A stretch of DNA of 64,000 nt from Embleya hyalina (GTDB lineage Bacteria; Actinomycetota; Actinomycetes; Streptomycetales; Streptomycetaceae): positions 248,001-312,000 of the forward strand of contig NZ_BIFH01000016.1 of NCBI RefSeq assembly GCF_003967355.1, written 5' to 3'. The notes under the pieces were generated by a model, which was given only the letters and a program-made list of their open reading frames with translations, did no database searches and was not told where the DNA came from. Numbering within the stretch: the first letter of the stretch is position 1; each line of letters opens with the position of its first letter. Of the stretch, positions 1 to 64,000 are shown piece by piece. The translations under genes were made by a program, and so were the position numbers.

Positions 1-112
1 ACGCGTTGGCGGCGCCGAACCCGACGAGGGCGATGATCGCCACCCAGAGCAGGACGACCAGGCGCCGCCGCCGGAAGGCGCTCCGGCCGAGTCGATACAG
101 GAAAGTGGCCAT
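1..112 (-). CDS. MMPL family RND-type transporter, N-terminal fragment
   Basis: Only the first 37 codons lie in the window; the gene continues past base 1. The start ATG (bases 110-112, minus strand) opens a short basic stretch (RSAFRRRRLVV) followed by a hydrophobic first membrane segment (VVLLWVAIIALVGFGAANA), the usual N-terminus of actinobacterial MMPL proteins, proton-driven exporters of lipids or drugs. It is divergent from the TetR gene at 510, and two identical operator half-site pairs lie in the gap, so it is probably the TetR target. The identification rests on a short stretch and on context. Confidence 0.7.
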   Translation of the reverse strand, partial: MATFLYRLGRSAFRRRRLVVLLWVAIIALVGFGAANA

Positions 113-287
113 GAAAGGGGTCTCCAGGCTCATGCGAGTCGGGACTGGACGGGGCGGGACGTGTGCCATCGACCCGGACGACACGTGTCGAAACCGCCGG
201 GTTGGATGCGCGTGACGGAAAGGCGAAAAAGAGACAGGGGCAGGTGAGGGCATGCGCGAGCAGGTCGCGGGCCCGTCCGGCCGAGCA

Positions 288-311
288 TTTCTACTAGCCG
301 GACAGTAGAAA
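288..311. promoter_or_regulatory. Palindromic operator 1 for the TetR regulator
   Basis: Perfect inverted repeat TTTCTACT-N8-AGTAGAAA. The same half-sites recur at 381-404. It lies 176 bases upstream of the MMPL start and in the divergent promoter region shared with the TetR gene. Length and symmetry suit a TetR dimer; the pairing is an inference from position. Confidence 0.75.
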
Positions 312-380
312 GTATTCACCGCGATCAACCCCGCGGACGTCCTTCGGAGGTTCTGGCCGCGCGTACTACGTGGGGCGTAG

Positions 381-404
381 TTTCTACTGGCCGTACAGTA
401 GAAA
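381..404. promoter_or_regulatory. Palindromic operator 2 for the TetR regulator
   Basis: Second copy of TTTCTACT-N8-AGTAGAAA, 93 bases (about nine helical turns) from copy 1; even the eight central bases are similar (GGCCGTAC against AGCCGGAC). It lies 105 bases upstream of the TetR start, so this copy probably mediates autoregulation. Confidence 0.75.
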
Positions 405-509
405 TAGGTTTTGAAGCAGGTCCGGGAACCGGATCGCGGTGGTGGGTCTCGGCAGCAGGTGGGGTGCGGGGCGCGAAGGTGTTCACCGCCACCGGGGAAG
501 GATGCGCGC

Positions 510-1112
510 GTGACCGGTCAACGAGGCGACACCCGGCGCCGTGTCCGGGATGCCGCACTGACGCTGTTCGCCGAGCGGACCTACGGCGCGACCCGGCTCC
601 AGGACATCGCCGACGCGATGGGCGTGACCAAGGCCGCCCTCTACTACTACTTCCACACCAAGGAAGAGATCCTCGCCGACCTGGTCGAGCCGGCCGTCGA
701 GGAGTTGGAGGCGATCCTCGACCGGGCCGAGGGGCACGGCTTCTCGCCCGCCGCGACCCGTGATCTGCTCGTCGCGATGGGTGAGTTGTACGCGCGGGAT
801 CGGCGCCTGCTCACCGTGCTGATGTTCGACCGCACCTTCCGGGCCCAGCCCGTGCTGGGCACGCGGGTGCTGGCCTGCCGGCGGCGTACCCAGCGGGCGT
901 TGAACCGGAGCGGCGCCGAGGACACGATGGTCGGCGAGGTGCGGGCGCTGGCCGCGCTGGCCGCGCTCACCGTTCCACTGGCCGCGCTGGAGGGGTACGA
1001 GGACCTGCGGCCGCTGGTCGGGCCGTCGGTCGCGGCCGCGTGCGCGGTGCTGGGGATCCGGCCGCCGCGGGCCCGGGCGGTGGCGGCCGTCGGCTCGACG
1101 GTTTCGGAGTAG
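510..1112 (+). CDS. TetR family transcriptional regulator
   Basis: 200 residues from the GTG at 510. This start is chosen because AAGGA lies 7 bases upstream and the protein then opens directly into the DNA-binding domain; an upstream in-frame ATG at 411 would add 33 low-complexity residues. Residues about 6-52 form the TetR helix-turn-helix (RRRVRDAALTLFAERTYG, then DIADAMGVTKAALYYYFHTKEEIL). The rest is a helical ligand-binding domain without recognisable specificity. Being divergent from the MMPL exporter and flanked by two identical palindromes, it probably represses that exporter and itself until a lipid-like or drug ligand binds. Confidence 0.9.
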   Translation: MTGQRGDTRRRVRDAALTLFAERTYGATRLQDIADAMGVTKAALYYYFHTKEEILADLVEPAVEELEAILDRAEGHGFSPAATRDLLVAMGELYARDRRLLTVLMFDRTFRAQPVLGTRVLACRRRTQRALNRSGAEDTMVGEVRALAALAALTVPLAALEGYEDLRPLVGPSVAAACAVLGIRPPRARAVAAVGSTVSE

Positions 1113-1164
1113 CCGGGCGCCGGATCGGCGCGGGGTGTGGCTGTGACCGGGTGGGCCGTGTCTG

Positions 1165-1199
1165 TTCCGTTCCGTTCCCTTGCCTTGCCTTGCCTTGCC
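1165..1199. repeat. 5-bp simple sequence repeat
   Basis: Seven contiguous 5-base units: TTCCG twice, TTCCC once, TTGCC four times. It lies in the 167-base gap between the TetR stop and the next gene, where I see no gene. Pure short repeats of this kind are prone to slippage. Confidence 0.8.
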
Positions 1200-1279
1200 G
1201 TCGGTTCCACCGGTTCTCGGCCGCGGTCTCGGCGTAATGCCGGTGGCCGATTCCGGTTGGCGCAATAAGGTTCGGCGTC

Positions 1280-1984
1280 ATGGACGTGACGCCGCTTTCC
1301 GTGTCGGCCTTCGTGGTTGCCGCCGTCGCGGTCATGTGGCTCGCGGCGTTGGCCGACGCGAACCTGAAGGCGCGGGAGACGCGGGAGACGCGGAAGTCGA
1401 GGGCCCCGCTCGGGCACGACCGTCGGGCCGCCGGTTGGGACCCGTGCCTCGTGTACTGGGATCCGCTGCCGATGGCCCACCACGCGCTCGACGCCGTCGG
1501 CGGCGGCCTCGGCGACGGCCGCCGGTTCGGCAACGCCCGCTGGGTCGACCGGAGTTGGCTGAGTGTCCCGGGCCCCTTCTTCATCGGCGCGGGCGATGTG
1601 GGCCCGGGTGGCCGGGTGGCCGCCGCCCATCTCCTGGCCGACGACGGGCGTCGGGCCTTCGTGCACCGCCAACCCCGCACGCCGCGCGAGGTGTGCGACC
1701 TCCTCGGCGTGGCCGCCGCCGGGCCGGTCGGCGGCTGTGGGTGGGACGGGGACGAGCACTGGACCCCGGCGGCGGTGCGCGCCTGGTGGGCCGATCGGGA
1801 TCGGGTCCGCGCGTGGATCGACGCCCGTCTCGCCGATCCCGATCCGGCGCATCACGACCCCGCGACGCTGCGGGCGTTCGCGGCACATCTCGACCACGGC
1901 CTCGAGGACTATCTGCGCGGGTACCTGTTCTGGCTGATCACGGGCCGTCAGCCGACCCGGCACGATCCGCTGCCGCCGCTGTGA
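1280..1984 (+). CDS. Hypothetical protein with N-terminal membrane anchor
   Basis: 234 residues; I do not recognise a family. Residues about 5-27 are hydrophobic (LSVSAFVVAAVAVMWLAAL) and could be one membrane segment, followed by a short charged repeat (RETRETRKSR) that comes from a 9-base DNA duplication. The remainder is soluble-looking and rich in Trp, Asp and His, with ARWVDRSWLSVPGPFFIGAGD in the centre. Codon use matches a real gene. It stands alone after the TetR gene. Confidence 0.6.
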   Translation: MDVTPLSVSAFVVAAVAVMWLAALADANLKARETRETRKSRAPLGHDRRAAGWDPCLVYWDPLPMAHHALDAVGGGLGDGRRFGNARWVDRSWLSVPGPFFIGAGDVGPGGRVAAAHLLADDGRRAFVHRQPRTPREVCDLLGVAAAGPVGGCGWDGDEHWTPAAVRAWWADRDRVRAWIDARLADPDPAHHDPATLRAFAAHLDHGLEDYLRGYLFWLITGRQPTRHDPLPPL

Positions 1985-1993
1985 GGCGCGGGC

Positions 1994-2197
1994 TCACGCG
2001 ACGTACGTCTGCGGCCGGATGTCGTTCGGATCCCGGGAGGCGGGCCGGGTGAAGCCCATCTCGGGGGTGGGCGAGACGCGGGAGCCGGTCACGCCGGCCT
2101 CGGTCGACCGGTCGGCCCGGGCGTCCGGTTCGGCCCGGCTCGCCGACGGTGAGGGTGTGGTGGTCGAGCCCGGTCGGGGTCGACGGGCGCTCCTCAT
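1994..2197 (-). CDS. Small hypothetical protein coupled to the nucleotidyltransferase
   Basis: 67 codons. Its ATG overlaps the stop codon of the upstream nucleotidyltransferase gene in an ATGA arrangement (bases 2194-2197), which suggests translational coupling and is the main support for calling it. The product is Ser/Thr/Pro/Arg-rich and ends NDIRPQTYVA. No domain is recognised. It may be a chance open frame, because high GC gives many long frames. Confidence 0.4.
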   Translation of the reverse strand: MRSARRPRPGSTTTPSPSASRAEPDARADRSTEAGVTGSRVSPTPEMGFTRPASRDPNDIRPQTYVA

Positions 2198-2973
2198 CGA
2201 TTCCCCTCGGCGGCGACCAGACGATCGATCGCGGCGACGACATGCGCGGCGTGCGCCCGTACCTGCGGCCGGAGTTCGTCCCATCGATCCCGTTCGATGC
2301 CCAGGTAGCCGGCCCTGGCCCGGGCGAGCGGCGCCCGGTGCTCGGCCGGGAGTCGCCCGAGTGCCCAGTCGGCGGCCCGGTCCTTCGACTCGATCGCGCC
2401 GGTCGCGAGGGTGGTCCAGATCCGGGCCAGGGTCAACAACACGTTGCGGGTGTCGGATTCGAGTTCGTCGAGCAGGTCCGGGATGCCGGCGACGACGGCC
2501 CGTTCCAGGTCCCGATGGGGAACCGGATCGAGGACTTCGTGCGGTGCCGGGCCGAACAGCGCGACCCCGCCCGCCGACACCATCGTGAGCAGTGGCGCGA
2601 GGTCCGGATCCACCGTCGGCCCGGGCGTCTCCCCACGCTCGTACGCCTCGCGCAGCCACTCCCCGTACTGGAACTCGCGGCGCGGCGGATACCGCCACGG
2701 CCGCACCTCGTCGTGCACCACGACGGTCAACTCCACGGGTCGCGCGGGCCCGCCCCGCGCCCGCGTCCCGGAGATCGCCAACAGCCCGTCCACCAGCGCC
2801 CGCCGCTGCCCGAGGGTGGTGGGCCGGTGCACCACGACCAGCACGTCGAGATCACTGTCCGGCCGCAACCCACCCGCCACGGCCGACCCGTGCGGGTACG
2901 CCCCGACGACGTCGTCCCCCAACGCCGCCCGCACCAGTCGAACGACACCGTCCCAGCCATCCGCGGCGTTCAT
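2194..2973 (-). CDS. Aminoglycoside 3''/9-nucleotidyltransferase-like protein (AadA family)
   Basis: 259 residues, the usual size for AadA/Spw proteins. The N-terminal nucleotidyltransferase motif is intact: GSAVAGGLRPDSDLDVLVVV (near residues 29-48), giving the GS and D-x-D metal-binding residues, followed by a helical C-terminal domain (DUF4111-like) with TRNVLLTLARIWTTLATG and KDRAADWAL. Family members adenylate spectinomycin or streptomycin using ATP; the substrate here cannot be read from sequence. Genes like this are common on actinomycete chromosomes, so it may be housekeeping or intrinsic tolerance rather than acquired resistance. Confidence 0.85.
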   Translation of the reverse strand: MNAADGWDGVVRLVRAALGDDVVGAYPHGSAVAGGLRPDSDLDVLVVVHRPTTLGQRRALVDGLLAISGTRARGGPARPVELTVVVHDEVRPWRYPPRREFQYGEWLREAYERGETPGPTVDPDLAPLLTMVSAGGVALFGPAPHEVLDPVPHRDLERAVVAGIPDLLDELESDTRNVLLTLARIWTTLATGAIESKDRAADWALGRLPAEHRAPLARARAGYLGIERDRWDELRPQVRAHAAHVVAAIDRLVAAEGNR

Positions 2974-3150
2974 CGAGGATCCTCCGGTTCGGGCTCGGCG
3001 TGTTGTTCCACGGCGCTTCGGGCGTAGCGGTCCCGTGGGCCCGGGTGCGGCGCGCGGCGCCGGGCCGTCACGCCGGTAGCCATACCTGTGCGTATCTTCC
3101 CATCATCGCCGGTGGTGCCGACCACGCGCTGATGGGGAAGGGTGCAGGGC

Positions 3151-3474
3151 ATGGAGCGTTCCGAGCTTGCGACAGTGCCGCCGTGGCGGCGCACCGGTGT
3201 TGGGCACTTTCCACATGCCGCCATGGTGCGGGGGGTGTGGTGGGTGCTGCGCCTCAATGTCTTTCCGGATCATCCGATGTTCACGCTGTTCGTCGACGGT
3301 GCGCGGCGTTTCGACTTCGACGACTCCCCGCCGTACTGGGACCTTTGGGTCGAACCGAAGGCTCCGCCGCTGCCGGCCGAGGCCGTCGAGGCGGCGTTGG
3401 CGCCCGTGCGGGACTTCGTGGCGTACGGCAGCGAGGTGGGGCGTCCGTGCGACAACCTCTTCTGTTGCGGATGA
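3151..3474 (+). CDS. Hypothetical protein
   Basis: 107 residues from the ATG at 3151, preceded by GGAAGG at about 9 bases; a GTG at 3142 is closer to the ribosome-binding site than normal. The protein contains alternating hydrophobic strands (GVWWVLRLNVFPDHPMFTLFVDG, FDFDDSPPYWDLWVEPK) and ends in a Cys pair (CDNLFCCG) that could bind metal or form a disulfide. It looks like a small beta-rich domain. No family recognised; isolated between convergent neighbours. Confidence 0.6.
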   Translation: MERSELATVPPWRRTGVGHFPHAAMVRGVWWVLRLNVFPDHPMFTLFVDGARRFDFDDSPPYWDLWVEPKAPPLPAEAVEAALAPVRDFVAYGSEVGRPCDNLFCCG

Positions 3475-3502
3475 GGCCCGGATGCCCGCCGTTCGGCCGC
3501 TT

Positions 3503-3550
3503 CGGCGATCCGGCGATCCGGTGATTCGGTGATTCGGTGATTCGGCGAGT
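3503..3550. repeat. 8-bp tandem repeat, six units
   Basis: Six contiguous units of consensus CGGYGATY (two CGGCGATC, three CGGTGATT, one CGGCGAGT). It fills most of the 88-base gap between two convergent genes. The sharp switch from C to T versions between units 2 and 3 points to recent expansion. Confidence 0.85.
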
Positions 3551-3562
3551 GGGCGCGGGAGT

Positions 3563-4321
3563 TCAGACCACCCGGACGTCCACGCCGAGGTCGCGTAGCC
3601 GCTCGACCGCCTCGGTCGGGGCGTCCCCATCGGTGATCACCATGTCGAGGTCGGTCACCGGACAGACGTGACCGAGGCCGGTACGGCCGAACTTGGCCCC
3701 GGCGCAGACCGCGACGATCCGCTGCGCCGAGGCGATCATCGCCTGTTTGACCGGGATTTCGTCCGGATCGTGGGCGGTCAGCCCGTGCTCGACGGAGATG
3801 CCGCAGACGCCGAGGACGGCGGTGTCCACCCGCAGCGTGCGCAGCGAGTTCTCGGTCAGGGGGCCGCTCAGGCTGAGCGCGCCGGGTGTGCTCCGGCCGC
3901 CCGGGACGAGCAGGCGTACGTCGGGCGCGTCGCCGAGGACCCGGGCCGCGTGCAGGTCGAGCGGGACGACGGTGACCCGGCGGCGGGCCAGGACGCGGGC
4001 GATGGCCAGGTTCGTGGTGCCGCTGTCCAGGATCAGCGATTCGCCGTCGGTGACGAGCGAGTCCAGCTCGGCGGCGATGCGGCGCTTGCTCTTGGTCGCC
4101 TCGTGCTCCCGGACACCGAAGGGCGGTACCTCGCCGCGCAACATCAGGCTTACCGCGCCGCCCCGTACCCGCCGCAGCACACCGCGCTCGGCGAGTTGGT
4201 CGAGGTCGCGACGGATGGTCATCTCGGAGCAGCCGGTCTCCTCGGCCAGCTCCGCGACCGTAACGCGCTCCGTCGTACGCATACGTTCGATGAGCGTTTG
4301 TTGACGTTCCGCACTTTCCAT
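3563..4321 (-). CDS. DeoR family transcriptional regulator
   Basis: 252 residues from the ATG at 4321 (MESAERQQTLIERMRTTERV), the canonical DeoR start; an upstream frame start at 4357 would run into the divergent gene. Residues about 17-60 are the DeoR winged helix-turn-helix (VTVAELAEETGCSEMTIRRDLDQLAERGVLRRVRGGAV split by its usual spacing). The C-terminal DeoRC sugar-phosphate sensor has the ISSxTT-like loop (LILDSGTTNLAIARVL) and a late VPGG loop. Family members sense phosphorylated sugars or nucleosides. It shares a 50-base divergent promoter with the HAD hydrolase at 4372, its likely target. Confidence 0.9.
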   Translation of the reverse strand: MESAERQQTLIERMRTTERVTVAELAEETGCSEMTIRRDLDQLAERGVLRRVRGGAVSLMLRGEVPPFGVREHEATKSKRRIAAELDSLVTDGESLILDSGTTNLAIARVLARRRVTVVPLDLHAARVLGDAPDVRLLVPGGRSTPGALSLSGPLTENSLRTLRVDTAVLGVCGISVEHGLTAHDPDEIPVKQAMIASAQRIVAVCAGAKFGRTGLGHVCPVTDLDMVITDGDAPTEAVERLRDLGVDVRVV

Positions 4322-4344
4322 GCGTTCAATCAAACGTATCGGAT

Positions 4345-4362
4345 GTTCGAAAGTCAACGAAC
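4345..4362. promoter_or_regulatory. Inverted repeat in the DeoR/HAD divergent promoter
   Basis: GTTCG-N8-CGAAC within the 50-base gap between the two start codons. The position blocks both promoters, so it is a candidate DeoR operator. The arms are only five bases, so this is tentative. Confidence 0.4.
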
Positions 4363-4371
4363 GGAGCGCCC

Positions 4372-5016
4372 ATGGGTACCCGATGGATCGTCTTCGACTT
4401 CGGCGGGGTCATCTGTGTCCCGCCTTCCGACGCGGCGAGCGAGGCCCTGGCCGGTGTCGTCGGGGTCACGGCGGCCGAGTTGTGGCCCGCGTACTGGCCG
4501 GATCGCGTCGACTACGACGCGGGCACGCTGGATGCCGCCGGGTTCTGGAGCGGGGTGTGCGCCCGGTTGGGCCGTCCGACGCCGGACTCGGCCCGGGTCG
4601 ACGTGCTGGTGGCCGCCGACCTCGCGATCTGGATGGACATGAACCAGGACACCCTCGACCTGTTGGCCGAGTTGGCCGGACCCGCGGGCGGCGCCGACCC
4701 CGGTCTCGCGCTGCTCTCGAACGCCCCGATCGAAATGGCCCGACACCTCGAGGAGCAGGACTGGTCGCGACTGTTCCGGCACCGGGTGTTCAGCGCGGAC
4801 CTGGGCCTGGCCAAGCCCGACGCGCGCATCTATCTCCACCTGTGCGAGCGGCTCGACGCGCGCCCCGACCAACTGCTGTTCATCGACGACCGGCCGGAGA
4901 ACCTGACGGCGGCCCGGGCCCTGGGCATCGAGACCCTCCACTACACGGACACTCCGACGCTGCGCGCCGACCTCGCCCGGATCGGGATCACCGTTGCCGC
5001 TTCGCCGCACCTGTAG
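4372..5016 (+). CDS. HAD family hydrolase (HAD-IA variant 3)
   Basis: 214 residues. Motif I is FDFGGVI with nucleophile Asp9; the usual general acid Asp two residues on is Gly, as in YihX-type members. Motif II is LLSNAP, motif III Lys in LGLAKPDARIY, and motif IV FIDDRPENLTAA, so all catalytic elements are present. YihX homologues dephosphorylate small sugar phosphates such as glucose-1-phosphate. The divergent DeoR regulator supports a sugar-phosphate substrate. Start ATG at 4372 is the first codon after the shared promoter. Confidence 0.88.
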   Translation: MGTRWIVFDFGGVICVPPSDAASEALAGVVGVTAAELWPAYWPDRVDYDAGTLDAAGFWSGVCARLGRPTPDSARVDVLVAADLAIWMDMNQDTLDLLAELAGPAGGADPGLALLSNAPIEMARHLEEQDWSRLFRHRVFSADLGLAKPDARIYLHLCERLDARPDQLLFIDDRPENLTAARALGIETLHYTDTPTLRADLARIGITVAASPHL

Positions 5017-5112
5017 CGTCCCCGAACCCGCCGGGGTCGCCGGGCCCGATGCGCTTCGGGAAGCGGGCGCGCATCGGGGCCCGGCGTGGGCGGGGTCGAC
5101 TACAGGCGGGGG

Positions 5113-5658
5113 TCACGCCTGCTTGGCTTCGATTTCCAGGACGATGGTGATCTTGTCGCCGACCGCCGCGCCCGCCGCACCGCCGGTGACGCCGAAGTCG
5201 CCGCGGCTGATCTCGGTGGTGGCGGTGAAGCCGGCGACCGGGCTACCGTCGAAACCGGTGCCGAAGCCGTTCAGTTCGAGTTCGAGGGTGACCTTCTTGG
5301 TCACGCCGCGCAGCGTCAGGTCGCCGTCGACCTGGTAGACCAGCGCGGACTCGGCACGCAGACCGGTGGAGGTGAAGGTCAGCGTCGGGAACCCGTCCGT
5401 GTCGAGGAAGTCCTCGTTGCGGATGTGGTCGTCGCGCATCTTGTTGTTGCTGTTGACCGAAGCGGTCTCGATGGAGGCGGTGACCGAGGACTCCAGCGGG
5501 TTCTCGGCGGTGACGATCGTGCCCTCGAAGGTGTCGAAGCGCCCGCGGACCTTGGCGACACCGAGGTGACGTACCGAGAACGAGACGTCCGAGTGGACCG
5601 GGTCGATGGTCCAGCTGCCCGCGATGTAGCCGGGGATGGTCTCGACGGAGGTGGTCAT
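5113..5658 (-). CDS. YceI family lipid-binding protein
   Basis: 181 residues from the ATG at 5658. The sequence has the YceI hallmarks: GSWTIDPVHSDVSFSVRHLG at residues about 12-31, FDTFEGTI, NNKMRDDHIRNEDFLD, FPTLTFTST and LRGVTKKVTLELE. These proteins form a lipocalin-like barrel that binds polyisoprenoid or amphipathic ligands. No signal peptide is present, so this copy is cytosolic. It is divergent from the MarR gene at 5785 across a gap with a perfect inverted repeat, an arrangement seen often for stress-linked YceI genes. Confidence 0.93.
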   Translation of the reverse strand: MTTSVETIPGYIAGSWTIDPVHSDVSFSVRHLGVAKVRGRFDTFEGTIVTAENPLESSVTASIETASVNSNNKMRDDHIRNEDFLDTDGFPTLTFTSTGLRAESALVYQVDGDLTLRGVTKKVTLELELNGFGTGFDGSPVAGFTATTEISRGDFGVTGGAAGAAVGDKITIVLEIEAKQA

Positions 5659-5752
5659 GGGAACTCCTTGGGAAGCACTGCGATGGGGTGGCCGGCCCGC
5701 CGCGATGTTCCGCGCCGGGTTTGTTGAACGCTCAGCAACATAGCACCAGTAA

Positions 5753-5766
5753 GTTGAGGATTCAAC
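5753..5766. promoter_or_regulatory. Inverted repeat, probable MarR operator
   Basis: GTTGA-GGAT-TCAAC, perfect five-base arms, 18 bases before the MarR start. A related sequence (TTGTTGA...TCAGCAACA) lies at 5721-5740, nearer the YceI gene. Both fit MarR sites covering the divergent promoters. Confidence 0.55.
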
Positions 5767-5784
5767 AAGTCTTATGCTGTTCCC

Positions 5785-6393
5785 ATGAACGACGACGATC
5801 GGCTGACCACCTCCGAGCGCGAGATCTGGCGGTCGTACTTCACCGGGACCAGGGAACTCGCCGCCCATCTGGACCGGCGGATGCGGCGCGAGGCGGGCAT
5901 GCCGATGACGTACTTCGAGATCCTGGGCCTGCTCGCCGAATCGCCGGATCGTCGGATGCGGATGAGCGAACTGGCCGCCGCGTCGTTGTCGTCCAGTAGC
6001 CGACTGTCACACGCCGTGACCGCCATGGAGAAGTCCGGATGGGTCTCCCGGGGCCCCGCCGAGGGGGATCGGCGGGGCTGGGTCGCACATCTGACCGACG
6101 CGGGTCTGACCGCCCTGGCGGAGGCCGAGCCGACCCACGCGGCCACCGTGCGGGAGCACGTGTTCGACACGTTGACGCCGCGCCAGGTGGCCTCGATGGC
6201 CGAGATCGGCCGCACCATCCGGGACGGCCTGAGCGGGGTCTGCGCGAGCGCCCGGGCGGAGGCCGCGGGGGTGGACGGATCCGAGGTCGGGGCCGGGGAC
6301 GGAGCCGGGGACGGTGTCGGCGTTGGTGGTGTCGGTGTCGGGATGGAGGAGATCGACACCGGGATGGACTGTCCGCTGGACGGCGCCGAATAG
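5785..6393 (+). CDS. MarR family transcriptional regulator with Gly-rich tail
   Basis: 202 residues. Residues about 1-145 are a normal MarR winged-helix protein: RMRMSELAAASLSSSSRLSHAVTAMEKSGWVSR is the recognition region (residues about 57-89) and GDRRGWVAHLTDAGLTAL the wing. After residue 150 there is an extra low-complexity Gly/Val/Asp tail (GAGDGAGDGVGVGGVGVG) arising from short DNA repeats. It is divergent from YceI with an inverted repeat between, so it probably controls that gene and itself. The effector is unknown. Confidence 0.9.
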   Translation: MNDDDRLTTSEREIWRSYFTGTRELAAHLDRRMRREAGMPMTYFEILGLLAESPDRRMRMSELAAASLSSSSRLSHAVTAMEKSGWVSRGPAEGDRRGWVAHLTDAGLTALAEAEPTHAATVREHVFDTLTPRQVASMAEIGRTIRDGLSGVCASARAEAAGVDGSEVGAGDGAGDGVGVGGVGVGMEEIDTGMDCPLDGAE

Positions 6394-6441
6394 ACCGGGG
6401 CGGGCGGGAGCGGGAGACGCCGGGCGTTCCCGCGCCGACCC

Positions 6442-7263
6442 CTACCCGTCCGCCGCCCGCGTGCCGATCACGACCGTGGCGTACAACTCCTCCGACTCGA
6501 CCACCCGCGTACGCAGGCCGGCGGTCCGGAACACCTCGACCGTGCGCGCCGTCTGCCGCTCGCTGGTCTCGACCAGCAGTCCACCGCCGGGGGCGAGCCA
6601 ATCCGGCGCCGCCGCGGCGACCCGACGCTGGACGTCCAGACCGTCCGAGCCGCCGTCCAGCGCCACCCGGGGTTCGTGGATCCGGGCCTCCGAGGGCAGC
6701 AGTTGGATGTCCTCGGTGGGCACGTACGGGGTGTTGGCGATCAGGACGTCGATCCGACCGCGCAGCGAGGCGGGCAACGGTTCGTACAGGTCGCCCTCGT
6801 ACACCCGATCCGCCGCGACGTTGCGCCGTGCGCACCGCACCGCGGCCGGGTCGATGTCGGCGGCGTACACCTCGACGCCGGCCACCTCGGCCGTCACGGC
6901 CGCGCCCAACGCGCCCGAGCCGCAGCACAGGTCGACCACGACCGCGCCCGGACGGGCCAGCGCGACGGCCTGTTCGACCAGGAACCCGGTACGCCTGCGC
7001 GGGACGAAGACGCCCGGATCGACGGCGATCCGCAGGCCGCGGAACTCGGCCCAGCCGAGCACGTGTTCCAGCGGGAGGCCGGCCACCCGGCGATCCACCA
7101 TCGCGGCGAGTTGGGCCGGATCGACGGCGGTGGAGACGAGCAACCGCGCCTCGTCCTCGGCGAATACACAACCGGCGGCGCGAAGCGTGGCAACGATGGG
7201 TGCCATCGAAGACATCGAGGAAGTCGAGGACATCGGGAACGGTGCGGCGGAGGAATCCGACAT
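6442..7263 (-). CDS. PrmC/HemK-like protein-(glutamine-N5) methyltransferase
   Basis: 273 residues from the ATG at 7263 (CAAGG about 8 bases upstream); Ser-rich codons 2-19 may be extra, and a second ATG lies at 7206. The SAM-binding core is VVDLCCGSGALGAAV, and the substrate motif reads NTPYVP where PrmC has NPPY. An N-terminal helical domain (LPLEHVLGWAEFRGLRIAVDPGVFVPR) is typical of PrmC. Family members methylate the GGQ glutamine of release factors; this divergent type is annotated as a putative N5-glutamine methyltransferase in actinomycetes, so the substrate is uncertain. An inverted repeat precedes the gene. Confidence 0.8.
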   Translation of the reverse strand: MSDSSAAPFPMSSTSSMSSMAPIVATLRAAGCVFAEDEARLLVSTAVDPAQLAAMVDRRVAGLPLEHVLGWAEFRGLRIAVDPGVFVPRRRTGFLVEQAVALARPGAVVVDLCCGSGALGAAVTAEVAGVEVYAADIDPAAVRCARRNVAADRVYEGDLYEPLPASLRGRIDVLIANTPYVPTEDIQLLPSEARIHEPRVALDGGSDGLDVQRRVAAAAPDWLAPGGGLLVETSERQTARTVEVFRTAGLRTRVVESEELYATVVIGTRAADG

Positions 7264-7293
7264 GAGAGCCTTGGAGCCTTTCGGGATGCCGAA

Positions 7294-7354
7294 GGGTGCT
7301 CTCGCGGGCTCACCTAAGCCGGGGAGGCCGCACGGTCGTGGAAGGAGAGCACCC
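7294..7354 (-). promoter_or_regulatory. Possible structured leader upstream of the PrmC-like gene
   Basis: Ten-base perfect inverted repeat GGGTGCTCTC / GAGAGCACCC enclosing 41 bases that contain a smaller GGCT...AGCC pairing. On the minus strand it lies 30 bases before the start codon, where a 5' leader would fold. It does not match a riboswitch class I know. Confidence 0.35.
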
Positions 7355-7499
7355 GACCTGACACAGCGGTAATGGGTCCCACCTCCTCGACGTCGAGTCC
7401 GATCCGCGCCCCGAACCGGGCGCGGCGGCAACACTACCCGACGGGGATCGGCGCGTCCGCCGGGGTTCCATCGGGCACGCCGTCGGCCCTGCCACGCAC

Positions 7500-8440
7500 G
7501 CGCCGGTCGACCGGCCGCCGGACCCTCGAGACGTGGAACGCGTCTTCCGCCGCAGCGAGGGCAACCCGCTGTTCGTCGAGGCGCCGGCGCGCACCCGAGT
7601 CGAGCCCGACGCGGACACCGCCGCCGAAACCCCGGCCCCGCTGCGCGAGTTGCTGTTGACCGGCGCACACCGCGTCGACTCGCCCGACCGCGCGGCCGTC
7701 GCCGGAACCACCGTCGGCCACGCCCTCCTCCACACGATCAACGCCGTCGACACCGCGACCCCCACCCGAATCCCGGGCACGGCGCCACCGACATCGACGA
7801 CGCGCTGCGCGCCGTGATCGACGCTCGGCTGCCGATCCCGATCGGCGACGGCTACGGCTTCCGGCGCACGCTGATCCGCGACGCGGTCCACCACGATCTC
7901 CTCCCGGGCGAGCGGATCCGGCTGCACACCCGGCGCGCGCGGGCGCCGACCGCCGGCCCCGCGCCCGCCCCGGAGGGCCGGGCCGCCGCCGAACCGGCCG
8001 CGCACCGGTACGCCGCCGGGGACCGGCCCCGCGCCTTCGCCACCGCCTGGCGCGCGGCGGGCGCGGCCTACGCCTACGCCGAGCGGCCGGCCATGCCGGA
8101 ACGTGTCCAGGACCTGTGGGACGCCGTCCCCGCCCCGGTCGGGGATCCCGGTGCTCGAACCCGCCGCCGACACGGCCGCCCACGGCGGCGCCGCGCTGAA
8201 ACCCTGCTCACCGAGGCCCTGCACCTGCCCGACCCGGCCCGGGACCCCGCGCGGGAACACACCGGCGGGACCCGCTCCCCGACCTGGAGCGCACGGTGGG
8301 CCCAGCCACCGCCGACGAAGCGCTCGCCGAGACGATACGCGCACCGTCCGCCCGAGCCGAAATCCACGCCGCCATGGCCCAACTCCGCACACCCGCCGCC
8401 AAGTTGCCCACCACAGGCCACCTCCAGCAGCGCACCAACG
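7500..8440 (+). pseudogene. Decayed LuxR-family (LAL/MalT-type) ATPase regulator
   Basis: Translated pieces in different frames match consecutive parts of large LuxR regulators. At 7533 the frame reads VERVFRRSEGNPLFVEA, then LRELLLTGAHRVDSPD; from about 7814 a different frame reads GDGYGFRRTLIRDAVHHDLL and LPGERIRLHTRRA, later VQDLWDAVP; the next segment (VLEPAADTAAHGGAA, about 8150) is in a third frame, and LLTEALHLPDPARD (about 8205) returns to the second. The N-terminal Walker motifs and C-terminal helix-turn-helix are absent. At least three frameshifts and both ends missing make this a relic of the ATPase/sensor middle part. Confidence 0.75.
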
Positions 8441-8614
8441 GACATTCGAGCCCGAGGCCGGTCTGCCCACACGCCCTGAACGCGGCAACGGCGTCCCTGA
8501 CCACGGGAACCCGAACAACGGCCGCCACGGCCCCAGGCTCACGACACGAGGCGCGCAGGCTCACCGCGCCGCACACCGCAACCGATTCCCCAATATCAAC
8601 AACCCTCACAGCCC

Positions 8615-8959
8615 GTCCGGCGTTTGAGGACCCCGAGCAGCCCTCGGCCCACGACCCGAGACGCGCGGGCCCATCGAGCCCGTACCGCAGCCGACTTGCC
8701 GGCCGCACCAACCGCCCTAGCCCGTCCGGCGTTTGAGGACGCCAAGCGGCTCCGGGCCCACCACACGAGGCGCGCGGGCCTATCGAGCCCGCACCGCAGC
8801 CGACCTGCCAGCCGCACCAACCGCCCCAGCGCGTCCGGCGTTTGAGGACACCAAGCGGCCTCCGGGCCCACGACGCGAGGCGCGCGGGCCCATCGAGCCC
8901 GTACCGCAGCCGACCTGCAGGCCGCACCAACAGCCCCAGCCCGTCCGGCGTTTGAGGAC
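8615..8959. repeat. 109-bp tandem repeat with GTCCGGCGTTTGAGGAC core
   Basis: The 17-base core occurs four times at 8615, 8724, 8833 and 8943, giving three near-identical units of 109, 109 and 110 bases. Each unit also carries GAGGCGCGCGGGCC, CATCGAGCCCG and CGCAGCCGACCTG segments. The core resembles a sequence I know to be widespread in Streptomyces intergenic regions. It lies between a gene relic and the 3' end of the next gene, with no open frame maintained across units because 109 is not divisible by three. Confidence 0.9.
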
Positions 8960-9008
8960 GGCAAGCCACATCGGGTTCACCTCACGCGCACCGGGCCCGG
9001 GCCCACCC

Positions 9009-10163
9009 CTACGGCCACCGATGCCCCGCCGCACCGCCGTCCCAACCCCGCGGCCGACCCCGAGCATCCAACAGGTCCTCCACGAACTCCGGCACCCGCA
9101 GCCCACCACCCTCGGCGCTCCGCGCACTCGCACCGGCCACCCCCCGCCGACGGTCGATCGACCGGACGTTCTCCCACGCCCAAGCCTCCGTCCCCGCCAT
9201 GCGATGGTGCATCGCCGAAACGCAGCGCGTCAGCACCAGATCGGCAGCCGGATCCGCCAACGCCGTCGCGCTCCCGCCGCCCTGCAACTCCCGGCGCGCG
9301 CTCAGGAAGTCGGCCACCCGATCCTGAATCCGCGCGGCCACCGCCGATTCCGCATGCGCGCGTCCCACATGCTCCGTGTACGCGAGCACACCGACCAGGT
9401 CGGTGGCCACATCCGCCCCGCGACCGGCCCCGGAACCCGCACCCACCCCGCCGCCACCGACCGCACTGTCCCGCGACGCGTAGTAGTCGCTGGTCCAGGA
9501 AACCACGTCCGCCTGCGCGTTGCGCACATCGTCGTACGCCGCACCGTCCCGAATCACCACCGCCAGTTCCCCGCCCGCCATGTACTCGTCCAGCAGCAGA
9601 CACGGGAACTGCCCGCAGGCGAACCGCCGATGCCGCACATACGCCTCGACCCCACCGGGGTGATCCCGCCCCGCCGTGCGTGGCCCGCCCGGAGGGTGTG
9701 GCAACACGTGTCGCAGGGTCTCCACGCCCTCGACCACGAAACGCTCGCGCCAGTCCGCACTCATGGCCGGATACACCCGCCCCAGGATGTCCGCGAGCGC
9801 GCGCGCCATCGGCCCGGCGGCGGGATCGGCGCGACCCGTGCGGTACACCGGCTCGACCTGATCCATCAGGTGCTCCCGGCCGGTTGCGGTGCGTTCGTCC
9901 GGTTCGGCGTAGCGGTCGTGCGTGAGGAACTGCCAGGCGATGAACTGCGCGTACAGGACCAGCCGGTCGGGCTCGGCGTCGGGGTGCGTGTAGGCGGCGA
10001 GGTCCCCGAGCCGCGCGCCGACCAGCCGTTTCTCGGCGTCGGCGTGGTCGAGCAGGTCGTGGCGTCGGGCCCAGTCGAGCAGCCGGCATTCCGCTTCGGG
10101 CGCGTGCGGATTGCGGTCGAGAGCGAACGGCAGCGGTATTCGCGGGGGATGTGCCTCGACCAT
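9009..10163 (-). CDS. Terpene synthase-like protein with degenerate metal-binding motifs
   Basis: 384 residues from the ATG at 10163 (GGAG five bases upstream). The architecture is that of bacterial class I terpene synthases: LGDLAAYTHPDAEPDRLVLY, then the aspartate-rich region, PMARALADILGRV, a VRHRRFACGQFPCLLLDEY segment and a late helix. The motifs are eroded: DDxxDE reads HDRYAE, the NSE triad (normally ND-L-x-S-x-x-K-E) reads SDYYASRDS, and the terminal RY reads RR. A Gly-rich insert follows. It may be an inactive relative, or use a different substrate. It stands alone, without a prenyltransferase or P450. Confidence 0.7.
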   Translation of the reverse strand: MVEAHPPRIPLPFALDRNPHAPEAECRLLDWARRHDLLDHADAEKRLVGARLGDLAAYTHPDAEPDRLVLYAQFIAWQFLTHDRYAEPDERTATGREHLMDQVEPVYRTGRADPAAGPMARALADILGRVYPAMSADWRERFVVEGVETLRHVLPHPPGGPRTAGRDHPGGVEAYVRHRRFACGQFPCLLLDEYMAGGELAVVIRDGAAYDDVRNAQADVVSWTSDYYASRDSAVGGGGVGAGSGAGRGADVATDLVGVLAYTEHVGRAHAESAVAARIQDRVADFLSARRELQGGGSATALADPAADLVLTRCVSAMHHRMAGTEAWAWENVRSIDRRRGVAGASARSAEGGGLRVPEFVEDLLDARGRPRGWDGGAAGHRWP

Positions 10164-10384
10164 GGGGACTCCATTCGTCGTCGAAGGGTGGTGCGGCCCG
10201 GCGCTTCCGCGTGCTGCGAACCTTCCCGGCCACCACCGGCTCCCGAACGCGACGATGCCGGCGTCCGCGACTTCGCACACCGATATCGTCCTATTCGCCT
10301 CGCGGTGTTCGTCGATCTGCTATGGATCGCCCGAATCGCCGTCGTCGGAGCGGGTATCGACGCGAATGCCGGCGCCCCCGTCGG

Positions 10385-12490
10385 TCAGGACGGGAGCAAC
10401 GCCCCTACCAGTTCCGCGAATTCCTCCGGCGTCAGGATCCGCACACCCAGTTGCTCCGCCTTGGTCCGCTTGGATCCGGCCTTGTCCCCGGCGACCACGA
10501 GCGCCGTCTTCTTGGACACCCCGGACGAGGCGGTGCCACCGGCGCGTTCGATCAACTCGTTCATCTCGTTGCGCGACAGCGTCGCGAGCGCACCGGTCAT
10601 CGCCCCGGTCACCACGACGGCCATGCCCGCGAGCGGCCCGGCCTCGCCCGCCGATTCGTCCGCGGATGCCTCTGCCCCCGCATCCCCATCCGCACTCGTG
10701 CCCGGCACCACCCCGGGCTCGGTCATGTTCACCCCGGCCGCCACCAACTTGTCGATGACATCCGCGAGTTCGGCCAGTTCGGCGACGATCACCGCCGCCT
10801 TTCCGGGCCCGATCCCCTCGACCCGCGCCATCGCCTCCACGTCGGCCGCGCGGATCGCGTCCATCGTGCCGAAGTGGCGGGCGATCCGCCGGGACATCGA
10901 GCGCCCGGTCAACCGCACCCCCAGCGCGCACAACACCCGGTTCAGCGGCTTGACCCGAGCCTCCTCGATGCCCGCCATCAGCCGGTCGGCGATCTTGTCG
11001 ATCCGGTCCAGCGCCAGGAACTGTTCGCGGGTGAGGGTGAACAGGTCGGCCACGTCGGCGACCGCGCCGGATTCGACGAGTTGCGTGACGATCCGGCCAC
11101 CGATGCCCTCGATGTCGAGTTGGTCGCGGCCCACCGCGTACAGGATCCCGGCGTGCAGACCGCACGCGCGGCCCTGCGCGCACCGCCACCGCTGCTGCGA
11201 GGTGTCCACCTCGCCGCCGCACTTGGGGCACGCGGTGGGGAACTCGATCGGCGTCTCGGCGCCGGTGCGCGCGTGCACCAACGGGGCCTCCACGCGCGGG
11301 ATGATGTCGCCCGCCTTGTACACGCTGACCGTGTCGCCGATCATCAGCCCGCGACGCTCGATGTCGGCCGGGTTGTGCAGGGTCGCGAAGCCGACGACGC
11401 TGCCGTCGATCTCGATCGGGTCCAGGATCGCGCGCGGCGCGATCACCCCCGTGCGGCCGACCGCCCAGTCGACCCCCAGGAGCCGGGTGATCTTGTGCAC
11501 GGCGGCCATCTTGTACGCGATCGCCCAGCGCGGCGCACGCGTGCCGTTGCCGGCCTCGGCCTGGTCGACGGCGGCGTCGGCCTTGATCACCACGCCGTCG
11601 ATCCCGAACGGCAACTCGGCCCGCAGCGCGGCGATTTCGTCCACCCCGGCCTGGACCTCGGCGATCGTGGCGCACACCCGGAGCCGCGCGGCGGTACGTC
11701 CGGTGGTGAGCACGCCCAGCGCCTCCACCCGGGCCATCACCGCCGAGTGGTCGGCGGTGCGCAACTCGGCCGCGAACGTGCTCTCGTCGTCGGGCAGCGG
11801 CAGGGCCACATAGCCGAAGAAGGTCATCGGGATCACGTACGGCCGGTCCTTGGCCCGCAGCGTGCCGGCCGCGCCGCCGCGCGGATTGGCGAACACACTC
11901 GCGCCGTACTCCCGGCGGATCTCGTTTGCCGCCTCGAACTGCGCGGTGGTGAGCAGGACTTCGCCGCGCACCTCGATCGAGACCGGTTCGGCCAGCCGCT
12001 CGGGCAGACCGACGATGGTGCCGATCGCGTGCGAGACGTCCTCCCCGGCGATGCCGTCGCCGCGGGTGATCAGCCGGTCGAGCCGGCCCTCGCGGTAGCG
12101 CACCGCGACGGCGAGGCCGTCCATCTTCGGCTCGACCGTCAGCGCCGCCGGCGCCCGCCCCAGCCGGCGCTCCAACGACGCGGCCCACGCGGTCAGCCCC
12201 TCCGGGGCGAACACGTTGTCCAGGCTCAGCATCGGCACCGTGTGCGGCACCTCCCCGCCGGGCAGCGCACCCGCGGCGACCTTGCCCACGGGGGACTCGG
12301 CGACCGCGTGCTCGGGGTGCGTCCGCTCGTACGCCTCGATCCCGCGCAGCAGCCGGTCGTAGGTGTCGTCGTCGACGGTGGACTCGGCGCCGCCGTAGTA
12401 GGCCCGCGCGGCGTCGGCGACGGCCGCGACGGCCCGGGTGTACGCGTCGAAGTCGGCGAGAACGGCGGCCGGCGCCGGGGTGTCGATCAT
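10385..12490 (-). CDS. ligA: NAD-dependent DNA ligase LigA
   Basis: 701 residues with full domain order: Ia helical region (about 1-65), adenylation domain with nucleophile Lys122 in EPKMDG, OB fold (residues about 320-400), Zn finger with four cysteines (CPKCGG ... RCAQGRACG), helix-hairpin-helix repeats, and a C-terminal BRCT ([20 protein letters not shown] onward). An acidic Ala/Asp/Glu linker of about 20 residues separates HhH and BRCT. LigA seals nicks in replication and repair using NAD. Neighbours are not the usual gatCAB genes, so it could be a second, accessory copy. The MFS gene ends 28 bases upstream on the same strand. Confidence 0.95.
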
Positions 12491-12518
12491 GCGTACATGC
12501 TCTCGAACGGCACCGACA

Positions 12519-13703
12519 TCACCCCACGGGCACCTCCGCCGCCCCCGGCCCCGCCCGCAGGCCCGCCGTCAGGCTCAGCGTCACCGTGATCGACAGCCCC
12601 GCCATCACCACCATCGCGGTGGTCGGCGACGTCACCTGCGCGATCCCGCCCGCGAGCGACGCGCAGACCCCCTGCATCGCCACCATCCCGGACGAGTGCA
12701 GCCCCAGCGCCTGGCCGCTCAACTCGTCCGGCGTCATGGCCATCAGCCGCTCCTGGAACAGCAGGCTCGCCGAGTAGCCGACCGACGCGATCGCGACCAC
12801 GACCAGCGCGAGCGGCAGCGCCGGACGCGTCACGAACAGCAGGTACGGCCCGGCGAGCAGCAGCAACATCGGCAGCCCGAGCCGGTGCCGCCACGGCCCC
12901 GGCACGAACCGGCCGCCGACCACGTCCCCGGCCAGCATGCCCAGCGCCGCCGCCGCGAACAGCAGTCCCGCGTGGTCGGGTTCGAGTGGGATGAACAACG
13001 ACTCGCAGCCGACGACCAGCCCGTTGGGCACCCACAGCGCGAGGTAGACGTACCGGCGCGGCTTGACCGACCACAGCAGCGCGTTGTTGCGCCACGTCTC
13101 GGCCACCGACGGTCGACCGGCCGCGCGCGGCGGCCGAGCCGCCAGCCCGCACCGCGACACCACCGCCGCGAGCAGGTACAACCCGGCCCCCACCAGGAGC
13201 GTGCCGCGCGCGGACAGCGCGGTGACCAGCACGGCGCCGAGCGAGTAGCCGAGGATCTGTACCGTCCCGTTGCTCATGTTGAGCACCGACCGGCCGAGCA
13301 GGTAGCCGTCCCGGGGCAGGATCTCGTTCAGCAGCCCGAAACGCACCCCGCCTCCCACCGCGGCCACCGCGCCCTGGCCCAACACGATGGCGAACAGCGC
13401 CCACAGCGGCATTCCGGGCAGGGTCAACGCGGCCGTACCCAGGGCGAACATCAGGCCCGTCGCGGTCAACGCGGCCCGGGGCGGCAACCGGTCGGCCGCC
13501 GACATCAGCGCGGTCGCCCCCACCACTTGCGCGAGCGACCCGCCGAACATGCCGAGCGCGGCCAGCAGCGGCGAGCCCGTCCGGTCGAAGACCAGGGTGC
13601 CCAGGGCCAGTCCGCTCACCGTCATCGCCGCCAGATGGGCGGATGTGGCGGCGAACAACGGGGTGTACTCCGGTGTTCGGAACAGCTCTCGGTAGGTGCG
13701 CAT
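12519..13703 (-). CDS. MFS transporter
   Basis: 394 residues with about 11-12 hydrophobic segments throughout (for example [22 protein letters not shown] and [14 protein letters not shown]), a basic-loop [10 protein letters not shown] after segment 2, and a cytoplasmic middle loop ([18 protein letters not shown]). This is the major facilitator fold of drug exporters; substrate unknown. It is divergent from the ArsR-type regulator at 13763, separated by 59 bases including an inverted repeat, so expression is probably controlled by that protein. The ligase gene begins 28 bases downstream and may be co-transcribed. Confidence 0.88.
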
Positions 13704-13742
13704 GGCGAGAGCTTCGGGGCAGGTGGGGCCGGGGCGTTACTG

Positions 13743-13760
13743 TTTCGCCGGGAGGCGAAA
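13743..13760. promoter_or_regulatory. Inverted repeat overlapping the ribosome-binding site of the ArsR-type gene
   Basis: TTTCGCC-GGGA-GGCGAAA, seven-base perfect arms, ending two bases before the ATG at 13763 and 40 bases upstream of the divergent MFS start. It also contains the GGGAGG ribosome-binding site. Either a repressor operator or an mRNA hairpin masking the start. Confidence 0.55.
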
Positions 13761-13762
13761 GC

Positions 13763-14734
13763 ATGGGGTGGTGGCAGGTCGACGCGGATACGCTCGCGGG
13801 GAGCCGCTTCACCGTTTCACCACTGGCCGAGGTCACCGCGACGCTGAAGACCCTGGAGCGCGGTACGGCCCGCCACCCCGGCGAGGGCGCCTGGTTGGCC
13901 GCGCACCTGCCCGCCTACCGGGCCCGGCTCGCCGCCGACCCGATCACCGCGCTGCTGCTGCGCGTCGGCTACGGCGGCAGTTGGAACGCCGACTTCCTCA
14001 CGCCTCCGCCGACCCGCGATCCGGAGCCGGGCTTCGGCACGGAACTGGCGCGGGTCCGGGCCGCCTCCGCCGCCGACGCCCGGGCCGACCTGGAGGTGTC
14101 GATGGGCGGATCACTGCCGCCCGCGCTGCGGCGCGACGACCTCGCCGCCCGCGCCGCCGACATCCTGGACTGGGTCTGGACCGTGGTGGTCCGCCCCGAC
14201 TGGCCGCGCCGCCGCCGGATCATCGAGGCCGACATCGTCGCCCGCACCGATCGACTCGGCCGCGGCGGCTGGGCGGCGGCGCTGGACGACCTGCGCCCGG
14301 GCATGCGCTGGCTGGGCGCGAGCCGACTGCGGATCAACGCGTACGACTACCCGCCGCGCGATCTCGGCCGTGCGCGGCTGTCGTTCGTCCCGGTCACCCC
14401 CGGGCGCGGCTGGGTGGCCTGGGACGAGGCCCGGCACTACGCGGTGATCTACCCCTGCTCCGGCGTCCTGGCCGACGGCCCCCGACCGGCCGGGGCCGAT
14501 GCGCTGGCCCGCCTCCTCGGAGTGGGCCGGGCCGGCGTACTGGTCCGCCTGGACACGCCCAAGAGCACCAGCCAACTGGTTGCCCTCACCGGCCAGGGCC
14601 TGGGCTCGGTCGGCCGCCACCTGCGGATCCTGCTCGACGCCCACCTGGTGCTGCGCCGCCGTGCCGGCCGCTCCGTCCTGTACTACCGCTCCCCGACGGG
14701 CGAGGCCCTGATCGCCGCCCAGACACCACGATGA
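13763..14734 (+). CDS. ArsR-type winged-helix regulator with DUF5937-like N-terminal domain
   Basis: 323 residues from the ATG at 13763 (GGGAGG upstream). The N-terminal two thirds resemble the DUF5937 domain (TVSPLAEVTATLKTLERGTARHPGEG; DILDWVWTVVVRPDWPRRRRIIEADIVAR). The last 80 residues are an ArsR helix-turn-helix: ARLLGVGRAGVLVRLDTPKSTSQLVALTGQGLGSVGRHLRIL split as usual, then LVLRRRAGRSVLYYRSPTGEAL as wing. Such proteins are common beside divergent MFS exporters in actinomycetes and are presumed to regulate them. The ligand is unknown. Confidence 0.85.
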   Translation: MGWWQVDADTLAGSRFTVSPLAEVTATLKTLERGTARHPGEGAWLAAHLPAYRARLAADPITALLLRVGYGGSWNADFLTPPPTRDPEPGFGTELARVRAASAADARADLEVSMGGSLPPALRRDDLAARAADILDWVWTVVVRPDWPRRRRIIEADIVARTDRLGRGGWAAALDDLRPGMRWLGASRLRINAYDYPPRDLGRARLSFVPVTPGRGWVAWDEARHYAVIYPCSGVLADGPRPAGADALARLLGVGRAGVLVRLDTPKSTSQLVALTGQGLGSVGRHLRILLDAHLVLRRRAGRSVLYYRSPTGEALIAAQTPR

Positions 14735-14801
14735 ACGGGCGCCGGCCCCGACCCGGGCGATGCGGCGACACTCGCCCCCGCCGATACGCCACCATGGCCC
14801 G

Positions 14802-15545
14802 ATGAGGATCGAACCCGTCACCCCGTTGGCGCCGCGCGGGATCCGGCACGTGGTACTCACCCAGCGCTGGAGCGAACTCACCTTCCTGCACTGGCCCGTG
14901 CCGCCCGCCGAGGTCGCCCCGCTGCTCCCCGAGGGCACCCGGCCCGACGTGCTCGACGGGGTGACCTACGTCGGCCTGGTCCCGTTCCGGATGGTCGACG
15001 TCGGCCTCCTGCGGCTGCCGCGCGTTCCGTGGCTGGGCACCTTCCCGGAGACCAACGTACGGCTGTACTCGGTGGACGGCGCCGGTCGTCGCGGCGTCGT
15101 CTTCCGCTCCCTGGAGGCCGCCCGCCTGCTCCCGGTGCTGACCGCCCGGGCCACGCTGCGCCTGCCCTACCGCTGGGCCCGGATGCGGATCGAGCGCGCC
15201 GGCGACCGGGTGCGCTACACCACCCGCCGGCACCGCGTCGAGGGCGCGCCGCACGCGGCGACGGTCGAGGTCCGGGTCGGACCGCCGGTGACCGAACCCG
15301 GGCCGCTGGAACACTTCCTGACCGCGCGTTGGGGCCTGCACACCCGCGTCGCCGGCCGCACCCTCTACCTGCCCAACGCGCATCCGCAGTGGTCGTTGCA
15401 CCACGCCGAGGTGCTGCGCCTCGACGAGAACCTGATCGCCGCCGCCGGCCTCCCGAACGTCACCGGCGCCCCGACCAGCGTGCTCTACTCCCCGGGCGTG
15501 CCGGTGCGCTTCGGCCCGCCCGTCACGGTCGCCGCCGACGCCTGA
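14802..15545 (+). CDS. YqjF family protein (DUF2071)
   Basis: 247 residues from the ATG at 14802. It begins VVLTQRWSELTFLHWPVPPAEVAPLLPEG, the signature of DUF2071 proteins, continues with YVGLVPFRMVDVGLLRLP and FPETNVRLYSV, and keeps the C-terminal LEHFLTARWGLHTR...LYLPNAHPQWSLHHAEV. The fold is an acetoacetate-decarboxylase-like barrel; the reaction is not known. It begins 67 bases after the ArsR-type gene on the same strand and may share its transcript. Confidence 0.88.
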   Translation: MRIEPVTPLAPRGIRHVVLTQRWSELTFLHWPVPPAEVAPLLPEGTRPDVLDGVTYVGLVPFRMVDVGLLRLPRVPWLGTFPETNVRLYSVDGAGRRGVVFRSLEAARLLPVLTARATLRLPYRWARMRIERAGDRVRYTTRRHRVEGAPHAATVEVRVGPPVTEPGPLEHFLTARWGLHTRVAGRTLYLPNAHPQWSLHHAEVLRLDENLIAAAGLPNVTGAPTSVLYSPGVPVRFGPPVTVAADA

Positions 15546-15649
15546 CCGGCACGATCGCGACACAGTTGGTGATCGCCCATTCGGTGTCCCGAGGTGAGCA
15601 CGGCGAACACGGAGAACCGGCACAGGTTGTCCAGGACGGCGTCGCCGGG

Positions 15650-16075
15650 TACGAACGCCGGCCCGACCCCGGCGGTCAGCAGGGCGGACACGAACAGCGA
15701 TGTACAGCCGAGCAAGAACCCGAACCCGAACCCGAACCCGGGCCCGAAACCCGCCCGGCCGGGACGAGCATGAAGAACACCGTCTCGATCCCCGCCGTGC
15801 GGCGCCCAGCGGCCGCAGTGCCGCGTTGATCGCGGACAGTACGCCGGCATGGCCGGCGCCTTGGAGTCGAGCCCGCCGCCGGTCGGTTCGGCCGGCACCA
15901 CCGCGACCACGAACGGCGGCAGGACCGCGAAGATCAGCGGCGCGTCCCCCGAATGCGCCGCCGACCCCGGCGCCGGGGAGGCGAGCAGCGGCCACAGGAA
16001 CATGGCCGGGCCGGTGACCGAGGCGACGGCCGGCACGATCGCGGTCCGCGGGGTGATCCGGATCGTGTTCGAGCG
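15650..16075 (-). pseudogene. Decayed ECF transporter S component (vitamin uptake)
   Basis: Minus-strand pieces read PRTAIVPAVASVTGPAMFLWPLLASP, AHSGDAPLIFAVLPPFVVAVV and GGLDSKAPAM in one frame. The continuation AGVLSAINAALRPLGA is in a second frame, and FGPGFGFGFGFLLGCTSLFVSALLTAGVGP returns to the first. In intact homologues these are consecutive segments of an ECF-type substrate-binding membrane protein. The frameshifts, Leu-to-Pro changes inside membrane segments and loss of the C-terminus after GVGP show decay. Confidence 0.7.
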
Positions 16076-16159
16076 GTTGCCGGTGTCGACGGTGCTTATC
16101 CGGTCGTCTCCCTGTCCTGTACGGATTCCCGGGCGCGGTCATCGGCCGCCCGGACGTCG

Positions 16160-16730
16160 TGGCGGTGGCCGGCCGGACGTCGGGATCGCCCGCCCACCCG
16201 TCGCCGCCCCGCCCAGTGCCTCCTCGACATCGCCGACCGTCAACCACCGCGCAGCGCCGAGGTCTTGGCCACCTGCGGTGCGAACGCCAGCGATGACACC
16301 ACCACTTCGGCGGTCGGGCCGTCCGCGATGAGGTCCCTCTCGGCCATCACCACCACCCGATCGGCGACCTGCGCCACGAACTCGACGTCGTGCGTGGCCA
16401 GGACGATTACCCGTCCCGCGTCCGCGAGTTCGCGCACCACCCGGACGAAGCGGAGCTTGGCGCGGTGGTCGAGACCCCGGGTGGGTTCGTCGAGCAGCAC
16501 CACGTGCGGCGCCGCCACGAGTCGGATCGCCGGCACCAGTGCCGGCCGCTGCCCCTCGGAGACGCCGCGCGGGTGGACGGCGCCGTCGATACCCGGCGCG
16601 ATGCGATCCAACAGCGCTCGGCACGCACCGGGTTCGGCGCCGGATTCCCGGTCCGCCTCGGCGCATTCCGCGTCGACCGTCTCCGGGTAGAGCAGGTCGC
16701 CTGCGGCACGGTGGAGGTCACCGGCGAGTC
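16160..16730 (-). pseudogene. Decayed ECF/CbiO-type ABC ATPase fragment
   Basis: A minus-strand frame reads DLLYPETVDAECAEADRESG, then VSEGQRPALVPAIRL, VVLLDEPTRGLDHRAK, VIVLATHDVEFVAQVADRVVVMAE and VVVSSLAFAPQVAK. These are the second-half signature (normally LSEGQRLAL), Walker B, H-loop and C-terminus of a vitamin ECF ATPase. No Walker A is found upstream, and the expected end WLTVGDVEEAL occurs in another frame. So this is a truncated, frameshifted half, upstream of the S-component relic in the order expected for a former transport operon. Confidence 0.7.
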
Positions 16731-17584
16731 CGCAACCACGGCCGCGAACAGCACCTTCGTGGTCGCGCCGGCGATCCGCGAGCCGGGAAAAACCCCGCTC
16801 CTCGGCGCTGTTGTACCTGCGTACGTCCACGTCCACGTCCACGGCGTCGGCGGCGGCCTTCGGCGCCGCAGGCTCCGAGCGGGTGGCGGCCGGCGCCATG
16901 ACCGTGTCGACGGTCGGGCCCCGGTCGGAGCCGGAGAAGGCCGGGAAACGGCTACGAGCACGGCGCCGCAGACCGCGACGCCGCCGGTCGGAAAGCCCGG
17001 GCTTCAGCGTGTAGTCCACGACAGCTGGAGCCCGCACTTCGTACGCACCCAGGTATTCCGACTCGCGGCGGCCTCGCGGCCACCGCCTACGGTTGCGGGT
17101 CGGCGCCGGATTTCGACCGGCTTCCCCTGGGTTTCGAATCATCAAGTTGTGAGGGTGCCGACACGGGTCGGCGAGCGGCGCATACGGAGCATTCCGTGCT
17201 TCGGATAACGGGACGGGAAGACGATTCGCCGTGCGGTTCGTCACGATCGTCGCCTCGCGCGACCGTCGGGCGGCCCGGAAGCGACCCGAACCACCGCTGC
17301 GACGTGGGACGTTCCCATCGCGTTCGGACGGACCCGCGAAGCCGCCCCGGGCGCACGGAAACCGATCGCCACGAAGTCGCCCACGGAGTCGATGCGTTGG
17401 GTCGGGTCGGGCGGTCGGTGGCGTGGTGGCGCGGTCCTTGGCCGGAAACGGCGTTTCTTCCCGCGCGCCCGAACTCGTAGAGTGCGGGACGTCGACACGC
17501 CGGGATACCGGTGTACCCGCGGTGTCCGTTGCGGACATCGCGACTCGATCCGGTCGCCCGCGTGGCGACCCGCGGTTCCGTAGC
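16731..17584. other. Region without a supported gene
   Basis: About 850 bases with long open frames on both strands but no family match I trust. One minus-strand stretch reads GSRIAGATTKVLFAAVV, reminiscent of the SxTK region of serine-type D-Ala carboxypeptidases, too short to call. The stretch probably holds more remnants of the decayed transporter locus and the promoter for the riboswitch transcript at its right end. Confidence 0.5.
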
Positions 17585-17720
17585 TCCCGTAGCATCCCGT
17601 TTTCCAGCCCCATCTCCGGTGGCAGGGGAAGTCCGGTGTGAATCCGGCGCTGACCCGCAACGGTGGTCCGTCGCTCCCGACGGCCAGCCCGAATGCCTGT
17701 CGTCGGAGCGTTTCGTCTCC
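17585..17720 (+). promoter_or_regulatory. Cobalamin (AdoCbl) riboswitch
   Basis: The conserved core is easily read: GGCAGGGGAAGTCCGGTGTG at 17621-17640, then AATCCGGCGCTGACCCGCAACGGTG (17641 onward, matching GAATCCGGCGC...CCCGCAACTGT), and GCCCGAATGCCTGTCG at about 17687-17702 matching the final conserved strand. It lies 130 bases before the start of the secreted protein at 17851 and should switch that gene off when B12 is abundant. The 5' limit is approximate. Confidence 0.88.
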
Positions 17721-17850
17721 CTTCCCCGTCGTGGTCCGCGGGGCGGAGCCCCAGCGCCCCGCGCGCCGGGACGGTGCCGCCGTCGGCGGTCCCGTTCGGC
17801 CGTACGGATCCGCCGGGTCCGCCGCGTCGTGGGCCCGGAAAGGCACCGTG

Positions 17851-18951
17851 ATGACGCTCACCCGCCCCGGACGCCGGATGGCCGCGCTGTTCGGCGGACT
17901 GGCCCTGGCCGGCGCGACCGCCCTGATCCCGACCACCGCCGTGGCGGCACCGCCCACGAGCGACCCGACGCCCGCGGCGACCGCGTCCGTGCTCGCCGGC
18001 AACCGCACCCAGGCGGCGGCCGGTTGGCTGGCCCGGCAACTCGTCGACGGCGAGCGCTTCGAGACCACCTTCGACGGCGTGACCTACCCCGACCAGGGCC
18101 TGACCATCGACGCGGTCCTGGCGTTCGCCGCGGCCGGGGTCGCCGAACAGAACGGGGCCAAGGCCACCGCGTGGCTGGCCCGCCCGGAGATCCTGTCCGG
18201 CTACATCGGCGACGGCACCACCAACGCCTACGCCGGAGCCACCGCCAAGACCCTCCTCGCCGCCGAGGTGCGCCGCGTCGACCCCACCACCTTCGGCGGG
18301 GTGGACCTGCCCGCCCGGCTGCGCTCGCTCCAGCAGCCCTCCGGCCGATTCACCGACACCTCGCCGTGGGGCGACTACAGCAACGCCTTCAGCCAGTCCC
18401 TCGCCCTCCTGGCCCTGGATCGCACCCCGGCCGGCGCGCCCACCGCCGCGGTGGACTTCCTGGCCGGCGCGCACTGCGCCGACGGCGGATTCCCGCTCGA
18501 CTACGGACAGCCGACGTGCACCAGCGACGCCGACTCCACGGCGATGAGCGTGCAGGCGCTGGCCGCCACCGGGCGACACCAGGAGGCGGCGGCCGGCCTG
18601 CGGTGGCTGGTCGCACACCGACTCCCGGACGGGGGATTCGGTACGCCCGGCGCGACCGCGTCGAACGCCAACAGCACGGGCCTGGCCGCGCAGGCGCTGC
18701 TGTCCGGCGGGCGCCTGATCCCCGGCCTGACCGCCCGTCACTTCCTGACCGAGCGTCAGGTCGGCTGCTCGGCCGACGCCGGCACGCGGGGCGCGATCGC
18801 CTACGACGCGGGCGGGTACAACCCGGCCACCGCGACCCGGGCCACCGCCCAGGCGGTACTCGGCCTGGCCGGGACCGGCTTCGCCGACCTGAGCAACGCG
18901 GGCGCCCGCCAAAACGCCCCCACGCTGCACTGCCCCGCCCCCACGAACTGA
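17851..18951 (+). CDS. Secreted prenyltransferase/squalene-oxidase-repeat protein, probable cobalamin binder
   Basis: 366 residues from the ATG at 17851 (GGAAAGG upstream). A Tat/Sec-like signal peptide (RPGRRMAALFGGLALAGATALIPTTAVAA, cut near residue 33) is followed by alpha/alpha-toroid repeats: AAAGWLARQLVDGERF, GLTIDAVLAFAAAGV, LLAAEVRRV, SQSLALLALD, DGGFPLDYGQPTC, STAMSVQALAATGRHQEA, DGGFGTP, NSTGLAAQALLSGG. The fold is shared with transcobalamin and intrinsic factor; catalytic Asp motifs of cyclases are absent. The riboswitch upstream supports a B12 role. No live transporter gene follows, unlike usual loci. Confidence 0.82.
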   Translation: MTLTRPGRRMAALFGGLALAGATALIPTTAVAAPPTSDPTPAATASVLAGNRTQAAAGWLARQLVDGERFETTFDGVTYPDQGLTIDAVLAFAAAGVAEQNGAKATAWLARPEILSGYIGDGTTNAYAGATAKTLLAAEVRRVDPTTFGGVDLPARLRSLQQPSGRFTDTSPWGDYSNAFSQSLALLALDRTPAGAPTAAVDFLAGAHCADGGFPLDYGQPTCTSDADSTAMSVQALAATGRHQEAAAGLRWLVAHRLPDGGFGTPGATASNANSTGLAAQALLSGGRLIPGLTARHFLTERQVGCSADAGTRGAIAYDAGGYNPATATRATAQAVLGLAGTGFADLSNAGARQNAPTLHCPAPTN

Positions 18952-19150
18952 CCCGAAGGGTCGGCCGGCCACCGTCGATCCGCCGATCGGACCGCCGGTG
19001 ACCGCTCCGGGGGGCTCGGCCACCCCCGAACCCCCCGGAGCCCCGGCCACCCACCACCCGAACACCCAACACCCACCCCACCCGGACCCCCGCCCACCAA
19101 ACTCGCACCGCCACACCCCCCGCAACGCAACCACCCACCCGGACCCAACC

Positions 19151-19250
19151 GGGGCACTCCGGCTCAACCACCCGCCCAGACCCCAACCGGTCCACCCCAG
19201 CTCAACCACCCGCCCGGTTATCGACCGGGACACCCCCGTTCAACCGCCAG
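19151..19250. repeat. Left flanking direct repeat of the higher-order array
   Basis: About 100 bases starting GGGGCACTCCGGCT, containing CCCAACCGGTCCACCCCAGC and CACCCGCCCGGTTATCGACC. A near-identical copy lies at 19842-19945, differing at only a few positions. The two copies bracket the repeat array and face the same way. The 200 bases before it (18952-19150) are C-rich and hold no gene I can see. Confidence 0.85.
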
Positions 19251-20140
19251 CCCGGGCTACCGACCGGAGCACGTCGATACCCCGCTCGCCCGGTTACCGA
19301 CCGGGCTACCTCGGCTCGACCGCCCGCCCGGGTTGCCGACCGGGGCACGTCGGCTCGACCGCCCGCCTGGGTCACCGGATCGGGGCGCGTCGGTGTGACT
19401 GGCTGCCGGGTTGCCGATCGGGGCACGTCAGTGCCCGCTCGCTCGGTTACCGACCGGGCTACTTCGGCTCGACCGCCTGCCCGGGTTGCCGATTGGGGCA
19501 CGTCGGCTCGACCGCCCGCCTGGGTCACCGGATCGGGGCGCCTCGGCGTGACAGGCTGCCGGGTTGCCGACCGGGGCACGTCGGTACTCCGCTCGCCCGG
19601 TTACCGACCGGGTTGCCTCGGTTCGACCGCCTGCCCGGGTTGCCGATTGGGGCACGTCGGCTCGACCGCCCGCCTGGGTCACCGGATCCGGGCGCGTCGG
19701 TGTGACTGGCTGCCGGGTGGGTGACCGGGGCACGTCGGTACTCCGCTCGCCCGGTTACCGACCGGGTTACCTCGGTTCGACCGCCCGCCCGAGTTGCTGG
19801 ATCGGGGCACGTCGGTGTGACTGCCTGCCGGGTTGCCGATCGGGGCACTCCGGCTCCAACCACCCGCCCAGGCCCCAACCGGTCCACCCCAGCTCAACCA
19901 CCCGCCCGGTTAGCGACCGGGAGACCCCGGTTCAACCGCCCGCCCGGGTTACCGGATCGGGGCACGTCGGTGTGACTGCCTGCCCGCTCGCCCATCGGGG
20001 CACGTCGGCTCAACCACCCGCCCGGTTACCGACCGGGGTACCCCGGCGTGACTGCCTGCCGGGTTGCCGATCGGGTCGCGTCGGCGCGACAGTTCGCCAG
20101 GTCGGCGACCAGGGCGCCTCGGCGCGACCGCTCGTGCCGG
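19251..20140. repeat. Higher-order tandem repeat, about 154 bp per unit of four 38-bp subunits
   Basis: The phrase CGGTTACCGACCGGG recurs at 19291, 19444, 19598 and 19752, so the large unit is 153-154 bases. Inside each unit four related subunits of 37-40 bases follow in fixed order; shared bits are GGGTTGCCGAYCGGGGCACG, TCGGCTCGACCGCC and CGCCTGGGTCACCGGATCGG. After 19790 the order breaks down into single degenerate subunits to about 20140. Unit length is not a multiple of three and shifts by one base, so coding is unlikely. Each CCGGTTACCGACCGG can fold as a hairpin. Confidence 0.9.
19842..19945. repeat. Right flanking direct repeat of the higher-order array
   Basis: Second copy of the block at 19151-19250, starting GGGGCACTCCGGCT and containing CCCAACCGGTCCACCCCAGC and CCCGCCCGGTTAGCGACC. 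It has one inserted base and scattered substitutions. Degenerate subunits continue beyond it. Confidence 0.85.
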
Positions 20141-20361
20141 TACCGGCACGCGGGCCACGACTCGGCGCCCCGAAAGCGCATGTGCGCACACGCGCACGAG
20201 CGCACGTCGAATTTCCCGATCACGGTCGACCGGCGACCGGATACGGATCACGGATTGTCGATGTCGGTCTCAGTCCGCTCGACCGACGACGCGGTCGGCT
20301 CCCCGACACGGATTTCGTTTCCGGGCCCGATCCGGATCACGGCCGAATCGGTGCCGCACCC

Positions 20362-20399
20362 CCGGGCGAAGCCCGGCACGCACCCCGGGCGAAGCCCGG
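20362..20399 (-). terminator. Two tandem identical hairpins, probable terminator
   Basis: CCGGGC-GAA-GCCCGG occurs at 20362-20376 and again at 20385-20399 inside a 23-base direct repeat. They lie about 70-110 bases beyond the stop of the nucleotidyltransferase gene (ending at 20471, minus strand) and could end its transcript. Confidence 0.45.
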
Positions 20400-20470
20400 C
20401 ACGCTCCCCAGCGCATCCCCACCCTCCCCACAGTCCCGGGTCACGCGATCCCCACCGCGCACCCCACCGC

Positions 20471-20998
20471 CTACCGGGCCAATCCCTCACGCAGGCGTTC
20501 GATGTCCTCCGCGTCCTTGGGCCGGCGCGGTCGGTGCGGTCGCCAGACCGGGGTCATCAACTTGATCTCGATCTGGGCCTCCGGCGAGATGATCGGACAC
20601 GACACCCCGGCCAACTTCCCGGGCGGAGTATCGAGCATCCCGTCCGGCCAGCGGGCGCCCGCCCACGGGCCGCCGGCCACGATCACGTGGCCCTCCGGAT
20701 CGCGGGCCAGGAAGGCGAAACCCAATTCCACGTCTCCCGTCGTGTAATCGAGCTGCTGTTCGGCCGGTGCCCGAGCCAACCGCACGAAGCCGCGCGCGGC
20801 GAACGCGACCGTGAGCGCCGGGGCGTCCTCCGCCCACGCGAACCAGTCGACGTCCACATGCTCCCGGGTGACCCGGCCGAGGTAGAAATCCATCGCCCAA
20901 CCGCCGCGCAACCAGACCTCGATACCCAACTCCCGGGCCAGGTCCTGGACTTCGACGATCAGTGCGAGCTGTTTGTCGGCATCCGACGACACAGTCAT
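20471..20998 (-). CDS. Nucleotidyltransferase-fold protein, ANT(2'')/LinB-like
   Basis: 175 residues from the ATG at 20998. It contains ELGIEVWLRGGWAMDFYLG and REHVDVDWFAW, matching the GGWAxD...HxDxD pattern of the aminoglycoside-2''-adenylyltransferase and lincosamide nucleotidyltransferase group. The C-terminal part (PWRPHRPRRPKDAEDIERL here beginning KLMTPVWRPHR) is also typical. Family members transfer AMP to antibiotic hydroxyls, but many chromosomal members have no known substrate. The 300 bases upstream (20999-21297) hold no gene that I can see. Confidence 0.8.
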   Translation of the reverse strand: MTVSSDADKQLALIVEVQDLARELGIEVWLRGGWAMDFYLGRVTREHVDVDWFAWAEDAPALTVAFAARGFVRLARAPAEQQLDYTTGDVELGFAFLARDPEGHVIVAGGPWAGARWPDGMLDTPPGKLAGVSCPIISPEAQIEIKLMTPVWRPHRPRRPKDAEDIERLREGLAR

Positions 20999-21297
20999 GG
21001 GTTTACCGTAGAGCGCCCGAATCCCACCTCGGCACCGTCCGGGCCGGCCGTCATCTACCCGTGACCGAAACGGGCGTCGATCGCGGTTCCGGCCACGTAC
21101 CGGACCCACCCCCACCCACCGGACACCACCGGAATCGGCCATCGCCCCGATCACCCTCCGATCCCCCCGCCGAAGCACCGACACGGGACAACCACGAGGC
21201 CCCGACCCGGTGTCACCCCACAGGCCGACGACACCCGCGCTCGACCGAGTGTCCGAATATCGCCGCCCGACATCCCTTCCCCTCGGTCGCCACGCGA

Positions 21298-22245
21298 TCA
21301 CACACAGTCATCACCAATTTCGGCGCGCACGTTCCGCCGGTACGCCTCCGCCTCCGCGGCCGTCGGCGGATCCGCGCCCGGCCGAGAGCAGGTGAGCGCC
21401 GCGATCAACGAGGCCTCGACGAGCAGTTCGGCCACGGTCGACGAGTGCAGGTCGCGAACCCCGTTCGGGCTCAGCACGTCCCGCCGGCGGAGGGCGTCGA
21501 GCAGCCCGGCCGTGTACGCGTCGCCCGCGCCGACCGTGTCCACCACCGGCGTCGACACCGCCGGCATCGTCGCCCGGCCCGCCCGGCAGACCCCGTACGC
21601 ACCCTCGGCCCCCCGGGTCACCACGACCAGCCCCGGCCCCCGGGCCAGCCATTCGTCCGCCACGTCGAGGAACGACCGCGCCGGATACAGCCATTCCAGG
21701 TCCTGGTCGCTGACCTTGACCAGATCGCACAGGTCCACCAGCGCCTCGATCCGCGCCCGGGCCGCCTCCGGGTCGCCCATCAGGGACGGCCGGCAGTTCG
21801 GGTCGTACGACACGAGCGCGCGACGCCCGGCGTGCGCGGCGGCCATCAACCCCCGTACCGTCTCGGCCCCCGGCGCCAGCGTCGCCGCGATCGAACCGGT
21901 GTGCACGCACCGCGACTCGGCCGGCACCCGAACCGTGTCGGGCGGATCCCACACGATGTCGAAGGAGTAGTCGGCCACCCCCGCCGCGTCCACCCGCGCG
22001 TGCGCCACGCTCGTCGACCCCGAGTGCACACCCTCCGGCGCCACCTCCACCCCACTCGCGGCCAGGTGCGCGGCGAGCAGCCCGCCGTACTCGTCCTTCC
22101 CGTAACGGGTGATCAGCCGCACCGGCACCCCGAGCCGACCCAGGCCCACCGCCACATTGGCCGGACTGCCGCCCGGATGGGCGACGGGCGGGCCGCCCTC
22201 GGTCCGGACCAGATCGATCAACGCCTCGCCGATCACCGTGATCAC
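21298..22245 (-). CDS. PfkB family carbohydrate kinase, probable fructokinase
   Basis: 315 residues from the GTG at 22245, chosen because AGGGAGG lies 7 bases upstream and the protein then begins VITVIGEALIDLV as PfkB kinases do; an alternative GTG at 22293 overlaps the LacI stop. Motifs: PGGSPANVAVGLGRLG (sugar site, residues about 22-37), YDPNCRPSL, and DTVGAGDAYTAGLLDAL with catalytic Asp in GAGD. It phosphorylates a sugar with ATP. Last gene of the AGE-LacI-kinase operon; with the isomerase it would turn mannose or a similar sugar into fructose-6-phosphate. The substrate is inferred. Confidence 0.9.
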   Translation of the reverse strand: MITVIGEALIDLVRTEGGPPVAHPGGSPANVAVGLGRLGVPVRLITRYGKDEYGGLLAAHLAASGVEVAPEGVHSGSTSVAHARVDAAGVADYSFDIVWDPPDTVRVPAESRCVHTGSIAATLAPGAETVRGLMAAAHAGRRALVSYDPNCRPSLMGDPEAARARIEALVDLCDLVKVSDQDLEWLYPARSFLDVADEWLARGPGLVVVTRGAEGAYGVCRAGRATMPAVSTPVVDTVGAGDAYTAGLLDALRRRDVLSPNGVRDLHSSTVAELLVEASLIAALTCSRPGADPPTAAEAEAYRRNVRAEIGDDCV

Positions 22246-22289
22246 CGCGGAACCTCCCTGGTCGTACGCCGACTTCACCCCTCGCGCGG

Positions 22290-23321
22290 TCACGGCCCCA
22301 CCTCGCCCGAACCCCGGGGGATGAGCCGGGTGCGCATGTGGACGTGCTGGACCGGAGTGGGATCCCCCGCCAGCCGCCGGAACAACAACTGCGCGGCGGC
22401 CTGCCCGAGACCGAACGGATCCTGGGCGACCACGGTCACGGCCGGCGTGAGCATGTCGGCGAGTTCGAAGTCGTCGAAGCCGACCAGGGCCGGCTGTACC
22501 GGGGAGCGGCGGATCTCGCGCACCGTCTCGACCGTGAACCGGCTGTTCCCACAGAACACCGCGGTGGCCGGATCGGCGCCGCCGAGCATCGCCCGCAACC
22601 ACGCGCGCAGTTCCTCACCGTACGGCGGCCCGTTGTACACCAGGCGCGGATCGACCTCGATACCCGCCTCGGTCAACGCCTCGCGGTATCCGCGCACCCG
22701 CTCGCGCGCGGTGAAGATCTCCAGCCGGTCGCCGATGAACGCGATCCGCCGATGCCCGTGCCGCACCAGATGCCCGACGCCGGTCCGGGCCCCGCCCACG
22801 TTGTCGACCAGGACCGTGTCCGCCTCTATGTCGCCCGGCGGCCGGTCGACGAACACGCACACCATGCCCGCCTCGATCTCCGGCAGCAGATAGGTATGGC
22901 TGCCGCTGGCCGGCACCACGATCAGCCCGTCCACCCGCCGGGCGCACAGCGCCAGCACGAGGTCGCGCTCCTTGTCCGGGTCCTCCGCCGACGACGCGCT
23001 GAACAACACCGTGCCGTGCTGGTGCGCGATGTCCTGGATGGAGCGGGTGAGCGCGGACGAGAAGGGATCCGCGGCGTCCTCCAGCACCAGGCCGATGCTG
23101 GAGGTGTGTCCGGAACGCAACTGCGCGGCGCTGTCGTTGCGGCGGAAGCCGGTCTCGGCGACCGCCGCCCACACCGCCTGCCGCTTGACCGCGCTCACGT
23201 TCGGCTCGCCGTTGATCACGCGCGAGACGGTCTTGATCCCCACGCCGGCGAGGGCGGCCACGTCCTTCATCGTGGAGCGCCCGCGCCCGCGCGGGCGCTC
23301 CGGTGTCGTCGGGCCGGCCAT
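22290..23321 (-). CDS. LacI family transcriptional regulator of the sugar locus
   Basis: 343 residues. The helix-turn-helix and hinge are at residues about 17-65: MKDVAALAGVGIKTVSRVINGEPNVS, then VWAAVAETGFRRNDSAAQLRSG. The periplasmic-binding-protein-like domain follows (SIGLVLEDAADPFSSALTRSI; VDGLIVVPASGSH; FVDRPPG; GHRRIAFIGD; PALVGFDDFELADML). It lies between the isomerase and kinase genes, and twin palindromes of LacI type stand in the promoter between isomerase and transporter, so it probably represses the whole locus until its sugar binds. Confidence 0.92.
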   Translation of the reverse strand: MAGPTTPERPRGRGRSTMKDVAALAGVGIKTVSRVINGEPNVSAVKRQAVWAAVAETGFRRNDSAAQLRSGHTSSIGLVLEDAADPFSSALTRSIQDIAHQHGTVLFSASSAEDPDKERDLVLALCARRVDGLIVVPASGSHTYLLPEIEAGMVCVFVDRPPGDIEADTVLVDNVGGARTGVGHLVRHGHRRIAFIGDRLEIFTARERVRGYREALTEAGIEVDPRLVYNGPPYGEELRAWLRAMLGGADPATAVFCGNSRFTVETVREIRRSPVQPALVGFDDFELADMLTPAVTVVAQDPFGLGQAAAQLLFRRLAGDPTPVQHVHMRTRLIPRGSGEVGP

Positions 23322-23412
23322 CGCATTCCTTTCCGGCGACCGGGCTCACACCCGGCACTCACGGTGCGTGTTGCGTGTTGCGCGTGGGAAGGGGAACGGG
23401 ACGGCGCCGCGC

Positions 23413-24729
23413 TCACCGCACGGCCCGACGACGCAGCGCCTCCGCGATGGTCGGTGCGGACCGGAGCCGAGGCAGCAGGGTCGCCTGGACCGCGTGGTAC
23501 GCGTCGGGCTTGCCCCGCCAGACGTCGGCCGAGGGCCGTGCGTCGGCGTCGAGTTCGTGATGCCAGCCGCCGTGCTCCCGGTCCAGGAATACGGCGTCGG
23601 CATGCTCCCACCACACTCGGTACCAGTCATCGTAGTCGGCGTCCCCCGAGGCCCCACGCAGCGCCGCCGCGGCCGCGATGGCCTCCGCCGCGACCCAGTG
23701 CATCCGGGTCCGGACCAGCGGTTTCCCGGACCAGTCGACGGTGTACACGAAGCCCGGCCGACCGTCGGCGCGCCAACCCTCCCGCACCGCCGCGTCGAAC
23801 AGCGCCACCGCGTCGGCGCGCAGCCACCCGGGCGCCTCCGGCAGCGCCTCGGCCAGCGTGATCAGCAGCCGGGACCACTCGAACCAGTGGCCCACGGTGG
23901 CGCCGTAGGGACGGAACGGGTCGGCGGGGCGTTCGCGGTTGTACTCGGGCCGTGGGGTCCAGTCCGCGGCGAAGTGTTCGATCAGCCGCCAGTGGTTGGC
24001 TCGGGCGTGTTCGTGCACCACCCGCTCGGCGATCCGCAGGGCTCGTTCGCGCCAGCGGGCCTCACCGGTGGCGTCGGCGGCGGCCAGGAACGCCTCCACG
24101 GCGTGCATGTTGCTGTTGGCGCCCCGATAGGGCTCGCCGACGGTCCAGGTCCGGTCCCAGGATTCCGCGCAGGCGCCGCGGTCCTGTTCCCAGAAGCGGC
24201 GCTCCACCACGTCGAGGGCCTCGGCGAGCAGCGCGGGCGCCTCGGGATGACCGGCCGCGCACGCGCTCGCGGCGGCCAGCACGACGAACGCGTGGTCGTA
24301 CATGCGCTTGCCGTCCGGCCGTTCGGGTTCGGCGCCGGCACGGGTGCCGCCGTCGACGGCGCCGGGCGCGGGTCGGCCGCCGCGATCCACGACCGGATGC
24401 CAGCCGCCGTACTCGTGGTCGCGCAGCGGCCCGGTCAACGCGGCGATCCCGTGCGCCACGAGCGCGCCCGCCTCGGCGGCGTCGAACGCCGACCCGCGCG
24501 CCTCCGCACGCAGTCGGGCCAGGGCGAAGACGTGGGTCATCCGCGCGGTCACCCATGTGTGCACCACCCCGTCCGGCAGCGGCCGGCCGACGTCGTCGAG
24601 CCAACCGAAGCCGCCGCCGGCCAATCTGGCGCCGGTCGCGAAGCGGATCAGCCGGTCGCATTCCGCGTCGAGCCGGGCCGCGTGTTCGGGGGAGTCCTGC
24701 CAGGGTTCCGGCCAGGGTTCAGCTGCCAT
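23413..24729 (-). CDS. AGE family sugar epimerase/isomerase
   Basis: 438 residues from the ATG at 24729. It shows the (alpha/alpha)6-barrel features of the N-acylglucosamine 2-epimerase group: HTWVTARMTHVFALARL, KRMYDHAFVVLAAASA, GANSNMHAVEAFLAAADATG, HFAADWTPR, YGATVGHWFEWSRLL and MHWVAAEAIAAAAALRG. The histidines in these segments are the expected catalytic set. Length fits YihS/mannose isomerase rather than the longer renin-binding type. With a PfkB kinase and a fructose-like ABC transporter, mannose to fructose is the most likely reaction; sulfoquinovose is less likely since no sulfoglycolysis genes are nearby. Confidence 0.88.
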   Translation of the reverse strand: MAAEPWPEPWQDSPEHAARLDAECDRLIRFATGARLAGGGFGWLDDVGRPLPDGVVHTWVTARMTHVFALARLRAEARGSAFDAAEAGALVAHGIAALTGPLRDHEYGGWHPVVDRGGRPAPGAVDGGTRAGAEPERPDGKRMYDHAFVVLAAASACAAGHPEAPALLAEALDVVERRFWEQDRGACAESWDRTWTVGEPYRGANSNMHAVEAFLAAADATGEARWRERALRIAERVVHEHARANHWRLIEHFAADWTPRPEYNRERPADPFRPYGATVGHWFEWSRLLITLAEALPEAPGWLRADAVALFDAAVREGWRADGRPGFVYTVDWSGKPLVRTRMHWVAAEAIAAAAALRGASGDADYDDWYRVWWEHADAVFLDREHGGWHHELDADARPSADVWRGKPDAYHAVQATLLPRLRSAPTIAEALRRRAVR

Positions 24730-24746
24730 GTGCCGCACGCTCCCTC

Positions 24747-24760
24747 TGACATCGTTGTCA
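24747..24760. promoter_or_regulatory. LacI-type operator A
   Basis: TGACATCGTTGTCA: arms TGACA/TGTCA around a central four bases with CG in the middle, the standard LacI-family pattern. It lies 18 bases upstream of the isomerase start, over its promoter or transcript start. Confidence 0.8.
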
Positions 24761-24931
24761 TGCGGACCGTACCCGCCTCGCCCCGAGCTGTCGACATCCC
24801 GACCCGATCGTCCTCGGCGGCCATCCGTTTGGCCGGTACCTGTCGGGGCAATCACCGTAATCCCCACCCGATTTCCGCCTCATCCGAGGCGGCGCAACCC
24901 CTGGACACCCGCCGGTGTGGCCGGCACTGTA

Positions 24932-24947
24932 CTGACACCGTTGTCAG
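24932..24947. promoter_or_regulatory. LacI-type operator B
   Basis: CTGACACCGTTGTCAG, same arms as operator A with one more base pair, 186 bases away and 120 bases upstream of the ATPase gene. Two matching sites in one divergent promoter region suggest coordinate repression, possibly by looping. Confidence 0.8.
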
Positions 24948-25067
24948 CGGCAGGCGACGCGGATCCCCTCGTCCCCGTCCCGACACACGTGCGAACGCGT
25001 GGCGCCCGCCGGTTCCGGCCGAGCCGGCTCGCGGGGAACGACCCGACAATCCGAAGGAGTTGGGCAC

Positions 25068-25841
25068 GTGCAACCCCTGATCGAAGGTCGCGGCCTGGTC
25101 AAGCGATACGGCCAGGTGCAGGCCCTGCGCGGCGCCGACTTCACGGTCTTCCCGGCCGAGGTGGTCGCGTTGATCGGCGACAACGGCGCGGGCAAGAGCA
25201 CCCTGACCAAGACCCTGGCCGGCACCGAACGCCCCGACGCGGGGCGGATCCTCTTCGAGGGTCGCGAGGTGCACATGGAACGCCCCACCGACGCACAGGG
25301 GTTGGGCATCGAGACGGTGTACCAGGACCTGGCCCTGGCGCCGGACCTGGACGGGCCGGCCAACCTCTTCCTCGGCCGCGAACTGCTGCGCCGCGGCCTG
25401 GCCGGCCGTCTCGGCGTGCTGGACAAGGTCGCGATGCGGGCGCGGGCAATCGAGGCGTTCGGCCGACTCGGCGTCGAACTCCAGGACGTGGACGCGCCGA
25501 TCGGGACGTTGTCCGGCGGCCAGCGGCAGAGCGTGGCCATCGCCCGCGCGGTCGCCTGGGCGGACAAGGTGATCTTCATGGACGAGCCCACCGCGGCGCT
25601 CGGCGTCCTCCAGCGCGGCCGGGTGCTCGACGTGATCCGCCGGGTCCGGGACAACGGCATCGCGGTCGTGCTGATCAGCCACAACATGCCCGAGGTGTTG
25701 TCGGTCGCGGACCGCGTGGAGGTGTTGCGCCTCGGCCGCCGGGTGGCGAGTCTCCCCGCGGCGGACACCACTGTGGAGGAACTGGTCGGCGCGATGACCG
25801 GCGCGCTCGACACACTCGACACGGAAGGCGCCCCGGCATGA
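25068..25841 (+). CDS. Sugar ABC transporter ATPase, single-domain CUT2 (FrcA-like)
   Basis: 257 residues from the GTG at 25068 (GAAGGAG 8 bases upstream). One complete nucleotide-binding domain: Walker A GDNGAGKSTLTKTLAG (residues about 38-53), Q-loop YQDLALAPDLDGPANLF, signature LSGGQRQSVAIARAV, Walker B KVIFMDEPTAALG and H-loop ISHNMPEV. Most CUT2 sugar ATPases are double; single-domain forms like this are typical of the fructose transporter FrcA group. It powers the permease encoded next, with which it overlaps by four bases (ATGA). Confidence 0.92.
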   Translation: MQPLIEGRGLVKRYGQVQALRGADFTVFPAEVVALIGDNGAGKSTLTKTLAGTERPDAGRILFEGREVHMERPTDAQGLGIETVYQDLALAPDLDGPANLFLGRELLRRGLAGRLGVLDKVAMRARAIEAFGRLGVELQDVDAPIGTLSGGQRQSVAIARAVAWADKVIFMDEPTAALGVLQRGRVLDVIRRVRDNGIAVVLISHNMPEVLSVADRVEVLRLGRRVASLPAADTTVEELVGAMTGALDTLDTEGAPA

Positions 25842-27112
25842 ACCGCGACGACACGGCCACCACTCCGGGCTCCCACGACCGCCCCGACCACCTGCCGGAA
25901 GACAAACCGACCGCCAATCCGGACGCCCGACCCGACCCGGACACCACATCGAGTGCCCACCGGGACGCCGAACCGGGTTCCGGCTCGGACGCCGAACCGG
26001 CTGCCGACCCGGCTGCCGACCCGGACGGCCGACCCGCGAACCGAGCCGACGACCCCCGCACCGATCACCCCGAACCCCCGGGCGTCGACCGCAAGTCGAC
26101 GCCCGGTTCGCACCCCGCGGTCGCCTTCGCCCGCACCGTCCTGTGGCCCCGCCTCGCCCGTACCAACACCTGGTGGACCTTCCTGGTCCTGATGGTCCTG
26201 GTGACCGCCTTCTCGATCATGCGCCCGTCGCAGTTCCCGACCACGTTCAACCTGCGCAACGTGGCCACGGACGCCGCCGTGTTGCTGATCATCGGCGTCG
26301 GCATGACCTTCGTGATCATCATGGCCGGCATCGACCTCTCGGTCGGCTCGGTCCTGGTGTTCGCGGGTGTCGCGGCCGCCAAGACGATGACCGCCGTCTC
26401 CGGCCCGGACGCGGGCTGGGGCGCGATCCTGCTCGGTGTGCTGGCCGGCCTCGCCGCCGGGGCCGCGTGGGGCGCGTTCAACGGATTCCTGGTCGCCAAG
26501 GCCCGGGTGCCGGCGCTGATCGTCACCCTCGGCAGCCTCGGCATGGCGCTCGGCCTGGCCCAGGTGATGACGGAGGGTCAGGATGTCCGGGGCGTGCCCA
26601 CCCGGTTCACCGACACCATCGGCAACGGCCGGATCCTGGGCGTGCCCTGGCTGGTGGTGATCGCCCTCCTGGTCACCGCGGTCGGCGCGCTCGTGCTCGG
26701 CACCACCCGATTCGGCCGCCGCACCTACGCGGTCGGCTCCAACGCCGAGGCGGCGCGTCGGGCCGGCATCCCGGTCGACCGGCACATGATCGCGGTGTAC
26801 GCGCTGTCGGGCACCCTGGCCGGGCTCGCCGGCGTGTTGTCCCTCGCCCGCTTCACCACCACCACGATCGGCGGCCACGCCAACGACTCGCTGGGCGCCA
26901 TCGCGGCCGTGGTGCTGGGCGGCACCAGCCTGTTCGGCGGCATCGGCACCGTGATCGGCACGCTGATCGGCGTGTTCATCCCCGCGATCCTGCAGAACGG
27001 CTTCGTCATCCTCGGCGTGCAGCCGTTCTGGCAGAGCGTCGCGGTCGGCGCCGTCCTGATCGCCGCCGTGTACGCCGACCAGTTGCGCCGCCGCGGTCGC
27101 CAACGCCGTTGA
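25838..27112 (+). CDS. Sugar ABC transporter permease, CUT2 (RbsC/FrcC-like)
   Basis: 424 residues. Residues 1 to about 100 are hydrophilic and disordered-looking, rich in Asp, Pro, Ala and Arg, with small repeats (DAEPAADPAADPDGRPA). From about 105 onward 8-10 membrane segments follow, with family landmarks NLRNVATDAAVLLIIGVGMTFVI, GIDLSVGSVL, VPALIVTLGSLG, TRFGRRTYAVGSNAEAARRAGI and GGTSLFGGIGTVIGTLIG. It forms the sugar channel with the ATPase upstream and the lipoprotein downstream. The long cytosolic leader is unusual for the family. The start overlaps the ATPase stop. Confidence 0.92.
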   Translation: MNRDDTATTPGSHDRPDHLPEDKPTANPDARPDPDTTSSAHRDAEPGSGSDAEPAADPAADPDGRPANRADDPRTDHPEPPGVDRKSTPGSHPAVAFARTVLWPRLARTNTWWTFLVLMVLVTAFSIMRPSQFPTTFNLRNVATDAAVLLIIGVGMTFVIIMAGIDLSVGSVLVFAGVAAAKTMTAVSGPDAGWGAILLGVLAGLAAGAAWGAFNGFLVAKARVPALIVTLGSLGMALGLAQVMTEGQDVRGVPTRFTDTIGNGRILGVPWLVVIALLVTAVGALVLGTTRFGRRTYAVGSNAEAARRAGIPVDRHMIAVYALSGTLAGLAGVLSLARFTTTTIGGHANDSLGAIAAVVLGGTSLFGGIGTVIGTLIGVFIPAILQNGFVILGVQPFWQSVAVGAVLIAAVYADQLRRRGRQRR

Positions 27113-27183
27113 AATCCACGCCGGTTACCCACCCTCTCGGTCCACCCCCGCATCGCCCCACCACCGCCAGGAGGCACTGCCCG

Positions 27184-28152
27184 ATGAAGACACCGACCTA
27201 CGTCGCCGTGACCATCGCCCTGACCGCGGTCGCCGCCCTGAGCGGATGCGGCGACGACGGCGCCGGCTCCGGGGGTGGGCGCAAGATCACCTTCGTCCAG
27301 GGCGTCAAGGGCGACGAGTTCTACATCTCGATGGCCTGCGGCGCGCAGCAGAAGGCCAAGGAACTCGGCGTCAAGCTCGACGTGACCGGCGCGGACAAGT
27401 GGGACGCGTCGCTCCAGACCCCGGTGGTCAACGCGGTCGCGGCCAAGAGCCCGGACGCGGTACTGATCGCGCCGACCGACACCCAGGCCATGCGCCAACC
27501 CGAGCAGCAGCTCAAGTCGCGCGGCGCGAAGGTGATCGAGGTGGACACCAAGCTCGACGACGCCTCGATCCGGGAGACCGCGATCTCCTCCGACAACGAA
27601 CGCGGCGGCATGCTGGCCGCGCAGACCCTGGCCGCCCAGGTCCAGGAGCGCGGCGCCGTCGCCGCGATCAGCGTCAAGCCCGGCATCTCCACCACCGACG
27701 CCCGGTTGAAGGGATTCGAGGCCGAGATCAAGAAGCACCCGGGCATCACCTATCTCGGCGTGCAGTACAACGACGACGACCCGGCCAAGGCGGCCTCGAT
27801 CGTCACCTCCACCATCGCCTCGCACCGCGATCTGGTCGGGGTCTTCGCCGCCAACGTGTTCAGCGGCGAGGGCGCGGCCACCGGCATCGAGCAGGCGGGC
27901 AAGGCCGGCCAGGTCAAGCTGATCGCGTTCGACGCCACCCCCAAGCAGGTCGAGGCGCTGCGCAAGGGCTCCATCCAGGGCCTGATCGCGCAGAAGCCCT
28001 TCGACATCGGCGCCCAGGGCGTGGAACAGGCCGTGGCCGCACTGGACAAGAAGCCGGTCCCCAAGGCCATTTCCACCGACCTGATCGCCGTCACCAAGGA
28101 GAACGTCGACCAGCCCGACGTCGGCAAGTACCTGTACAAGGGCGCCTGCTGA
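27184..28152 (+). CDS. Sugar-binding lipoprotein of the ABC transporter
   Basis: 322 residues from the ATG at 27184 (AGGAGG 10 bases upstream). A lipoprotein signal ends in LSGC, with lipid-bearing Cys22. The mature protein is a type I periplasmic-binding protein of the RbsB/FrcB group: FVQGVKGDEFYISMACGAQQKAKELG, LIAPTDTQAM, SSDNERGGMLAAQTLA, GVFAANVFSGEGAATGI, LIAFDATPKQVEALRKGSIQGLIAQKPFDIG. It captures the sugar outside the membrane. The gene ends the transporter operon and is followed by strong hairpins. Confidence 0.93.
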   Translation: MKTPTYVAVTIALTAVAALSGCGDDGAGSGGGRKITFVQGVKGDEFYISMACGAQQKAKELGVKLDVTGADKWDASLQTPVVNAVAAKSPDAVLIAPTDTQAMRQPEQQLKSRGAKVIEVDTKLDDASIRETAISSDNERGGMLAAQTLAAQVQERGAVAAISVKPGISTTDARLKGFEAEIKKHPGITYLGVQYNDDDPAKAASIVTSTIASHRDLVGVFAANVFSGEGAATGIEQAGKAGQVKLIAFDATPKQVEALRKGSIQGLIAQKPFDIGAQGVEQAVAALDKKPVPKAISTDLIAVTKENVDQPDVGKYLYKGAC

Positions 28153-28187
28153 AGCGGAGGCCCGCGCCCCCCGCGAGCCCCCGCAGC

Positions 28188-28228
28188 CCGGCCCCGCACC
28201 GCGCTCGCACCGCGCGGTGCGGGGCCGG
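28188..28228 (+). terminator. Strong hairpin terminator of the sugar transporter operon
   Basis: A 16-base-pair perfect stem: bases 28188-28203 pair with 28213-28228 (core CGGCCCCGCACCGCG), loop of nine bases, 36 bases after the binding-protein stop. No long T-run follows, as is common in actinomycetes. Confidence 0.8.
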
Positions 28229-28269
28229 TCGCCCGCCCGAACCCCTTCGCCGCCCGAGCGAAAAACGAT

Positions 28270-28299
28270 CGAGCCCCCGCGGGGAGTCACGGGGGCTCG
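28270..28299. terminator. Second hairpin between convergent genes
   Basis: CGAGCCCCCG pairs with CGGGGGCTCG, ten perfect base pairs with a ten-base loop. Lying between convergent genes it may end transcription from both sides. An A-run (AAAAACG) precedes it, which becomes a U-run for minus-strand transcripts. Confidence 0.65.
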
Positions 28300-28432
28300 A
28301 ACAAGACGTGCGCTCGGATGCGACGATACGCGTCGCGAGGGGGCGTACGCGACGTGCCGGATCCGGCCGGGGTTCGAAGGGGTCGAGGGGCCGCGGGCCG
28401 CTACGCCTCGACCGATGTCACCGGAATCGGTG

Positions 28433-29020
28433 CTACTTGATGATCGTGGTGAGCGGCAACTTGTCCTCGCGCTCGATGATGCACGCGGCCTGGTGGTTGC
28501 CGTGTCGCCACGACTCCATGTCCAGCGGGTACGTGAACGAGAACGTGATCTTCGGCGACGCGGGCTGCCGGTCGACGATCGGGCCGACGTACTGCTCGCA
28601 CAGATCGCTGACCTTGTCCTCGTAGCCGGGGGTCTCCGGCGTGACCGTGGACGGCAGCTCGAAGGCCCGGCCGACCTGGCCGTTGTGCGACTTGCTGCAC
28701 GGCACGTCGTCGGTCTTGGTGCCGTTCTGGTTGATGCACTGGCCGGTCTTGTACGTGAACGCGTCGATCACGTCGGCCGAGCCGCTCGCGGAGCCGGTCG
28801 GCTTCGGCAGGCCCGTCGCCTTGCCGGTCGGCTTGCCGGTCGGGCTCGTGGTGGCCTTCTCGGTGGCGCTCGCGTTCGTGGACGCGGTCGCGGAGGAGGT
28901 GGGAGCCTTGCTGCTCTTGTCGCTCTTGTCACTGCCGAGACAGCCGGACAGCAGGGCGGTGGCGGCGACGACTCCGGCCACGGCCGGCGCGATCGTGCGC
29001 AGGCGGTGGGTGGTGGGCAT
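28433..29020 (-). CDS. Lipoprotein with septum-formation-like domain
   Basis: 195 residues from the ATG at 29020. A lipobox LLSGC (Cys27) ends the signal peptide. Then comes a Ser/Thr/Lys/Ala linker of about 60 residues (DKSDKSSKAPTSSATAS...), and a small domain with three or more cysteines: FTYKTGQCINQNG, VPCSKSHNGQVGRAFELP, DLCEQYVGP, CIIEREDKLP. The CSxxHxxxV-like pattern and flanking sequence match the actinobacterial Septum_form/DUF4190-associated domain. Function is unknown; it is anchored outside the membrane. Separate from the S26 operon, whose last gene ends 131 bases upstream. Confidence 0.72.
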   Translation of the reverse strand: MPTTHRLRTIAPAVAGVVAATALLSGCLGSDKSDKSSKAPTSSATASTNASATEKATTSPTGKPTGKATGLPKPTGSASGSADVIDAFTYKTGQCINQNGTKTDDVPCSKSHNGQVGRAFELPSTVTPETPGYEDKVSDLCEQYVGPIVDRQPASPKITFSFTYPLDMESWRHGNHQAACIIEREDKLPLTTIIK

Positions 29021-29151
29021 GAAGGACACAACCTTTCGCTTTCGGGACGCCCAAGATCCTGTCGCGATCCCCGGTCGAAAGGTCGAGGGAAACGGCGCTT
29101 GAATATTCGCCGAATTCGGCGTATTCACTCACGGAGGTTCGATCGCGGCGA

Positions 29152-29823
29152 TCAGCCGCGGTACGCGTCGAACCAACGAGGTTCGATCCCGCGCCACGCG
29201 CCGTCCACGGTGTGCGATTCCCGCGCGGCCCCATCCTCGTACGCCGGCGCCGTCCACGCCAGACCCTCGCGCGAGGTGCGTGTCGCGCCGGTCGGCGGCA
29301 CGATCCGGCGCACCGCGACGCCGACCACCTGATGGCGGTACACGAATCCGTACGCGCGCGAGTCCCAACTCGACGCGGCGTTGTCGCCCAGCACGACCAG
29401 CGCGCCGTCGGGCACCCGTTCCTCGGCCACGTCGCGCAGCACCGGGAACCGCTCCCGGGGCACCCGATCACCGCCCACCGCCACCGCCCGCTTGATCATC
29501 AACCGACCGGCCGGCCGCGGGGCCCACTCCGGCCGCATCGGCAGCGCGGCCAGCTCCTCCGGCGTCGACTCCCGCAGTTCGGGCGGCAGTCCGGGCAGTG
29601 TCGCCGGGTTGGGCACCAGGACGACCACCACCTGACCGGCCCGGACCCGGGCACCGCGGCGCACCAGGAGCCGATCGCCCGGGGCGAGCGTGGGTTCCAT
29701 GCTGGGCCCCTCGACCGTGGCCACCAGATAGCGCCGCCGCACCCACAGCAGCGCCGCCACGGCCGGCGCCCCGACCGCGGTCGCGGCCACCAGGCCCGTG
29801 CGTCCGTGCACCCGTGCGCTCAC
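29152..29823 (-). CDS. S26 family signal peptidase of the peptide operon
   Basis: 223 residues from the GTG at 29823, overlapping the exporter stop by four bases (GTGA). One N-terminal membrane segment (about residues 11-28) precedes the catalytic region. The Ser/Lys dyad is intact: Ser41 in VEGPSMEPTLAPGD and Lys111 in RLMIKRAVAVGGD. The GDNAASSWDSRAYG box and a C-terminal VGVAVRRIVPP complete the family pattern. General signal peptidases sit in other contexts; this one ends an operon with an ABC exporter and redox proteins, so it likely removes the leader of the 53-residue peptide outside the membrane. Confidence 0.9.
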   Translation of the reverse strand: MSARVHGRTGLVAATAVGAPAVAALLWVRRRYLVATVEGPSMEPTLAPGDRLLVRRGARVRAGQVVVVLVPNPATLPGLPPELRESTPEELAALPMRPEWAPRPAGRLMIKRAVAVGGDRVPRERFPVLRDVAEERVPDGALVVLGDNAASSWDSRAYGFVYRHQVVGVAVRRIVPPTGATRTSREGLAWTAPAYEDGAARESHTVDGAWRGIEPRWFDAYRG

Positions 29824-31640
29824 TTCGCCTCCTGATATCCCGCGGCCTGGAGCCGGAACAGCTTCGCGTAGTACCCCTCGCGGTCGAGCAATTCCTCGTG
29901 CGAGCCCTGTTCGGCGATCCGGCCGGCCGACAGCACCACGATCACGTCGGCGTCGCGCACCGCGCCGAGCCGATGCGAGATGAGCAGACTGGTGCCTCCC
30001 TCGCGGTATTCGCGCATCCGGGTGTGCACCTCGTGCTCGGCCTGCGGATCGAGCCCCGAGCTGGGCTCGTCCAGGATCATCAGCTCGCGCCCGACGCGGA
30101 CGAACGCCCGGGCCAGGGCGAGCCGTTGCCACTGGCCGCCGGAGAGCACCACGCCCGTGTCCGGGTCCGCCTTGTCCGCCTCGCTGAAGAACATCCGGGT
30201 CAGCAGCGTGTCGTAGCCGCGCGGCAGGGCGGCCAACTTCGCGTGGATGCCCGCCCGTTGCGCGGCGGCCTCGATCCGGTCCCGGTCGTCCAGGTGGGTC
30301 GGGTCGCCCAGCGCGATGTTGTCCGCCGCGCTCATGTCGTAGTTCATGTGGTCCTGGAACACCGCGCTGATCCGCTCCCGCAGCGCGGCGGGCGGGATCT
30401 CGCGCAGGTCCACGCCGTCCCAGGTGATCCGCCCCCGGGTCGGGTCGTACATCCGGCACAGCAGCTTGACCAGCGTGCTCTTGCCCGCGCCGTTGAGCCC
30501 GACCAGGGCCACCGCGCGGCCGTGCGGAATGCTCAGGTCGACCCCGCCCAGCACCCAGGGATGCTCGTCGCTGTAGCGGAACCACACGTCGTGGAACTCG
30601 ATGCCCGCCCCGGGCACGGGCACCACCGTCGGGCCGGCGATCGCCGAGACCAGGTCGGGTTCGGCCCGGGACACCGCGACGTAGTGGGTCAGGCCGAGCA
30701 GTTGCCCGTAGGTGGCGGCGATGGAGGCGACCAGGGTGTTCAGCGCGTTCTGGATACCGGTCAGCGCGGCGACGAACATCACCACGTCGCCGACGGTGAG
30801 CCTGCCGTCGTGCGCCGCCGTCACTGCCCACCACAGGCCGCCGCCGGCCACCGCGGCGCCGAGCGCGCCCAGTGCCGCCTGGGTGACGAACTCGCGCAGA
30901 TCCATGCGCCGTTCGGCCTCGTTGGCGCGAAGACGCTCGCCCATCATCCGCGCCCGCAGCACCGGCCCGATCCCGAACAGCCGGATCTCGGTGGCCGCCT
31001 GGACACCCGTGAGCAGCCCGCCGTAGAAGAACTCCCGGCGGTGCACCTGCTCGTTCTCCCACAACATCCCGGCCCGCATGCGGGACAACCGCAGTTCGGC
31101 GATCAGCACCGGCACGCCCGCCACCAACACCAGCGCGGTCATCGTGGGACTGAGGATCAACAGCGAGCCGATGAAGCCGACCAGGGTCAGCGAGCCCTGC
31201 AGGGTGTTGCCCGCGCCGTCGACGAGGCCGCCGACGTTGGTGGTGCTCTGCTTGGCCAGCCGCAGCCGGTCCAGGAACGCCGGGTCCTCGAATCGGCGCA
31301 GCCCCACCTGGCGTTCGGCCGCGCCGAAGAGTCGGTCGGTGGCCAGCACGCCGGTGGCCCGGCCGATCTGGGCGTGCAGGTAGCGGCCGAGCCCGGGCAG
31401 TACGGTCGCGACCAGCCCGATGCCCGCGAGCGCGAGCGCCGGCGCGGTGATCGAACCGTGCGGGTCGGCCAACCGGTCGATCACCGACTTGGTCGACCAC
31501 GCGGTGGCGATCGGCAGACCCGCCGAAGCGATCGTGACCGCCAGCGACCCGACGGCCCGGCCGGGCGCGGCGCGCAGGATCAGCGCCAGCCCCACCCGCG
31601 CGGCGCCGGCCGCCTCGCGGGTGGATATCCGTCCGCTCAC
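29820..31640 (-). CDS. ABC exporter (permease-ATPase fusion) of the peptide operon
   Basis: 606 residues from the GTG at 31640, which overlaps the upstream stop (GTGA). An N-terminal exporter membrane domain with about six segments (residues about 15-310) is followed by one ATPase: Walker A VGLNGAGKSTLVKLL, signature LSGGQWQRLALARAF, Walker B LMILDEPSSGLDP, H-loop LLISHRL. There is no N-terminal C39 peptidase, so cleavage must be done by another enzyme, presumably the S26 protein encoded next. Architecture is the LanT-without-protease type found in RiPP clusters. Substrate inferred to be the Cys-rich peptide. Confidence 0.9.
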   Translation of the reverse strand: MSGRISTREAAGAARVGLALILRAAPGRAVGSLAVTIASAGLPIATAWSTKSVIDRLADPHGSITAPALALAGIGLVATVLPGLGRYLHAQIGRATGVLATDRLFGAAERQVGLRRFEDPAFLDRLRLAKQSTTNVGGLVDGAGNTLQGSLTLVGFIGSLLILSPTMTALVLVAGVPVLIAELRLSRMRAGMLWENEQVHRREFFYGGLLTGVQAATEIRLFGIGPVLRARMMGERLRANEAERRMDLREFVTQAALGALGAAVAGGGLWWAVTAAHDGRLTVGDVVMFVAALTGIQNALNTLVASIAATYGQLLGLTHYVAVSRAEPDLVSAIAGPTVVPVPGAGIEFHDVWFRYSDEHPWVLGGVDLSIPHGRAVALVGLNGAGKSTLVKLLCRMYDPTRGRITWDGVDLREIPPAALRERISAVFQDHMNYDMSAADNIALGDPTHLDDRDRIEAAAQRAGIHAKLAALPRGYDTLLTRMFFSEADKADPDTGVVLSGGQWQRLALARAFVRVGRELMILDEPSSGLDPQAEHEVHTRMREYREGGTSLLISHRLGAVRDADVIVVLSAGRIAEQGSHEELLDREGYYAKLFRLQAAGYQEAK

Positions 31641-32161
31641 GCGGGGGCTTCGCTGAACAGGTCCGTCATCCGGCCGCCGGAGGCCACCACGCGCCGATCC
31701 CGCCCGAGCAGGTACACCCACGGCGTCCAACTGTTGTGGAAGGCCGCCTGGACCGCGCCGTCGTAGTCCTCCACGATCACCCGGGCCACCGGGGCGAGGA
31801 CGGCCGACAACTCGGGGTCGGTGCCCGCGATCACCGCGATCACCCGGTCCCGGCCCATGACCTCGGCCTGCTCGGCGAACCGCGGCGCGAGGGTGTGGCA
31901 GGGCGTGCAGTGCGCGGAGAAGAACCCGACCATGCCGTGGACGTCGGAGTCGGAGATCCGTTCGCCGTCGGTGGTGGTCGCGGTGAACGACTCGGGACGC
32001 ACGCCGGGTCGCAGCCCGTGCGCGGGTGGGTCCGAGGCCGCGTGGCCGCCGTGTGGCGGACTCGATTGTTCCCGCAGGCGACGGATGACGCCCAGGGTGA
32101 GCAGCAGATTGACCGCGGTGATCAGGGCCAGCAGCACCACGGCGGCGACCAGGTAGGGCAT
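31637..32161 (-). CDS. TlpA-like membrane-anchored thiol-disulfide protein
   Basis: 174 residues. Residues 1-26 are one membrane segment (YLVAAVVLLALITAVNLLLTLGV), then a linker and a thioredoxin-fold domain outside the membrane. The redox pair is Cys85-Thr-Pro-Cys88 in FFSAHCTPCHTLAPRF; the cis-Pro region is NSWTPWVYLL. ATGA overlap with the MauE-like gene and GTGA overlap with the exporter show tight coupling. MauE plus TlpA/MauD pairs shuttle thiol electrons across the membrane. Here the likely job is to form or reshuffle disulfides in the six-cysteine peptide. Confidence 0.88.
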   Translation of the reverse strand: MPYLVAAVVLLALITAVNLLLTLGVIRRLREQSSPPHGGHAASDPPAHGLRPGVRPESFTATTTDGERISDSDVHGMVGFFSAHCTPCHTLAPRFAEQAEVMGRDRVIAVIAGTDPELSAVLAPVARVIVEDYDGAVQAAFHNSWTPWVYLLGRDRRVVASGGRMTDLFSEAPA

Positions 32162-32682
32162 CAGGCAGTCCTCGCGAACAGGTCGACGATGTCGTCGAGG
32201 GTGATGATCAGGAGTGCGCCGACCAGGCCCGCCACGCCCGCGATCACGCCGCCGGCGAGCGGCGGGGAAGCGGCGGCGCCACCCGGCACGGCCGCCGCGA
32301 CACCGGCGCAGGCGGCGGCGAGCAGGACCCCGTTGCGGGCCAGGTGGCGCGCGCCCAGCGGGGCGTCGGAGGCACCGAAGCAGCGGCACGATGAGCGCCG
32401 GCCGCGCCGCAGCGCGCCGGCGATCGCGACGGTGAAGGCGAGCAGCAGCATCGCCGCGACGGTGAACCCGAGTGCGCCCAGGGGCGGGACCGCGACCAGG
32501 ATCGGCACCGCCGTCTCCGCGCCCGCCACGAGGACCGCGATCGGCCGGGCCCGCCCGATCGGCATCGGCACCAGCCGCGGCACCGACGCGACGAAGCCCG
32601 CGAAGTCCCGGAACTTCGAGACCGCGGAGGCGACGAATACCAGTCCGACCAGGCAAGCGCAGCCCACATATGCATATCCCAT
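32161..32682 (-). CDS. MauE/DoxX-like membrane redox protein
   Basis: 173 residues from the ATG at 32682 (AAGGGGG about 6 bases upstream). Four to five membrane segments; opening GYAYVGCACLVGLVFVASAVSKFRDFAGF is typical of MauE/DoxX proteins. The conserved cysteine pair is Cys99/Cys101 in SSCRCFGASD. MauE-type proteins pass electrons between the quinone pool and a partner thioredoxin-fold protein, the one encoded next. It is first of the coupled four-gene block and is separated from the peptide gene by 336 bases containing a strong hairpin. Confidence 0.88.
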   Translation of the reverse strand: MGYAYVGCACLVGLVFVASAVSKFRDFAGFVASVPRLVPMPIGRARPIAVLVAGAETAVPILVAVPPLGALGFTVAAMLLLAFTVAIAGALRRGRRSSCRCFGASDAPLGARHLARNGVLLAAACAGVAAAVPGGAAASPPLAGGVIAGVAGLVGALLIITLDDIVDLFARTA

Positions 32683-32968
32683 GGGCACCCCCTTTTATGG
32701 CACACGGAAAAGGCGGGCGGCGAAATCATCGCGGCCCGCCGTCGAGTCGGGTGGGATCGTTCGTGCCCCCGGTCGCCCGGCACCCGTCGAATTCATCGGT
32801 CGGGGTGCGACGAAGGAGCGTGCGCGGCGCCGTGCCGGAAGCAGTGATCGAGCGATCCGCGGAAGGTCGACCCTGTGGGTCGGGCGTCCCGATATCGACG
32901 GCAGTCGATCTCGCCGGGAAATTATTGATTCGGGGAATTCTGTTGCTGCGAAATCGCTTTCGGGGAGT
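32683..32968 (-). other. Leader between the hairpin and the MauE-like gene
   Basis: About 290 bases, transcribed from the peptide promoter if readthrough occurs. GC content is locally lower (GAAATTATTGATTCGGGGAATT on the plus strand is the AT-rich patch, near 32920-32940), which may hold a second promoter for the downstream operon. I see no gene here. Confidence 0.4.
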
Positions 32969-33000
32969 GCTGCGGGCGGGGGTCGGGGCCCGCCCGCAGC
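32969..33000 (-). terminator. Hairpin directly after the Cys-rich peptide gene
   Basis: Twelve-base perfect stem: GCTGCGGGCGGG at 32969-32980 pairs with CCCGCCCGCAGC at 32989-33000, loop of eight bases. It begins 19 bases after the peptide stop codon. In peptide biosynthetic operons such a partial terminator gives much peptide transcript and less of the processing genes. Confidence 0.8.
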
Positions 33001-33018
33001 GTCTTCACCGGCCTCGAA

Positions 33019-33180
33019 TCAACAGCCCTTGGCGATCAGGACGGTGCTGCAGCCCTCATCCTTGCAACACTGCCGCAGGTAGTAGTAACCGTTCTGGCAG
33101 TAGTAGTAGTTCGAGCAGCCGGCTTCGGCGGTGACCTTTTGGGCCACGCGGTCGAGCAGGCGGTCGGCGAGACGCATCAT
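33019..33180 (-). CDS. Six-cysteine, tyrosine-rich precursor peptide (novel RiPP-like)
   Basis: 53 residues, ATG at 33180 with GAGGAG six bases before it. Residues 1-20 are an amphipathic, positively charged leader without Cys (RLADRLLDRVAQKV then TAEA). Residues 21-53 form a core with cysteines at 22, 28, 38, 39, 44 and 53 and six tyrosines in two triplets (CSNYYYCQNGYYYL), ending in KGC. Codon choice is normal and the C-terminal residue is Cys. It directly precedes the MauE-TlpA-exporter-S26 operon on the same strand. A secreted disulfide-rich peptide with leader removal near AEA/G is inferred. I recognise no known family. Confidence 0.85.
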   Translation of the reverse strand: MMRLADRLLDRVAQKVTAEAGCSNYYYCQNGYYYLRQCCKDEGCSTVLIAKGC

Positions 33181-33227
33181 GACGTCTCCTCTCCCGGCCG
33201 GGTAGGGCCGTTCGGATTGGTGATCGG

Positions 33228-33257
33228 ATTATTTCCAGTTCCGCTTTTTATTGGCAA
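33228..33257 (-). promoter_or_regulatory. Sigma-70-like promoter of the Cys-rich peptide
   Basis: On the minus strand TTGCCA (33252-33257) and AATAAT (33228-33233) are separated by 18 bases; each matches the consensus at five of six positions. The expected transcript start, near 33221, gives a 40-base leader to the ATG. The surrounding stretch is distinctly AT-rich for this genome. Such a strong housekeeping-type promoter is unusual here and implies high expression. Confidence 0.65.
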
Positions 33258-33372
33258 GACCCAAAATCGCTTCGACCGAGATGATCAAGGAATACCGGTC
33301 GTGGTCGCCGCCAATTCCCCGCAGGTAATGAAGCGGCCGCATACCGACCCGCGGCGCACCAATACGACCCGC

Positions 33373-34104
33373 TTACGGGACGAGGTGGGCAAAGACGACG
33401 ACATTGCCGGAGTAGTGATTCTTCTTGCTGTACGCACCACCGCAGGTGATCAGCCGCAATTCCGGCCGGGCCGCGTCGCCGAACACCCGCGCGGTGGGGA
33501 ACGTGTCCTTGGCGAACGCCTCGACCCCGTCCACCTCGAACGCCGCGACGCTGCCGTCCTCACGATCGATCTCGATCCGGGACCCGCGCGGGAGCGCGCC
33601 GAGCGGATAGAAGACCGCCGGGCCGGCGGCGGTGTCCACGTGGCCGGCGATCGACGCGGTGCCCTTCTGCCCGGGGGTGACGCCGCCCTGGTACCAGCCG
33701 GCCAGGTTGCGCTCGGCCTGCGCGGGCACGTCGATGCCGCCGTCCTTGTCCAGACCGACCCGGGCCAGCGGCGCCGAGATGTCCAGTGTCGGGATCCGGA
33801 TCCGGGTCGGGAACGACGCGCGCATCGGCGTCGCCTCCGGCGCGGGCGCGGGCGCCTCGGCGGCGCCCGCCGGCCCCGCGGTCGCGCCCACCGGCCCCGG
33901 CCCCGGATCCGCCCGGGGGATCGGCACGGCCGCGGCGGCGGGCGGGCGCGGCGGCGGTCGGTCGGCGTCGAACCCGGCGTACAACAGACCGGTGCCGCAG
34001 ATCGCCAGCGCGCCGGTGGCCGCCGCCCAGACCAGGCGGCGGCCACTGCGTCGGTGCTGCCGATCCGCGGCGCCCTCGGGTGCCTCGGGTACGGAACGGG
34101 TCAT
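33373..34104 (-). CDS. Class F sortase
   Basis: 243 residues. An N-terminal membrane segment (residues about 25-45) is followed by a Pro/Ala-rich linker and the sortase barrel. Motifs: PTRIRIPTLDISAPLARVGL, the catalytic His in SIAGHVDTAAGPAVFYPLG, and the Cys in LRLITCGGAY. The C-terminal strand NHYSGNVVVFAHL has no clear catalytic Arg at the usual site. Class F sortases are typical of actinomycetes and attach surface proteins at low abundance. It follows the small secreted protein gene by three bases and probably acts with it. Confidence 0.88.
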   Translation of the reverse strand: MTRSVPEAPEGAADRQHRRSGRRLVWAAATGALAICGTGLLYAGFDADRPPPRPPAAAAVPIPRADPGPGPVGATAGPAGAAEAPAPAPEATPMRASFPTRIRIPTLDISAPLARVGLDKDGGIDVPAQAERNLAGWYQGGVTPGQKGTASIAGHVDTAAGPAVFYPLGALPRGSRIEIDREDGSVAAFEVDGVEAFAKDTFPTARVFGDAARPELRLITCGGAYSKKNHYSGNVVVFAHLVP

Positions 34105-34107
34105 CGG

Positions 34108-34578
34108 TCAGGCGGGGTTCGCGGTCCGACGGCGCAGCGCGACGAAGCCGGTGCCGGCCGCGCCCGCGAGCACCAGACCACCCACCGCGAGCAGCGCCGG
34201 GTCCGCTCCCTGGGTGCCGCCGAAGCCGGCCGTGGACGGCGCGGTCGGCGCGGCGCCCATCACGTGCAGGCTGCCGATCAGCTCCTGACCCTCACCGCAG
34301 ACGACCTTGACCTCGTAGTCGCCGGTGGCCACGTCCTTGATGGTCGCCTGACCCTTGACCTCGTCGCCGGAACGGGTGAGGGTGACCGAGGACGTGAACG
34401 CCTCCGAGGTCGCGGTCGCGGTGTTCGCGGTGCAGTGCTTGTCGTCCGACAACAACACGGTGTCGCCGGGGCGACCGGAATCGGCCTGCATCGGCGTGGC
34501 GGCGAACGCCGCGCCTGCGGAACCGCATACGGTGAGACCGACGATCGTGCCGACGACGGCGAGACGGGCACAGCGCAT
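34108..34578 (-). CDS. Small secreted membrane-anchored protein, sortase partner
   Basis: 156 residues from the ATG at 34578. A signal peptide (LAVVGTIVGLTVCGSAGAAFA, cut near residue 27) precedes a beta-rich domain of about 85 residues with two Cys (DKHCTANTATATSEAF; VKVVCGEGQELIG), then a linker, a C-terminal membrane segment (LLAVGGLVLAGAAGTGFVAL) and RRRTANPA. This is the layout of a sorted protein, but no LPxTG is present; the pre-membrane segment reads STAGFGGTQGADP. The sortase gene follows after three bases, suggesting it is the partner or substrate. Confidence 0.72.
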   Translation of the reverse strand: MRCARLAVVGTIVGLTVCGSAGAAFAATPMQADSGRPGDTVLLSDDKHCTANTATATSEAFTSSVTLTRSGDEVKGQATIKDVATGDYEVKVVCGEGQELIGSLHVMGAAPTAPSTAGFGGTQGADPALLAVGGLVLAGAAGTGFVALRRRTANPA

Positions 34579-34739
34579 TTCGTCCTCCAATGGACAGCCG
34601 GAACCCGAACCCGACAGACCGGGTTCAAGGGGGAGTTCCGCTACAAGGAACGTAAAAAGCCGCCCAACCGCCCGCCACCGCTGGCCGCCGAACGGTGGAT
34701 CACGTCGAGCGTGGGGGTGGAACGCGCCCGGCGGGGGGT

Positions 34740-36506
34740 TTACCGCTCCCGCGCCGAGCCCCCGTCCAGCAACCGCGCCGCCACCACCGCGATGTCGTCC
34801 TCCACCGGCGGCACCACCAGCCGGTCCAGGATCGTGTCCACCAGCGACTCCAACGGCGCGTCCGGCGCCAGCCGCACCCCCGCCAGGCGGGCCAGCGACG
34901 CGTCGATGTCCTCGTCCCGACGCTCCACCAGGCCGTCGGTGTACAGGATCAGCACCCCGCCGGCCACGTCCGGCCGGATGTAGGACGCGTAACCCCCGCA
35001 CCCGGTACCCAGAGGCGGGCCGGTCGGCAGGCGCAACAACCGGCTCGTCCCGCCCGGCGCGATCAGCAGCGGCGGCAGATGCCCGGCGTTGGCGAACGTG
35101 GAGACCCCCGCGCGCGGGTCGATCAGGACCAGCAGACACGTGGCCACCCGATCCAACTCCGCCTCCTGGCTCATTCGGTCGGCCCGGGTCAGGATCTCCT
35201 CGGGGGTGAGCCCGCCGGCCGCCAACACCCGCAGCAGCGCCCGATAGTGGCTCATGTCCACCGCCGCCTGCACGCCGTGCCCCATCACGTCGCCGACGGC
35301 GAGCAGCGTGCGCCCGTGCGGCAGCGCGATCGCGTCGAACCAGTCGCCGCCCACCTCCGCGCTGCGCCCGGCGGGCAGATACCGGGTGGCCAGTTCCACG
35401 TCCGGGTGCGGCACCTTGGGCCGGGACAGCAGCGCGCGCTGCAGGGCCAGCGCGACACCGTGCTCACGCGAGTAGCGCCGCGCGTTGTCCACACACGTCG
35501 CCGCCCGGTACGCGAGGTCGCGGGCCATCTCCACGTCGTCCTCGGTGAACGGCGGCGAGGCGCCGGCCCGGATCAGGCTGAGGGAGCCGATGATCTCCCC
35601 GCGCGCGATCAGCGGCACCATCAGCGCCGAGTGCATGCCCGCCTCCCGGTACACCGCCACCCGCGACGCGTCCGGCGCGGTGGTGCGCAACCGGTCGTCG
35701 GGCGGGCGGTTGTCCACCACGGTGGCGCCGCTACGCACCACGCGCGCCACGTCGGCGCCCGGCTGATAGTCGATGTGCTCGCCGGGCCGCCCCAGGACGG
35801 CGCTGAGGTAGCGCAGCTCCGGGATCGACGTCCACGCGGCCCGGCGCAGCCGCACGGTGTCCGGTGCCGGGCGCGGGCGACCGCTGTGCTGGTCCGGGTC
35901 GGCCGGCTCCAGGAGTTCCACACCCACCACGTCCGCGAGCACCGGCACCAGCAGCTCGACCAGTTCCCGGCAGGTGGTGTCGGTGTCCAGGGTGGTACCG
36001 ATCTCCAGCGCGGCCCGATCGAGCAGCGCGAGCCGACGGTGCGCCTGGTCCAGGGCCAGTTGGGTGCGCCGCGACCGGGTGGTCTCCATCAGGATCCCGA
36101 CCACGCCGAACACCCCGTTCTCGTCGTCGAGCCGGTGATACGCGGCGTGCCACCAGCGCTTTTGCGGCAGACCGCGCACCGTGGTGACGCCGCTGATCGT
36201 GGTCTCGCGCGCGAGCCCGTCGGCCAGGACCGCGCGCAGCAGGTCCTCGGGCACCTCCAGGCCGGGAAAGCCCTCGGCGATCGACCGCCCCACCTGCTCG
36301 CTCGCCGGCCGACCGTCGATCCCGGACATCGCCGGATTGACGTACACGAGACGCAACCGCGGGTCGAGGATGCCGATCGGCGCGTTGGTCTCGGCCAGGA
36401 CCCGGTGGAACAGCAGCAGTCGGGCGCGCATCGACAACCGCGAGTCGGCGCCGAGCGGTCCGCCCGCGTCGAACTCGTCGTCCGCCGGGTCGACATCCCT
36501 GTGCAA
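34740..36506 (-). CDS. PAS-GAF-PP2C (RsbU/SpoIIE-type) serine phosphatase
   Basis: 588 residues from a TTG at 36506, chosen because GGAGGGAG lies just upstream; the first ATG is 25 codons later (36431). Order: PAS domain (ETNAPIGILDPRLRLVYVNPAM, about residues 35-140), GAF domain (about 165-330) and a SpoIIE/PP2C phosphatase with RYLPAGRSAEVGGDWFDAIALP, VGDVMGHGVQAA, TFANAGHLPPLL and LILYTDGLVERRDEDID. Metal-binding aspartates are present. Such phosphatases dephosphorylate anti-sigma antagonists in response to sensed ligands. No anti-sigma gene is adjacent, so the partner is elsewhere. The acyltransferase gene ends 40 bases upstream. Confidence 0.9.
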   Translation of the reverse strand: MHRDVDPADDEFDAGGPLGADSRLSMRARLLLFHRVLAETNAPIGILDPRLRLVYVNPAMSGIDGRPASEQVGRSIAEGFPGLEVPEDLLRAVLADGLARETTISGVTTVRGLPQKRWWHAAYHRLDDENGVFGVVGILMETTRSRRTQLALDQAHRRLALLDRAALEIGTTLDTDTTCRELVELLVPVLADVVGVELLEPADPDQHSGRPRPAPDTVRLRRAAWTSIPELRYLSAVLGRPGEHIDYQPGADVARVVRSGATVVDNRPPDDRLRTTAPDASRVAVYREAGMHSALMVPLIARGEIIGSLSLIRAGASPPFTEDDVEMARDLAYRAATCVDNARRYSREHGVALALQRALLSRPKVPHPDVELATRYLPAGRSAEVGGDWFDAIALPHGRTLLAVGDVMGHGVQAAVDMSHYRALLRVLAAGGLTPEEILTRADRMSQEAELDRVATCLLVLIDPRAGVSTFANAGHLPPLLIAPGGTSRLLRLPTGPPLGTGCGGYASYIRPDVAGGVLILYTDGLVERRDEDIDASLARLAGVRLAPDAPLESLVDTILDRLVVPPVEDDIAVVAARLLDGGSARER

Positions 36507-36546
36507 GCCGCTCCCTCCTCGCCGCCACCGCCGCCGTCTCCCGCGC

Positions 36547-37566
36547 TCAGCCCGCGGGCACCCCTGACGGAGCCGCGAGCGCGGCCGGGTCGAGGGGCAA
36601 CAATCCGCACGTGCGCAGCGTGTCCGCGACGCCGACGACATCGGCGCCGGCCGCCACCGGCACCGCGGTACGCACCCGCGGGTCGGCGGCCCGCGCGAAC
36701 GCCCCCAGCACGTCCCGGGCCCCGGTCTCCACGAACACCTCGATCCCCCGCTCCCGCAACGTGGTCACCGCGTTGCGATAACGCACCGGGTGCCGCAACT
36801 GTCCGACCACGCCGTCGCGCAACTCCCGCTCGTCGGCGTAGTCACGCCCGAGCAGCGGCGACAACACCGGATAGCGGGGAGCGCGGAACTCGACATCGGT
36901 GCCGAGCCGACGCCACTCGGTCGCCGCCGACTCGCGCAACCGGTTGTGGAACAGGGTGCGCACGGTCAGCGGCTTCGAGGCCACCGCCCGCCGCTTCGCC
37001 AACGCGGCGAACGTCGCCAACGATTCGTCCGGCCCGGACACGACCGTGTGCTTCGCCGAGTTGTCACAGGCCAGATCGAGCCCCGGCAACTGCGCCGAAC
37101 CCAGCAGCTCCAGGGTGTGCCCCGGAGCCAGCCGCAGGGTGAGCAGCCCACCCGGATCGGTGGTGTACAGGGTGCAGGCCGCGGACCGCGCCAGGTACAA
37201 CCGCGCCCCGTCGCCCGCGGTGAACACCCCGGCCGCGGCCAGCGCCGCCATCTCGCCCAGGCTGTGCCCGAGCAGCACGTCGGGACGGATCCCGAAGTCG
37301 CCCTCCAACAACCGGAACGCGGCCAGCGCCCCGGCGTAGATGGCCAGATGCAGGGCCAGCTCGTGCCGATCCATCAACTCGTGCGCGTCCGGCGCGTTGG
37401 GATCGACGAGCAGGCGCGACGGCGGCAGGGTGGCCCGATCGCCCACCGCGTCGTCGACCTCGTCCAGGGTGTCGCGGACGGCGGGCCGATCCTGGAGCCG
37501 GCGCAACGCGCCCGGCACATAGGAGCCAACACCGGGCATGACGATCGCGGTACGTGGCACGCTCAC
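36547..37566 (-). CDS. Stand-alone malonyl/acyl-transferase-like protein
   Basis: 339 residues from the GTG at 37566 (GGGAGAG five bases upstream). The nucleophile elbow is intact: Ser102 in VLLGHSLGEMAALAAAG, and the later CDNSAKHTVVSGP and RTLFHNRLRES segments carry the usual histidine. The N-terminal GQGxQ loop that helps form the oxyanion hole reads MPGVGSYVPG, so the Gln is lost. Fold is FabD/polyketide AT. There is no ketosynthase or carrier-protein gene nearby, so it either works in trans for a distant pathway or has another role. Same strand as the phosphatase 40 bases downstream. Confidence 0.85.
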   Translation of the reverse strand: MSVPRTAIVMPGVGSYVPGALRRLQDRPAVRDTLDEVDDAVGDRATLPPSRLLVDPNAPDAHELMDRHELALHLAIYAGALAAFRLLEGDFGIRPDVLLGHSLGEMAALAAAGVFTAGDGARLYLARSAACTLYTTDPGGLLTLRLAPGHTLELLGSAQLPGLDLACDNSAKHTVVSGPDESLATFAALAKRRAVASKPLTVRTLFHNRLRESAATEWRRLGTDVEFRAPRYPVLSPLLGRDYADERELRDGVVGQLRHPVRYRNAVTTLRERGIEVFVETGARDVLGAFARAADPRVRTAVPVAAGADVVGVADTLRTCGLLPLDPAALAAPSGVPAG

Positions 37567-37993
37567 GGAGACTCTCCCTTGGCTCGGTGGTCTCTGGCAC
37601 CAGGAGGCGACTCGCGGGACTCGCGGCAACGGTTGCGCCGCGCGACTCGCGGATCGCCCCCGCTCATGGCGGAAGCCCGGGCGCGCGGGTCGGGCGCGGT
37701 CCGGGTCGGGCGGTGGGGACAGGGCCGTGGGCGGCGGGTCGGGGATGGAGGACGGCCCAGGGTTCCAGGAGAGTCGAGCCGGCCCGTGCCCGCAACCGCG
37801 CCCCACGCCGCGACCACCCCAGGGCCCGGCCGCGCACACGCCGGCCGACCGAGCCGGAGCCGGCGTCGGGCGGCCCGCGTCGGCCGTTCGGCCGTATGCC
37901 ATCCGGGTGGCCCGGCCCCCGAGCGGGTCGCCGATTCGAGGGGAGAGCGCCGTCCGCCCGTCGCCCAGGCGCACCCGGATCGTTGGGCCGAAC

Positions 37994-38476
37994 GTGAACA
38001 CCTCCAGCCGGGCACTCGCCGCCGGCCTCGTCGCGGCCGCCGCCCTCACCGGATCCGCCGCCGCCGCGCCGGCCCCCGACGCCGGCACCACGGTCGTGGT
38101 GACCGGCGACGATCGTCAGGTGGCGGCGGACGACGTCGCGGTCCGCCACGACCCCTCCGAACACTCCGCCGCGGTCGAGATCGTGCACCGCGGCGACGTA
38201 CTCACCGTGCGGCACACCTCGACCACCGACCCGGCCACGACGGACGACGCGAGTCACGCGTGGCTCGCGGTCGGCGACCGCCGGACCGGCGCACACGGCC
38301 TCGTACGCCCCACCGACCTGCCGCCCACCCCGCCGCGCCCGGCCCACGCCGCCCCGGGTCCCACCGCGGCCGCGGCCGAACCGTCGGGCCCGCGCGTGGA
38401 ACACGGGCCGGAGGTGGCGCCGGTGGATCCGGGAACACCGCGGGCCGAGGGCACCCCTATGCTGACCACGCCATGA
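37994..38476 (+). CDS. Small secreted protein, SH3-like
   Basis: 160 residues from the GTG at 37994. Signal peptide NTSSRALAAGLVAAAALTGSAAAAPA (cut near residue 27). A beta-rich domain of about 70 residues follows (TTVVVTGDDRQVAADDVAVRH, GDVLTVRHTSTTD, SHAWLAVGDRRTGAHGLVRPTDL), resembling a bacterial SH3-type domain, then a Pro/Ala-rich tail. Its function is unknown. It lies divergent from the acyltransferase gene with a gap of 427 bases (37567-37993), in which I see no other gene. Confidence 0.6.
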   Translation: MNTSSRALAAGLVAAAALTGSAAAAPAPDAGTTVVVTGDDRQVAADDVAVRHDPSEHSAAVEIVHRGDVLTVRHTSTTDPATTDDASHAWLAVGDRRTGAHGLVRPTDLPPTPPRPAHAAPGPTAAAAEPSGPRVEHGPEVAPVDPGTPRAEGTPMLTTP

Positions 38477-38519
38477 CCCGGGCGTCCGGCCCGGCGGCGT
38501 ACATACGCGAGGGGTTCGC

Positions 38520-39428
38520 ATGAGGGTCGGCGTCATCGGGTTGGGCGACATCGCGGAAAAGGCCTACCTGCCGGTCCTCTCGACGCTGCCGGACCTCGAC
38601 CTGCGGCTGCACACCCGTACGCCCGAGACGCTGCGCCGGATCGCCGCCGCGTACCGCGTGCCCGCCGAGCACTGCCACGCCGATCTCGACGGGTTGCTCG
38701 CCGACGGGCTGGACGCGGCCTTCGTCCACGCCGCCACCTCCGCGCACCCGGCGCTGGTGACCCGGTTGCTGGAGGCGGGCGTGCCCACGTTCGTGGACAA
38801 GCCGCTGGCGTACACCCTGGCCGACAGTGCGCGCCTGCTGGAGCTGTCCCGCGAGCGCGGCGTCGGCCTGATGGTCGGCTTCAACCGTCGCCATGTACCG
38901 GCCTACGCGGCGAGCCGGGAGTTGCCGCGCGATCTGATCGTGGTGCGGCGCAACCGGGTCGACACCGCGCGCGAGGTGCGGACCGTCGTCTTCGACGACC
39001 TGATCCACGTGGTCGACACGCTGCGCTTCCTCGCGCCGGGCACGATCGAGCGGGTCGACGTGCGGGCGCGCGTCGTGGACGGGCTGGCGCAACACTTCGT
39101 CCTGCACCTGTCCGGCGCGGGGTTCAGCGCGATCGGCACGCTCAACCTCCGCAGCGGGTCGAACGAGGAGATCCTGGAGGTCTCCGGCCGGGACACGATG
39201 CGCGAGGTGTACAACCTGGCCGACGTGGTCGACCACGACCGCGGCCTGCCGACGGCGCGGCGGCGCGGCGACTGGACGCCGATCGCCCGGCAACGCGGGA
39301 TCGAGCAACTCGTGCTGTCCTTCACGGAGGCGGTCCGCACCGGCGTGTTCCCCGACCTCGACGACGTGCTGCGCACCCACGAGATGTGCGAACTGGTGGT
39401 CACCGAGGTGGAGAAGCACACCGGCTGA
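38520..39428 (+). CDS. Gfo/Idh/MocA family oxidoreductase
   Basis: 302 residues from the ATG at 38520. A Rossmann NAD(P) motif opens the protein (MRVGVIGLGDIAEKAYLPVL), followed by AFVHAATSAHPALVTRLLEAGVPTFVDKPLAYTLADSARL, in which DKP is the family EKP catalytic motif. The C-terminal sheet domain contains DDLIHVVDTLRFL with the catalytic His. It oxidises or reduces a sugar-like compound. It has a strongly conserved actinomycete layout; substrate and pathway are unknown and neighbours do not help. Confidence 0.88.
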   Translation: MRVGVIGLGDIAEKAYLPVLSTLPDLDLRLHTRTPETLRRIAAAYRVPAEHCHADLDGLLADGLDAAFVHAATSAHPALVTRLLEAGVPTFVDKPLAYTLADSARLLELSRERGVGLMVGFNRRHVPAYAASRELPRDLIVVRRNRVDTAREVRTVVFDDLIHVVDTLRFLAPGTIERVDVRARVVDGLAQHFVLHLSGAGFSAIGTLNLRSGSNEEILEVSGRDTMREVYNLADVVDHDRGLPTARRRGDWTPIARQRGIEQLVLSFTEAVRTGVFPDLDDVLRTHEMCELVVTEVEKHTG

Positions 39429-39520
39429 GCCGAGGGCGGACGAACCGACGCGGCCGCGGGCGGAGTCGGCGCCCGGAGCGGGCGAAGTCGCGCCGAAGCC
39501 CCAGTCGGCGCCGCCCTCGC

Positions 39521-39958
39521 CTATCGCCCCACCGCGCCGTGATCGGCCCGGGCACCCGCCGCCCGCAGCACGGCCGCCGTGTCCGCGTGGGAGCCGGCCT
39601 CGGCCCAGTGCAGCGGGGTGTGCCCGGTGCCGTGGTCCTCGCGCAGGTGGGGATCCGCGCCGTGGGCGAGCAGTTCGCGGACGGTCTCGGTGTGTCCCCA
39701 GCAGGCCGCCGCGCACAGCGGGGTGCCCTCGGTGCCGTGTCCGCTCTCGGTGTCGGGCGCGGCGCCGGCCCGGAGCAGGAGCGTCACCACGTCGGTGGCG
39801 CCGTGCACCGAGGCGGCGTACAGGGGGGTGGTGCCGTGCCGGTCGGCCCGGTTCGGATCGGCACCCGCCCGCAGCGCGGCGGTCGCCGCGGCGAACCGGC
39901 CCAGTCCGGCGGCGTCCACCAGCAGTGTCGACAGTCGTTTGCGCTCACGATTGTTCAC
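39521..39958 (-). CDS. Ankyrin repeat protein
   Basis: 145 residues from the GTG at 39958. Four repeats of about 33 residues: STLLVDAAGLGRFAAATAALRAGADPNRADRHG, TTPLYAASVHGATDVVTLLLRAGAAPDTESGHG, TPLCAAACWGHTETVRELLAHGADPHLREDHG and TPLHWAEAGSHADTAAVLRAAGARAD. No signal peptide. Ankyrin stacks bind other proteins; the partner is not evident. The hemerythrin-like gene upstream ends 74 bases away on the same strand. Confidence 0.87.
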   Translation of the reverse strand: MNNRERKRLSTLLVDAAGLGRFAAATAALRAGADPNRADRHGTTPLYAASVHGATDVVTLLLRAGAAPDTESGHGTEGTPLCAAACWGHTETVRELLAHGADPHLREDHGTGHTPLHWAEAGSHADTAAVLRAAGARADHGAVGR

Positions 39959-40032
39959 GCCGGCGAGGGTAGCGGGGCGAGCACGACCGACGGCGACGAT
40001 TTCCGGGTCGCCGGCGCGGGTCGAGGTCGGTC

Positions 40033-40464
40033 TCAGACGCGGTGTCGGGCTGCGGCCCGGGTGCTTTCCTCCACCCAGGCGATCTCGTAGTCGCGGTCGA
40101 GGCGGTTCTGCTCGTCCTCGGAGAGGTGGTCCAGGGCCGGGCGCAGGTCGCGTTGTTCGTGCAGCAGGAGGCCGTCCATCGCGGATGCCGCGTCCTGTGC
40201 CTCGTCGTGGAAACCCTGGCCCTCCGGGCCGAGTCGCGCGGCCGAGTCCAGGAACGCCTCGATCCGGCGGCCCTGCGCGATCGCGGCGTCGACGTGGCCG
40301 GCCCGGTGCTCGTCGGCGTCGCGGACCGCCGGGTACAACACCCGCTCCTTGGTCGCGAGGGTCGCCCGGATCGCGGCGTCGGCCTCGGCGAAGAGCGCGA
40401 CGGTGCTCTGCGGGGTGGCCCGCCACCGGCGGATCAGCTCACGGAGGTTGCGGTTGTCCAGCAC
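40033..40464 (-). CDS. Hemerythrin-like domain protein
   Basis: 143 residues from the GTG at 40464 (GAGGAGA upstream). A four-helix pattern with spaced histidines and acids: TKERVLYPAVRDADEHRAGHVDAAI, EGQGFHDEAQDAASAMDGLLLHEQRDLRPALDHLSEDE. These fit helices 2-4 of a hemerythrin, but the first helix lacks its iron-binding His. So it may bind iron differently or not at all. Family members sense oxygen or nitric oxide. The gene stands between ankyrin and the divergent SecD-like gene. Confidence 0.72.
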   Translation of the reverse strand: MLDNRNLRELIRRWRATPQSTVALFAEADAAIRATLATKERVLYPAVRDADEHRAGHVDAAIAQGRRIEAFLDSAARLGPEGQGFHDEAQDAASAMDGLLLHEQRDLRPALDHLSEDEQNRLDRDYEIAWVEESTRAAARHRV

Positions 40465-40652
40465 GGTTGTCTCCTCGCACGTCGACTCGGCCGCGCGCGT
40501 CCGCCCCGGGCGGACGGGGCGGACCGGCGGGCATCACATCCGGGACCAGTGCCCTTTTCGGTCGGGATCATCCCTGGATCCGCGGGGTGCGGGGCCTCCC
40601 GCGCGCGGTTCGCGGGCGTCGGGGGCGTTTCCGACCGGCCCGGCGAGCCGGC

Positions 40653-41552
40653 ATGGTGTGGCGGGTGACTCAGCCAACGTGTACGCGCCGCGCCGCCCGG
40701 TCCCTCGTCGTCACCGTCGCGGTGGCCGCCGTGCTGGGGGTGGCGGGGTGTTCGTCGGATGATCCGGTGAAGTTCAAGGACGGCGACCACACCAAGCCGG
40801 CGGACGAGGCATCGGGCCGGGACGTCGCCGAGGCCCGCCTGGTCCCGGAACGCGCGCTGGACGAGCGGCAGTTGGCCGCCTCGGCGGAGACCATCCGCAA
40901 GCGGGCGAGCGCGGGGCGGCTGCCGGTGAAGTCGGTGACGGTGCGGGACGGCGCGCTGGTGGTGCGGATCGGGGTGACCACGTCGGGGGACGACTCCCGG
41001 GGGCGGCTCGCGGCGATCGCGCGCACCGGACAGTTGAGCGTGCGCGCCGTGACGACGGCGACGCCGTACCCGTCCGCGACCGGGGGCCCGGGCGACACGG
41101 CGGCTCCCTCGGGCGGGCCGGAGTGCGGCGATCCGGCGGTGTCGCGGGTGGACGATCCCGCCGCGCCGATCGTGGCCTGCGACGACAAGCAGATGGCGAA
41201 GTACACGCTGGCGCCCGCGGTGATCACCGGGGTCGATGTGGCGAAGGCGGAGGCCAAGGCGCCCCAGGGCACCGGTGGTTGGGAGATACAGCTCGACTGG
41301 ACGCAGAAGGGCCAGGCCGCCTTCACCACGCTCACCGCCGATGCGGCCCGGCGCGACCCGCCCGCCAACCAGGTCGCGATCGTGTGGGACGGCCGGGTGC
41401 TGGTGGCGCCGATGGTGCGATCCGCGATCCCCGGGGCCGCGGTGATCTCCGGCACCTACACCGAGGCGGATGCCCGGCAACTGGCCGGGACCATCGGCTC
41501 GGGCATGCTGCCGGCGGCGTTCAGGGTCGAGTCGTTCGAGCCGGGGCGCTGA
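40653..41552 (+). CDS. Lipoprotein with SecD/SecF P1-head-like domain
   Basis: 299 residues from the ATG at 40653 (a GTG at 40665 is also possible). Signal with lipobox LGVAGC (Cys33). The mature part contains LAASAETIRKRASAGRLPVKSVTVRDGALVVRIG and the SecD head signature MAKYTLAPAVITGVDVAKAEAK, GGWEIQLDWTQKGQAAFTTLTADA, NQVAIVWDGRVLVAPMVRSAIPGAAVISGTYTEADARQLA. SecD normally carries this region between membrane helices to help release exported proteins; here it stands free as a lipoprotein, with no membrane channel. The 3' end overlaps the convergent MarR gene by 32 bases. Confidence 0.8.
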   Translation: MVWRVTQPTCTRRAARSLVVTVAVAAVLGVAGCSSDDPVKFKDGDHTKPADEASGRDVAEARLVPERALDERQLAASAETIRKRASAGRLPVKSVTVRDGALVVRIGVTTSGDDSRGRLAAIARTGQLSVRAVTTATPYPSATGGPGDTAAPSGGPECGDPAVSRVDDPAAPIVACDDKQMAKYTLAPAVITGVDVAKAEAKAPQGTGGWEIQLDWTQKGQAAFTTLTADAARRDPPANQVAIVWDGRVLVAPMVRSAIPGAAVISGTYTEADARQLAGTIGSGMLPAAFRVESFEPGR

Positions 41553-42111
41553 GGGTTCCCGTCCCTTCCGGGAGCGGGTCCGGACGTGGCCGCTCCTGGT
41601 GCGCGGCCATGGCGTCGGCGATCCGGTCCCGCATCGGGCGGCGGTCCAGGGCGGTCAGTGCTTCGTCGATCAACCGGCTGAGGGGGTAGGGGAGTTCGGC
41701 CTCCAGGGCACGGGCGGCGGTGGTGGTGGCCGCCCATTCGGCGTCCAGGACGGGCAGCAGGCGTTCGGCCTCGGGGGTGGTGGTGACGATGCGTCGGCGG
41801 GCGTCGGCCCCGGGGGAGAGGGTGACCAGGCCCGCCTTGACCATGTGCGCCACGGTCTGGCTCGCGGCCGAGTGGGTGACGCCGATCGCGGCGGCCAGGT
41901 CGCGGATCGAGGCGGGCCCGTGCGCCGCCAGGACCCGGACCACGGGCGTGTACCGCGGGCGGAATCCGGCCGGCCCGAGGTCGGCGTAGGCCGCGGCGAC
42001 ACCCGCGTCGAGGAGGTCGAGCAGGTGCCGCAGCCTGGTCCCGAGCAGTTCCGGGCCGGGGGTCGTTCCGACGGGCGGCGTCGGGGGTGGCGGGCTCATG
42101 GGCGGGGTCAT
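41521..42111 (-). CDS. MarR family transcriptional regulator
   Basis: 196 residues. Winged helix: VVRVLAAHGPASIRDLAAAIGVTHSAASQTVAHMVKAGLVTLSPGADARRRIVTTTPEAERLL (residues about 57-120). N- and C-terminal extensions are Pro-rich. It starts 72 bases from the divergent iminopeptidase gene, with a palindrome AACAGCGCTGTT just before its own start, so it likely controls itself and the peptidase. Start ATG at 42111; a second ATG four codons in is possible. Confidence 0.88.
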   Translation of the reverse strand: MTPPMSPPPPTPPVGTTPGPELLGTRLRHLLDLLDAGVAAAYADLGPAGFRPRYTPVVRVLAAHGPASIRDLAAAIGVTHSAASQTVAHMVKAGLVTLSPGADARRRIVTTTPEAERLLPVLDAEWAATTTAARALEAELPYPLSRLIDEALTALDRRPMRDRIADAMAAHQERPRPDPLPEGTGTLSAPARTTRP

Positions 42112-42123
42112 GGCGGTAAATAT

Positions 42124-42135
42124 AACAGCGCTGTT
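42124..42135. promoter_or_regulatory. Palindromic operator between MarR and iminopeptidase genes
   Basis: AACAGCGCTGTT, perfect twelve-base palindrome, extendable outward with one mismatch (TATAACAGCGCTGTTGTA). It starts 12 bases upstream of the MarR gene, in an AT-rich patch (AATATAACA) that probably is the MarR promoter. Confidence 0.7.
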
Positions 42136-42183
42136 GTATTAGAGTCGGCCCCTGCCCACTCGCCCTTCGACCGAGGGAACACC

Positions 42184-43140
42184 GTGACCGTTCCATATCC
42201 GCCGATCGAGCCCTACGAGCACGGAATGCTCGACGTCGGGGACGGCAACCGCGTCTACTGGGAGAGCTGCGGGAATCCCGCCGGGAAGCCCGCGCTCGTT
42301 GTGCACGGCGGTCCGGGGTCCGGGTGTTCGACGGGAGTGCGGCAACTGTTCGACCCGAGTCGCTACCGCGTCGTGCTCTTCGACCAGCGCGGGTGCGGGC
42401 GCAGTACGCCGCACGCGAGCGATCCGGACACCGACATGCGGCACAACACCACCGAGCACCTGCTCGCCGACATCGAGCGGCTGCGCGAACACCTGGGCCT
42501 GGAACGCTGGTTGCTGTACGGCGGCTCGTGGGGGTCGACGCTGATCCTGGCCTACGCGCAGCGCCATCCCGGGCGGGTGTCCGAGATCGTCATCCCGGCC
42601 GTCACCAGCACCCGTCGGGTCGAGATCGACTGGCTGTATCGCGGGGTCGGCCGTTTCCTGCCCGCCGAGTGGGAGCGTTTTCGGGACGTGCTGCCCGAGG
42701 GCGAGCGCGACGACCCGGTCGCGGGCTACGCCCGTCTTCTGGAGCACCCGGATCCGGCGGTGCGCGAGCACGCGGTGCGGGAGTGGTGCGCGTGGGAGGA
42801 CGCGGTGGTCGGGGGCGAACCGAACGGCCGGCCCGGCGCGTACGGCGGCCGTCCTCCGGCGTCCCGCACCGCGCTGGTGCGGATCGCCGCGCACTACTTC
42901 TCGCACGGCGCGTGGTTGTCCGAGGGTGTCCTGATCCGCGATGCCGGCCGACTCGCCGGCATCCCGGGCGTACTGATCCACGGCCGCCTCGACCTGAGCA
43001 GCCCGCTGGAAACCGCCTGGCGCCTGGCCCGGGCCTGGCCGGACGCCACGCTGGAGGTCGTCGACGACGCCGGACACCTGGGCAGCGACACGATGCGCGC
43101 CACGATCCTGTCCGCCCTCGACCGCTTCGCCGCCACCTGA
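42184..43140 (+). CDS. pip: Prolyl aminopeptidase (proline iminopeptidase)
   Basis: 318 residues from the GTG at 42184 (GAGGGA nine bases before). Alpha/beta hydrolase with family motifs HGGPGSGCSTGVRQLFDPSRYRVVLFDQRGCGRSTPHA, catalytic Ser in YGGSWGSTLILAYAQRHP, EWCAWEDAVVGGE in the cap, Asp in IHGRLDLSSPLETAWRLARAWPDA and His in DDAGHLG. It removes N-terminal proline from peptides in the cytosol. Length matches family S33. Divergent from the MarR gene with an operator between. Confidence 0.93.
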   Translation: MTVPYPPIEPYEHGMLDVGDGNRVYWESCGNPAGKPALVVHGGPGSGCSTGVRQLFDPSRYRVVLFDQRGCGRSTPHASDPDTDMRHNTTEHLLADIERLREHLGLERWLLYGGSWGSTLILAYAQRHPGRVSEIVIPAVTSTRRVEIDWLYRGVGRFLPAEWERFRDVLPEGERDDPVAGYARLLEHPDPAVREHAVREWCAWEDAVVGGEPNGRPGAYGGRPPASRTALVRIAAHYFSHGAWLSEGVLIRDAGRLAGIPGVLIHGRLDLSSPLETAWRLARAWPDATLEVVDDAGHLGSDTMRATILSALDRFAAT

Positions 43141-43210
43141 GCCGCCCGAGCCGACCACCCGTCGACCCGGCCGGCATCCTGGTGCCGACATCGACGGGCG
43201 GAGGGCTGAC

Positions 43211-43702
43211 ATGGGTGGTCGTGCGGTGTTGTTCGCGGTGGACGCCGAGGCGTCGGAGCGACTCCTGGCGGCGGACGACGACGCGGCCGTCATGGCGGTC
43301 GTCGACGAGGTCGAGGAGCGCTGGGACCGGTCCCGGCTCACCGAGTTGGACAAGGCGTGGGACGCCCTCCACCGCTGCCTGACCGACGGCACGTTGACCT
43401 ACGAAGGCGGCGAATACCCGCTGTCGCACACGCTCCTGGGCGGGTACCTGCTGCACGAGGGCGACGACCACGAGGTCGCCTACGTGTCCCCGGACGAGGT
43501 GCGGGACGTGGCCGCGGCGCTGGCTCCGTTGGATGGGCCGTGGTTGCGCGGGCGGTTCGCCGAACTGGAGTTCGTCGACTACGAGGGGACCGCCGACGAG
43601 GCGGACATCGCGTACACCGAGCGGTTCCTGCCGGACCTGAAGGAGTTCTATCGCCGGGCCGCCGAGGCCGGGAGCGCGGTGATCTTCACGGTGGACCTCT
43701 GA
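43211..43702 (+). CDS. YfbM family protein (DUF1877)
   Basis: 163 residues from the ATG at 43211. Matches the DUF1877 pattern: ERWDRSRLTELDKAWDALHRCLTDGTLTYEGGEYPLSHTLLGG, EVAYVSPDEVRDVAAALAPLD and DEADIAYTERFLPDLKEFYRRAAEAGSAVIF. Cytosolic; reaction or role unknown. It begins 70 bases after the iminopeptidase and may be co-transcribed. Confidence 0.85.
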   Translation: MGGRAVLFAVDAEASERLLAADDDAAVMAVVDEVEERWDRSRLTELDKAWDALHRCLTDGTLTYEGGEYPLSHTLLGGYLLHEGDDHEVAYVSPDEVRDVAAALAPLDGPWLRGRFAELEFVDYEGTADEADIAYTERFLPDLKEFYRRAAEAGSAVIFTVDL

Positions 43703-43778
43703 ACCGCGGAGCTCCGAACCGTCGACCCGCGGACCGTCGGCCGCGAAAACCGGGTGGCGGGTCCGGGTCGGGATCGGC

Positions 43779-44279
43779 ATGCTGGATCGAATGTTGATCA
43801 GGGAAGCGGGAAGCGACGACTGGGCGGCGATCTGGCCGTTCTTCCATGGGATCGTCGCGGCCGGCGAGACGTTCACCTATCCGCTCGACCTGGGGATGGA
43901 CGAGGGTCGCGAGTGGTGGCTGCCGGCCCCGCCGTCCCGCGCGGTGGTCGCGGTGGACGAGGCCGGAGCGGTGCTCGGCACCGCGAAGATGAATCGCAAC
44001 CACATGGGCAACGGGTCGCACATCGCCAGTGCCAGTTACATGGTCGACCCCGCACACTCGGGGCGGGGGGTCGGCCGGGCGCTGTGCGAATACACCATCG
44101 AGTGGGCCCGGGCGCAGGGCTACCGGGCGATGCAGTTCAACTCGGTCGTGGCGACGAACGAGCACGCGGTGCGGCTGTACCGCAGCCTCGGCTTCGAGGT
44201 GATCGGCACCCTGCCGGAGGGGTTCGACCACCCGAAACACGGCTACGTCGGGCTGCACATCATGCACTTGGCGCTGTGA
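43779..44279 (+). CDS. GNAT family N-acetyltransferase
   Basis: 166 residues. The acetyl-CoA site is SYMVDPAHSGRGVGRALCEYTIEWARAQGYRAMQFNSVVATNEHAVRLYRSLGFEVIGTLPEGF (residues about 87-150), with the RGVG phosphate loop and the family's Asn and Tyr. The N-terminal FFHGIVAAGETFTYP resembles phosphinothricin-type acetyltransferases. The substrate is unknown. The 3' end overlaps the convergent esterase gene by 20 bases. Start 43779; a second ATG lies four codons on. Confidence 0.87.
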   Translation: MLDRMLIREAGSDDWAAIWPFFHGIVAAGETFTYPLDLGMDEGREWWLPAPPSRAVVAVDEAGAVLGTAKMNRNHMGNGSHIASASYMVDPAHSGRGVGRALCEYTIEWARAQGYRAMQFNSVVATNEHAVRLYRSLGFEVIGTLPEGFDHPKHGYVGLHIMHLAL

Positions 44280-45258
44280 GTCGGTCGATTCCGAAGGCGC
44301 CGCGCAGGTAGGTCAGGTTCAGCCCGTCCTGGTACGCGCCGCCGCCCTCGTGGCCGTTGAACGTGTACACCTCCATGCGCTTGTCCGCCGCGTAGTGGTG
44401 GTAGGCGGCGTACACCGTGGAGGGCGGGCACGTGGTGTCCATCAGCGCCACGCTGAACCGCGCCGGGGCGGTCGCGCGGGCGCCGTGGTTGACCGCGTCG
44501 AAGTAGTCGAGGGTGCGGAACGCCCGGTCGACGCGGTCCCGGTGTACGGCGAGGTAGCGGGCCAGTTCGCCGTAGGGGCCCGTCGCGGCGATCTCCGCGC
44601 CGCGGCGGAAGTGGCACAGGAACGGTACGTCGGCCACCACCGCGGTCAGGTCGGGCACCAGGCCGGCGACCGTGAGGGCCAGGCCCCCGCCCTGGCTCGC
44701 GCCAAGCGCGGCGATCCGGGTCGGGTCGACGGCCGGATGGCTGCGGGCGACGGCGATCGCCCGGACCGCGTCGACGGTGACCCGGCGGTAGTAGTACCGA
44801 TCCGGGTCGGTGACGCCCCGGGTCAAGAAGCCCGGGTGACCGGCGCCGTCGCCCGAGGGCGCGTCGTCCCCCGTGGCGCCGGCGCGCCAACTGCCGCCCT
44901 GGCCGCGCACGTCGATCACGAGATGGGCGAACCCGGCGGCGGCGTACAGCAGTTGCTCGTGCGGCAGACCCCGACCGCCGCCGTATCCGGGGAACTCCAC
45001 GACACACGGCAGGGGCCCGTCCCGATGCACGGGCAGCACCAGCCACCCGTGCACCCGTTGGCCGCCGTGGCCCGCGAAGGAGACGTCGTACACCTCGACC
45101 GCGGTCAGCGGACCGGTCTCGGGCGTGAACGTCGGGGCGAGGGGGTGGGCGTCGGCCTCGTCGAGCGTACGGGCCCAGAAGGCGTCGAAGTCGGCCGGCT
45201 CTGACCGTTCCGGGCGAAACTGGTCCAACTCCGGCAGTGACAGGTCGCTCAGGGGCAT
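44260..45258 (-). CDS. Acetylxylan esterase / cephalosporin-C deacetylase (CE7)
   Basis: 332 residues from the ATG at 45258. Typical CE7 opening DLSLPELDQFRPERSEPADFDAFWARTLDEAD, oxyanion loop region CVVEFPGYGGGRGLP, DVRGQGGSW, nucleophile Ser in ALGASQGGGLALTVAGL, Asp in MDTTCPPSTVYAAYHHYAADK and His in TFNGHEGGGAYQ. Cytosolic enzymes of this family remove acetyl groups from xylo-oligosaccharides and cephalosporins. No xylan genes are adjacent. Convergent with the GNAT gene. Confidence 0.92.
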   Translation of the reverse strand: MPLSDLSLPELDQFRPERSEPADFDAFWARTLDEADAHPLAPTFTPETGPLTAVEVYDVSFAGHGGQRVHGWLVLPVHRDGPLPCVVEFPGYGGGRGLPHEQLLYAAAGFAHLVIDVRGQGGSWRAGATGDDAPSGDGAGHPGFLTRGVTDPDRYYYRRVTVDAVRAIAVARSHPAVDPTRIAALGASQGGGLALTVAGLVPDLTAVVADVPFLCHFRRGAEIAATGPYGELARYLAVHRDRVDRAFRTLDYFDAVNHGARATAPARFSVALMDTTCPPSTVYAAYHHYAADKRMEVYTFNGHEGGGAYQDGLNLTYLRGAFGIDRLTAPSA

Positions 45259-45407
45259 GGCGGGTTCCTCTCCGAGGGGTGGTTCTGATCGGCATTGTCG
45301 GGGCCGGCGGATCACGGTGATCACCCGGGGCGGGGCGCCGACCGAACGGGTGCCCGATCCAAGGGTGTTCCCTGAGGAGTAGGGGGCCGTGGACGTAGGT
45401 TCCCGGC

Positions 45408-45486
45408 AGTACTTTTGTCGCCCTCACTGCGTCGTCGGGAGTAGTACCCCTAGGGGGGAGTCCTCCCCAAGCAGTAACAGCAGTAC
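45408..45486. promoter_or_regulatory. Promoter region of the GtrA-like gene with repeated AGTAC and CCCCTAGGGG
   Basis: AGTAC occurs at 45408, 45443 and 45482, and a perfect palindrome CCCCTAGGGG lies at 45447-45456 followed by GGGGA/TCCCC pairing. The 253-base gap 45325-45577 has no gene, and this AT-richer stretch is likely a regulated promoter for the gene at 45578. The protein that binds is unknown. Confidence 0.45.
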
Positions 45487-45577
45487 CTACACACGACTGA
45501 TTCACCGGTGCTTCCGGACCTCTAGATTTGTCGAGTAGAAGACGACGACCGGTCGAAGAAGAGGAACCAGGGGACTC

Positions 45578-46396
45578 ATGAGCGCCGCAGGGAAGTCGGG
45601 GACCGTGGCCGCGTTCGTGCGCTTCGTCGTCTGCGGCGGTGGCACCGGACTCGCGTCGAGCGCCGCGCTCGTGGCCCTCACCGGGCACCTCTCCATAGCC
45701 GTCGCCAACGCCCTGGTGACCGTGGTCTTCACGCTCCTGGCGACCGAACTGCACAGCCGGTTCACCTTCGGCGCGGGTCGGGCGCGGGGCCGACTGCACG
45801 TCCAGGCCGCGCTGTCCGCGCTGGTGTGCTACCTGTTCACCACCGGCGCGATGCTCGCGCTGCACGCGCTGCAGTCGTCGCCCGGCGTGGTCAAGGAGCA
45901 GGCGGTCTATCTGACGGCTTCCGGGATCGCCGGGATCGCCCGGTTCCTCTTCCTGCGCTTCGTTGTTCGAGTCCGGGTTCGGGCGCGGTCGAACGCGGCG
46001 GAGGTGGAGGCGGGGATCGGGGCCGGGGTGGAGTCGGCGACGGCGACGCGGGCGCGGGTCGCGAGCGCGGCGGCGGAGGTCGGTGCGCCTGCCGGTGTCG
46101 CCGTGGCCGCGGGCGAGTCCGCGACCGGGCTCGCTGCCGCGCCGGTGGCCGAGCCCGAGCCCGTGCGCGTGTTCGGGCCCCTGTCGCCGGTGTTCGTGCC
46201 CGCCCCCGCGTCCGCGTCCCGCTCCGCGTCGGACGTGGTGTCGGCGCTGCTGTCCGCTCCCGCCTTCGTGCCCACGGCCTCCGCGCCGGAGTCGGCCGGT
46301 CGGGGTTCGCGACGGGTGATCGAGTCGCTTGTGATTCTTCCTGCGTCCGACGGCTGGGTCGCGCCGACGCGCGTGGCCATGGTCGCGACGGCGTAG
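45578..46396 (+). CDS. GtrA-like membrane protein with long Ala-rich tail
   Basis: 272 residues. Residues 10-130 form four membrane segments of the GtrA family (FVRFVVCGGGTGLASSAALVALTG; LVTVVFTLLATELHSRFTFG; LSALVCYLFTTGAMLALHAL; YLTASGIAGIARFLFLRFVV). TEL-HSRFTF is the typical cytosolic signature. Members flip or support lipid-linked sugars for cell-wall glycans. After residue 135 there is a 135-residue Ala/Val/Pro-rich tail with no clear domain, which is not usual for this family of 120-150 residues. Confidence 0.8.
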   Translation: MSAAGKSGTVAAFVRFVVCGGGTGLASSAALVALTGHLSIAVANALVTVVFTLLATELHSRFTFGAGRARGRLHVQAALSALVCYLFTTGAMLALHALQSSPGVVKEQAVYLTASGIAGIARFLFLRFVVRVRVRARSNAAEVEAGIGAGVESATATRARVASAAAEVGAPAGVAVAAGESATGLAAAPVAEPEPVRVFGPLSPVFVPAPASASRSASDVVSALLSAPAFVPTASAPESAGRGSRRVIESLVILPASDGWVAPTRVAMVATA

Positions 46397-46424
46397 GCGT
46401 CATACCTTCGACAGGAGTCCGTGG

Positions 46425-47180
46425 ATGACCCGCGCCGCCGCCGAACACTACGAGCGAATCCTGGCCGCCAACTACACCTGGATGCTGGGTGGCGACCTGG
46501 CACCGATCGCCGCCGGGCAGGGCGAGTTGCTGACCGGGTTGGGCGTCGCCCCGACGGCGACGTCCGCCTTGGCCGTGGATCTGGGCTGTGGACCCGGCAA
46601 TCAGAGTCTGGCCCTGGCCGGACTCGGCTTCGGCCGGGTCCTGGCGGTCGACACCAGCCGGATCCTGCTGGCCGAACTGGCCGAACACGCGGCCGGGTTG
46701 CCCGCGATCGAGCCGGTGTACGGGGACATCCGCAAGGTGTTGCCCGAACTCGCCGCGCCGGGTGAGGTCGCGGCCGTGGTGTGCATGGGTGACACGCTCA
46801 CCCACCTGTCGACGAAGGACGACGTGAGCGCGCTGCTCGCCGAGATCGCGCAGGCTCTCGCCACCGGGGGTCGACTGGTCGTCACCTACCGCGACCTGAC
46901 CGAAACCCTGCATGGAATCGACCGGTTCATCCCGATACGGAGCACCGACGATCGGGTGTTCACCTGCTTCCTCGAATACCCGGACGACGACACGGTCCTG
47001 GTCCACGATCTCCTGCACGTCCACGACGGCACCGGCTGGACCCAGCACGTCGGCAGTTACCCGAAGCTGCGGATCGCCCCGACCTGGCTCGCCGAGCGCT
47101 GCCGGGACGTCGGGCTGACGGTCGAGCACAACCGGACGGGCGCGCGCGGCCTACAGGTCCTGGCGGCGCGCAAGGACTGA
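46425..47180 (+). CDS. Class I SAM-dependent methyltransferase
   Basis: 251 residues from the ATG at 46425. SAM-binding motif I AVDLGCGPGNQSLALAGLG (residues about 49-67), acidic motif II end VLAVDTSRILLAELAE, and PVYGDIRKVLPEL with motif III. The insertion CMGDTLTHLSTKDDVSALLAEIAQAL and GGRLVVTYRDLTETLHGIDRF are typical of the Methyltransf_25/11 class. Substrate unknown. Begins 28 bases after the GtrA-like gene. Confidence 0.87.
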   Translation: MTRAAAEHYERILAANYTWMLGGDLAPIAAGQGELLTGLGVAPTATSALAVDLGCGPGNQSLALAGLGFGRVLAVDTSRILLAELAEHAAGLPAIEPVYGDIRKVLPELAAPGEVAAVVCMGDTLTHLSTKDDVSALLAEIAQALATGGRLVVTYRDLTETLHGIDRFIPIRSTDDRVFTCFLEYPDDDTVLVHDLLHVHDGTGWTQHVGSYPKLRIAPTWLAERCRDVGLTVEHNRTGARGLQVLAARKD

Positions 47181-47270
47181 CCCGGGGCCGGGGTCGGTGG
47201 GTGTTCCCGCAGGTCGGCACGGGTGGAAATCGGATGCGGGGCGGCCTTCGCCGTGATACTCCAGGCTCCC

Positions 47271-47819
47271 ATGGGAGATCTCGAAACCGCACGACTCGTA
47301 CTGCACCCGCTGACCGTCGCCGAGACGGAGCGGGTGGTGGCCGGTGAGCCGGCCGCCGACGACCGATGGGAGGTCGGCTATCCGACGGCCGGGGACGTGG
47401 CCGGGGGCGGCCGGTTTCTGCGTACCTGCGCGACCGTCGGGGATCCGGGGGCCTTCGGCAACTACGAGATCCGCCGCCGGGAGGACGGCGTGGCGATCGG
47501 TGGCATGGGCTTTCACGGCGTGCCGGACGAAAGCGGCACGGTGACGATCGGCTACGGCCTGATCGAGGCGGTGCGCGGGCGCGGCTATGCCACGGAGGCA
47601 CTGCGTGAACTGTTGCGCTTCGCCCGAGCCGCGGGCGTGCACCGGGTCGTCGGGGACACCGCGCACGACAACGTGGCGTCGCAGCACGTGATGGCGGCGG
47701 TGGGGATGCGGCTGGTCAAGGAGGAGGCCGGGCTCAGGCACTACGCGATCGAGTGGTCGCCGGGCGCCGACGGCGCGGAGCCGGTGGCCGATGCCCCGGT
47801 CGGGGTCAGGCGCCCGTGA
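47271..47819 (+). CDS. GNAT family N-acetyltransferase (RimJ/RimL type)
   Basis: 182 residues from the ATG at 47271. It starts LETARLVLHPLTVAETERVV like RimJ/RimL enzymes and has the acetyl-CoA loop in TIGYGLIEAVRGRGYATEALRELLRFARAAGVHRVVGDTAHDNVASQHVMAAVGM. The substrate amino group is unknown. The 3' end overlaps the convergent AraC gene by 14 bases. Confidence 0.87.
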   Translation: MGDLETARLVLHPLTVAETERVVAGEPAADDRWEVGYPTAGDVAGGGRFLRTCATVGDPGAFGNYEIRRREDGVAIGGMGFHGVPDESGTVTIGYGLIEAVRGRGYATEALRELLRFARAAGVHRVVGDTAHDNVASQHVMAAVGMRLVKEEAGLRHYAIEWSPGADGAEPVADAPVGVRRP

Positions 47820-48831
47820 CGGCGGTTCTCCGGTAGGCGTCGGGGGTCTGGCCGGTCCAGCGTTGGAAGGCGCGGCGCAGGGCGCGGGCGTCGGTGTAGC
47901 CCAGCCGCCCGGCTATCGACTGGACCGGTAGCTCCGTATCGCGCAGGAGTGTCGCGGCGTGTTCGTGCCGCACCGATTCGATCTCGTCCCGCCAGGTGGT
48001 CTCCAGGTCGCTCAGCCGGCGCTGGAGGGTGCGCGGGCTCATCGCCATCCGGTGGGCGACCATCTCCAGGCTCAGTTCCTCGCCGCCGAGGGAGGCGGCC
48101 AGCACCGATCGGAACCTGCCGTGCCATCCGGCCGCCGGGCGGGCGTTCTCCATCAGGTTGTCCGCGTATCGGCGCAGGATCAGCCCGAGTTCGTCGTCGC
48201 CGGGGCCGGTCGGGCCGGGGCGTTCGGCGTCCATGTCGAGGAAGGTCATCGAGTTCGTTCGGGCGCCGAAGTCGATGGCGCGGGTGCCGAACGCCTCGAT
48301 CAGGTGCCGGTGGTTCTTCGGGGCCCGGTGCGCGAGGGCGACGTGTACGGGGACCACACCCGGGCCGCGGGCGTCGCGTGCCCGCTTGAGCAGGACCGCC
48401 ATCGCGAATTCGTCGATCGCGGTGACCGCGGCCGGCGAGTAGTTCGCGATGCCGTAGGTGACGGTGAGGCGTCGATCGTCCTCGACCACGGTCATCTCGA
48501 CCACCGGGTCGGACATCGTCGACACGTAGCGTGCCGCGTCGCGGCAGCCGTCGGCGAACGAGCCGGCGGAGGTGAACAGGTAGTCCCACACGTGCAGCCG
48601 ACCCAGCGTGGCGTTCTCCGCGGCCCGGATGGCGACGTCGGGCGGTCCGGTGGCGACGGTCAGTTCCCAGGTCCGGACCACGCTGGCGGTGGGCACCCGC
48701 ATCATCGGGTCCGCCAGCGTCTCCGGCTCGAAGCCCGGCAGATGCGCGAGTTCGCTCATCGCCACCCCGGCCTTCAGGGCAGCGTCCCGCACCACGCGTG
48801 CCGCGTGCGAGGAAAGCGTGTACTCGATCAC
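47806..48831 (-). CDS. AraC family transcriptional regulator (Arabinose_bd type)
   Basis: 341 residues. The N-terminal ligand-binding part (LTVATGPPDVAIRAAENATLGRLHVWDYLFTSAGSFADG) belongs to the Arabinose_bd group. The C-terminal 90 residues hold the two helix-turn-helix units: LSLEMVAHRMAMSPRTLQRRLSDLETTWRDEIESVRHEHAATLL and PVQSIAGRLGYTDARALRRAFQRWTGQTPDAYR. This family regulates diverse catabolic genes. No target is adjacent on a divergent strand. Confidence 0.9.
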   Translation of the reverse strand: MIEYTLSSHAARVVRDAALKAGVAMSELAHLPGFEPETLADPMMRVPTASVVRTWELTVATGPPDVAIRAAENATLGRLHVWDYLFTSAGSFADGCRDAARYVSTMSDPVVEMTVVEDDRRLTVTYGIANYSPAAVTAIDEFAMAVLLKRARDARGPGVVPVHVALAHRAPKNHRHLIEAFGTRAIDFGARTNSMTFLDMDAERPGPTGPGDDELGLILRRYADNLMENARPAAGWHGRFRSVLAASLGGEELSLEMVAHRMAMSPRTLQRRLSDLETTWRDEIESVRHEHAATLLRDTELPVQSIAGRLGYTDARALRRAFQRWTGQTPDAYRRTAVTGA

Positions 48832-48973
48832 TGCCGGAGCATATCCGGACGGTCGGCCGCAATGGTGATCAGGGATCTGGCGTCTTCGGTCCCCTTGTCG
48901 ACGCGAAGTGTCCCCCAGTGGGTCGTCGTGTCCCCGGGCGGTGTCGGGTGGGGTTTCACCGGGGGGCGAAACG

Positions 48974-49010
48974 CGCGACCGCCGTCCCGAAATTCGGGAC
49001 GGCGGTCGCG
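48974..49010 (-). terminator. Perfect long hairpin terminator
   Basis: Eighteen-base arms CGCGACCGCCGTCCCGAA (48974-48991) and its complement (48993-49010) with a one-base centre, practically a palindrome. It lies 27 bases beyond the DinB gene stop on the minus strand and between that and the AraC gene start. Confidence 0.85.
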
Positions 49011-49036
49011 GTGGGGAGGAAGCGGGCGGGGGCGGG

Positions 49037-49546
49037 TCAGGCGCCGACAGTGCCGTCGACGCCCTCGCGGAGGAAGTCGGCGTGGCCGTTGTGGCGGGCG
49101 TACTCGTGCATCAGGTGCAGCATGACCAGACGCAGCGACACGTCCTGGTCCCACCTGGCGTTGTGGCCGATGACGTCCAGGGACTCCGCCTCGGCCTCGA
49201 TCCGTCGCGAGTGGGCCACCTCTGCCTCCCAGGCGGCGAAGGCCTCCGAGCGGGTCGACCCGCTCGCGTCGTAGGCCACCTGGAAGTCGCCCTCGTCGGA
49301 CCACACGAGCGGGATGTCCTCCGCGTTGATCACCCGCCGGAACCAGGTGCGCTCCACCTCCGCCATGTGCCGGACCAGTCCGAGCAGGGAGAGCGTCGAC
49401 GGCGGCATCGACCGCCGGCGTAGCTCCTCGTCGGAGAGCCCTTCGCACTTCATCGCGAGCGTGGCCCGGTGGAAGTCGAGAAAGGCCCGCATCATCTCGC
49501 GTTCGTCGCCGGTCACGGGTGGGGTGGGGCGTTGGTCGGTGGCCAT
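49037..49546 (-). CDS. DinB/DUF664 family protein
   Basis: 169 residues. Four-helix DinB fold with the metal-binding histidines LLGLVRHMAEVERTWF and LRLVMLHLMHEYARHNGHADFLRE, the DUF664 signature. These proteins are related to mycothiol/bacillithiol-dependent transferases; the substrate is unknown. It follows the caspase-NACHT gene by 48 bases on the same strand and could be co-transcribed. Confidence 0.88.
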   Translation of the reverse strand: MATDQRPTPPVTGDEREMMRAFLDFHRATLAMKCEGLSDEELRRRSMPPSTLSLLGLVRHMAEVERTWFRRVINAEDIPLVWSDEGDFQVAYDASGSTRSEAFAAWEAEVAHSRRIEAEAESLDVIGHNARWDQDVSLRLVMLHLMHEYARHNGHADFLREGVDGTVGA

Positions 49547-49594
49547 GGGTGTACTCGCTCTCGCTTCGCGTCGGTGTTCGGGTGGACCTGCTTT

Positions 49595-52500
49595 CTAGCA
49601 GGTGGGGAGCTCGTATCCCTGGCCGAAGTCGCGGAGGAGGCGGGCGACGGCCCGGCGGGCGTAGGAGGTCGAGACGGTGAGGTCGCCGGCGGGGAGGGCG
49701 CGCAGGATCGCGGCGGCCTCGGGGCGGAAGCGTGGGCTGAGCATGCCGAGGGCGGTCGCGGCGCGGCGGGTGGCGACGGGGGGTGTGGCGGGGGCGGCCG
49801 GGATACGACGGAGGTGTTCGGCGGCTTCGTCGAGGAAGCGTGGGCTGAGGGTGCCGAGCAGGCGGGCCGCGCGGGTGCGGGTGTAGGGGGTGGCGTCGGG
49901 GGCGGCGAGGACGGCGCGAAGGGTGGTGGCGATGTCGGGGAGGGATTGGCGGCTGAGCTTGAACAGCCTGCGGGCCACCGTGATCTGCTCGTCGGGGCGG
50001 GTGTCGGTGGAGGTGAGCAGGAGTTGCAGTGTGGTGACGCCCTCGGCTTGGAAGCCCTGCCCGAGATCGGCGAGTTTCGCCGCCGCCTTGGCCCGTGCGG
50101 ACGAGGTGAGGTCGGGCGCGGCGAGGATGGCGCGGAGGTGGTCGGCGCCTTCGTGGACGTAGCCGCGGCCGAGCCGGCCGAGTGTGTGGGCGGCGAGGGT
50201 TCGGGCGAGGGAGGCGGCGGAGGGGTCGGTGAGGATGGTGCGGAGGGTTTGGGCCAGTTCGTCTCTGCGGGCGGTGCCGACCACGTGCAGAGCATGGGCC
50301 GCCCGGCATCGCTCGGTCGGGTCGATGTCGGGTGCCGTGATGATGCTCCAGAGCGCGTCGGAGGCTTCGTCGAGGTAGCCGGCGCCGAAGTCGCCGAGGT
50401 TGCGCGCGGCCACCCGACGCAGGACGGGCTGCGTGGCGGGGTCCCGGAGGATGTCCCGCGTCGACGAAACCGCGTCGCTCGTGCAGGCGGGCGAGATCAT
50501 GACGACAACCCTGGCGACGGCGATGCGGGTGTGCGCGGACAGACCGGGTGTGTGCAGCAGGGCTCGACTCGTGGCCGCGGCCTCTTCGGTGTAGCCCTGA
50601 CCGAACGTGGCGAGAAGCTGGACGGCGAATGCCCGGTCGACCGGTCGGATCGTTCGGCAAGCGGCCATCTCGCGCAGTGTGTTCGCCGCCAACGCTTCGT
50701 CGTCCGGATCTCGATCGGACAGGTCTGTGGCGGCCCAGGCGCGTGTTTCCGGGTCGGCGTCGGGAGCCGAGAGCAGGTCCCGAAGCGCGGCCGTGGACTC
50801 CGCCATGTAGCGCACATGGCGATAGCCCAGGATCTGCGCGGCCTCACGCCTGCTCCCGGCGTCCGCGTCCGATGCGTACAGGGTGGCGCGAAGGACCTCT
50901 GCCACCTCGTCGGTGCCGCCCCCGAGGGTGTGCAGGGTGCGCGCCGTTTCCGCCCGATGCCGGAGGGCGGTGTCGGGGTTGCTCAGCATGCTTCGGAGCC
51001 GGCTCGCCATGGAGTCGAGGTCGTCGGGCGCGAGGGGTATCAGCATGATGGCGATGTGGTTGCGGTACGACGGGGAGATGTTCGGGTCGTCGAACATTCG
51101 AGTGAGGGTGTCGATGGCCTCGGGGATATGGATCGCGTCGAGGCCCGACAGGCACCGAGGGATTTCCATGCGTTCCCAGGGCCCGGCGTCGGGCGCCGTC
51201 AGGACCTCGCGCAGTTCTCGAGCGGCCGCCGGCACGAACGTGGGTCCGAGTCGGGCCAGGTGTTCCGCCGCGATTCTGCGGTCCGCCGCCGTCACATCGG
51301 TGGCGGCGAGCGTTGCTTGCAGGTATGTCGCCGCCTCCGTCACATGGTCGGGACCGAAGTGCCCCAATGTGGCGGCGGCGTTGATTCGCTTGCTCGCGGC
51401 CGACGTCGGCGCGGTGAGTACGCGGCGAATGACCTCGGCGGCCTCGGCGAGTCGGCTCGGGTCCAGTCGGGTCAGCGATTGCGCGACACCACAGCGCCGG
51501 ACGGTATCCACTGTGGGCAATGCCAGGAGTCGGAGCAGGGCGTCGATGCTCTCGTTTGCGTGGACGGGGGCAAGTTCCGCCAGTGCCATGGCCGTTTCCG
51601 CCACGTTGTCGTCGCTGATGTTCCGCGCCGCCAGGTCCGCGCGCAGTAGTTGCGCCGCCTCCAGGGTTTGACCCGGGCCGAGGCCGGCCAGGGACCGTAT
51701 GGCCTGCCTGTGCACATACACATTGGTGTTGGGCGCGACGATGAGGGCGCGGAGGACATCCGCGGCTTCCCCGGTATACGCGGGACCGAGTGCCGCCAAC
51801 TGCTCTGCGGCGAAGATGCGATCGTAGGGCGAGTTGTGTGACCCGGTTTGGACCTCGCGCAATGCCTTCGCGGCTTCCGGCCCGTGTGTGGGATCGATCT
51901 CGGCCAGCGCTCGTGCGGCCCGAGCACATTCGTGGCCGGTCGAGGTGGCGTCGGCGAGGACGGTCCGAAGCGCGGTGACGGCGGCGTCCTTGTGTTCCGG
52001 CGCCAGCGAGGCCAGTCCACTGGCGGCGTCGATCACGTTTGCGGCTGTGGCGTCATCCGAGCGGAGCGCGGTCCACAATGCTTCGGTGGCCTCCGCGACA
52101 TGCGCGGAACCACAGGCGGCCAGCGCGCGCATGGCCGAGATACGTGTGTCGAGGGAGATGCCCTCCCGGTCGAGTACGCCCCGCAGGATGTCGATTGCCA
52201 TGGTGGTGTCGTGGGACGTCAGGGACTGCGCCAGCCGAACGCGGACATCGTGCTTCCGGTAGCGACTCCCCAGGAAGTCGAACAGTGTTCGACGCACGGC
52301 GGGTTCCCCGAGCAGTGCCGCCGCGTTCGAGGCCGCACGTCGCAGTTCCTCGTCGCTCGATTCCCGCGCCAACGTCGACATCAGGTTCGCCGCGAACGAC
52401 TCCGCGTGCCGATTCGCCGCCGGCACGCCCCGGGCCAGGAGTTCGCCGGCCAACGCCGCGAAGTCGCCGGTGCCGCGACCCAGCCAGTCCAGGATCGCGT

Positions 52501-54778
52501 CGCCCGTGCCGTACCGGTGGGCGTGGTGGGCCAGGATCGCGTGGGCGAACAGGTCGCCGTGGACGGCTCGGTGCACCGTGTGGGTCCAGTCCGGGGCCGC
52601 CGGGTCGAAGTGGGGCGGCAGTCGGTCGGCGCGGACGTCGGCGGCCAGGTGTTCGGCGAAGCTGTAGTGGGTGAAGCGCAGGAAGTCGTGGTGATGGGTG
52701 AAGACGCCGACCGTGCCGAGCACCGACGCGACGAGCCTGGGCCACTCCGGGACGCCTCGGCGCGTGGCCCGGCAGTCGTGTTCGTCGAGCCAGTCCAGGG
52801 CCAGGTCGAGGAGGGGGCGGGTGCCGGCCGTCGGGTCGGTGACCACCGTGACGGCCAGGTGTTCGACGAGTTCGGGGCGGTGGTCGAACAGGAAGGCGAC
52901 GCTGGATCGATGTACGGCGGGGCGTAGCGTCCAGCGTTGCAGCACGGTTTGTTGCTGCTCGTGCATCTCCTCCAGGTGTGCGTCGGTCAGGAGGGTGAAG
53001 TAGTCGCAGTAGAGGGTGAATCGGTTGCTCGGCAGCGGCGTGGTCGGGTGCTTGCGGTAGACGAGCGCCGCCACCGTCGCCAGCAGCGGCACGCGGACCA
53101 GGTCGCGGACGCCGGCGGCCTCGGTCTGGCGCAGGAAGCCGGCCGCCAGGGTCGGCCCGTCGGGATGGTCGCGGAACCAGCGGTGGGCGAATTCGCGCAG
53201 CTGCTCGCGGTCGAACGGCTCCAGCGTGTAGGTCCCCGTCGCCGCGTGTTGGAGCGGGGCCAGTTCGTCGTTGGGCAGCGGCCTGGTGGTGATCAGCAGT
53301 CGGAAACGGCCGTCGGGGTTGCGGACCCGACCCGCCAACTCGGCGACCAGGCCGCGCCGTCGCTCGGGATCGGTGATCTCGTCCAGGCCGTCGACGATCA
53401 GCAGGCACGTGGTGTTCTCGGGCAGGTGGTCGAGCAGGTCGTCCGGGAGGGCGTAGTCGAGGTGTGGCGCCAGTTCGGCGGAGAGGATCCGGACCAGGCG
53501 CGGGATCAGCGCGCTGCGCCCGGCGGCCAGGCGTCCGGCGGTCACGCGCAGGGGCAACAGCCGTTCGCCGTCGGTGCCCTGGGCATCTCCCGACTCGTAG
53601 GCGAGGGCCAGGGACGCGGCCAGTTGCAGGCTCAGGGTGGACTTGCCCTGGCCCGCGCCGCCGGTGATCAGGACGTGGCGGTGCCGTCCGAGCGTGTCCT
53701 CGGCGGCCCGGGCGGGGGCGATCGCGGTTCCGCTCGGCTCGGTTGATACGAAGTGCCTTTGGTGGTGCTCCTCTTCGCGCGGGTTCCGGCGGGGATCCCG
53801 GATGCGGTCGAGGGGTTGCCGGGTGGGTGCGGTCGGGGCGCTGCGGGCCTGTTGCCGGACGTAGACGGTGGCGAGTCCGTCGAGTGGCGCGTCGTAGAGG
53901 CGGTAGGTGAAGTTGCGCGCGGCGATGGTCTGCGCGTGCAGCAAGTCCCGTAAGTGGGCGGGTAGTCGGGGAGCCGCGGCGGCCGCCGAGGGGTGGCGGT
54001 TCCAGCCCAGTACGATCCGGGCGCCCTGATCCTCGTTGCGCTGTCGGGGCCGGGGGAAGCCCAGTTCGGGCAGGGTCCGGTGCAGGTGGGCGTGCACCGT
54101 GGCCAGGTCGAGGGTCTTCGGGCCGCCCGGGACGCCGTTTTCGAGGACGTCGATCAACTGCCCGGTGAAGGCCGTGTATTGCCCGCCCACCGGGGCGATC
54201 GCCTGCCGGGTCGCCGAGGCGGCGGCCAGCACGTAGCTGCCCTCCACCCGGGACAGCTCGGTCAGCCGCACGTCGTCGGGACCCATCGCCCCGGCCAGGG
54301 CCCGGCCGGCGAAGCAGCAGTCCAGGAGTACCGCCTTGGCGGGGACTCGGCGGGCCGCGCGCAGCACGTCGCGGATCTCCTGGAACGGCAGTGCCGTGTA
54401 GGGCCGTTCGGGGCGGCAGCGGGGGAGGGACAGCAGCAGGTCCTCGGTGTCCGGGGAGACCAGGCCGTGGCCCGCGTAGTACAGCAGGACCAGGTCGGTC
54501 GCGGCGGCCGTGGCGTCGGTGAGCGCGTCCAGGACCAGGTCGCGGTGGTCCGGCTGCTCGATCACGACACAGTTCTCGGCCGGCAGGCCCCAGACCTCCG
54601 GATCGGTCAGCAATTCGCGCAGCCGGGACAGATTGCGGGCCACGGCCGGCAACGGGGCCAGGTGTTCGAAGGTGTGTGCGCCGACCAGGACCACCCGGGA
54701 TCCCCGCGGGTCGTGCGGTGCGCTGCTCATGTCTAACGGGCCCGGGACGGCGGGTCGTCGCTCGGCACCTGCATCCAT
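49595..54778 (-). CDS. Caspase-like protease - NACHT ATPase - HEAT repeat protein (STAND type)
   Basis: 1727 residues (ATG at 54778; a second ATG at 54730 fits homologue starts and neither has a good ribosome-binding site). Residues about 28-255 are a caspase-like (C14) domain: His104 in LLYYAGHG and the Cys154/155 pair in LLDCCFAG. A linker leads to a NACHT ATPase: Walker A GGAGQGKST (Lys379), Walker B LLIVDGLDE (Asp463), sensor LLITTRP. A helical region follows, then from about residue 855 to the end some 24 repeats of about 36 residues (RxxAAxxLAxLGPxxxxEAAxxLRxxL), HEAT-like. Such proteins sense invaders by repeats, oligomerise by NACHT and kill by protease activity; the trigger is unknown. 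Confidence 0.9.
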   Translation of the reverse strand: MDAGAERRPAVPGPLDMSSAPHDPRGSRVVLVGAHTFEHLAPLPAVARNLSRLRELLTDPEVWGLPAENCVVIEQPDHRDLVLDALTDATAAATDLVLLYYAGHGLVSPDTEDLLLSLPRCRPERPYTALPFQEIRDVLRAARRVPAKAVLLDCCFAGRALAGAMGPDDVRLTELSRVEGSYVLAAASATRQAIAPVGGQYTAFTGQLIDVLENGVPGGPKTLDLATVHAHLHRTLPELGFPRPRQRNEDQGARIVLGWNRHPSAAAAAPRLPAHLRDLLHAQTIAARNFTYRLYDAPLDGLATVYVRQQARSAPTAPTRQPLDRIRDPRRNPREEEHHQRHFVSTEPSGTAIAPARAAEDTLGRHRHVLITGGAGQGKSTLSLQLAASLALAYESGDAQGTDGERLLPLRVTAGRLAAGRSALIPRLVRILSAELAPHLDYALPDDLLDHLPENTTCLLIVDGLDEITDPERRRGLVAELAGRVRNPDGRFRLLITTRPLPNDELAPLQHAATGTYTLEPFDREQLREFAHRWFRDHPDGPTLAAGFLRQTEAAGVRDLVRVPLLATVAALVYRKHPTTPLPSNRFTLYCDYFTLLTDAHLEEMHEQQQTVLQRWTLRPAVHRSSVAFLFDHRPELVEHLAVTVVTDPTAGTRPLLDLALDWLDEHDCRATRRGVPEWPRLVASVLGTVGVFTHHHDFLRFTHYSFAEHLAADVRADRLPPHFDPAAPDWTHTVHRAVHGDLFAHAILAHHAHRYGTGDAILDWLGRGTGDFAALAGELLARGVPAANRHAESFAANLMSTLARESSDEELRRAASNAAALLGEPAVRRTLFDFLGSRYRKHDVRVRLAQSLTSHDTTMAIDILRGVLDREGISLDTRISAMRALAACGSAHVAEATEALWTALRSDDATAANVIDAASGLASLAPEHKDAAVTALRTVLADATSTGHECARAARALAEIDPTHGPEAAKALREVQTGSHNSPYDRIFAAEQLAALGPAYTGEAADVLRALIVAPNTNVYVHRQAIRSLAGLGPGQTLEAAQLLRADLAARNISDDNVAETAMALAELAPVHANESIDALLRLLALPTVDTVRRCGVAQSLTRLDPSRLAEAAEVIRRVLTAPTSAASKRINAAATLGHFGPDHVTEAATYLQATLAATDVTAADRRIAAEHLARLGPTFVPAAARELREVLTAPDAGPWERMEIPRCLSGLDAIHIPEAIDTLTRMFDDPNISPSYRNHIAIMLIPLAPDDLDSMASRLRSMLSNPDTALRHRAETARTLHTLGGGTDEVAEVLRATLYASDADAGSRREAAQILGYRHVRYMAESTAALRDLLSAPDADPETRAWAATDLSDRDPDDEALAANTLREMAACRTIRPVDRAFAVQLLATFGQGYTEEAAATSRALLHTPGLSAHTRIAVARVVVMISPACTSDAVSSTRDILRDPATQPVLRRVAARNLGDFGAGYLDEASDALWSIITAPDIDPTERCRAAHALHVVGTARRDELAQTLRTILTDPSAASLARTLAAHTLGRLGRGYVHEGADHLRAILAAPDLTSSARAKAAAKLADLGQGFQAEGVTTLQLLLTSTDTRPDEQITVARRLFKLSRQSLPDIATTLRAVLAAPDATPYTRTRAARLLGTLSPRFLDEAAEHLRRIPAAPATPPVATRRAATALGMLSPRFRPEAAAILRALPAGDLTVSTSYARRAVARLLRDFGQGYELPTC

Positions 54779-54937
54779 CCCCCTCGACCGGCCGGGTGGT
54801 TCAGCCTAATGGGTGGAGTCGACGGGGTGGGGCGAAACGGTGGGGTCGGGGCGTGGACCTGCGGGCGGTCGGTGCGGGGTGGAATCGGCGGTAGCCTGCC
54901 GAGCGCATTGTCGAGGTTCGACGCGGAGGTTTGCGGA

Positions 54938-55231
54938 GTGGGCAAGGCGGCGGAGCAGGGGGCAGCGGTGGAGGCGGAGACCGACGCGGCGGAGCGGGCC
55001 CGGGTGGCGCTGCTCGACGCGGTGGCCCGGATGGCCGGTCAGGCGGGCAAGGAGGCGGTGAGCGTCAAGGAGCTGGAACAGCTCGCGCGCACCTACGCGA
55101 TCGTGGTGGGACCGGGCTCGGGAGCGGCGTCGCCGGCCGAGATCGCGGGCGGTACGGACCCGGCGATGGCGGAGACCCTACCGATCGTGCCGGTGGCGCG
55201 GCACCGTGGGGACGGTCGGGAACCGTCGTAG
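54938..55231 (+). CDS. Small hypothetical protein divergent from the caspase-NACHT gene
   Basis: 97 residues from the GTG at 54938 (GGAGG nine bases before). One predicted helical region (AETDAAERARVALLDAVARMAGQAGKEAVSVKELEQLARTYAIVVGP) and a short disordered tail. No family recognised. It shares a 159-base divergent promoter with the conflict-type gene, so it may be a helper or immunity partner, or unrelated. Confidence 0.5.
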   Translation: MGKAAEQGAAVEAETDAAERARVALLDAVARMAGQAGKEAVSVKELEQLARTYAIVVGPGSGAASPAEIAGGTDPAMAETLPIVPVARHRGDGREPS

Positions 55232-55493
55232 TACGCGGTGTCGGCGGGGCGGTCGGCTCGACCGGCGGCTCCGCCGCACCACTCGGGCGGCTGAGCGGGG
55301 TCGTCCCGGGCGAGTGAGGGTTTGTCGCCCGAGTGGGTGAAACCTCGGGCGGGTGGGGGCGCGCCTGTCGCGGATCCGTCCCGAAGGCGCTGCGGGCCGG
55401 TCACAGGCCGGGGCGGGGGCGTGACATCGGTTCGACGCTTTTCGTTGACTCAACCGAACGTTTGCAGCAGCAAGCGGGCTCTCGCCCCCGTTC

Positions 55494-56129
55494 GTGTTGG
55501 AGGCCGTCGTGTGTGGTTCCCAGGTGCCCGGACCCCGCCCGCTCGAAGCGTCCACCTGGCCCGAACGGTACGCGGAGCCGCACCAGGACGCGTCCTGCGC
55601 GATGTGCGAAAAGGACTTCGCCGCACCCGACATCGGCTGGGGCCTGCTGCTCAGGCGCGGCGTCTACGGCAACGCCTACCTGTGGCGCTCGGGGCGGGTA
55701 CGGGGGTACGTCGTCGTGATGTGGACCGGCGGCCACGTCGCACGCCTGACCGATCTGACCGCACGTCAGCTCGCCGGGTTCATGACCGAGGTGACCTCGG
55801 CGGGGCGGGCGATCGAGGCGCACTACCGGCCGATGCCCGGGCTCAACGTATCCCTCCTCGAGAACGACATCCCGCACCTGCACGCACACCTGATCCCCCG
55901 TCACCCCACCGCCCCGACCCCCGACCGCCCACCCGCCTTCGCCCACCTCGACCGCGACCGACAGGACGAGACCCACATCCAGGCGGACGCGGCGGCGTTG
56001 CGAGCCCTGCTGGCCGACCCGGGGGCGACGGAGGCGGTGGTGGGGGACACGCTCCCGCCGTCGGGCGGGAGCGGTTCGCGGGACGCGGGTCGGGCGGGCG
56101 ACGAGGGCTCCGAGGAGGCCGTCGTGTGA
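55494..56129 (+). CDS. HIT family hydrolase
   Basis: 211 residues. The HIT motif HLHAHLIPRHP (residues about 127-137) is intact, preceded by NVSLLENDIP as in Fhit/HINT enzymes. N-terminal CAMCEKD gives a possible Zn pair. The C-terminal part has LDRDRQDETHIQADAAALRALL and an acidic tail. HIT enzymes cleave nucleoside phosphoramidates or dinucleotides. Start GTG 55494 is uncertain; another GTG is at 55509. A GTTGACTCAAC palindrome at 55444-55454 lies in the 262-base gap before it, which otherwise looks empty. Confidence 0.85.
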   Translation: MLEAVVCGSQVPGPRPLEASTWPERYAEPHQDASCAMCEKDFAAPDIGWGLLLRRGVYGNAYLWRSGRVRGYVVVMWTGGHVARLTDLTARQLAGFMTEVTSAGRAIEAHYRPMPGLNVSLLENDIPHLHAHLIPRHPTAPTPDRPPAFAHLDRDRQDETHIQADAAALRALLADPGATEAVVGDTLPPSGGSGSRDAGRAGDEGSEEAVV

Positions 56130-56243
56130 GGCGATCGCCGGGGCGGGCGGGTTCGTTGCCGGCCGCGCCGTTGCCCGCCGGGGCGTGGCAGGGTGGCGGG
56201 ATAACCCGTTGGTGGTCCCGGCCCCGGCTGGGATGATCGGCGG

Positions 56244-57230
56244 ATGTCCGCACCCGCCTCCGCGTTCGAGCCGCCGTCCACCGCGTCCGGGATGCCCGTG
56301 CCGACGGAGCGGGTGGTGCGGAGCCTGGTCGACGCGGTGTTGGGTCGGGACGCGGGGCGACTCGTGCGGCCGATCGACGAGGGCGGGGAGCACTCCTCGT
56401 GGTGGGTCGGGTCGGATCACGTTCTCCGGTTGGCCCAAGACGCCGACACGTCCGACCGGCAGCGTCGCGAGATCGCCCTGCGCGACCTGCTGCGTCCCGT
56501 GGTCGGCGTCGCGCTGCCCGCGAGCGTGGCCGCCGGCGAGTGGGCGGACGGGCTCGCCTACTCCGTCGACACCCGCATCCCCGGCACCTCCGCCGAACTG
56601 CGTCGGGTCTCGCGGCGGGGCGAGGTCGGCCTGGCACGGATGTTGGCCGGCCTGGCCCGGGTCACCGAGGCGGACGCGGTCGGCGTCGGTCTGCCCGTGG
56701 TCGCGCCCCGGTCGATGGCCGAACTGCGCGCGCCGGCCGAGGCGGCGGCGCGACGACTCACCACCGACGGCGAGTTCGACGGGACACCGCTGCGCGGCCC
56801 GAGCGCGGATCCCGTGTCGAGCGTCGTCGTGCACGCGGATCTCAAGGGCGAGCACCTGATGGTCGGCAGCGGCGGTCGGGTGCGCGGGGTGCTGGACTGG
56901 ACGGACGCGGTGGTCGGCGATCCCGCCGAGGACATCGCCGGATTGGCCATCGCGGTGGGCGCCGCGGCCGCCGTCCGGGTGGCCGCGGGGGCCGGATACG
57001 GCCCCCGGTCGTGGGCCCGGGGGCTCGCACTCGCCCGCCACGACACGCTGATCCGCCTCGCGGACCGCCTGTACGGCACGGACGACAGCCCCATCCCCCT
57101 GCTGCGCGCGCAACGGGACCGCGCCTGGCAACCCTCCGCCCTCGACCGGGTCCCCGAGCCGCCGGGCCCGGAAGCGGGCCGGGCGGCGGACCGGTGGCCA
57201 TGGCCGACGGTCGCCCATCGGCGCGGCTGA
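56244..57230 (+). CDS. Aminoglycoside phosphotransferase-fold (APH) protein
   Basis: 328 residues. Protein-kinase-like fold: EGGEHSSWWVGSDHVLRLAQ (nucleotide loop), the Brenner motif VVHADLKGEHLMV (catalytic Asp; the usual Asn is replaced by His) and GVLDWTDAVVGDPAEDIAGLA with the metal-binding Asp. Such enzymes phosphorylate antibiotics or small metabolites; most chromosomal members are uncharacterised, so resistance is not implied. Alone on its strand between the HIT and TetR genes. Confidence 0.85.
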   Translation: MSAPASAFEPPSTASGMPVPTERVVRSLVDAVLGRDAGRLVRPIDEGGEHSSWWVGSDHVLRLAQDADTSDRQRREIALRDLLRPVVGVALPASVAAGEWADGLAYSVDTRIPGTSAELRRVSRRGEVGLARMLAGLARVTEADAVGVGLPVVAPRSMAELRAPAEAAARRLTTDGEFDGTPLRGPSADPVSSVVVHADLKGEHLMVGSGGRVRGVLDWTDAVVGDPAEDIAGLAIAVGAAAAVRVAAGAGYGPRSWARGLALARHDTLIRLADRLYGTDDSPIPLLRAQRDRAWQPSALDRVPEPPGPEAGRAADRWPWPTVAHRRG

Positions 57231-57774
57231 CGCCCGCGGAGCGCAAGGTCGGCGGCCCGGCTCGGCGGCTCGGATCCATGCGTCGTCGAGGCGGATCGAC
57301 GGGGTGTCGCCCAGCGTTCGGCGCAGCACCACCGGGGCCGCGAGGTACGCGACGACCGACGGCGCGTCGGCCGGTCGCGGCGGGGAGCGCGGGACGGAGC
57401 GCCGGGTAGCGCCGGGTGTGGGTCGACGACTCGTCGAAGGAGTCGAGGGCGTGCGGCGGCGCGGGAACGCCGCCGAAACGTGCCGGGTGGTTCTCCTCGG
57501 CCCGGCCGGCCGCGGTGTCGATGCGGTCGACATGCGCCGAGCGGTGCTCGGGAGCCGGACCACAGCCGAACCGCACGAGCGGGCCCCGCGCCTCCCACCG
57601 GCCCCCATGAAGCCGGGTCGAGGACGCCGCGGGATCGTCGTCATACCCTCACCGTTTGCGGCACGGCACGTGGGTGTGGTCGTGCCGGGCGGTCGACGTC
57701 GGTTCGGGTGTCGCGTGGGGCGATGGGTGTCGCGGCGGGCCGGACGTCGCCGGGAACGGCACTAATGTCGACCG
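57231..57774 (-). pseudogene. Possible degraded gene remnant, unidentified
   Basis: No full gene is supported. On the minus strand two neighbouring frames carry coding-like stretches: RFGCGPAPEHRSAHVDRIDT and GVPAPPHALDSFDESSTHT in one, then APSVVAYLAAPVVLRRTL and DTPSIRLDDAWIRAAEPG in another. Codon third positions are G/C rich in both, as in real genes, so a frameshifted relic is possible. The family is not recognised. Confidence 0.25.
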
Positions 57775-57888
57775 GTGCACTCGTCGCGCCCGGGCGGCGA
57801 TCGCGCGCCGCGTACCGCGTACCGCGCCGTACGTCCGACGCTCTCGCCGGGTGCGGACAGCGGATCCTCGACCATGGGAGTTGCCGAC

Positions 57889-58536
57889 GTGAACCCCTCC
57901 GCACATGAGCCGGTCGAGCCGGGCGCAGAGGCATCCTCCGCCGTCGGCTATCGGCGATCCGCCGGGTCGCCGCGGGGGGAGGCTCGGCGGCGGGAGTTGC
58001 TGGATCGGGTCACCGCGGATCTCGCGGCCAATGGGCTCGTGGACTTTTCGCTGCGTCGGGCCGCGCGCGCCGCCGATACCACGCACAAGGTCCTGCTCTA
58101 TCACTTCGACGGCGCCGACGACCTGCTTCGGCAGGCCATTCTGCGGCTGCGCGATCGGCGGATCGATCGCTCCGTCGCCGCCGGGCGGCCCGGTCCCGAT
58201 CGGTTGCCGCTGGCCGAGTGGGTGCGGGTGGTGTGGCCGATCCTGGTCGGAGACGAGGCGCGGGTGCTCGACCAGGCCATCGGACTGGCGATGTACGACC
58301 CCGACCGCTACGCCGAACTCGGTCGCGGGGCGTCCCGGCAGTATCTGCCCACGCTGCTCGCCATCTGTCCCGAACACTGGCCCGAGCAGCGCAAGTTCGA
58401 GGTCGCCGAGATGATCCTCGCGGTGCTTCGGGGGTTTTTGGTGGACGCGCGGACCAGTGGTGACACGGCCGGGGTCGCCGCCGGGTTCGAGGCGCTGATC
58501 CGGGCGCTGGAGCGGGAGGAGGCCGCCGACGAGTGA
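57889..58536 (+). CDS. TetR family transcriptional regulator
   Basis: 215 residues from the GTG at 57889 (GGGAG eight bases upstream; an ATG at 57874 is also possible). DNA-binding part: ARRRELLDRVTADLAANGLVDFSLRRAARAADTTHKVLLYHFDGADDLLRQAILRLRD (residues about 31-88), a TetR_C-like helical domain follows. It precedes the alpha/beta hydrolase gene on the same strand, with a palindrome GAACCACGTGGTTC between, so the hydrolase may be its target. Confidence 0.87.
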   Translation: MNPSAHEPVEPGAEASSAVGYRRSAGSPRGEARRRELLDRVTADLAANGLVDFSLRRAARAADTTHKVLLYHFDGADDLLRQAILRLRDRRIDRSVAAGRPGPDRLPLAEWVRVVWPILVGDEARVLDQAIGLAMYDPDRYAELGRGASRQYLPTLLAICPEHWPEQRKFEVAEMILAVLRGFLVDARTSGDTAGVAAGFEALIRALEREEAADE

Positions 58537-58575
58537 CGGTACACCGGCGTCCGGTGGTTCCCGTGGACAGTTTGC

Positions 58576-58589
58576 GAACCACGTGGTTC
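58576..58589. promoter_or_regulatory. Palindrome between TetR and hydrolase genes
   Basis: GAACCACGTGGTTC, perfect fourteen-base palindrome, followed by ACTTTTTTT. It could be the TetR operator controlling the hydrolase 60 bases downstream, or a terminator hairpin for the TetR transcript (five-base-pair stem, four-base loop, seven T). Confidence 0.6.
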
Positions 58590-58648
58590 ACTTTTTTTGA
58601 AGGCGAACGGTCAACGGTGAACGCCGGGTGCTGCCGGAGGGGGAGACC

Positions 58649-59509
58649 ATGGCCCAAAAGGAAGTTCGGCTGTCGGTGGGCACGATCGGGTACGAGGACA
58701 CCGGTGGCGACGGTCCCACGGTCGTGCTGCTCCACGGGTTCCTGATGGATTCGTCGTTGTGGGACGAGGTGATCGCGGCGCTGGCCGTCGACCACCGCTG
58801 CCTGGCACCCACCCTGCCGCTCGGCGCGCACCGGCACGCGGTGTCCGCCGACGCCGACCTGTCGCTGCCCGGAGTGGCCGCGCTGGTGGGCGAGTTCCTG
58901 GACGCGCTCGACCTGGGCGAGGTCACCCTGGTCGGCGTCGACACCGGCGGAGCGCTCGTGCAACTGGTGATCGCCGGCGGAGACACCGCCCGGGTGGGAC
59001 GGGTCGTGCTCGCCTCGTGTGACGCCTTCGACAACTTTCCACCCGGGCTCACCGGCAGGACCCTCGTACGAGCGGGCAAACTCCCGCCGCGCCTGTTCGG
59101 GCTCTTCATGCAGCAGATGCGGCTGCGCCCGATACGCCGACTCCCGCTCGCGTTCGGGTGGTTGACCAAGCGCGGTGACGCCGCCACCGCCCGCTGGGCG
59201 GCACCCGTCCTGTCCCGACCCGAGATCCGCCGCGACGCGGTGCGCATGTTGCGCGCGGCGGGCGCGGACACCGACGTCCTGCTCGGGGCGGCGGAGCGCC
59301 TGCCCGACTTCGACCGCCCGGCCCTCGTGGTCTGGGCGAGCGCCGACCGGGTCATGCCCCCGGAACACGGCCGCCGGCTCGCCGAACTCCTGCCCGGGGG
59401 ACGGCTGGTCGAGATCGACGACAGCTATACCCTCATCCCTCTCGATCGCCCCGCGGAATTGGCGCGCGTCGTGAGGGAGTTCACCCTCGCGACCGACCCG
59501 GCCCGGTAG
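58649..59509 (+). CDS. Alpha/beta hydrolase-fold protein with Asp nucleophile
   Basis: 286 residues from the ATG at 58649 (GGAGGGGGAG just before). HGFLMDSSLWDEVIAAL is the oxyanion segment. The nucleophile elbow reads TLVGVDTGGALVQL, so Asp replaces the Ser of esterases, as in haloalkane/fluoroacetate dehalogenases and epoxide hydrolases. The acid residue is in VWASADRVMPPEHG. The expected catalytic His (normally G-H-F/D) reads DDSYTLIPLDRP with no His. So it may have lost hydrolytic activity or use another base. Probably under the TetR regulator upstream. Confidence 0.8.
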   Translation: MAQKEVRLSVGTIGYEDTGGDGPTVVLLHGFLMDSSLWDEVIAALAVDHRCLAPTLPLGAHRHAVSADADLSLPGVAALVGEFLDALDLGEVTLVGVDTGGALVQLVIAGGDTARVGRVVLASCDAFDNFPPGLTGRTLVRAGKLPPRLFGLFMQQMRLRPIRRLPLAFGWLTKRGDAATARWAAPVLSRPEIRRDAVRMLRAAGADTDVLLGAAERLPDFDRPALVVWASADRVMPPEHGRRLAELLPGGRLVEIDDSYTLIPLDRPAELARVVREFTLATDPAR

Positions 59510-59531
59510 TCGGCGCCGGCACCGGTCCGCG

Positions 59532-60536
59532 CTACCGGCGGTCCGGCGCCGACTCCCCGTCCGCACGCCGGCGATGGAATGTCCGGCGATACGCGTCGGG
59601 CGGTACGCCCACCGTGCGGTTGAAGTGGCGGCGCAGAGTGGCCGCGGTGCCCATGCCGGTGGCCTCGGCGACGGCGTCCACGCTGTCGTCCGTGGTCTCC
59701 AGCAACTCCTGGGCCCGGTGGATGCGTTGGATCAGCAGCCACTGCAACGGGGTGGTGCCCGTCACCGACCGGAAGTGCCGGCCCAGGTGGCGCGAGCTCA
59801 TGTTGGCTCGGCGGGCCAGGTCCTCCACCGTCAGGGGCCGGTCCAGCCGGCCGGCCGCCCAGCCGAGCAGTTCGCCGAGCGGGTGGTCGGGTTGTTCGGG
59901 CACCGGAGTGGCGACGAACTGGGCCTGGCCGCCCGGCCGGTGCGGTGCCACCACCAGTCGGCGGGCGATCGTGTTGGCGACCGTCGAGCCGTGGTCGAGG
60001 CGGATCATGTGCAGGCTCAGATCCATGGCGGCGGCCTTGCCGGCCGAGGTGAGCACGCTGCCGTTGTCGACGTACAACACGTCCGGGTCCACCTCGACCT
60101 CGGGATAACGCTCGGCCAGGGCCTCGGTGTGGGCCCAGTGGGTGGTGGCGCGCCGCCCGTCGAGCAGCCCCGCGGCGGCCAGCACGAAGGCACCCGTACA
60201 GAGCGAGGCCACCCGCGCGCCGGCCTCGTGGGCCGCGCGTACCGCGTCGACGAGGTCCGCCGGCGGGGCGGTGTCCACGTCGGCCCAGCCGGGGACGATC
60301 ACGGTGTCGGCGTCGGCGAGCCGGTCGAGGCCGCCGTCGGGTTCGAGCAGGAAGCGCCCGTCGGCCCGCACCGGGCCGGCCCCGCAGACGATCACGTCGT
60401 ACCAGTGCTCGACGGAGGTCGGGACCGAGGTCGGCGCCGGTGACCCGAAGATCTCGTGGGCCAGGGCCAGTTCGAAATGCAGGATGCCGTCGGCGACGGC
60501 TATCGCGACTGTGCTCACGTCCGGAAGTGTACGCAT
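59532..60536 (-). CDS. GlxA family AraC-type regulator (DJ-1/PfpI domain)
   Basis: 334 residues from the ATG at 60536. N-terminal DJ-1/PfpI domain (residues about 8-185) with the Cys elbow SLCTGAFVLAAAGLLDGRRATTHW, followed by GELLGWAAGRLDRPLTVEDLARRANMSSRHLGRHFRSVTGTTPLQWLLIQRIHRAQELLETTDDSVDAVAEATGMGTAATLRRHFNRTVGVPPDAYRRTF, two AraC helix-turn-helix units. Family members regulate catabolic genes. It is convergent with the hydrolase. Confidence 0.92.
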   Translation of the reverse strand: MRTLPDVSTVAIAVADGILHFELALAHEIFGSPAPTSVPTSVEHWYDVIVCGAGPVRADGRFLLEPDGGLDRLADADTVIVPGWADVDTAPPADLVDAVRAAHEAGARVASLCTGAFVLAAAGLLDGRRATTHWAHTEALAERYPEVEVDPDVLYVDNGSVLTSAGKAAAMDLSLHMIRLDHGSTVANTIARRLVVAPHRPGGQAQFVATPVPEQPDHPLGELLGWAAGRLDRPLTVEDLARRANMSSRHLGRHFRSVTGTTPLQWLLIQRIHRAQELLETTDDSVDAVAEATGMGTAATLRRHFNRTVGVPPDAYRRTFHRRRADGESAPDRR

Positions 60537-60592
60537 CGTGTCGTTCCGGACGTCCGCCCGGCCGGCCCGACCCGGCGCCCGGCCCCGTGCCG

Positions 60593-61273
60593 CTACGGTC
60601 GCGGCTCGCTGTACCAGCGCCACGAGGTGCGGCGGGGGTGGCCGGGCAGGTCGCCTCGGCCGGTGGCCCACAGGAGGGTGGGCCAGGGGTCGGTGTCCTG
60701 CGGGACGTCCGGGAGGATCCGGGCGATCACCCGTGCGCACACGTCGGCGGGCGGGCTCCAGGGGAGGCCCAGGCCCTCGGTCAGGTCGTACGTGTGGACC
60801 ACGGTCTCCAGGATGCCCATCGCCGCGAAGCCCTCGGGGTCCGCGTCGCCGAAGATGTGGTGGGCGCGCACGCTCGACGGCGTGGTCCGCACCATGGACA
60901 CCAGCAGTGCGCCGCTCGCCTCCAGGACCTGCAGCAGGCCGCCGGGGCCGGCCGCGCGGTCCGCGTGGATCGCGTTCGCCGGGCCGCCCGGGCGCCGGCT
61001 CTCCCAGAGGAAGGGCACGTTGGCGGTCAACGGCGGGGTCCGCAGGCCGAGTTGGGCGGCGTACGCGAAGAGGTCGTCGCTCAGGTGCTCGACCGTCTCC
61101 CAGCAGTCCCACTCCAGCGAACCGGCCCGGTCGTCCCAGGCGGCCGCCGGCGCCGCGCGGAGCGCGGCCACCGCGAGCCGGACGGCCAGATCCAGGTCGT
61201 CCGCGGTCACGGGCCCGGGCGACGCCGGTTCGGGCATGGGGTCGGAGGCGCCGACTCGCGGTGAATCATGCAT
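60593..61273 (-). CDS. Maleylpyruvate-isomerase-like DinB protein
   Basis: 226 residues from the ATG at 61273. DinB-type helices SLEWDCWETVEHLSDDLFAYAAQL and MGILETVVHTYDLTEGLGLPW, with His residues at the expected metal positions. Family proteins are mycothiol-dependent isomerases or transferases. It is divergent from the TetR gene at 61405 with a palindrome between. Confidence 0.8.
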   Translation of the reverse strand: MHDSPRVGASDPMPEPASPGPVTADDLDLAVRLAVAALRAAPAAAWDDRAGSLEWDCWETVEHLSDDLFAYAAQLGLRTPPLTANVPFLWESRRPGGPANAIHADRAAGPGGLLQVLEASGALLVSMVRTTPSSVRAHHIFGDADPEGFAAMGILETVVHTYDLTEGLGLPWSPPADVCARVIARILPDVPQDTDPWPTLLWATGRGDLPGHPRRTSWRWYSEPRP

Positions 61274-61377
61274 GCCAGGACCGTACCGCCCCCCGCCGTC
61301 GACCACCCGAGGCCGCCCACCGACAGTGCGCCGCCCACCGCCCTCGGCGGCGTCGGCGTTGTACTCTCCATGGAAGG

Positions 61378-61389
61378 CGTAGTACTACG
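61378..61389. promoter_or_regulatory. Palindromic operator for the TetR gene at 61405
   Basis: CGTAGTACTACG, perfect twelve-base palindrome, 16 bases before the TetR start. A longer CTCCAT...ATGGAG pair (61366 and 61391) surrounds it. It lies in the promoter shared with the DinB-like gene and is likely bound by the TetR protein. Confidence 0.6.
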
Positions 61390-61404
61390 GATGGAGTGGT
61401 TCGC

Positions 61405-61980
61405 ATGGTGCGCAGGAACGCCGAGCGGAGGGCGGCGCTGGTCGATGCCGCCATCGAGGTGTTGGCCAAGGAGGGTGCCCGGGGGCTGACGTTCCGGGCG
61501 GTCGATGTCGAGGCGGAGGTGCCGACCGGTACCGCCTCCAACTACTTCACGAGCCGCGACGACCTGCTCACCCAGGCCGGTGCCCGGGTCTACGAGCGGC
61601 TGGAGCCCGGCGAGGAGATCATCGCGCGACAGCGCGCGAGCACGCCGGACCGGGAGACGTACACCGTGTTGATGCGCGAAGTCGTCGACCGGGTCAGTGC
61701 CTTCCGCACCGGCTACCTCGCCTTGCTCGAACTGCGCCTGGAGGCGACCCGGCGGCCGGAGTTGCGCACCGTGCTGACCGAGCGGGTCCGGGCCGACATG
61801 GCGGCCAACGTGAGCTATCACGAGCAATCCGGCCTCCCCGGCGACGCCACCGCGGTCCGCCTCCTGTACCTGGCGTTCAACTGGCTCATCGTCGAACAGC
61901 TCACCCTGCCGGACGTGTTCTCGGCGGCCGAACGCGACCGCCTCGTCGAGGCGGCGGTCGAACGCATCGTGGGAGTGTGA
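61405..61980 (+). CDS. TetR family transcriptional regulator
   Basis: 191 residues from the ATG at 61405. RNAERRAALVDAAIEVLAKEGARGLTFRAVDVEAEVPTGTASNYFTSRDDLLTQAG is the DNA-binding part; a helical ligand domain follows. The gene is divergent from the DinB-like isomerase and probably regulates it. Ligand unknown. Confidence 0.9.
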   Translation: MVRRNAERRAALVDAAIEVLAKEGARGLTFRAVDVEAEVPTGTASNYFTSRDDLLTQAGARVYERLEPGEEIIARQRASTPDRETYTVLMREVVDRVSAFRTGYLALLELRLEATRRPELRTVLTERVRADMAANVSYHEQSGLPGDATAVRLLYLAFNWLIVEQLTLPDVFSAAERDRLVEAAVERIVGV

Positions 61981-62044
61981 GGACACACACGGGCGTCCCG
62001 CGCCGACCCCGCGTCCGGGATCCGCGCGATCTCCGCGCAGTACC

Positions 62045-62506
62045 ATGCTCCACATGAGCGTCGACCAGGAACTCGTGGACGCCGCGATCGAGTTGGCACG
62101 TCGTCGATTCGCCGGGCGCGACGGGTCCGGTGCCGCCGCCCTGCGCCTGGCCGATGGCACGATCCTGACCAGCACCGCGCCGAACCCGCCGAACATCGCC
62201 GTGAGCCTGTGCCACGAGACGGGGGCGATCTGCGAGGCGTACAAGCTCGACCGCGACGTGGTCGCGTCGGTGTGCGTGAGCGCCGCCGACGAAGGTGGGG
62301 GGTACTGGGTGCTCGCCCCGTGCGGGGTCTGCCAGGAACGGCTGTTCGCCTACGGTCCGGACGTGGCCGTGGCCGTTCCCGAGCCGGCCGACCCTCGCCG
62401 GTGGCGCAGCCTGCTCCTGCGGGACGTACAACCCCACTGGTTCGCAAGAGTGTTCCCGGACGACGTCTGGCCCTACCGGCCGGAGGAGATCGAACCGACC
62501 CGATAG
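62045..62506 (+). CDS. Cytidine deaminase-like protein
   Basis: 153 residues (MLHMSVDQE; a second ATG is three codons later). Zn-dependent deaminase motifs: SLCHETGAICEAYKLD (catalytic Glu and first Zn ligand) and LAPCGVCQERLFAYGPD (PCxxC pair). The opening ELVDAAIELARRRFAGRDGSGAAALRLADGTI is typical. It belongs to the group of short deaminases that includes cytidine and blasticidin-S deaminase. Substrate cannot be decided from sequence. Confidence 0.85.
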   Translation: MLHMSVDQELVDAAIELARRRFAGRDGSGAAALRLADGTILTSTAPNPPNIAVSLCHETGAICEAYKLDRDVVASVCVSAADEGGGYWVLAPCGVCQERLFAYGPDVAVAVPEPADPRRWRSLLLRDVQPHWFARVFPDDVWPYRPEEIEPTR

Positions 62507-62736
62507 CGGCGGCCGTTGCCGGCTTTCCCTCCCCGCCGGTTCGGGCGTGACGTCCGTCCCACGCCGGTCGTTGGTCCGGGCACGGGTGCGTGTCGGAGCG
62601 CGGGTCGATCCCGTCGGTCCGCCGCTCGCCGGCGACGACACCGTCGTGCCGGGGCGTTCACCCGAAGCACCCGTAGGCGCCCGAAGCGCCCGCAAGTGCC
62701 CCGAAGCACCCGGATCGACCCTGGGGAGACCGACAC

Positions 62737-63177
62737 GTGAGCGACCACCGCCACAACGCCATCGCCTACGCCGCCATCATCCTCGAACGCGCGGACGGGG
62801 CGGTGTTGTTCATGGAGCGCAAGGACACCGGCTTCGCCGACGGCCTGCTCGCGCTTCCGGGCGGCCTGGTCGACCCCGGCGAACTCCTGATCGAGGCGTG
62901 CGCCCGGGAGACCAGGGAGGAGATCGCCACCGACGTGGCCACGGCCGACCTGCGCACGGCCTACGTCTCGCAGGTGCTCGGCGACACCGGCGCACCGGTG
63001 ATCGGCTGGTACTTCCACACCGCCGCCTGGACCGGCGATCCCACCAACGCCGAACCCGACCAGTGCGCCCGCCTGGCCTGGCTCGACCCCACCGACCTCC
63101 CGCCGGACGTGGAACCCACCGACGCCACGGCGGTGACCGCCTGGCACACCAGGGCCCACCCGACCCCGTGGTCCTGA
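62737..63177 (+). CDS. NUDIX hydrolase
   Basis: 146 residues from the GTG at 62737 (GGGGAG eight bases upstream). The NUDIX box is GLVDPGELLIEACARETREEIAT (residues about 45-67) with the REUxEE core intact and Ala in place of the final Gly. Such enzymes hydrolyse nucleoside diphosphate derivatives. Stands alone; the 230-base gap before it has a short direct repeat (CCCGAAGCACCCG, CCCCGAAGCACCCG) but no gene. Confidence 0.88.
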   Translation: MSDHRHNAIAYAAIILERADGAVLFMERKDTGFADGLLALPGGLVDPGELLIEACARETREEIATDVATADLRTAYVSQVLGDTGAPVIGWYFHTAAWTGDPTNAEPDQCARLAWLDPTDLPPDVEPTDATAVTAWHTRAHPTPWS

Positions 63178-63189
63178 CCGGCTCCTGCT

Positions 63190-63873
63190 CTAGTGCGGGC
63201 GCAGTCCCGCGCGGAACGCGGTGATCACCAGTTGTACGCGGTCGCGGGCGCCGAGTTTGGCGAGCAGGTGGCCCACGTGGGTCTTGGTGGTGCCCTCGGT
63301 GATGTGCAGGCGGCGGGCGATCTCGGGATTGGTGTGACCCTCGGCGATCAGGGCCAGGACCTCGTGCTCGCGCGCGGTGATCCCGGGCAGCGTGACGGGC
63401 GGGGCGGCCGGCTCGACGCCCCCGCTCGGGGCCGGTCGGTCGGCGAACTCGGCGATCAGGCGCCGGGTCACGCTCGGCGCGAGCAGCGCGTCGCCCGCGG
63501 CGATCACCCGGATCGCGGCCAACAGGTCCTCGGGCGCGGTGTCCTTGAGCAGGAACCCGCTCGCGCCGCCGCGCAGCGCCTCGTAGATGTGCTCGTCGAG
63601 GTCGAACATGGTCAGGATCAACACCCGCACCCCCGGGACGCCCGCCGGGCCGCCCGCGCCGGTGATCAGCCGGGTGGCCTCCAGGCCGTCCATGCCCGGC
63701 ATCCGGATGTCCATCAGCACTACGTCCGGCCGCTCCCGCCGGGCGAGTTCGACCGCGGCCGTACCGGTACCGGCCTCGGCGACCACGGTGAGGCCCGGCG
63801 CCATCTCGATGATCCCGCGAAACCCCGCGCGCACCAGCGCCTGATCGTCGGCGACCAGGACCCGCACGCTCAT
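63190..63873 (-). CDS. NarL/LuxR-type response regulator
   Basis: 227 residues. Receiver domain: VLVADDQALVRAGFRGIIEM, phosphoacceptor Asp in DVVLMDIRMPGMDGLE (near residue 54), Lys in GFLLKDTAPEDLL. C-terminal LuxR helix-turn-helix: ITAREHEVLALIAEGHTNPEIARRLHITEGTTKTHVGHLLAKLGARDRVQLV. It overlaps the upstream histidine kinase stop by four bases, forming a two-component pair. Target unknown. Confidence 0.93.
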   Translation of the reverse strand: MSVRVLVADDQALVRAGFRGIIEMAPGLTVVAEAGTGTAAVELARRERPDVVLMDIRMPGMDGLEATRLITGAGGPAGVPGVRVLILTMFDLDEHIYEALRGGASGFLLKDTAPEDLLAAIRVIAAGDALLAPSVTRRLIAEFADRPAPSGGVEPAAPPVTLPGITAREHEVLALIAEGHTNPEIARRLHITEGTTKTHVGHLLAKLGARDRVQLVITAFRAGLRPH

Positions 63874-64000
63874 GCGGCGCGCTCGGGCAACGGCAACACC
63901 GCGGTCACCCGGAAGCCGCGCCCCGGCAGCGGGCCGGCGGTGAACTCCCCGCCGTACAGCCCGACCCGCTCGCGCATCCCGGCCAGCCCGTGCCCGTACG
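63870..64000 (-). CDS. Sensor histidine kinase, C-terminal fragment
   Basis: Only the last 43 codons are in the window. YGHGLAGMRERVGLYGGEF is the G2/ATP-lid end of a NarX-type HATPase domain, followed by FRVTAVLPLPERAA and a TGA that overlaps the response-regulator ATG (ATGA). It is the partner kinase of that regulator; the sensor part lies outside the window. Confidence 0.85.
   Translation of the reverse strand, partial: YGHGLAGMRERVGLYGGEFTAGPLPGRGFRVTAVLPLPERAA

What the first reader, a model, noticed from the sequence alone, without database searches (positions are those of the whole stretch)
29152..33180. Apparently undescribed Cys-rich peptide system: six-cysteine precursor with MauE, TlpA, exporter and S26 protease
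Seen: a 53-residue peptide gene (33019-33180) with a Cys-free 20-residue leader and a core with six Cys and six Tyr, followed on the same strand by MauE-like, TlpA-like, ABC exporter and S26 peptidase genes, the last four joined by 4-bp overlaps. Known: MauE/TlpA pairs move thiol electrons across membranes, S26 enzymes cleave leaders, ABC exporters carry peptides. Inference: the operon makes a secreted disulfide-bonded peptide, cut by S26 rather than by a C39 domain. No lanthionine, YcaO, radical-SAM or grasp enzyme is present, so disulfides would be the main modification. I do not recognise this class.
Basis: partly seen in the sequence, partly recalled or inferred. Interest (0 to 1): 0.92.

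Follow-up and report, generated by a model that had tools for sequence, protein, structure and literature searches.

The report
Disulfide-peptide secretion operon in Embleya
A soil actinomycete carries a compact operon that most likely makes, exports, trims and oxidises a tiny six-cysteine peptide, and it belongs to a large, almost unstudied family of such operons found in roughly one in ten related genomes, including the antibiotic producer Streptomyces clavuligerus.

Summary
A 53-aa precursor (33019-33180, -) is followed by MauE, TlpA, ABC exporter and S26 peptidase genes. One detail is wrong: the three junctions overlap by 1, 4 and 4 bp.

The precursor is a real gene. All four Embleya genomes examined have it; between orthologs its leader is conserved, while its core diversifies around six invariant Cys.

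A profile from 10 precursors found relatives in 24 of 294 genomes of the order. All 20 newly fetched profile loci, down to E about 4e-3, hold the cassette. In the converse test, 29 of 31 loci found by the exporter alone carry a matching precursor.

Of 46 precursors under 60% identical, 45 have an even Cys number (6, 8 or 10). All 68 distinct leaders are Cys-free through residue 18, mostly amphipathic, and end in [A/V]-x-[A/G]. This fits disulfide pairing and S26 cleavage.

"Undescribed class" is only partly right: decRiPPter (2020) listed three mauE-containing candidate RiPP families in Streptomyces with precursors of at least 8 Cys. I found no characterised member and no Pfam or NCBIfam family. 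Bioactivity is unknown.

The parts
33019..33180 (-). Precursor peptide gene, 53 aa: MMRLADRLLDRVAQKVTAEA|GCSNYYYCQNGYYYLRQCCKDEGCSTVLIAKGC
   Evidence: Embleya orthologs 63-92% identical; leader pN lower than core pN in every pair
33121..33180 (-). Leader, residues 1-20: Cys-free, amphipathic helix, ends T-A-E-A (predicted S26 site)
   Evidence: Family leader ends A-x-A/G in 64 of 68 distinct precursors, V-x-A in the other four; hydrophobic moment above shuffled; AlphaFold helix 3-19 (pLDDT about 58)
33022..33120 (-). Core, residues 21-53: six Cys, six Tyr; predicted three antiparallel strands
   Evidence: Six Cys invariant in six Embleya copies; AlphaFold strands 22-29, 32-39, 43-51, pLDDT about 85 from only two sequences
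32969..33000 (-). Perfect 12-bp-stem hairpin after the precursor; likely attenuator or mRNA stabiliser favouring precursor over cassette expression (inferred)
   Evidence: -36.1 kcal/mol for the 80 nt after the stop; 35 of 71 family members have z < -2 in the same place (mononucleotide shuffles)
32161..32682 (-). MauE/DoxX-family membrane protein with C-x-C-F-G motif
   Evidence: PF07291 E 2.3e-26; CxC in 59 of 59 and CxCFG-type in 56 of 59 family MauEs
31637..32161 (-). TlpA/MauD-like thioredoxin-fold protein, N-terminal hydrophobic stretch, CTPC
   Evidence: CxxC in 55 of 59 family TlpAs
29820..31640 (-). ABC exporter, fused membrane and ATPase parts, no C39 peptidase domain
   Evidence: best homologs in other genomes sit in the same cassette
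29152..29823 (-). S26 (signal-peptidase-like) serine protease, predicted membrane-anchored
   Evidence: PF10502 E 2.5e-19; GxSMxP catalytic-serine motif in 60 of 60 family members

Best explanation
The operon makes a small secreted peptide whose maturation is mainly folding by disulfide bonds. The 53-aa precursor is made in the cytosol with a 20-residue amphipathic leader that is not a Sec signal (no hydrophobic core). The leader directs it to the dedicated ABC exporter, which has no C39 protease. On the outer face of the membrane the S26 peptidase of the operon cuts after A20 (TAEA|GC), and the MauE-TlpA pair handles thiol electrons so that the six Cys of the 33-residue core pair as three disulfides. 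This would parallel MauE/MauD, which are needed for maturation of methylamine dehydrogenase; MauE is thought to help form disulfides in its beta subunit (as cited by decRiPPter). The likely product is a secreted competition or signalling peptide, most probably an antimicrobial. Shown: genes, motifs, conservation, co-occurrence, Cys parity. Inferred: transport, cleavage site, order of steps, direction of electron flow, disulfides, bioactivity.
For: Precursor conserved in all four Embleya genomes searched, leader constrained and core diversifying around six fixed Cys. Two-way association: all 20 newly fetched precursor-profile loci and all 28 later ones have cassette genes beside them, and 29 of 31 exporter-seeded loci have a precursor; 58 of 61 loci have all four cassette genes by tblastn. 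Even Cys number in 45 of 46 precursors under 60% identical, binomial P about 7e-13 if parity were free; the selection used a Cys-containing profile but not parity. Every leader ends [A/V]-x-[A/G], the signal-peptidase -3/-1 rule, beside an S26 with intact serine motif in 60 of 60. CxC and CxxC motifs conserved in MauE and TlpA; L057 (343 aa) holds both in one reading frame, and L094 seems to. A BTAD-type regulator lies near 22 of 61 loci, typical of specialised metabolism. No other RiPP enzyme among the flanking ORFs scanned.
Against: No transcript, peptide or mass exists. A MauE/TlpA pair could instead reduce wrong disulfides or keep Cys reduced. TlpA's family score is below Pfam cut-offs, and the TlpA picked in four related loci lacks CxxC. 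One family member has 7 Cys and another shows 7 (L118). The first Embleya Cys lies 2 residues after the proposed cut. No immunity gene is recognisable.
Confidence: 0.78

Rival explanations
1. The core's cysteines become thioethers or another enzymatic crosslink (lanthipeptide, sactipeptide or other RiPP), with MauE/TlpA only keeping thiols reduced.
For: Cys- and Ser/Thr-containing cores with a leader and ABC exporter resemble RiPP precursors; decRiPPter filed mauE families as candidate RiPPs.
Against: None of the flanking ORFs scanned matches a lanthionine synthetase, YcaO, radical SAM or ATP-grasp, and no such gene recurs across 61 loci; the strict even Cys number is what disulfides need and thioethers to Ser/Thr do not.
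Confidence: 0.07
2. Metal-binding (metallothionein-like or metallophore) peptide: reduced Cys bind metal, and TlpA/MauE keep them reduced.
For: Cys about 16% of the core; MauE/TlpA families are also linked to reducing pathways.
Against: Predicted to be exported, aromatic-rich core (13% W/Y/F); cores diversify and Cys spacing is not conserved between subfamilies; no metal regulator or metal transporter recurs.
Confidence: 0.05
3. Not a toxin but a structural or signalling peptide of the hyphal or spore surface; the same export and oxidation pathway with a different use.
For: In Embleya a class F sortase lies directly upstream on the same strand, in four Embleya loci; no immunity gene; activity untested.
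Against: The sortase is not seen in other genera's loci; patchy distribution, tandem paralogs, fast core evolution and BTAD regulators fit specialised metabolism better.
Confidence: 0.2
4. The 53-aa ORF is spurious and the cassette acts on something else.
For: Short ORFs are common in high-GC DNA.
Against: Conserved leader and Cys in six Embleya copies, pN below pS in leaders; two-way association across genomes; family members annotated as genes by PGAP in S. clavuligerus and S. atratus.
Confidence: 0.01

Closest known systems
mauE-containing candidate RiPP families of decRiPPter (PMC7794033, 2020)
   Same: Streptomyces gene clusters with mauE (one also with mauD), Cys-rich precursors, transporter and peptidase; same logic proposed (role in precursor modification)
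   Different: Three families, precursors of at least 8 Cys, no leader motif, S26 or parity analysis in the main text; Embleya precursor has 6 Cys. Their sequences (S2 Table) could not be read here, so identity is likely but not tested
MauE/MauD of methylamine dehydrogenase maturation
   Same: MauE plus TlpA/MauD-like pair acting on a small Cys-dense secreted polypeptide; MauE speculated to help form disulfides (as cited in PMC7794033)
   Different: Substrate there is an enzyme subunit; no dedicated ABC exporter or S26 peptidase, on my own knowledge of the mau cluster
Actifensin-type defensin-like bacteriocins of Actinomyces (PMC6989792)
   Same: Actinobacterial leader-containing precursors of similar size with six Cys forming disulfides, exported beside ABC transporter genes, variable cores
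   Different: Cluster has ABC permeases, a subtilisin-like protease, alpha/beta hydrolase and LuxR, with GA-type cleavage site; the paper mentions no MauE
Double-glycine (class II) bacteriocin and C39 exporter systems
   Same: Dedicated ABC exporter for a leader peptide
   Different: No C39 domain and no GG leader; S26 and [A/V]-x-[A/G] instead

Membership tests
MauE-TlpA-ABC-S26 Cys-rich peptide family (defined here) | MauE, TlpA, ABC and S26 genes within about 6 kb | tested here: met
   present in the window and, all four genes, in 58 of 61 loci
MauE-TlpA-ABC-S26 Cys-rich peptide family (defined here) | Precursor matching the leader/core profile, Cys-free leader ending [A/V]-x-[A/G] | tested here: met
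   window peptide 91 bits; TAEA at the leader end (it was in the seed; independent loci)
MauE-TlpA-ABC-S26 Cys-rich peptide family (defined here) | Even number of core Cys | tested here: met
   window 6; family 45 of 46 non-redundant even
decRiPPter mauE candidate RiPP families | Cluster with mauE homolog, transporter, peptidase and Cys-rich precursor | tested here: met
   against the text
decRiPPter mauE candidate RiPP families | Precursor with at least 8 Cys | tested here: not met
   window precursor has 6; sister members in the wider family have 8 or 10
decRiPPter mauE candidate RiPP families | Sequence similarity to the listed precursors | not testable with these tools
   S2 Table not readable (no supplement look-ups)
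Lanthipeptide or other enzyme-crosslinked RiPP | Lanthionine synthetase, YcaO, radical SAM or grasp enzyme in the cluster | tested here: not met
   none among the flanking ORFs scanned; none recurring in 61 loci
Double-glycine bacteriocin / C39 exporter | C39 peptidase domain on the exporter | tested here: not met
   ABC membrane and ATPase parts only
Sec-secreted peptide | Hydrophobic h-region in the leader | tested here: not met
   maximum 11-residue Kyte-Doolittle mean has median 0.72 over family leaders; amphipathic instead
CBM_14 chitin-binding peritrophin domain | Score above the Pfam gathering cut-off | tested here: not met
   18.6 bits against 22.1; 1 of 41 family members
Actifensin / CS-alpha-beta defensin | CS-alpha-beta fold | tested here: inconclusive
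   AlphaFold core is three strands without helix, from two sequences; no clear PDB match

The most novel reading that the evidence does not exclude
A widespread, functionally uncharacterised class of actinomycete secreted peptides matured only by a dedicated disulfide machinery (MauE-TlpA) and released by an S26 signal-peptidase-like enzyme from a non-Sec amphipathic leader after ABC export; a peptide-secretion route different from GG/C39 and from Sec.
Probability: 0.65. Interest if true: 0.78.

Novelty: new variant of a known kind. Interest (0 to 1): 0.66.

Why it matters
If right, about one in ten genomes sampled in this order (24 of 294 by precursor profile, 31 of 198 by exporter), and some in another family of the class with up to nine matches each, carry an unexplored source of disulfide-stabilised peptides. 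The four-gene cassette would be a self-contained system for exporting and folding them, useful for producing disulfide-rich peptides, and would give MauE a testable role outside methylamine metabolism. The leader and parity rules give a simple way to find members, now annotated as hypothetical proteins.

Tried and rejected
CBM_14 (chitin-binding) as the core's fold: one sub-threshold match to the Embleya branch, absent in 40 other members; a lead only. Fold comparison of the AlphaFold model: best Foldseek E 0.49 and VIA Z under 5, uninformative for a 53-residue model from two sequences; it neither shows nor excludes a new fold. Sequence search of solved structures: nothing. PHROGs: nothing. 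The class F sortase and downstream lipoprotein as parts: conserved neighbours in Embleya only, so left out. Paper searches for a characterised member gave only decRiPPter; a 2026 Streptomyces orphan-protein paper does not mention MauE or TlpA. A first region request failed on a length limit.
Full report
What is there. On the - strand, 33180 to 29152, five genes run in one direction: a 53-residue precursor (33019-33180), MauE (32161-32682), a TlpA/MauD-like protein (31637-32161), an ABC exporter (29820-31640) and an S26 peptidase (29152-29823). Family searches give MauE PF07291 E 2.3e-26, thioredoxin-like for the second (E about 4e-4, below cut-off but with CTPC), ABC_tran 5.9e-29 without a C39 domain, and Peptidase_S26 2.5e-19. 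Read from the sequence, the three junctions overlap by 1, 4 and 4 bp, not all by 4. The precursor itself matches no Pfam, NCBIfam or PHROGs family above a cut-off.

Where it is. The window is in a 12.05-Mb, 78-contig genome (G000). An ortholog comes from Embleya scabrispora, the same-genus genomes all have the gene and a named Embleya record has it too, so the genome is an Embleya (Streptomycetaceae). It holds three intact cassettes with precursors (window; C31 = L068; C19 = L079) and a fourth precursor at C19 (L018) with only fragments of TlpA, S26 and sortase beside it.

Is the precursor real? Orthologs in the three same-genus genomes and Embleya sp. NBC_00888 keep the leader and six Cys. 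Over 15 pairs of copies, leader pN (0.02-0.18) is below core pN (0.06-0.49) every time, and leader pS exceeds pN in all but the closest pair. The core changes in sequence while its Cys stay fixed. This is how leader-core peptides evolve.

Does it belong to the cassette? A profile of ten precursors matched 24 of 294 genomes of the order. I fetched 20 stretches around these matches, including weak ones near E 4e-3; all 20 hold ABC, MauE and other cassette genes. The converse test starts from the exporter: 31 of 198 genomes have a close homolog. Of 31 loci not yet seen, 29 contain a precursor match above HMMER's inclusion line, mostly beside MauE. The two without are L099, a 3.9-kb contig end, and L082, whose exporter is inverted. 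A wider profile matched 25 of 395 genomes of the class, mostly in a second family with up to nine matches per genome; all 28 stretches read have cassette genes within 1.5 kb. Nonomuraea gerenzanensis has two tandem precursors 3' of its exporter.

What the precursors share. Among 68 distinct precursors from these loci, all leaders are free of Cys through residue 18, most are amphipathic (mean moment 0.58 against 0.39 for shuffled) and not hydrophobic enough for Sec. They carry D-R-x-L-x-R and P-K patterns and end A-x-A/G in 64; the other four end V-x-A. Cores have 6, 8 or 10 Cys: 45 of 46 non-redundant precursors are even (binomial P about 7e-13). Spacing between Cys differs between subfamilies, so the parity is kept while the pattern is not. 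This is hard to explain without pairing of Cys. About half of members have a stable hairpin within 80 nt of the stop, in the window a perfect 12-bp stem.

What the cassette proteins share. MauE keeps C-x-C in 59 of 59, TlpA keeps C-x-x-C in 55 of 59 (the exceptions are one close group), S26 keeps G-x-S-M-x-P in 60 of 60. In L057 a 343-aa frame holds both MauE and TlpA, and the L094 frame shows both motifs, suggesting that they act together. A BTAD-type regulator lies near 22 of 61 loci, though not the window's.

Mechanism. Established family knowledge: S26 enzymes cut after A-x-A on the outer membrane face; TlpA-like proteins exchange thiols outside the membrane; MauE and MauD mature methylamine dehydrogenase, and MauE has been speculated to form disulfides (as cited in PMC7794033). 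Inference: ABC export of the precursor, S26 cleavage at TAEA|GC, MauE/TlpA-assisted oxidation to three disulfides. Direction of electron flow cannot be told from sequence. The use of the product is unknown; patchy distribution, tandem paralogs, diversifying cores and BTAD regulators favour a competition peptide.

Structure. AlphaFold from two sequences gives a leader helix (low confidence) and three antiparallel strands in the core (pLDDT about 85). No PDB match is meaningful. A sub-threshold CBM_14 match is limited to the Embleya branch.

What is known. decRiPPter (PMC7794033) reported three Streptomyces candidate families with mauE, one also with mauD, each with a precursor of at least 8 Cys, and proposed a role in precursor modification. 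These very probably overlap with this family, but their sequences could not be compared here. No later characterised member turned up in the held library; papers outside it were not searched. In the plasmid annotation the S. clavuligerus precursors are 'hypothetical protein'. So this is a six-Cys variant of a kind that has been predicted but not characterised; what is added here is the leader rule, the S26 link, the Cys parity, the two-way association and the breadth.

Limits. Loci are sampled genomes, many related; the E-values and binomial P treat sequences as more independent than they are. Gene starts were chosen by rule. No expression data were available.

Noticed in passing
L018 7422-7583 (G000 C19:170424-170585): Second Embleya precursor copy, intact, beside fragments of TlpA, S26 and sortase: a decayed duplicate cassette, or a precursor possibly served in trans.
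   Followed up: partly
L057 4866-5897; L094 MauE frame: MauE and TlpA lie in one reading frame, a natural fusion.
   Followed up: partly
L100 2609-5653 and 21 other loci: BTAD (SARP/AfsR-like) regulator next to many cassettes.
   Followed up: partly
window 33373-34104 and 34108-34560: Class F sortase upstream of the precursor on the same strand, preceded by a small protein with a signal-like start and a C-terminal hydrophobic segment (possible sortase substrate).
   Followed up: partly
L101 5219-5425 and 5511-5711 (S. clavuligerus pSCL4): Two tandem precursors annotated as hypothetical proteins in a tractable, well-studied strain.
   Followed up: partly
G504: One genome of another family of the class has nine precursor matches on several contigs.
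   Followed up: no
window 33022-33180: Sub-threshold CBM_14 (chitin-binding) match of the Embleya precursor.
   Followed up: partly
window 28433-29020: Lipoprotein with a Septum_form domain downstream of the S26 gene, conserved in Embleya only.
   Followed up: partly

What the first reader, a model, noticed from the sequence alone, without database searches (positions are those of the whole stretch)
33019..33180. Missed small gene with two Tyr triplets and a terminal cysteine
The frame is below the size that gene callers usually accept. Its GAGGAG site, ATG, low GC promoter and balanced codons argue for a real gene. The CSNYYYCQNGYYYL pattern and the Cys-Cys pair at 38-39 suggest a compact knotted fold; Cys53 is the very last residue, so a disulfide could clamp the C-terminus. 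Tyrosines could also be cross-linking or metal-related.
Basis: partly seen in the sequence, partly recalled or inferred. Interest (0 to 1): 0.75.

Follow-up and report, generated by a model that had tools for sequence, protein, structure and literature searches.

The report
Hypervariable disulfide-rich peptide export cassette
The tiny gene is real: it encodes one member of a large, scarcely described actinomycete family of small cysteine-rich secreted peptides, each made beside its own oxidation, export and cutting machinery, much as venom peptides share a fixed leader and a fast-changing business end.

Summary
The 53-codon gene is real. It lies on the MINUS strand (33180→33019) of an Embleya genome. 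Its precursor has a ~20-residue leader without a Sec signal, ending in an AxA site, and a 6-Cys core. Behind it lie translationally coupled genes for MauE, a MauD/TlpA-like thioredoxin, an MsbA-like ABC exporter and an S26 signal peptidase. I recovered 110 precursor genes (89 by an ABC-seeded scan, 21 more elsewhere) in Embleya, Streptomyces, Streptosporangiales, Amycolatopsis and Micromonosporaceae. Leaders are conserved; cores diverge sharply. The core Cys count is even in 110/110 (4, 6, 8 or 10). All 22 loci found from the precursor carry all four partner genes. All six Cys are conserved in the close subfamily; the two Tyr triplets are not. AlphaFold2 gives a helical leader and a three-stranded β-sheet core (pLDDT 94), with no significant PDB match. 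Best reading: precursor of an exported, disulfide-stapled mini-protein, oxidised by MauE/MauD, exported by the ABC protein and cut by S26, probably an antagonistic peptide (function inferred). decRiPPter (2020) flagged MauE/MauD RiPP candidates in Streptomyces; no description of this leader/S26 family was found. Charge patterns place the redox cysteines on the cytoplasmic face (inference).

The parts
33019..33180 (-). Precursor peptide gene, 53 aa, 6 Cys, including stop codon
   Evidence: homologues in all 4 searched genomes of the genus and 110 precursors in all
33121..33180 (-). Leader, residues 1-20, amphipathic helix ending in A-E-A (predicted signal peptidase site TAEA|GC); no hydrophobic signal core
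   Evidence: [AV]xA immediately before the core in 88 of 89 precursors; helix 3-20 in the AF2 model
33022..33120 (-). Core (mature) peptide, residues 21-53, Cys at 22, 28, 38, 39, 44, 53
   Evidence: Cys invariant in the close subfamily; three strands, mean pLDDT 94
33186..33191 (-). Shine-Dalgarno site GAGGAG
   Evidence: sequence; the same GAGAGGAGA context precedes homologues in L015, L018, L022, L019, L024
33228..33257 (-). Sigma-70-like promoter candidate TTGCCA-18-AATAAT
   Evidence: 1 found, 0.2 expected
32969..33000 (-). 12-bp perfect GC-rich hairpin 18 nt after the peptide stop; probable attenuator favouring precursor over enzymes
   Evidence: z -3.1; hairpins with changed but still paired stems at the same place in L018, L017, L105, L007
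32161..32688 (-). MauE membrane protein with invariant C-x-C-F-G motif
   Evidence: PF07291, 93 bits against a cut-off of 27; CxC invariant in 67/67
31637..32161 (-). MauD/TlpA-like membrane-anchored thioredoxin with CTPC; TGATG overlap with mauE
   Evidence: CxxC invariant in 82/82
29820..31640 (-). MsbA-like ABC exporter (membrane + ATPase), no C39 peptidase domain; GTGA overlap with the thioredoxin gene
29152..29823 (-). S26 signal peptidase I-like protease with Ser-Met and Lys-Arg catalytic motifs; GTGA overlap with the ABC gene
   Evidence: TIGR02227 69 bits against a cut-off of 47; PF10502 70 bits; both motifs invariant in 86/86

Best explanation
The gene encodes the precursor of a secreted, disulfide-stapled mini-protein. 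The ribosome makes leader + core. The amphipathic leader (...DRLLDRVAQKVTAEA), which is not a Sec signal, is the recognition tag for a dedicated cassette. MauE (a membrane thiol oxidase of DoxX/MauE type) and the MauD-like thioredoxin form the pairwise disulfides. The MsbA-like ABC protein exports the peptide. The dedicated S26 signal peptidase cuts after AxA outside, releasing a ~33-residue three-stranded beta-sheet peptide. A hairpin after the precursor gene probably limits read-through, so that precursor exceeds enzymes. Shown here: gene reality, operon structure, catalytic motifs, bidirectional co-occurrence, even Cys counts, leader conservation against core divergence. Inferred: oxidation, export and cleavage steps and their order. 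Inferred more weakly: the biological role, most likely an antagonistic (antimicrobial or anti-eukaryotic) peptide, about 0.5 on its own.
For: Family of 89 precursors in ABC-seeded loci and 21 more elsewhere. Reciprocal test: all 22 precursor-seeded loci, 16 of them new, carry MauE, thioredoxin, ABC and S26; in the ABC-seeded loci with precursors the thioredoxin was missed in one and S26 in none. Even core Cys count in 110/110, in 43/43 after 50% redundancy reduction of the 89, against 64% even among unrelated ORFs with 4-10 Cys. [AV]xA before the core in 88/89. Leaders 42% identical on average, cores 22%, cores without Cys 19%; against E. scabrispora pN is 0.13 in the leader and 0.37 in the core. 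Redox and protease motifs invariant. Operon overlaps TGATG, GTGA, GTGA. Core pLDDT 94. Three full cassettes plus one decayed copy in this genome. Up to seven precursor genes in one locus (L047). AfsR/SARP-type regulator at 44 of 84 loci.
Against: No wet-lab data. MauE was not detected in 17 ABC-seeded precursor loci. No immunity gene recurs, which weakens the bacteriocin reading (ORFs under 90 aa were checked only roughly). By the positive-inside rule the MauE CxC and the MauD thioredoxin domain face the cytoplasm, unexpected if oxidation happens after export.
Confidence: 0.8

Rival explanations
1. Same maturation, but the peptide is an extracellular signal or developmental factor rather than a toxin.
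For: Regulators near many loci; no conserved immunity gene found.
Against: Hypervariable cores and several different cores within one locus (L047, L010) fit toxins or antigens better than a signal with one receptor; no receptor gene recurs.
Confidence: 0.22
2. The core is a carbohydrate- or chitin-binding module (CBM_14-like), used for adhesion or against fungi.
For: 5 of 68 members match PF01607 weakly, best E 5e-4; aromatic residues beside Cys; beta-sheet core.
Against: Most members do not match, the window member scores 18.6 against a cut-off of 22.1 bits, and Foldseek gave no significant CBM_14 structure.
Confidence: 0.12
3. The Cys bind metal (zinc, copper), making a metallopeptide.
For: Cys-rich, CC pairs.
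Against: Dedicated thiol-redox genes, even counts of 4, 6, 8 and 10 rather than a fixed ligand set, no zinc-ribbon match above cut-off.
Confidence: 0.06
4. The peptide is the small subunit of an amine-dehydrogenase-like enzyme (MauA-like), with MauE/MauD in their textbook role.
For: MauE and MauD-like genes.
Against: No MauA (PF02975) match in the genome (whose control was silent too), no large subunit in the operon, hypervariable core without conserved Trp or Tyr.
Confidence: 0.02
5. Spurious ORF or chance.
For: Short frame.
Against: 110 homologues, synonymous Cys-codon changes, conserved cassette.
Confidence: 0.005

Closest known systems
decRiPPter MauE/MauD candidate RiPP families of Streptomyces (PMC7794033)
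   Same: MauE, in one family also MauD, beside a Cys-rich candidate precursor, in clusters filtered for transporter, peptidase and regulator; role in precursor modification proposed.
   Different: Reported precursors have at least 8 Cys and no described leader motif, S26 site or wider family; the window member has 6 Cys. Sequence overlap could not be checked (table not held), but some of the Streptomyces members found here may be the same families.
MauE/MauD of methylamine dehydrogenase maturation
   Same: Same membrane redox protein families serving a small disulfide-rich secreted polypeptide.
   Different: No dehydrogenase genes; the substrate is a hypervariable peptide with its own exporter and protease.
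Actifensins and bacterial defensins (PMC6989792, PMC11561630)
   Same: Actinobacterial leader peptides with three-disulfide mature peptides, ABC genes, several degenerate copies.
   Different: Cys motif C-X5-12-C-X3-C-X9-10-C-X4-5-C-X-C and helix + two strands; here C-X5-C-X9-CC-X4-C-X8-C and three strands; the actifensin locus described has a subtilisin-like protease and no MauE, S26 or thioredoxin.
TMcin (PMC13252029); sublancin-type peptides with their own thiol oxidoreductase (own knowledge)
   Same: Leader removal, dedicated thioredoxin-fold oxidant, ABC exporter.
   Different: TMcin has one disulfide, a transmembrane helix and an S2P protease; here an even set of 4-10 Cys and an S26 protease.
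Nickel superoxide dismutase maturation protease (TIGR02754)
   Same: S26-type protease dedicated to one small precursor; weak match 48 bits against a cut-off of 63.
   Different: Substrate and operon unrelated.

Membership tests
RiPP/bacteriocin-like exported peptides (broad sense) | Short precursor with conserved leader and variable core beside modification, export and protease genes | tested here: met
RiPP/bacteriocin-like exported peptides (broad sense) | Mature product shown to be modified and active | not testable with these tools
   needs mass spectrometry and bioassay
decRiPPter MauE/MauD candidate families | MauE (and MauD) beside the precursor | tested here: met
decRiPPter MauE/MauD candidate families | Precursor with at least 8 Cys | tested here: not met
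   6 Cys in the window; 8-10 in some relatives
decRiPPter MauE/MauD candidate families | Sequence homology to their precursors | not testable with these tools
   their S2 table is not held
MauE family (PF07291), for the partner gene | Score over gathering cut-off, C-x-C-F-G motif | tested here: met
   93 vs 27 bits; CxC in 67/67
Signal peptidase I (S26), for the partner gene | Ser-Lys dyad in SM and KR motifs, score over cut-off | tested here: met
   69.4 vs 47 bits; invariant in 86/86
CS-alpha-beta (cis) defensins / actifensins | Motif C-X5-12-C-X3-C-X9-10-C-X4-5-C-X-C | tested here: not met
   Cys at 22, 28, 38, 39, 44, 53: no C-X3-C, no C-X-C
CBM_14 / peritrophin-A | Pfam gathering score | tested here: not met
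   18.6 vs 22.1 bits for the window member
Known solved folds in general | Significant structural match of the core | tested here: inconclusive
   best Foldseek E 1.3, best VIA Z 3.7
Double-glycine/C39 leader peptides | GG site and C39 domain in the exporter | tested here: not met
   AxA site instead; no C39 in the Pfam scan of the ABC protein

The most novel reading that the evidence does not exclude
A venom-like system in actinomycetes: a fixed leader with freely diversifying disulfide cores, oxidised on the CYTOPLASMIC face by a MauE/MauD relay before ABC export as already folded mini-proteins, with S26 replacing the usual C39 protease.
Probability: 0.3. Interest if true: 0.8.

Novelty: new variant of a known kind. 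Interest (0 to 1): 0.66.

Why it matters
It defines, by leader and cassette, a broad family of small disulfide-rich secreted peptides in actinomycetes that matched no Pfam, NCBIfam or PHROGs model above cut-off. Each locus supplies the redox, export and protease genes needed to make its peptide, so the cores could be produced and tested as antimicrobials or scaffolds. It also gives MauE/MauD, poorly understood since methylamine dehydrogenase, a tractable second role, and raises a testable question: can a bacterium make disulfides on the cytoplasmic side before export?

Tried and rejected
Tyr cross-linking: Tyr triplets not conserved. Chitin binding by CBM_14: sub-threshold in 5 of 68 members only. 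Fold relatives: Foldseek and VIA with the whole precursor and the core alone gave nothing significant; weak rows include sea-anemone toxin Ms13-1 (Z 3.0, rmsd 1.9, 31 aligned) and laterosporulin3 (Z 2.4, rmsd 2.2, 31 aligned), tied with unrelated chains. PDB sequence search: only chance leader-helix matches. PHROGs: nothing. Rfam: nothing. MauA search: silent control, so uninformative. The class F sortase and sorting-signal protein upstream are shared within Embleya only and are left out of the system. The fourth MauE of the genome (L104) has no such cassette. A weak hit in G257 (L011) had a stop inside and no cassette and was dropped.

Full report
What is there. The frame at 33019-33180 is on the minus strand: 53 codons from ATG 33180, GAGGAG 5 nt upstream, G+C by codon position 0.55/0.43/0.87, one promoter-like site at 33257-33228. 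The genome is 12.05 Mb.

Operon. Downstream on the same strand lie MauE (32688-32161), a thioredoxin-fold protein with CTPC (32161-31637), an MsbA-like ABC exporter (31640-29820) and an S26 signal peptidase (29823-29152). The last three start codons overlap the preceding stops (TGATG, GTGA, GTGA), which implies translational coupling. After the peptide stop comes a perfect 12-bp hairpin (z -3.1). Hairpins with different but complementary stems occupy the same place in L018, L017, L105 and L007: probably an attenuator giving more precursor than enzyme.

Homologues. All four searched genomes of the genus have the peptide. A scan of 84,980 species genomes with the ABC protein gave 80 loci; an iterated profile found precursors in most of them, 89 distinct genes in all. 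Genera include Embleya, Streptomyces, Actinomadura, Actinoallomurus, Nonomuraea, Microbispora, Sphaerisporangium, Nocardiopsis, Amycolatopsis, Labedaea, Micromonospora, Dactylosporangium and Catenulispora. A profile search over 394 genomes of the class hit 26; over 296 of the phylum it hit 2, so the family is patchy. Loci found from the precursor alone (22, of which 16 not seen before) all carried MauE, thioredoxin, ABC and S26. This removes the bias of the ABC-seeded scan. This genome has three full cassettes and one decayed copy that keeps its peptide frame.

Anatomy of the family. Leader: x-x-L-x-D-R-L-L-x-x-L-V-P-K-x-x-A-x-A, with D6, R7, R11 and A20 invariant in the 27-member close set. 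It has no hydrophobic segment, yet ends in the AxA signature of signal peptidase I in 88 of 89 (81 strictly AxA). Core: 4, 6, 8 or 10 Cys, even in 89/89 and in 21/21 further precursors. Unrelated ORFs with 4-10 Cys in the same loci are even in 64% (474 vs 269). After reduction to 50% identity it is 43 of 43. In the close subfamily C22, C28, C38, C39, C44 and C53 are invariant. Leaders average 42% pairwise identity, cores 22%. Against the in-genome paralogue beside the decayed cassette the core has pN 0.53 and the leader 0.09. Loci may hold several precursors: seven in L047, three in L010. An AfsR/SARP-type regulator (BTAD, NB-ARC, TPR) accompanies 44 of 84 loci. The catalytic residues of the partners are invariant: S26 Ser/Lys motifs 86/86, thioredoxin CxxC 82/82, MauE CxC 67/67.

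Structure. AlphaFold2 with 27 homologues gives helix 3-20 and strands 22-29, 32-39, 43-51 (mean pLDDT 76). The core alone with 23 homologues gives mean pLDDT 94 and the same strands. Foldseek and VIA-align found no significant PDB match for either. Disulfide pairing was not computed.

Mechanism. The parts indicate a peptide that is oxidised, exported and trimmed. That S26 cuts at AxA follows from established signal peptidase I specificity (own knowledge) and total co-occurrence, but was not shown. That MauE/MauD form disulfides follows from their known families and from the even Cys counts. One surprise: in 67 MauE homologues the loop with CxC and loop 1 carry about 4.8 and 5.5 Lys+Arg, the opposite loops about 0.2 each; the thioredoxin anchor has no charge before and about 3 Arg/Lys after the membrane segment. 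By the positive-inside rule both redox sites face the cytoplasm, so oxidation may precede export. This is inference only; the rule can fail.

Known or new. decRiPPter (PMC7794033) listed three Streptomyces candidate RiPP families with MauE, one also with MauD, precursors with at least 8 Cys, function unknown. Nine searches of 5.39 million open papers found no description of this leader, the S26 link or the wider family. Subscription papers were not covered. Pfam and NCBIfam have no model for it. Actifensin-type defensins differ in Cys motif. I therefore call it a new variant of a known kind: an exported disulfide-rich RiPP-like peptide system.

Uncertainty. Biological role is inferred. Hypervariable cores, tandem copies and SARP regulators favour an antagonistic peptide; lack of a recurrent immunity gene leaves a non-bacterial target or a signal open.

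Noticed in passing
window 33373-34104 and 34108-34575 (minus): Class F sortase (NF033748, 204 bits) directly upstream, next to a secreted protein with a weak C-terminal sorting-signal match; conserved in other Embleya, not in other genera with the cassette.
   Followed up: partly
L007 9610-10856: Decayed duplicate of the cassette in the same genome: peptide frame intact, only fragments of S26, ABC, thioredoxin and sortase remain.
   Followed up: partly
L015 8047-8077, L018 4893-4924, L105 6435-6467, L106 6420-6452: A second strong hairpin just upstream of mauE in several Embleya loci; possible RNA control element.
   Followed up: no
window 28433-29020 (minus): Lipoprotein with Septum_form domain (PF13845) downstream of the S26 gene, conserved in Embleya only.
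   Followed up: no
MauE and MauD homologues in L008-L097: Charge pattern predicts the redox cysteines on the cytoplasmic side, against the usual periplasmic picture of MauD.
   Followed up: partly
L047 3188-9071: Rhizohabitans locus with seven different precursor genes around one cassette.
   Followed up: partly
L105 (NZ_CP108785.1) and L106 (NZ_CP108777.1): In two other Embleya strains the complete cassette lies on linear replicons of 5.7 and 3.1 Mb labelled plasmids.
   Followed up: no
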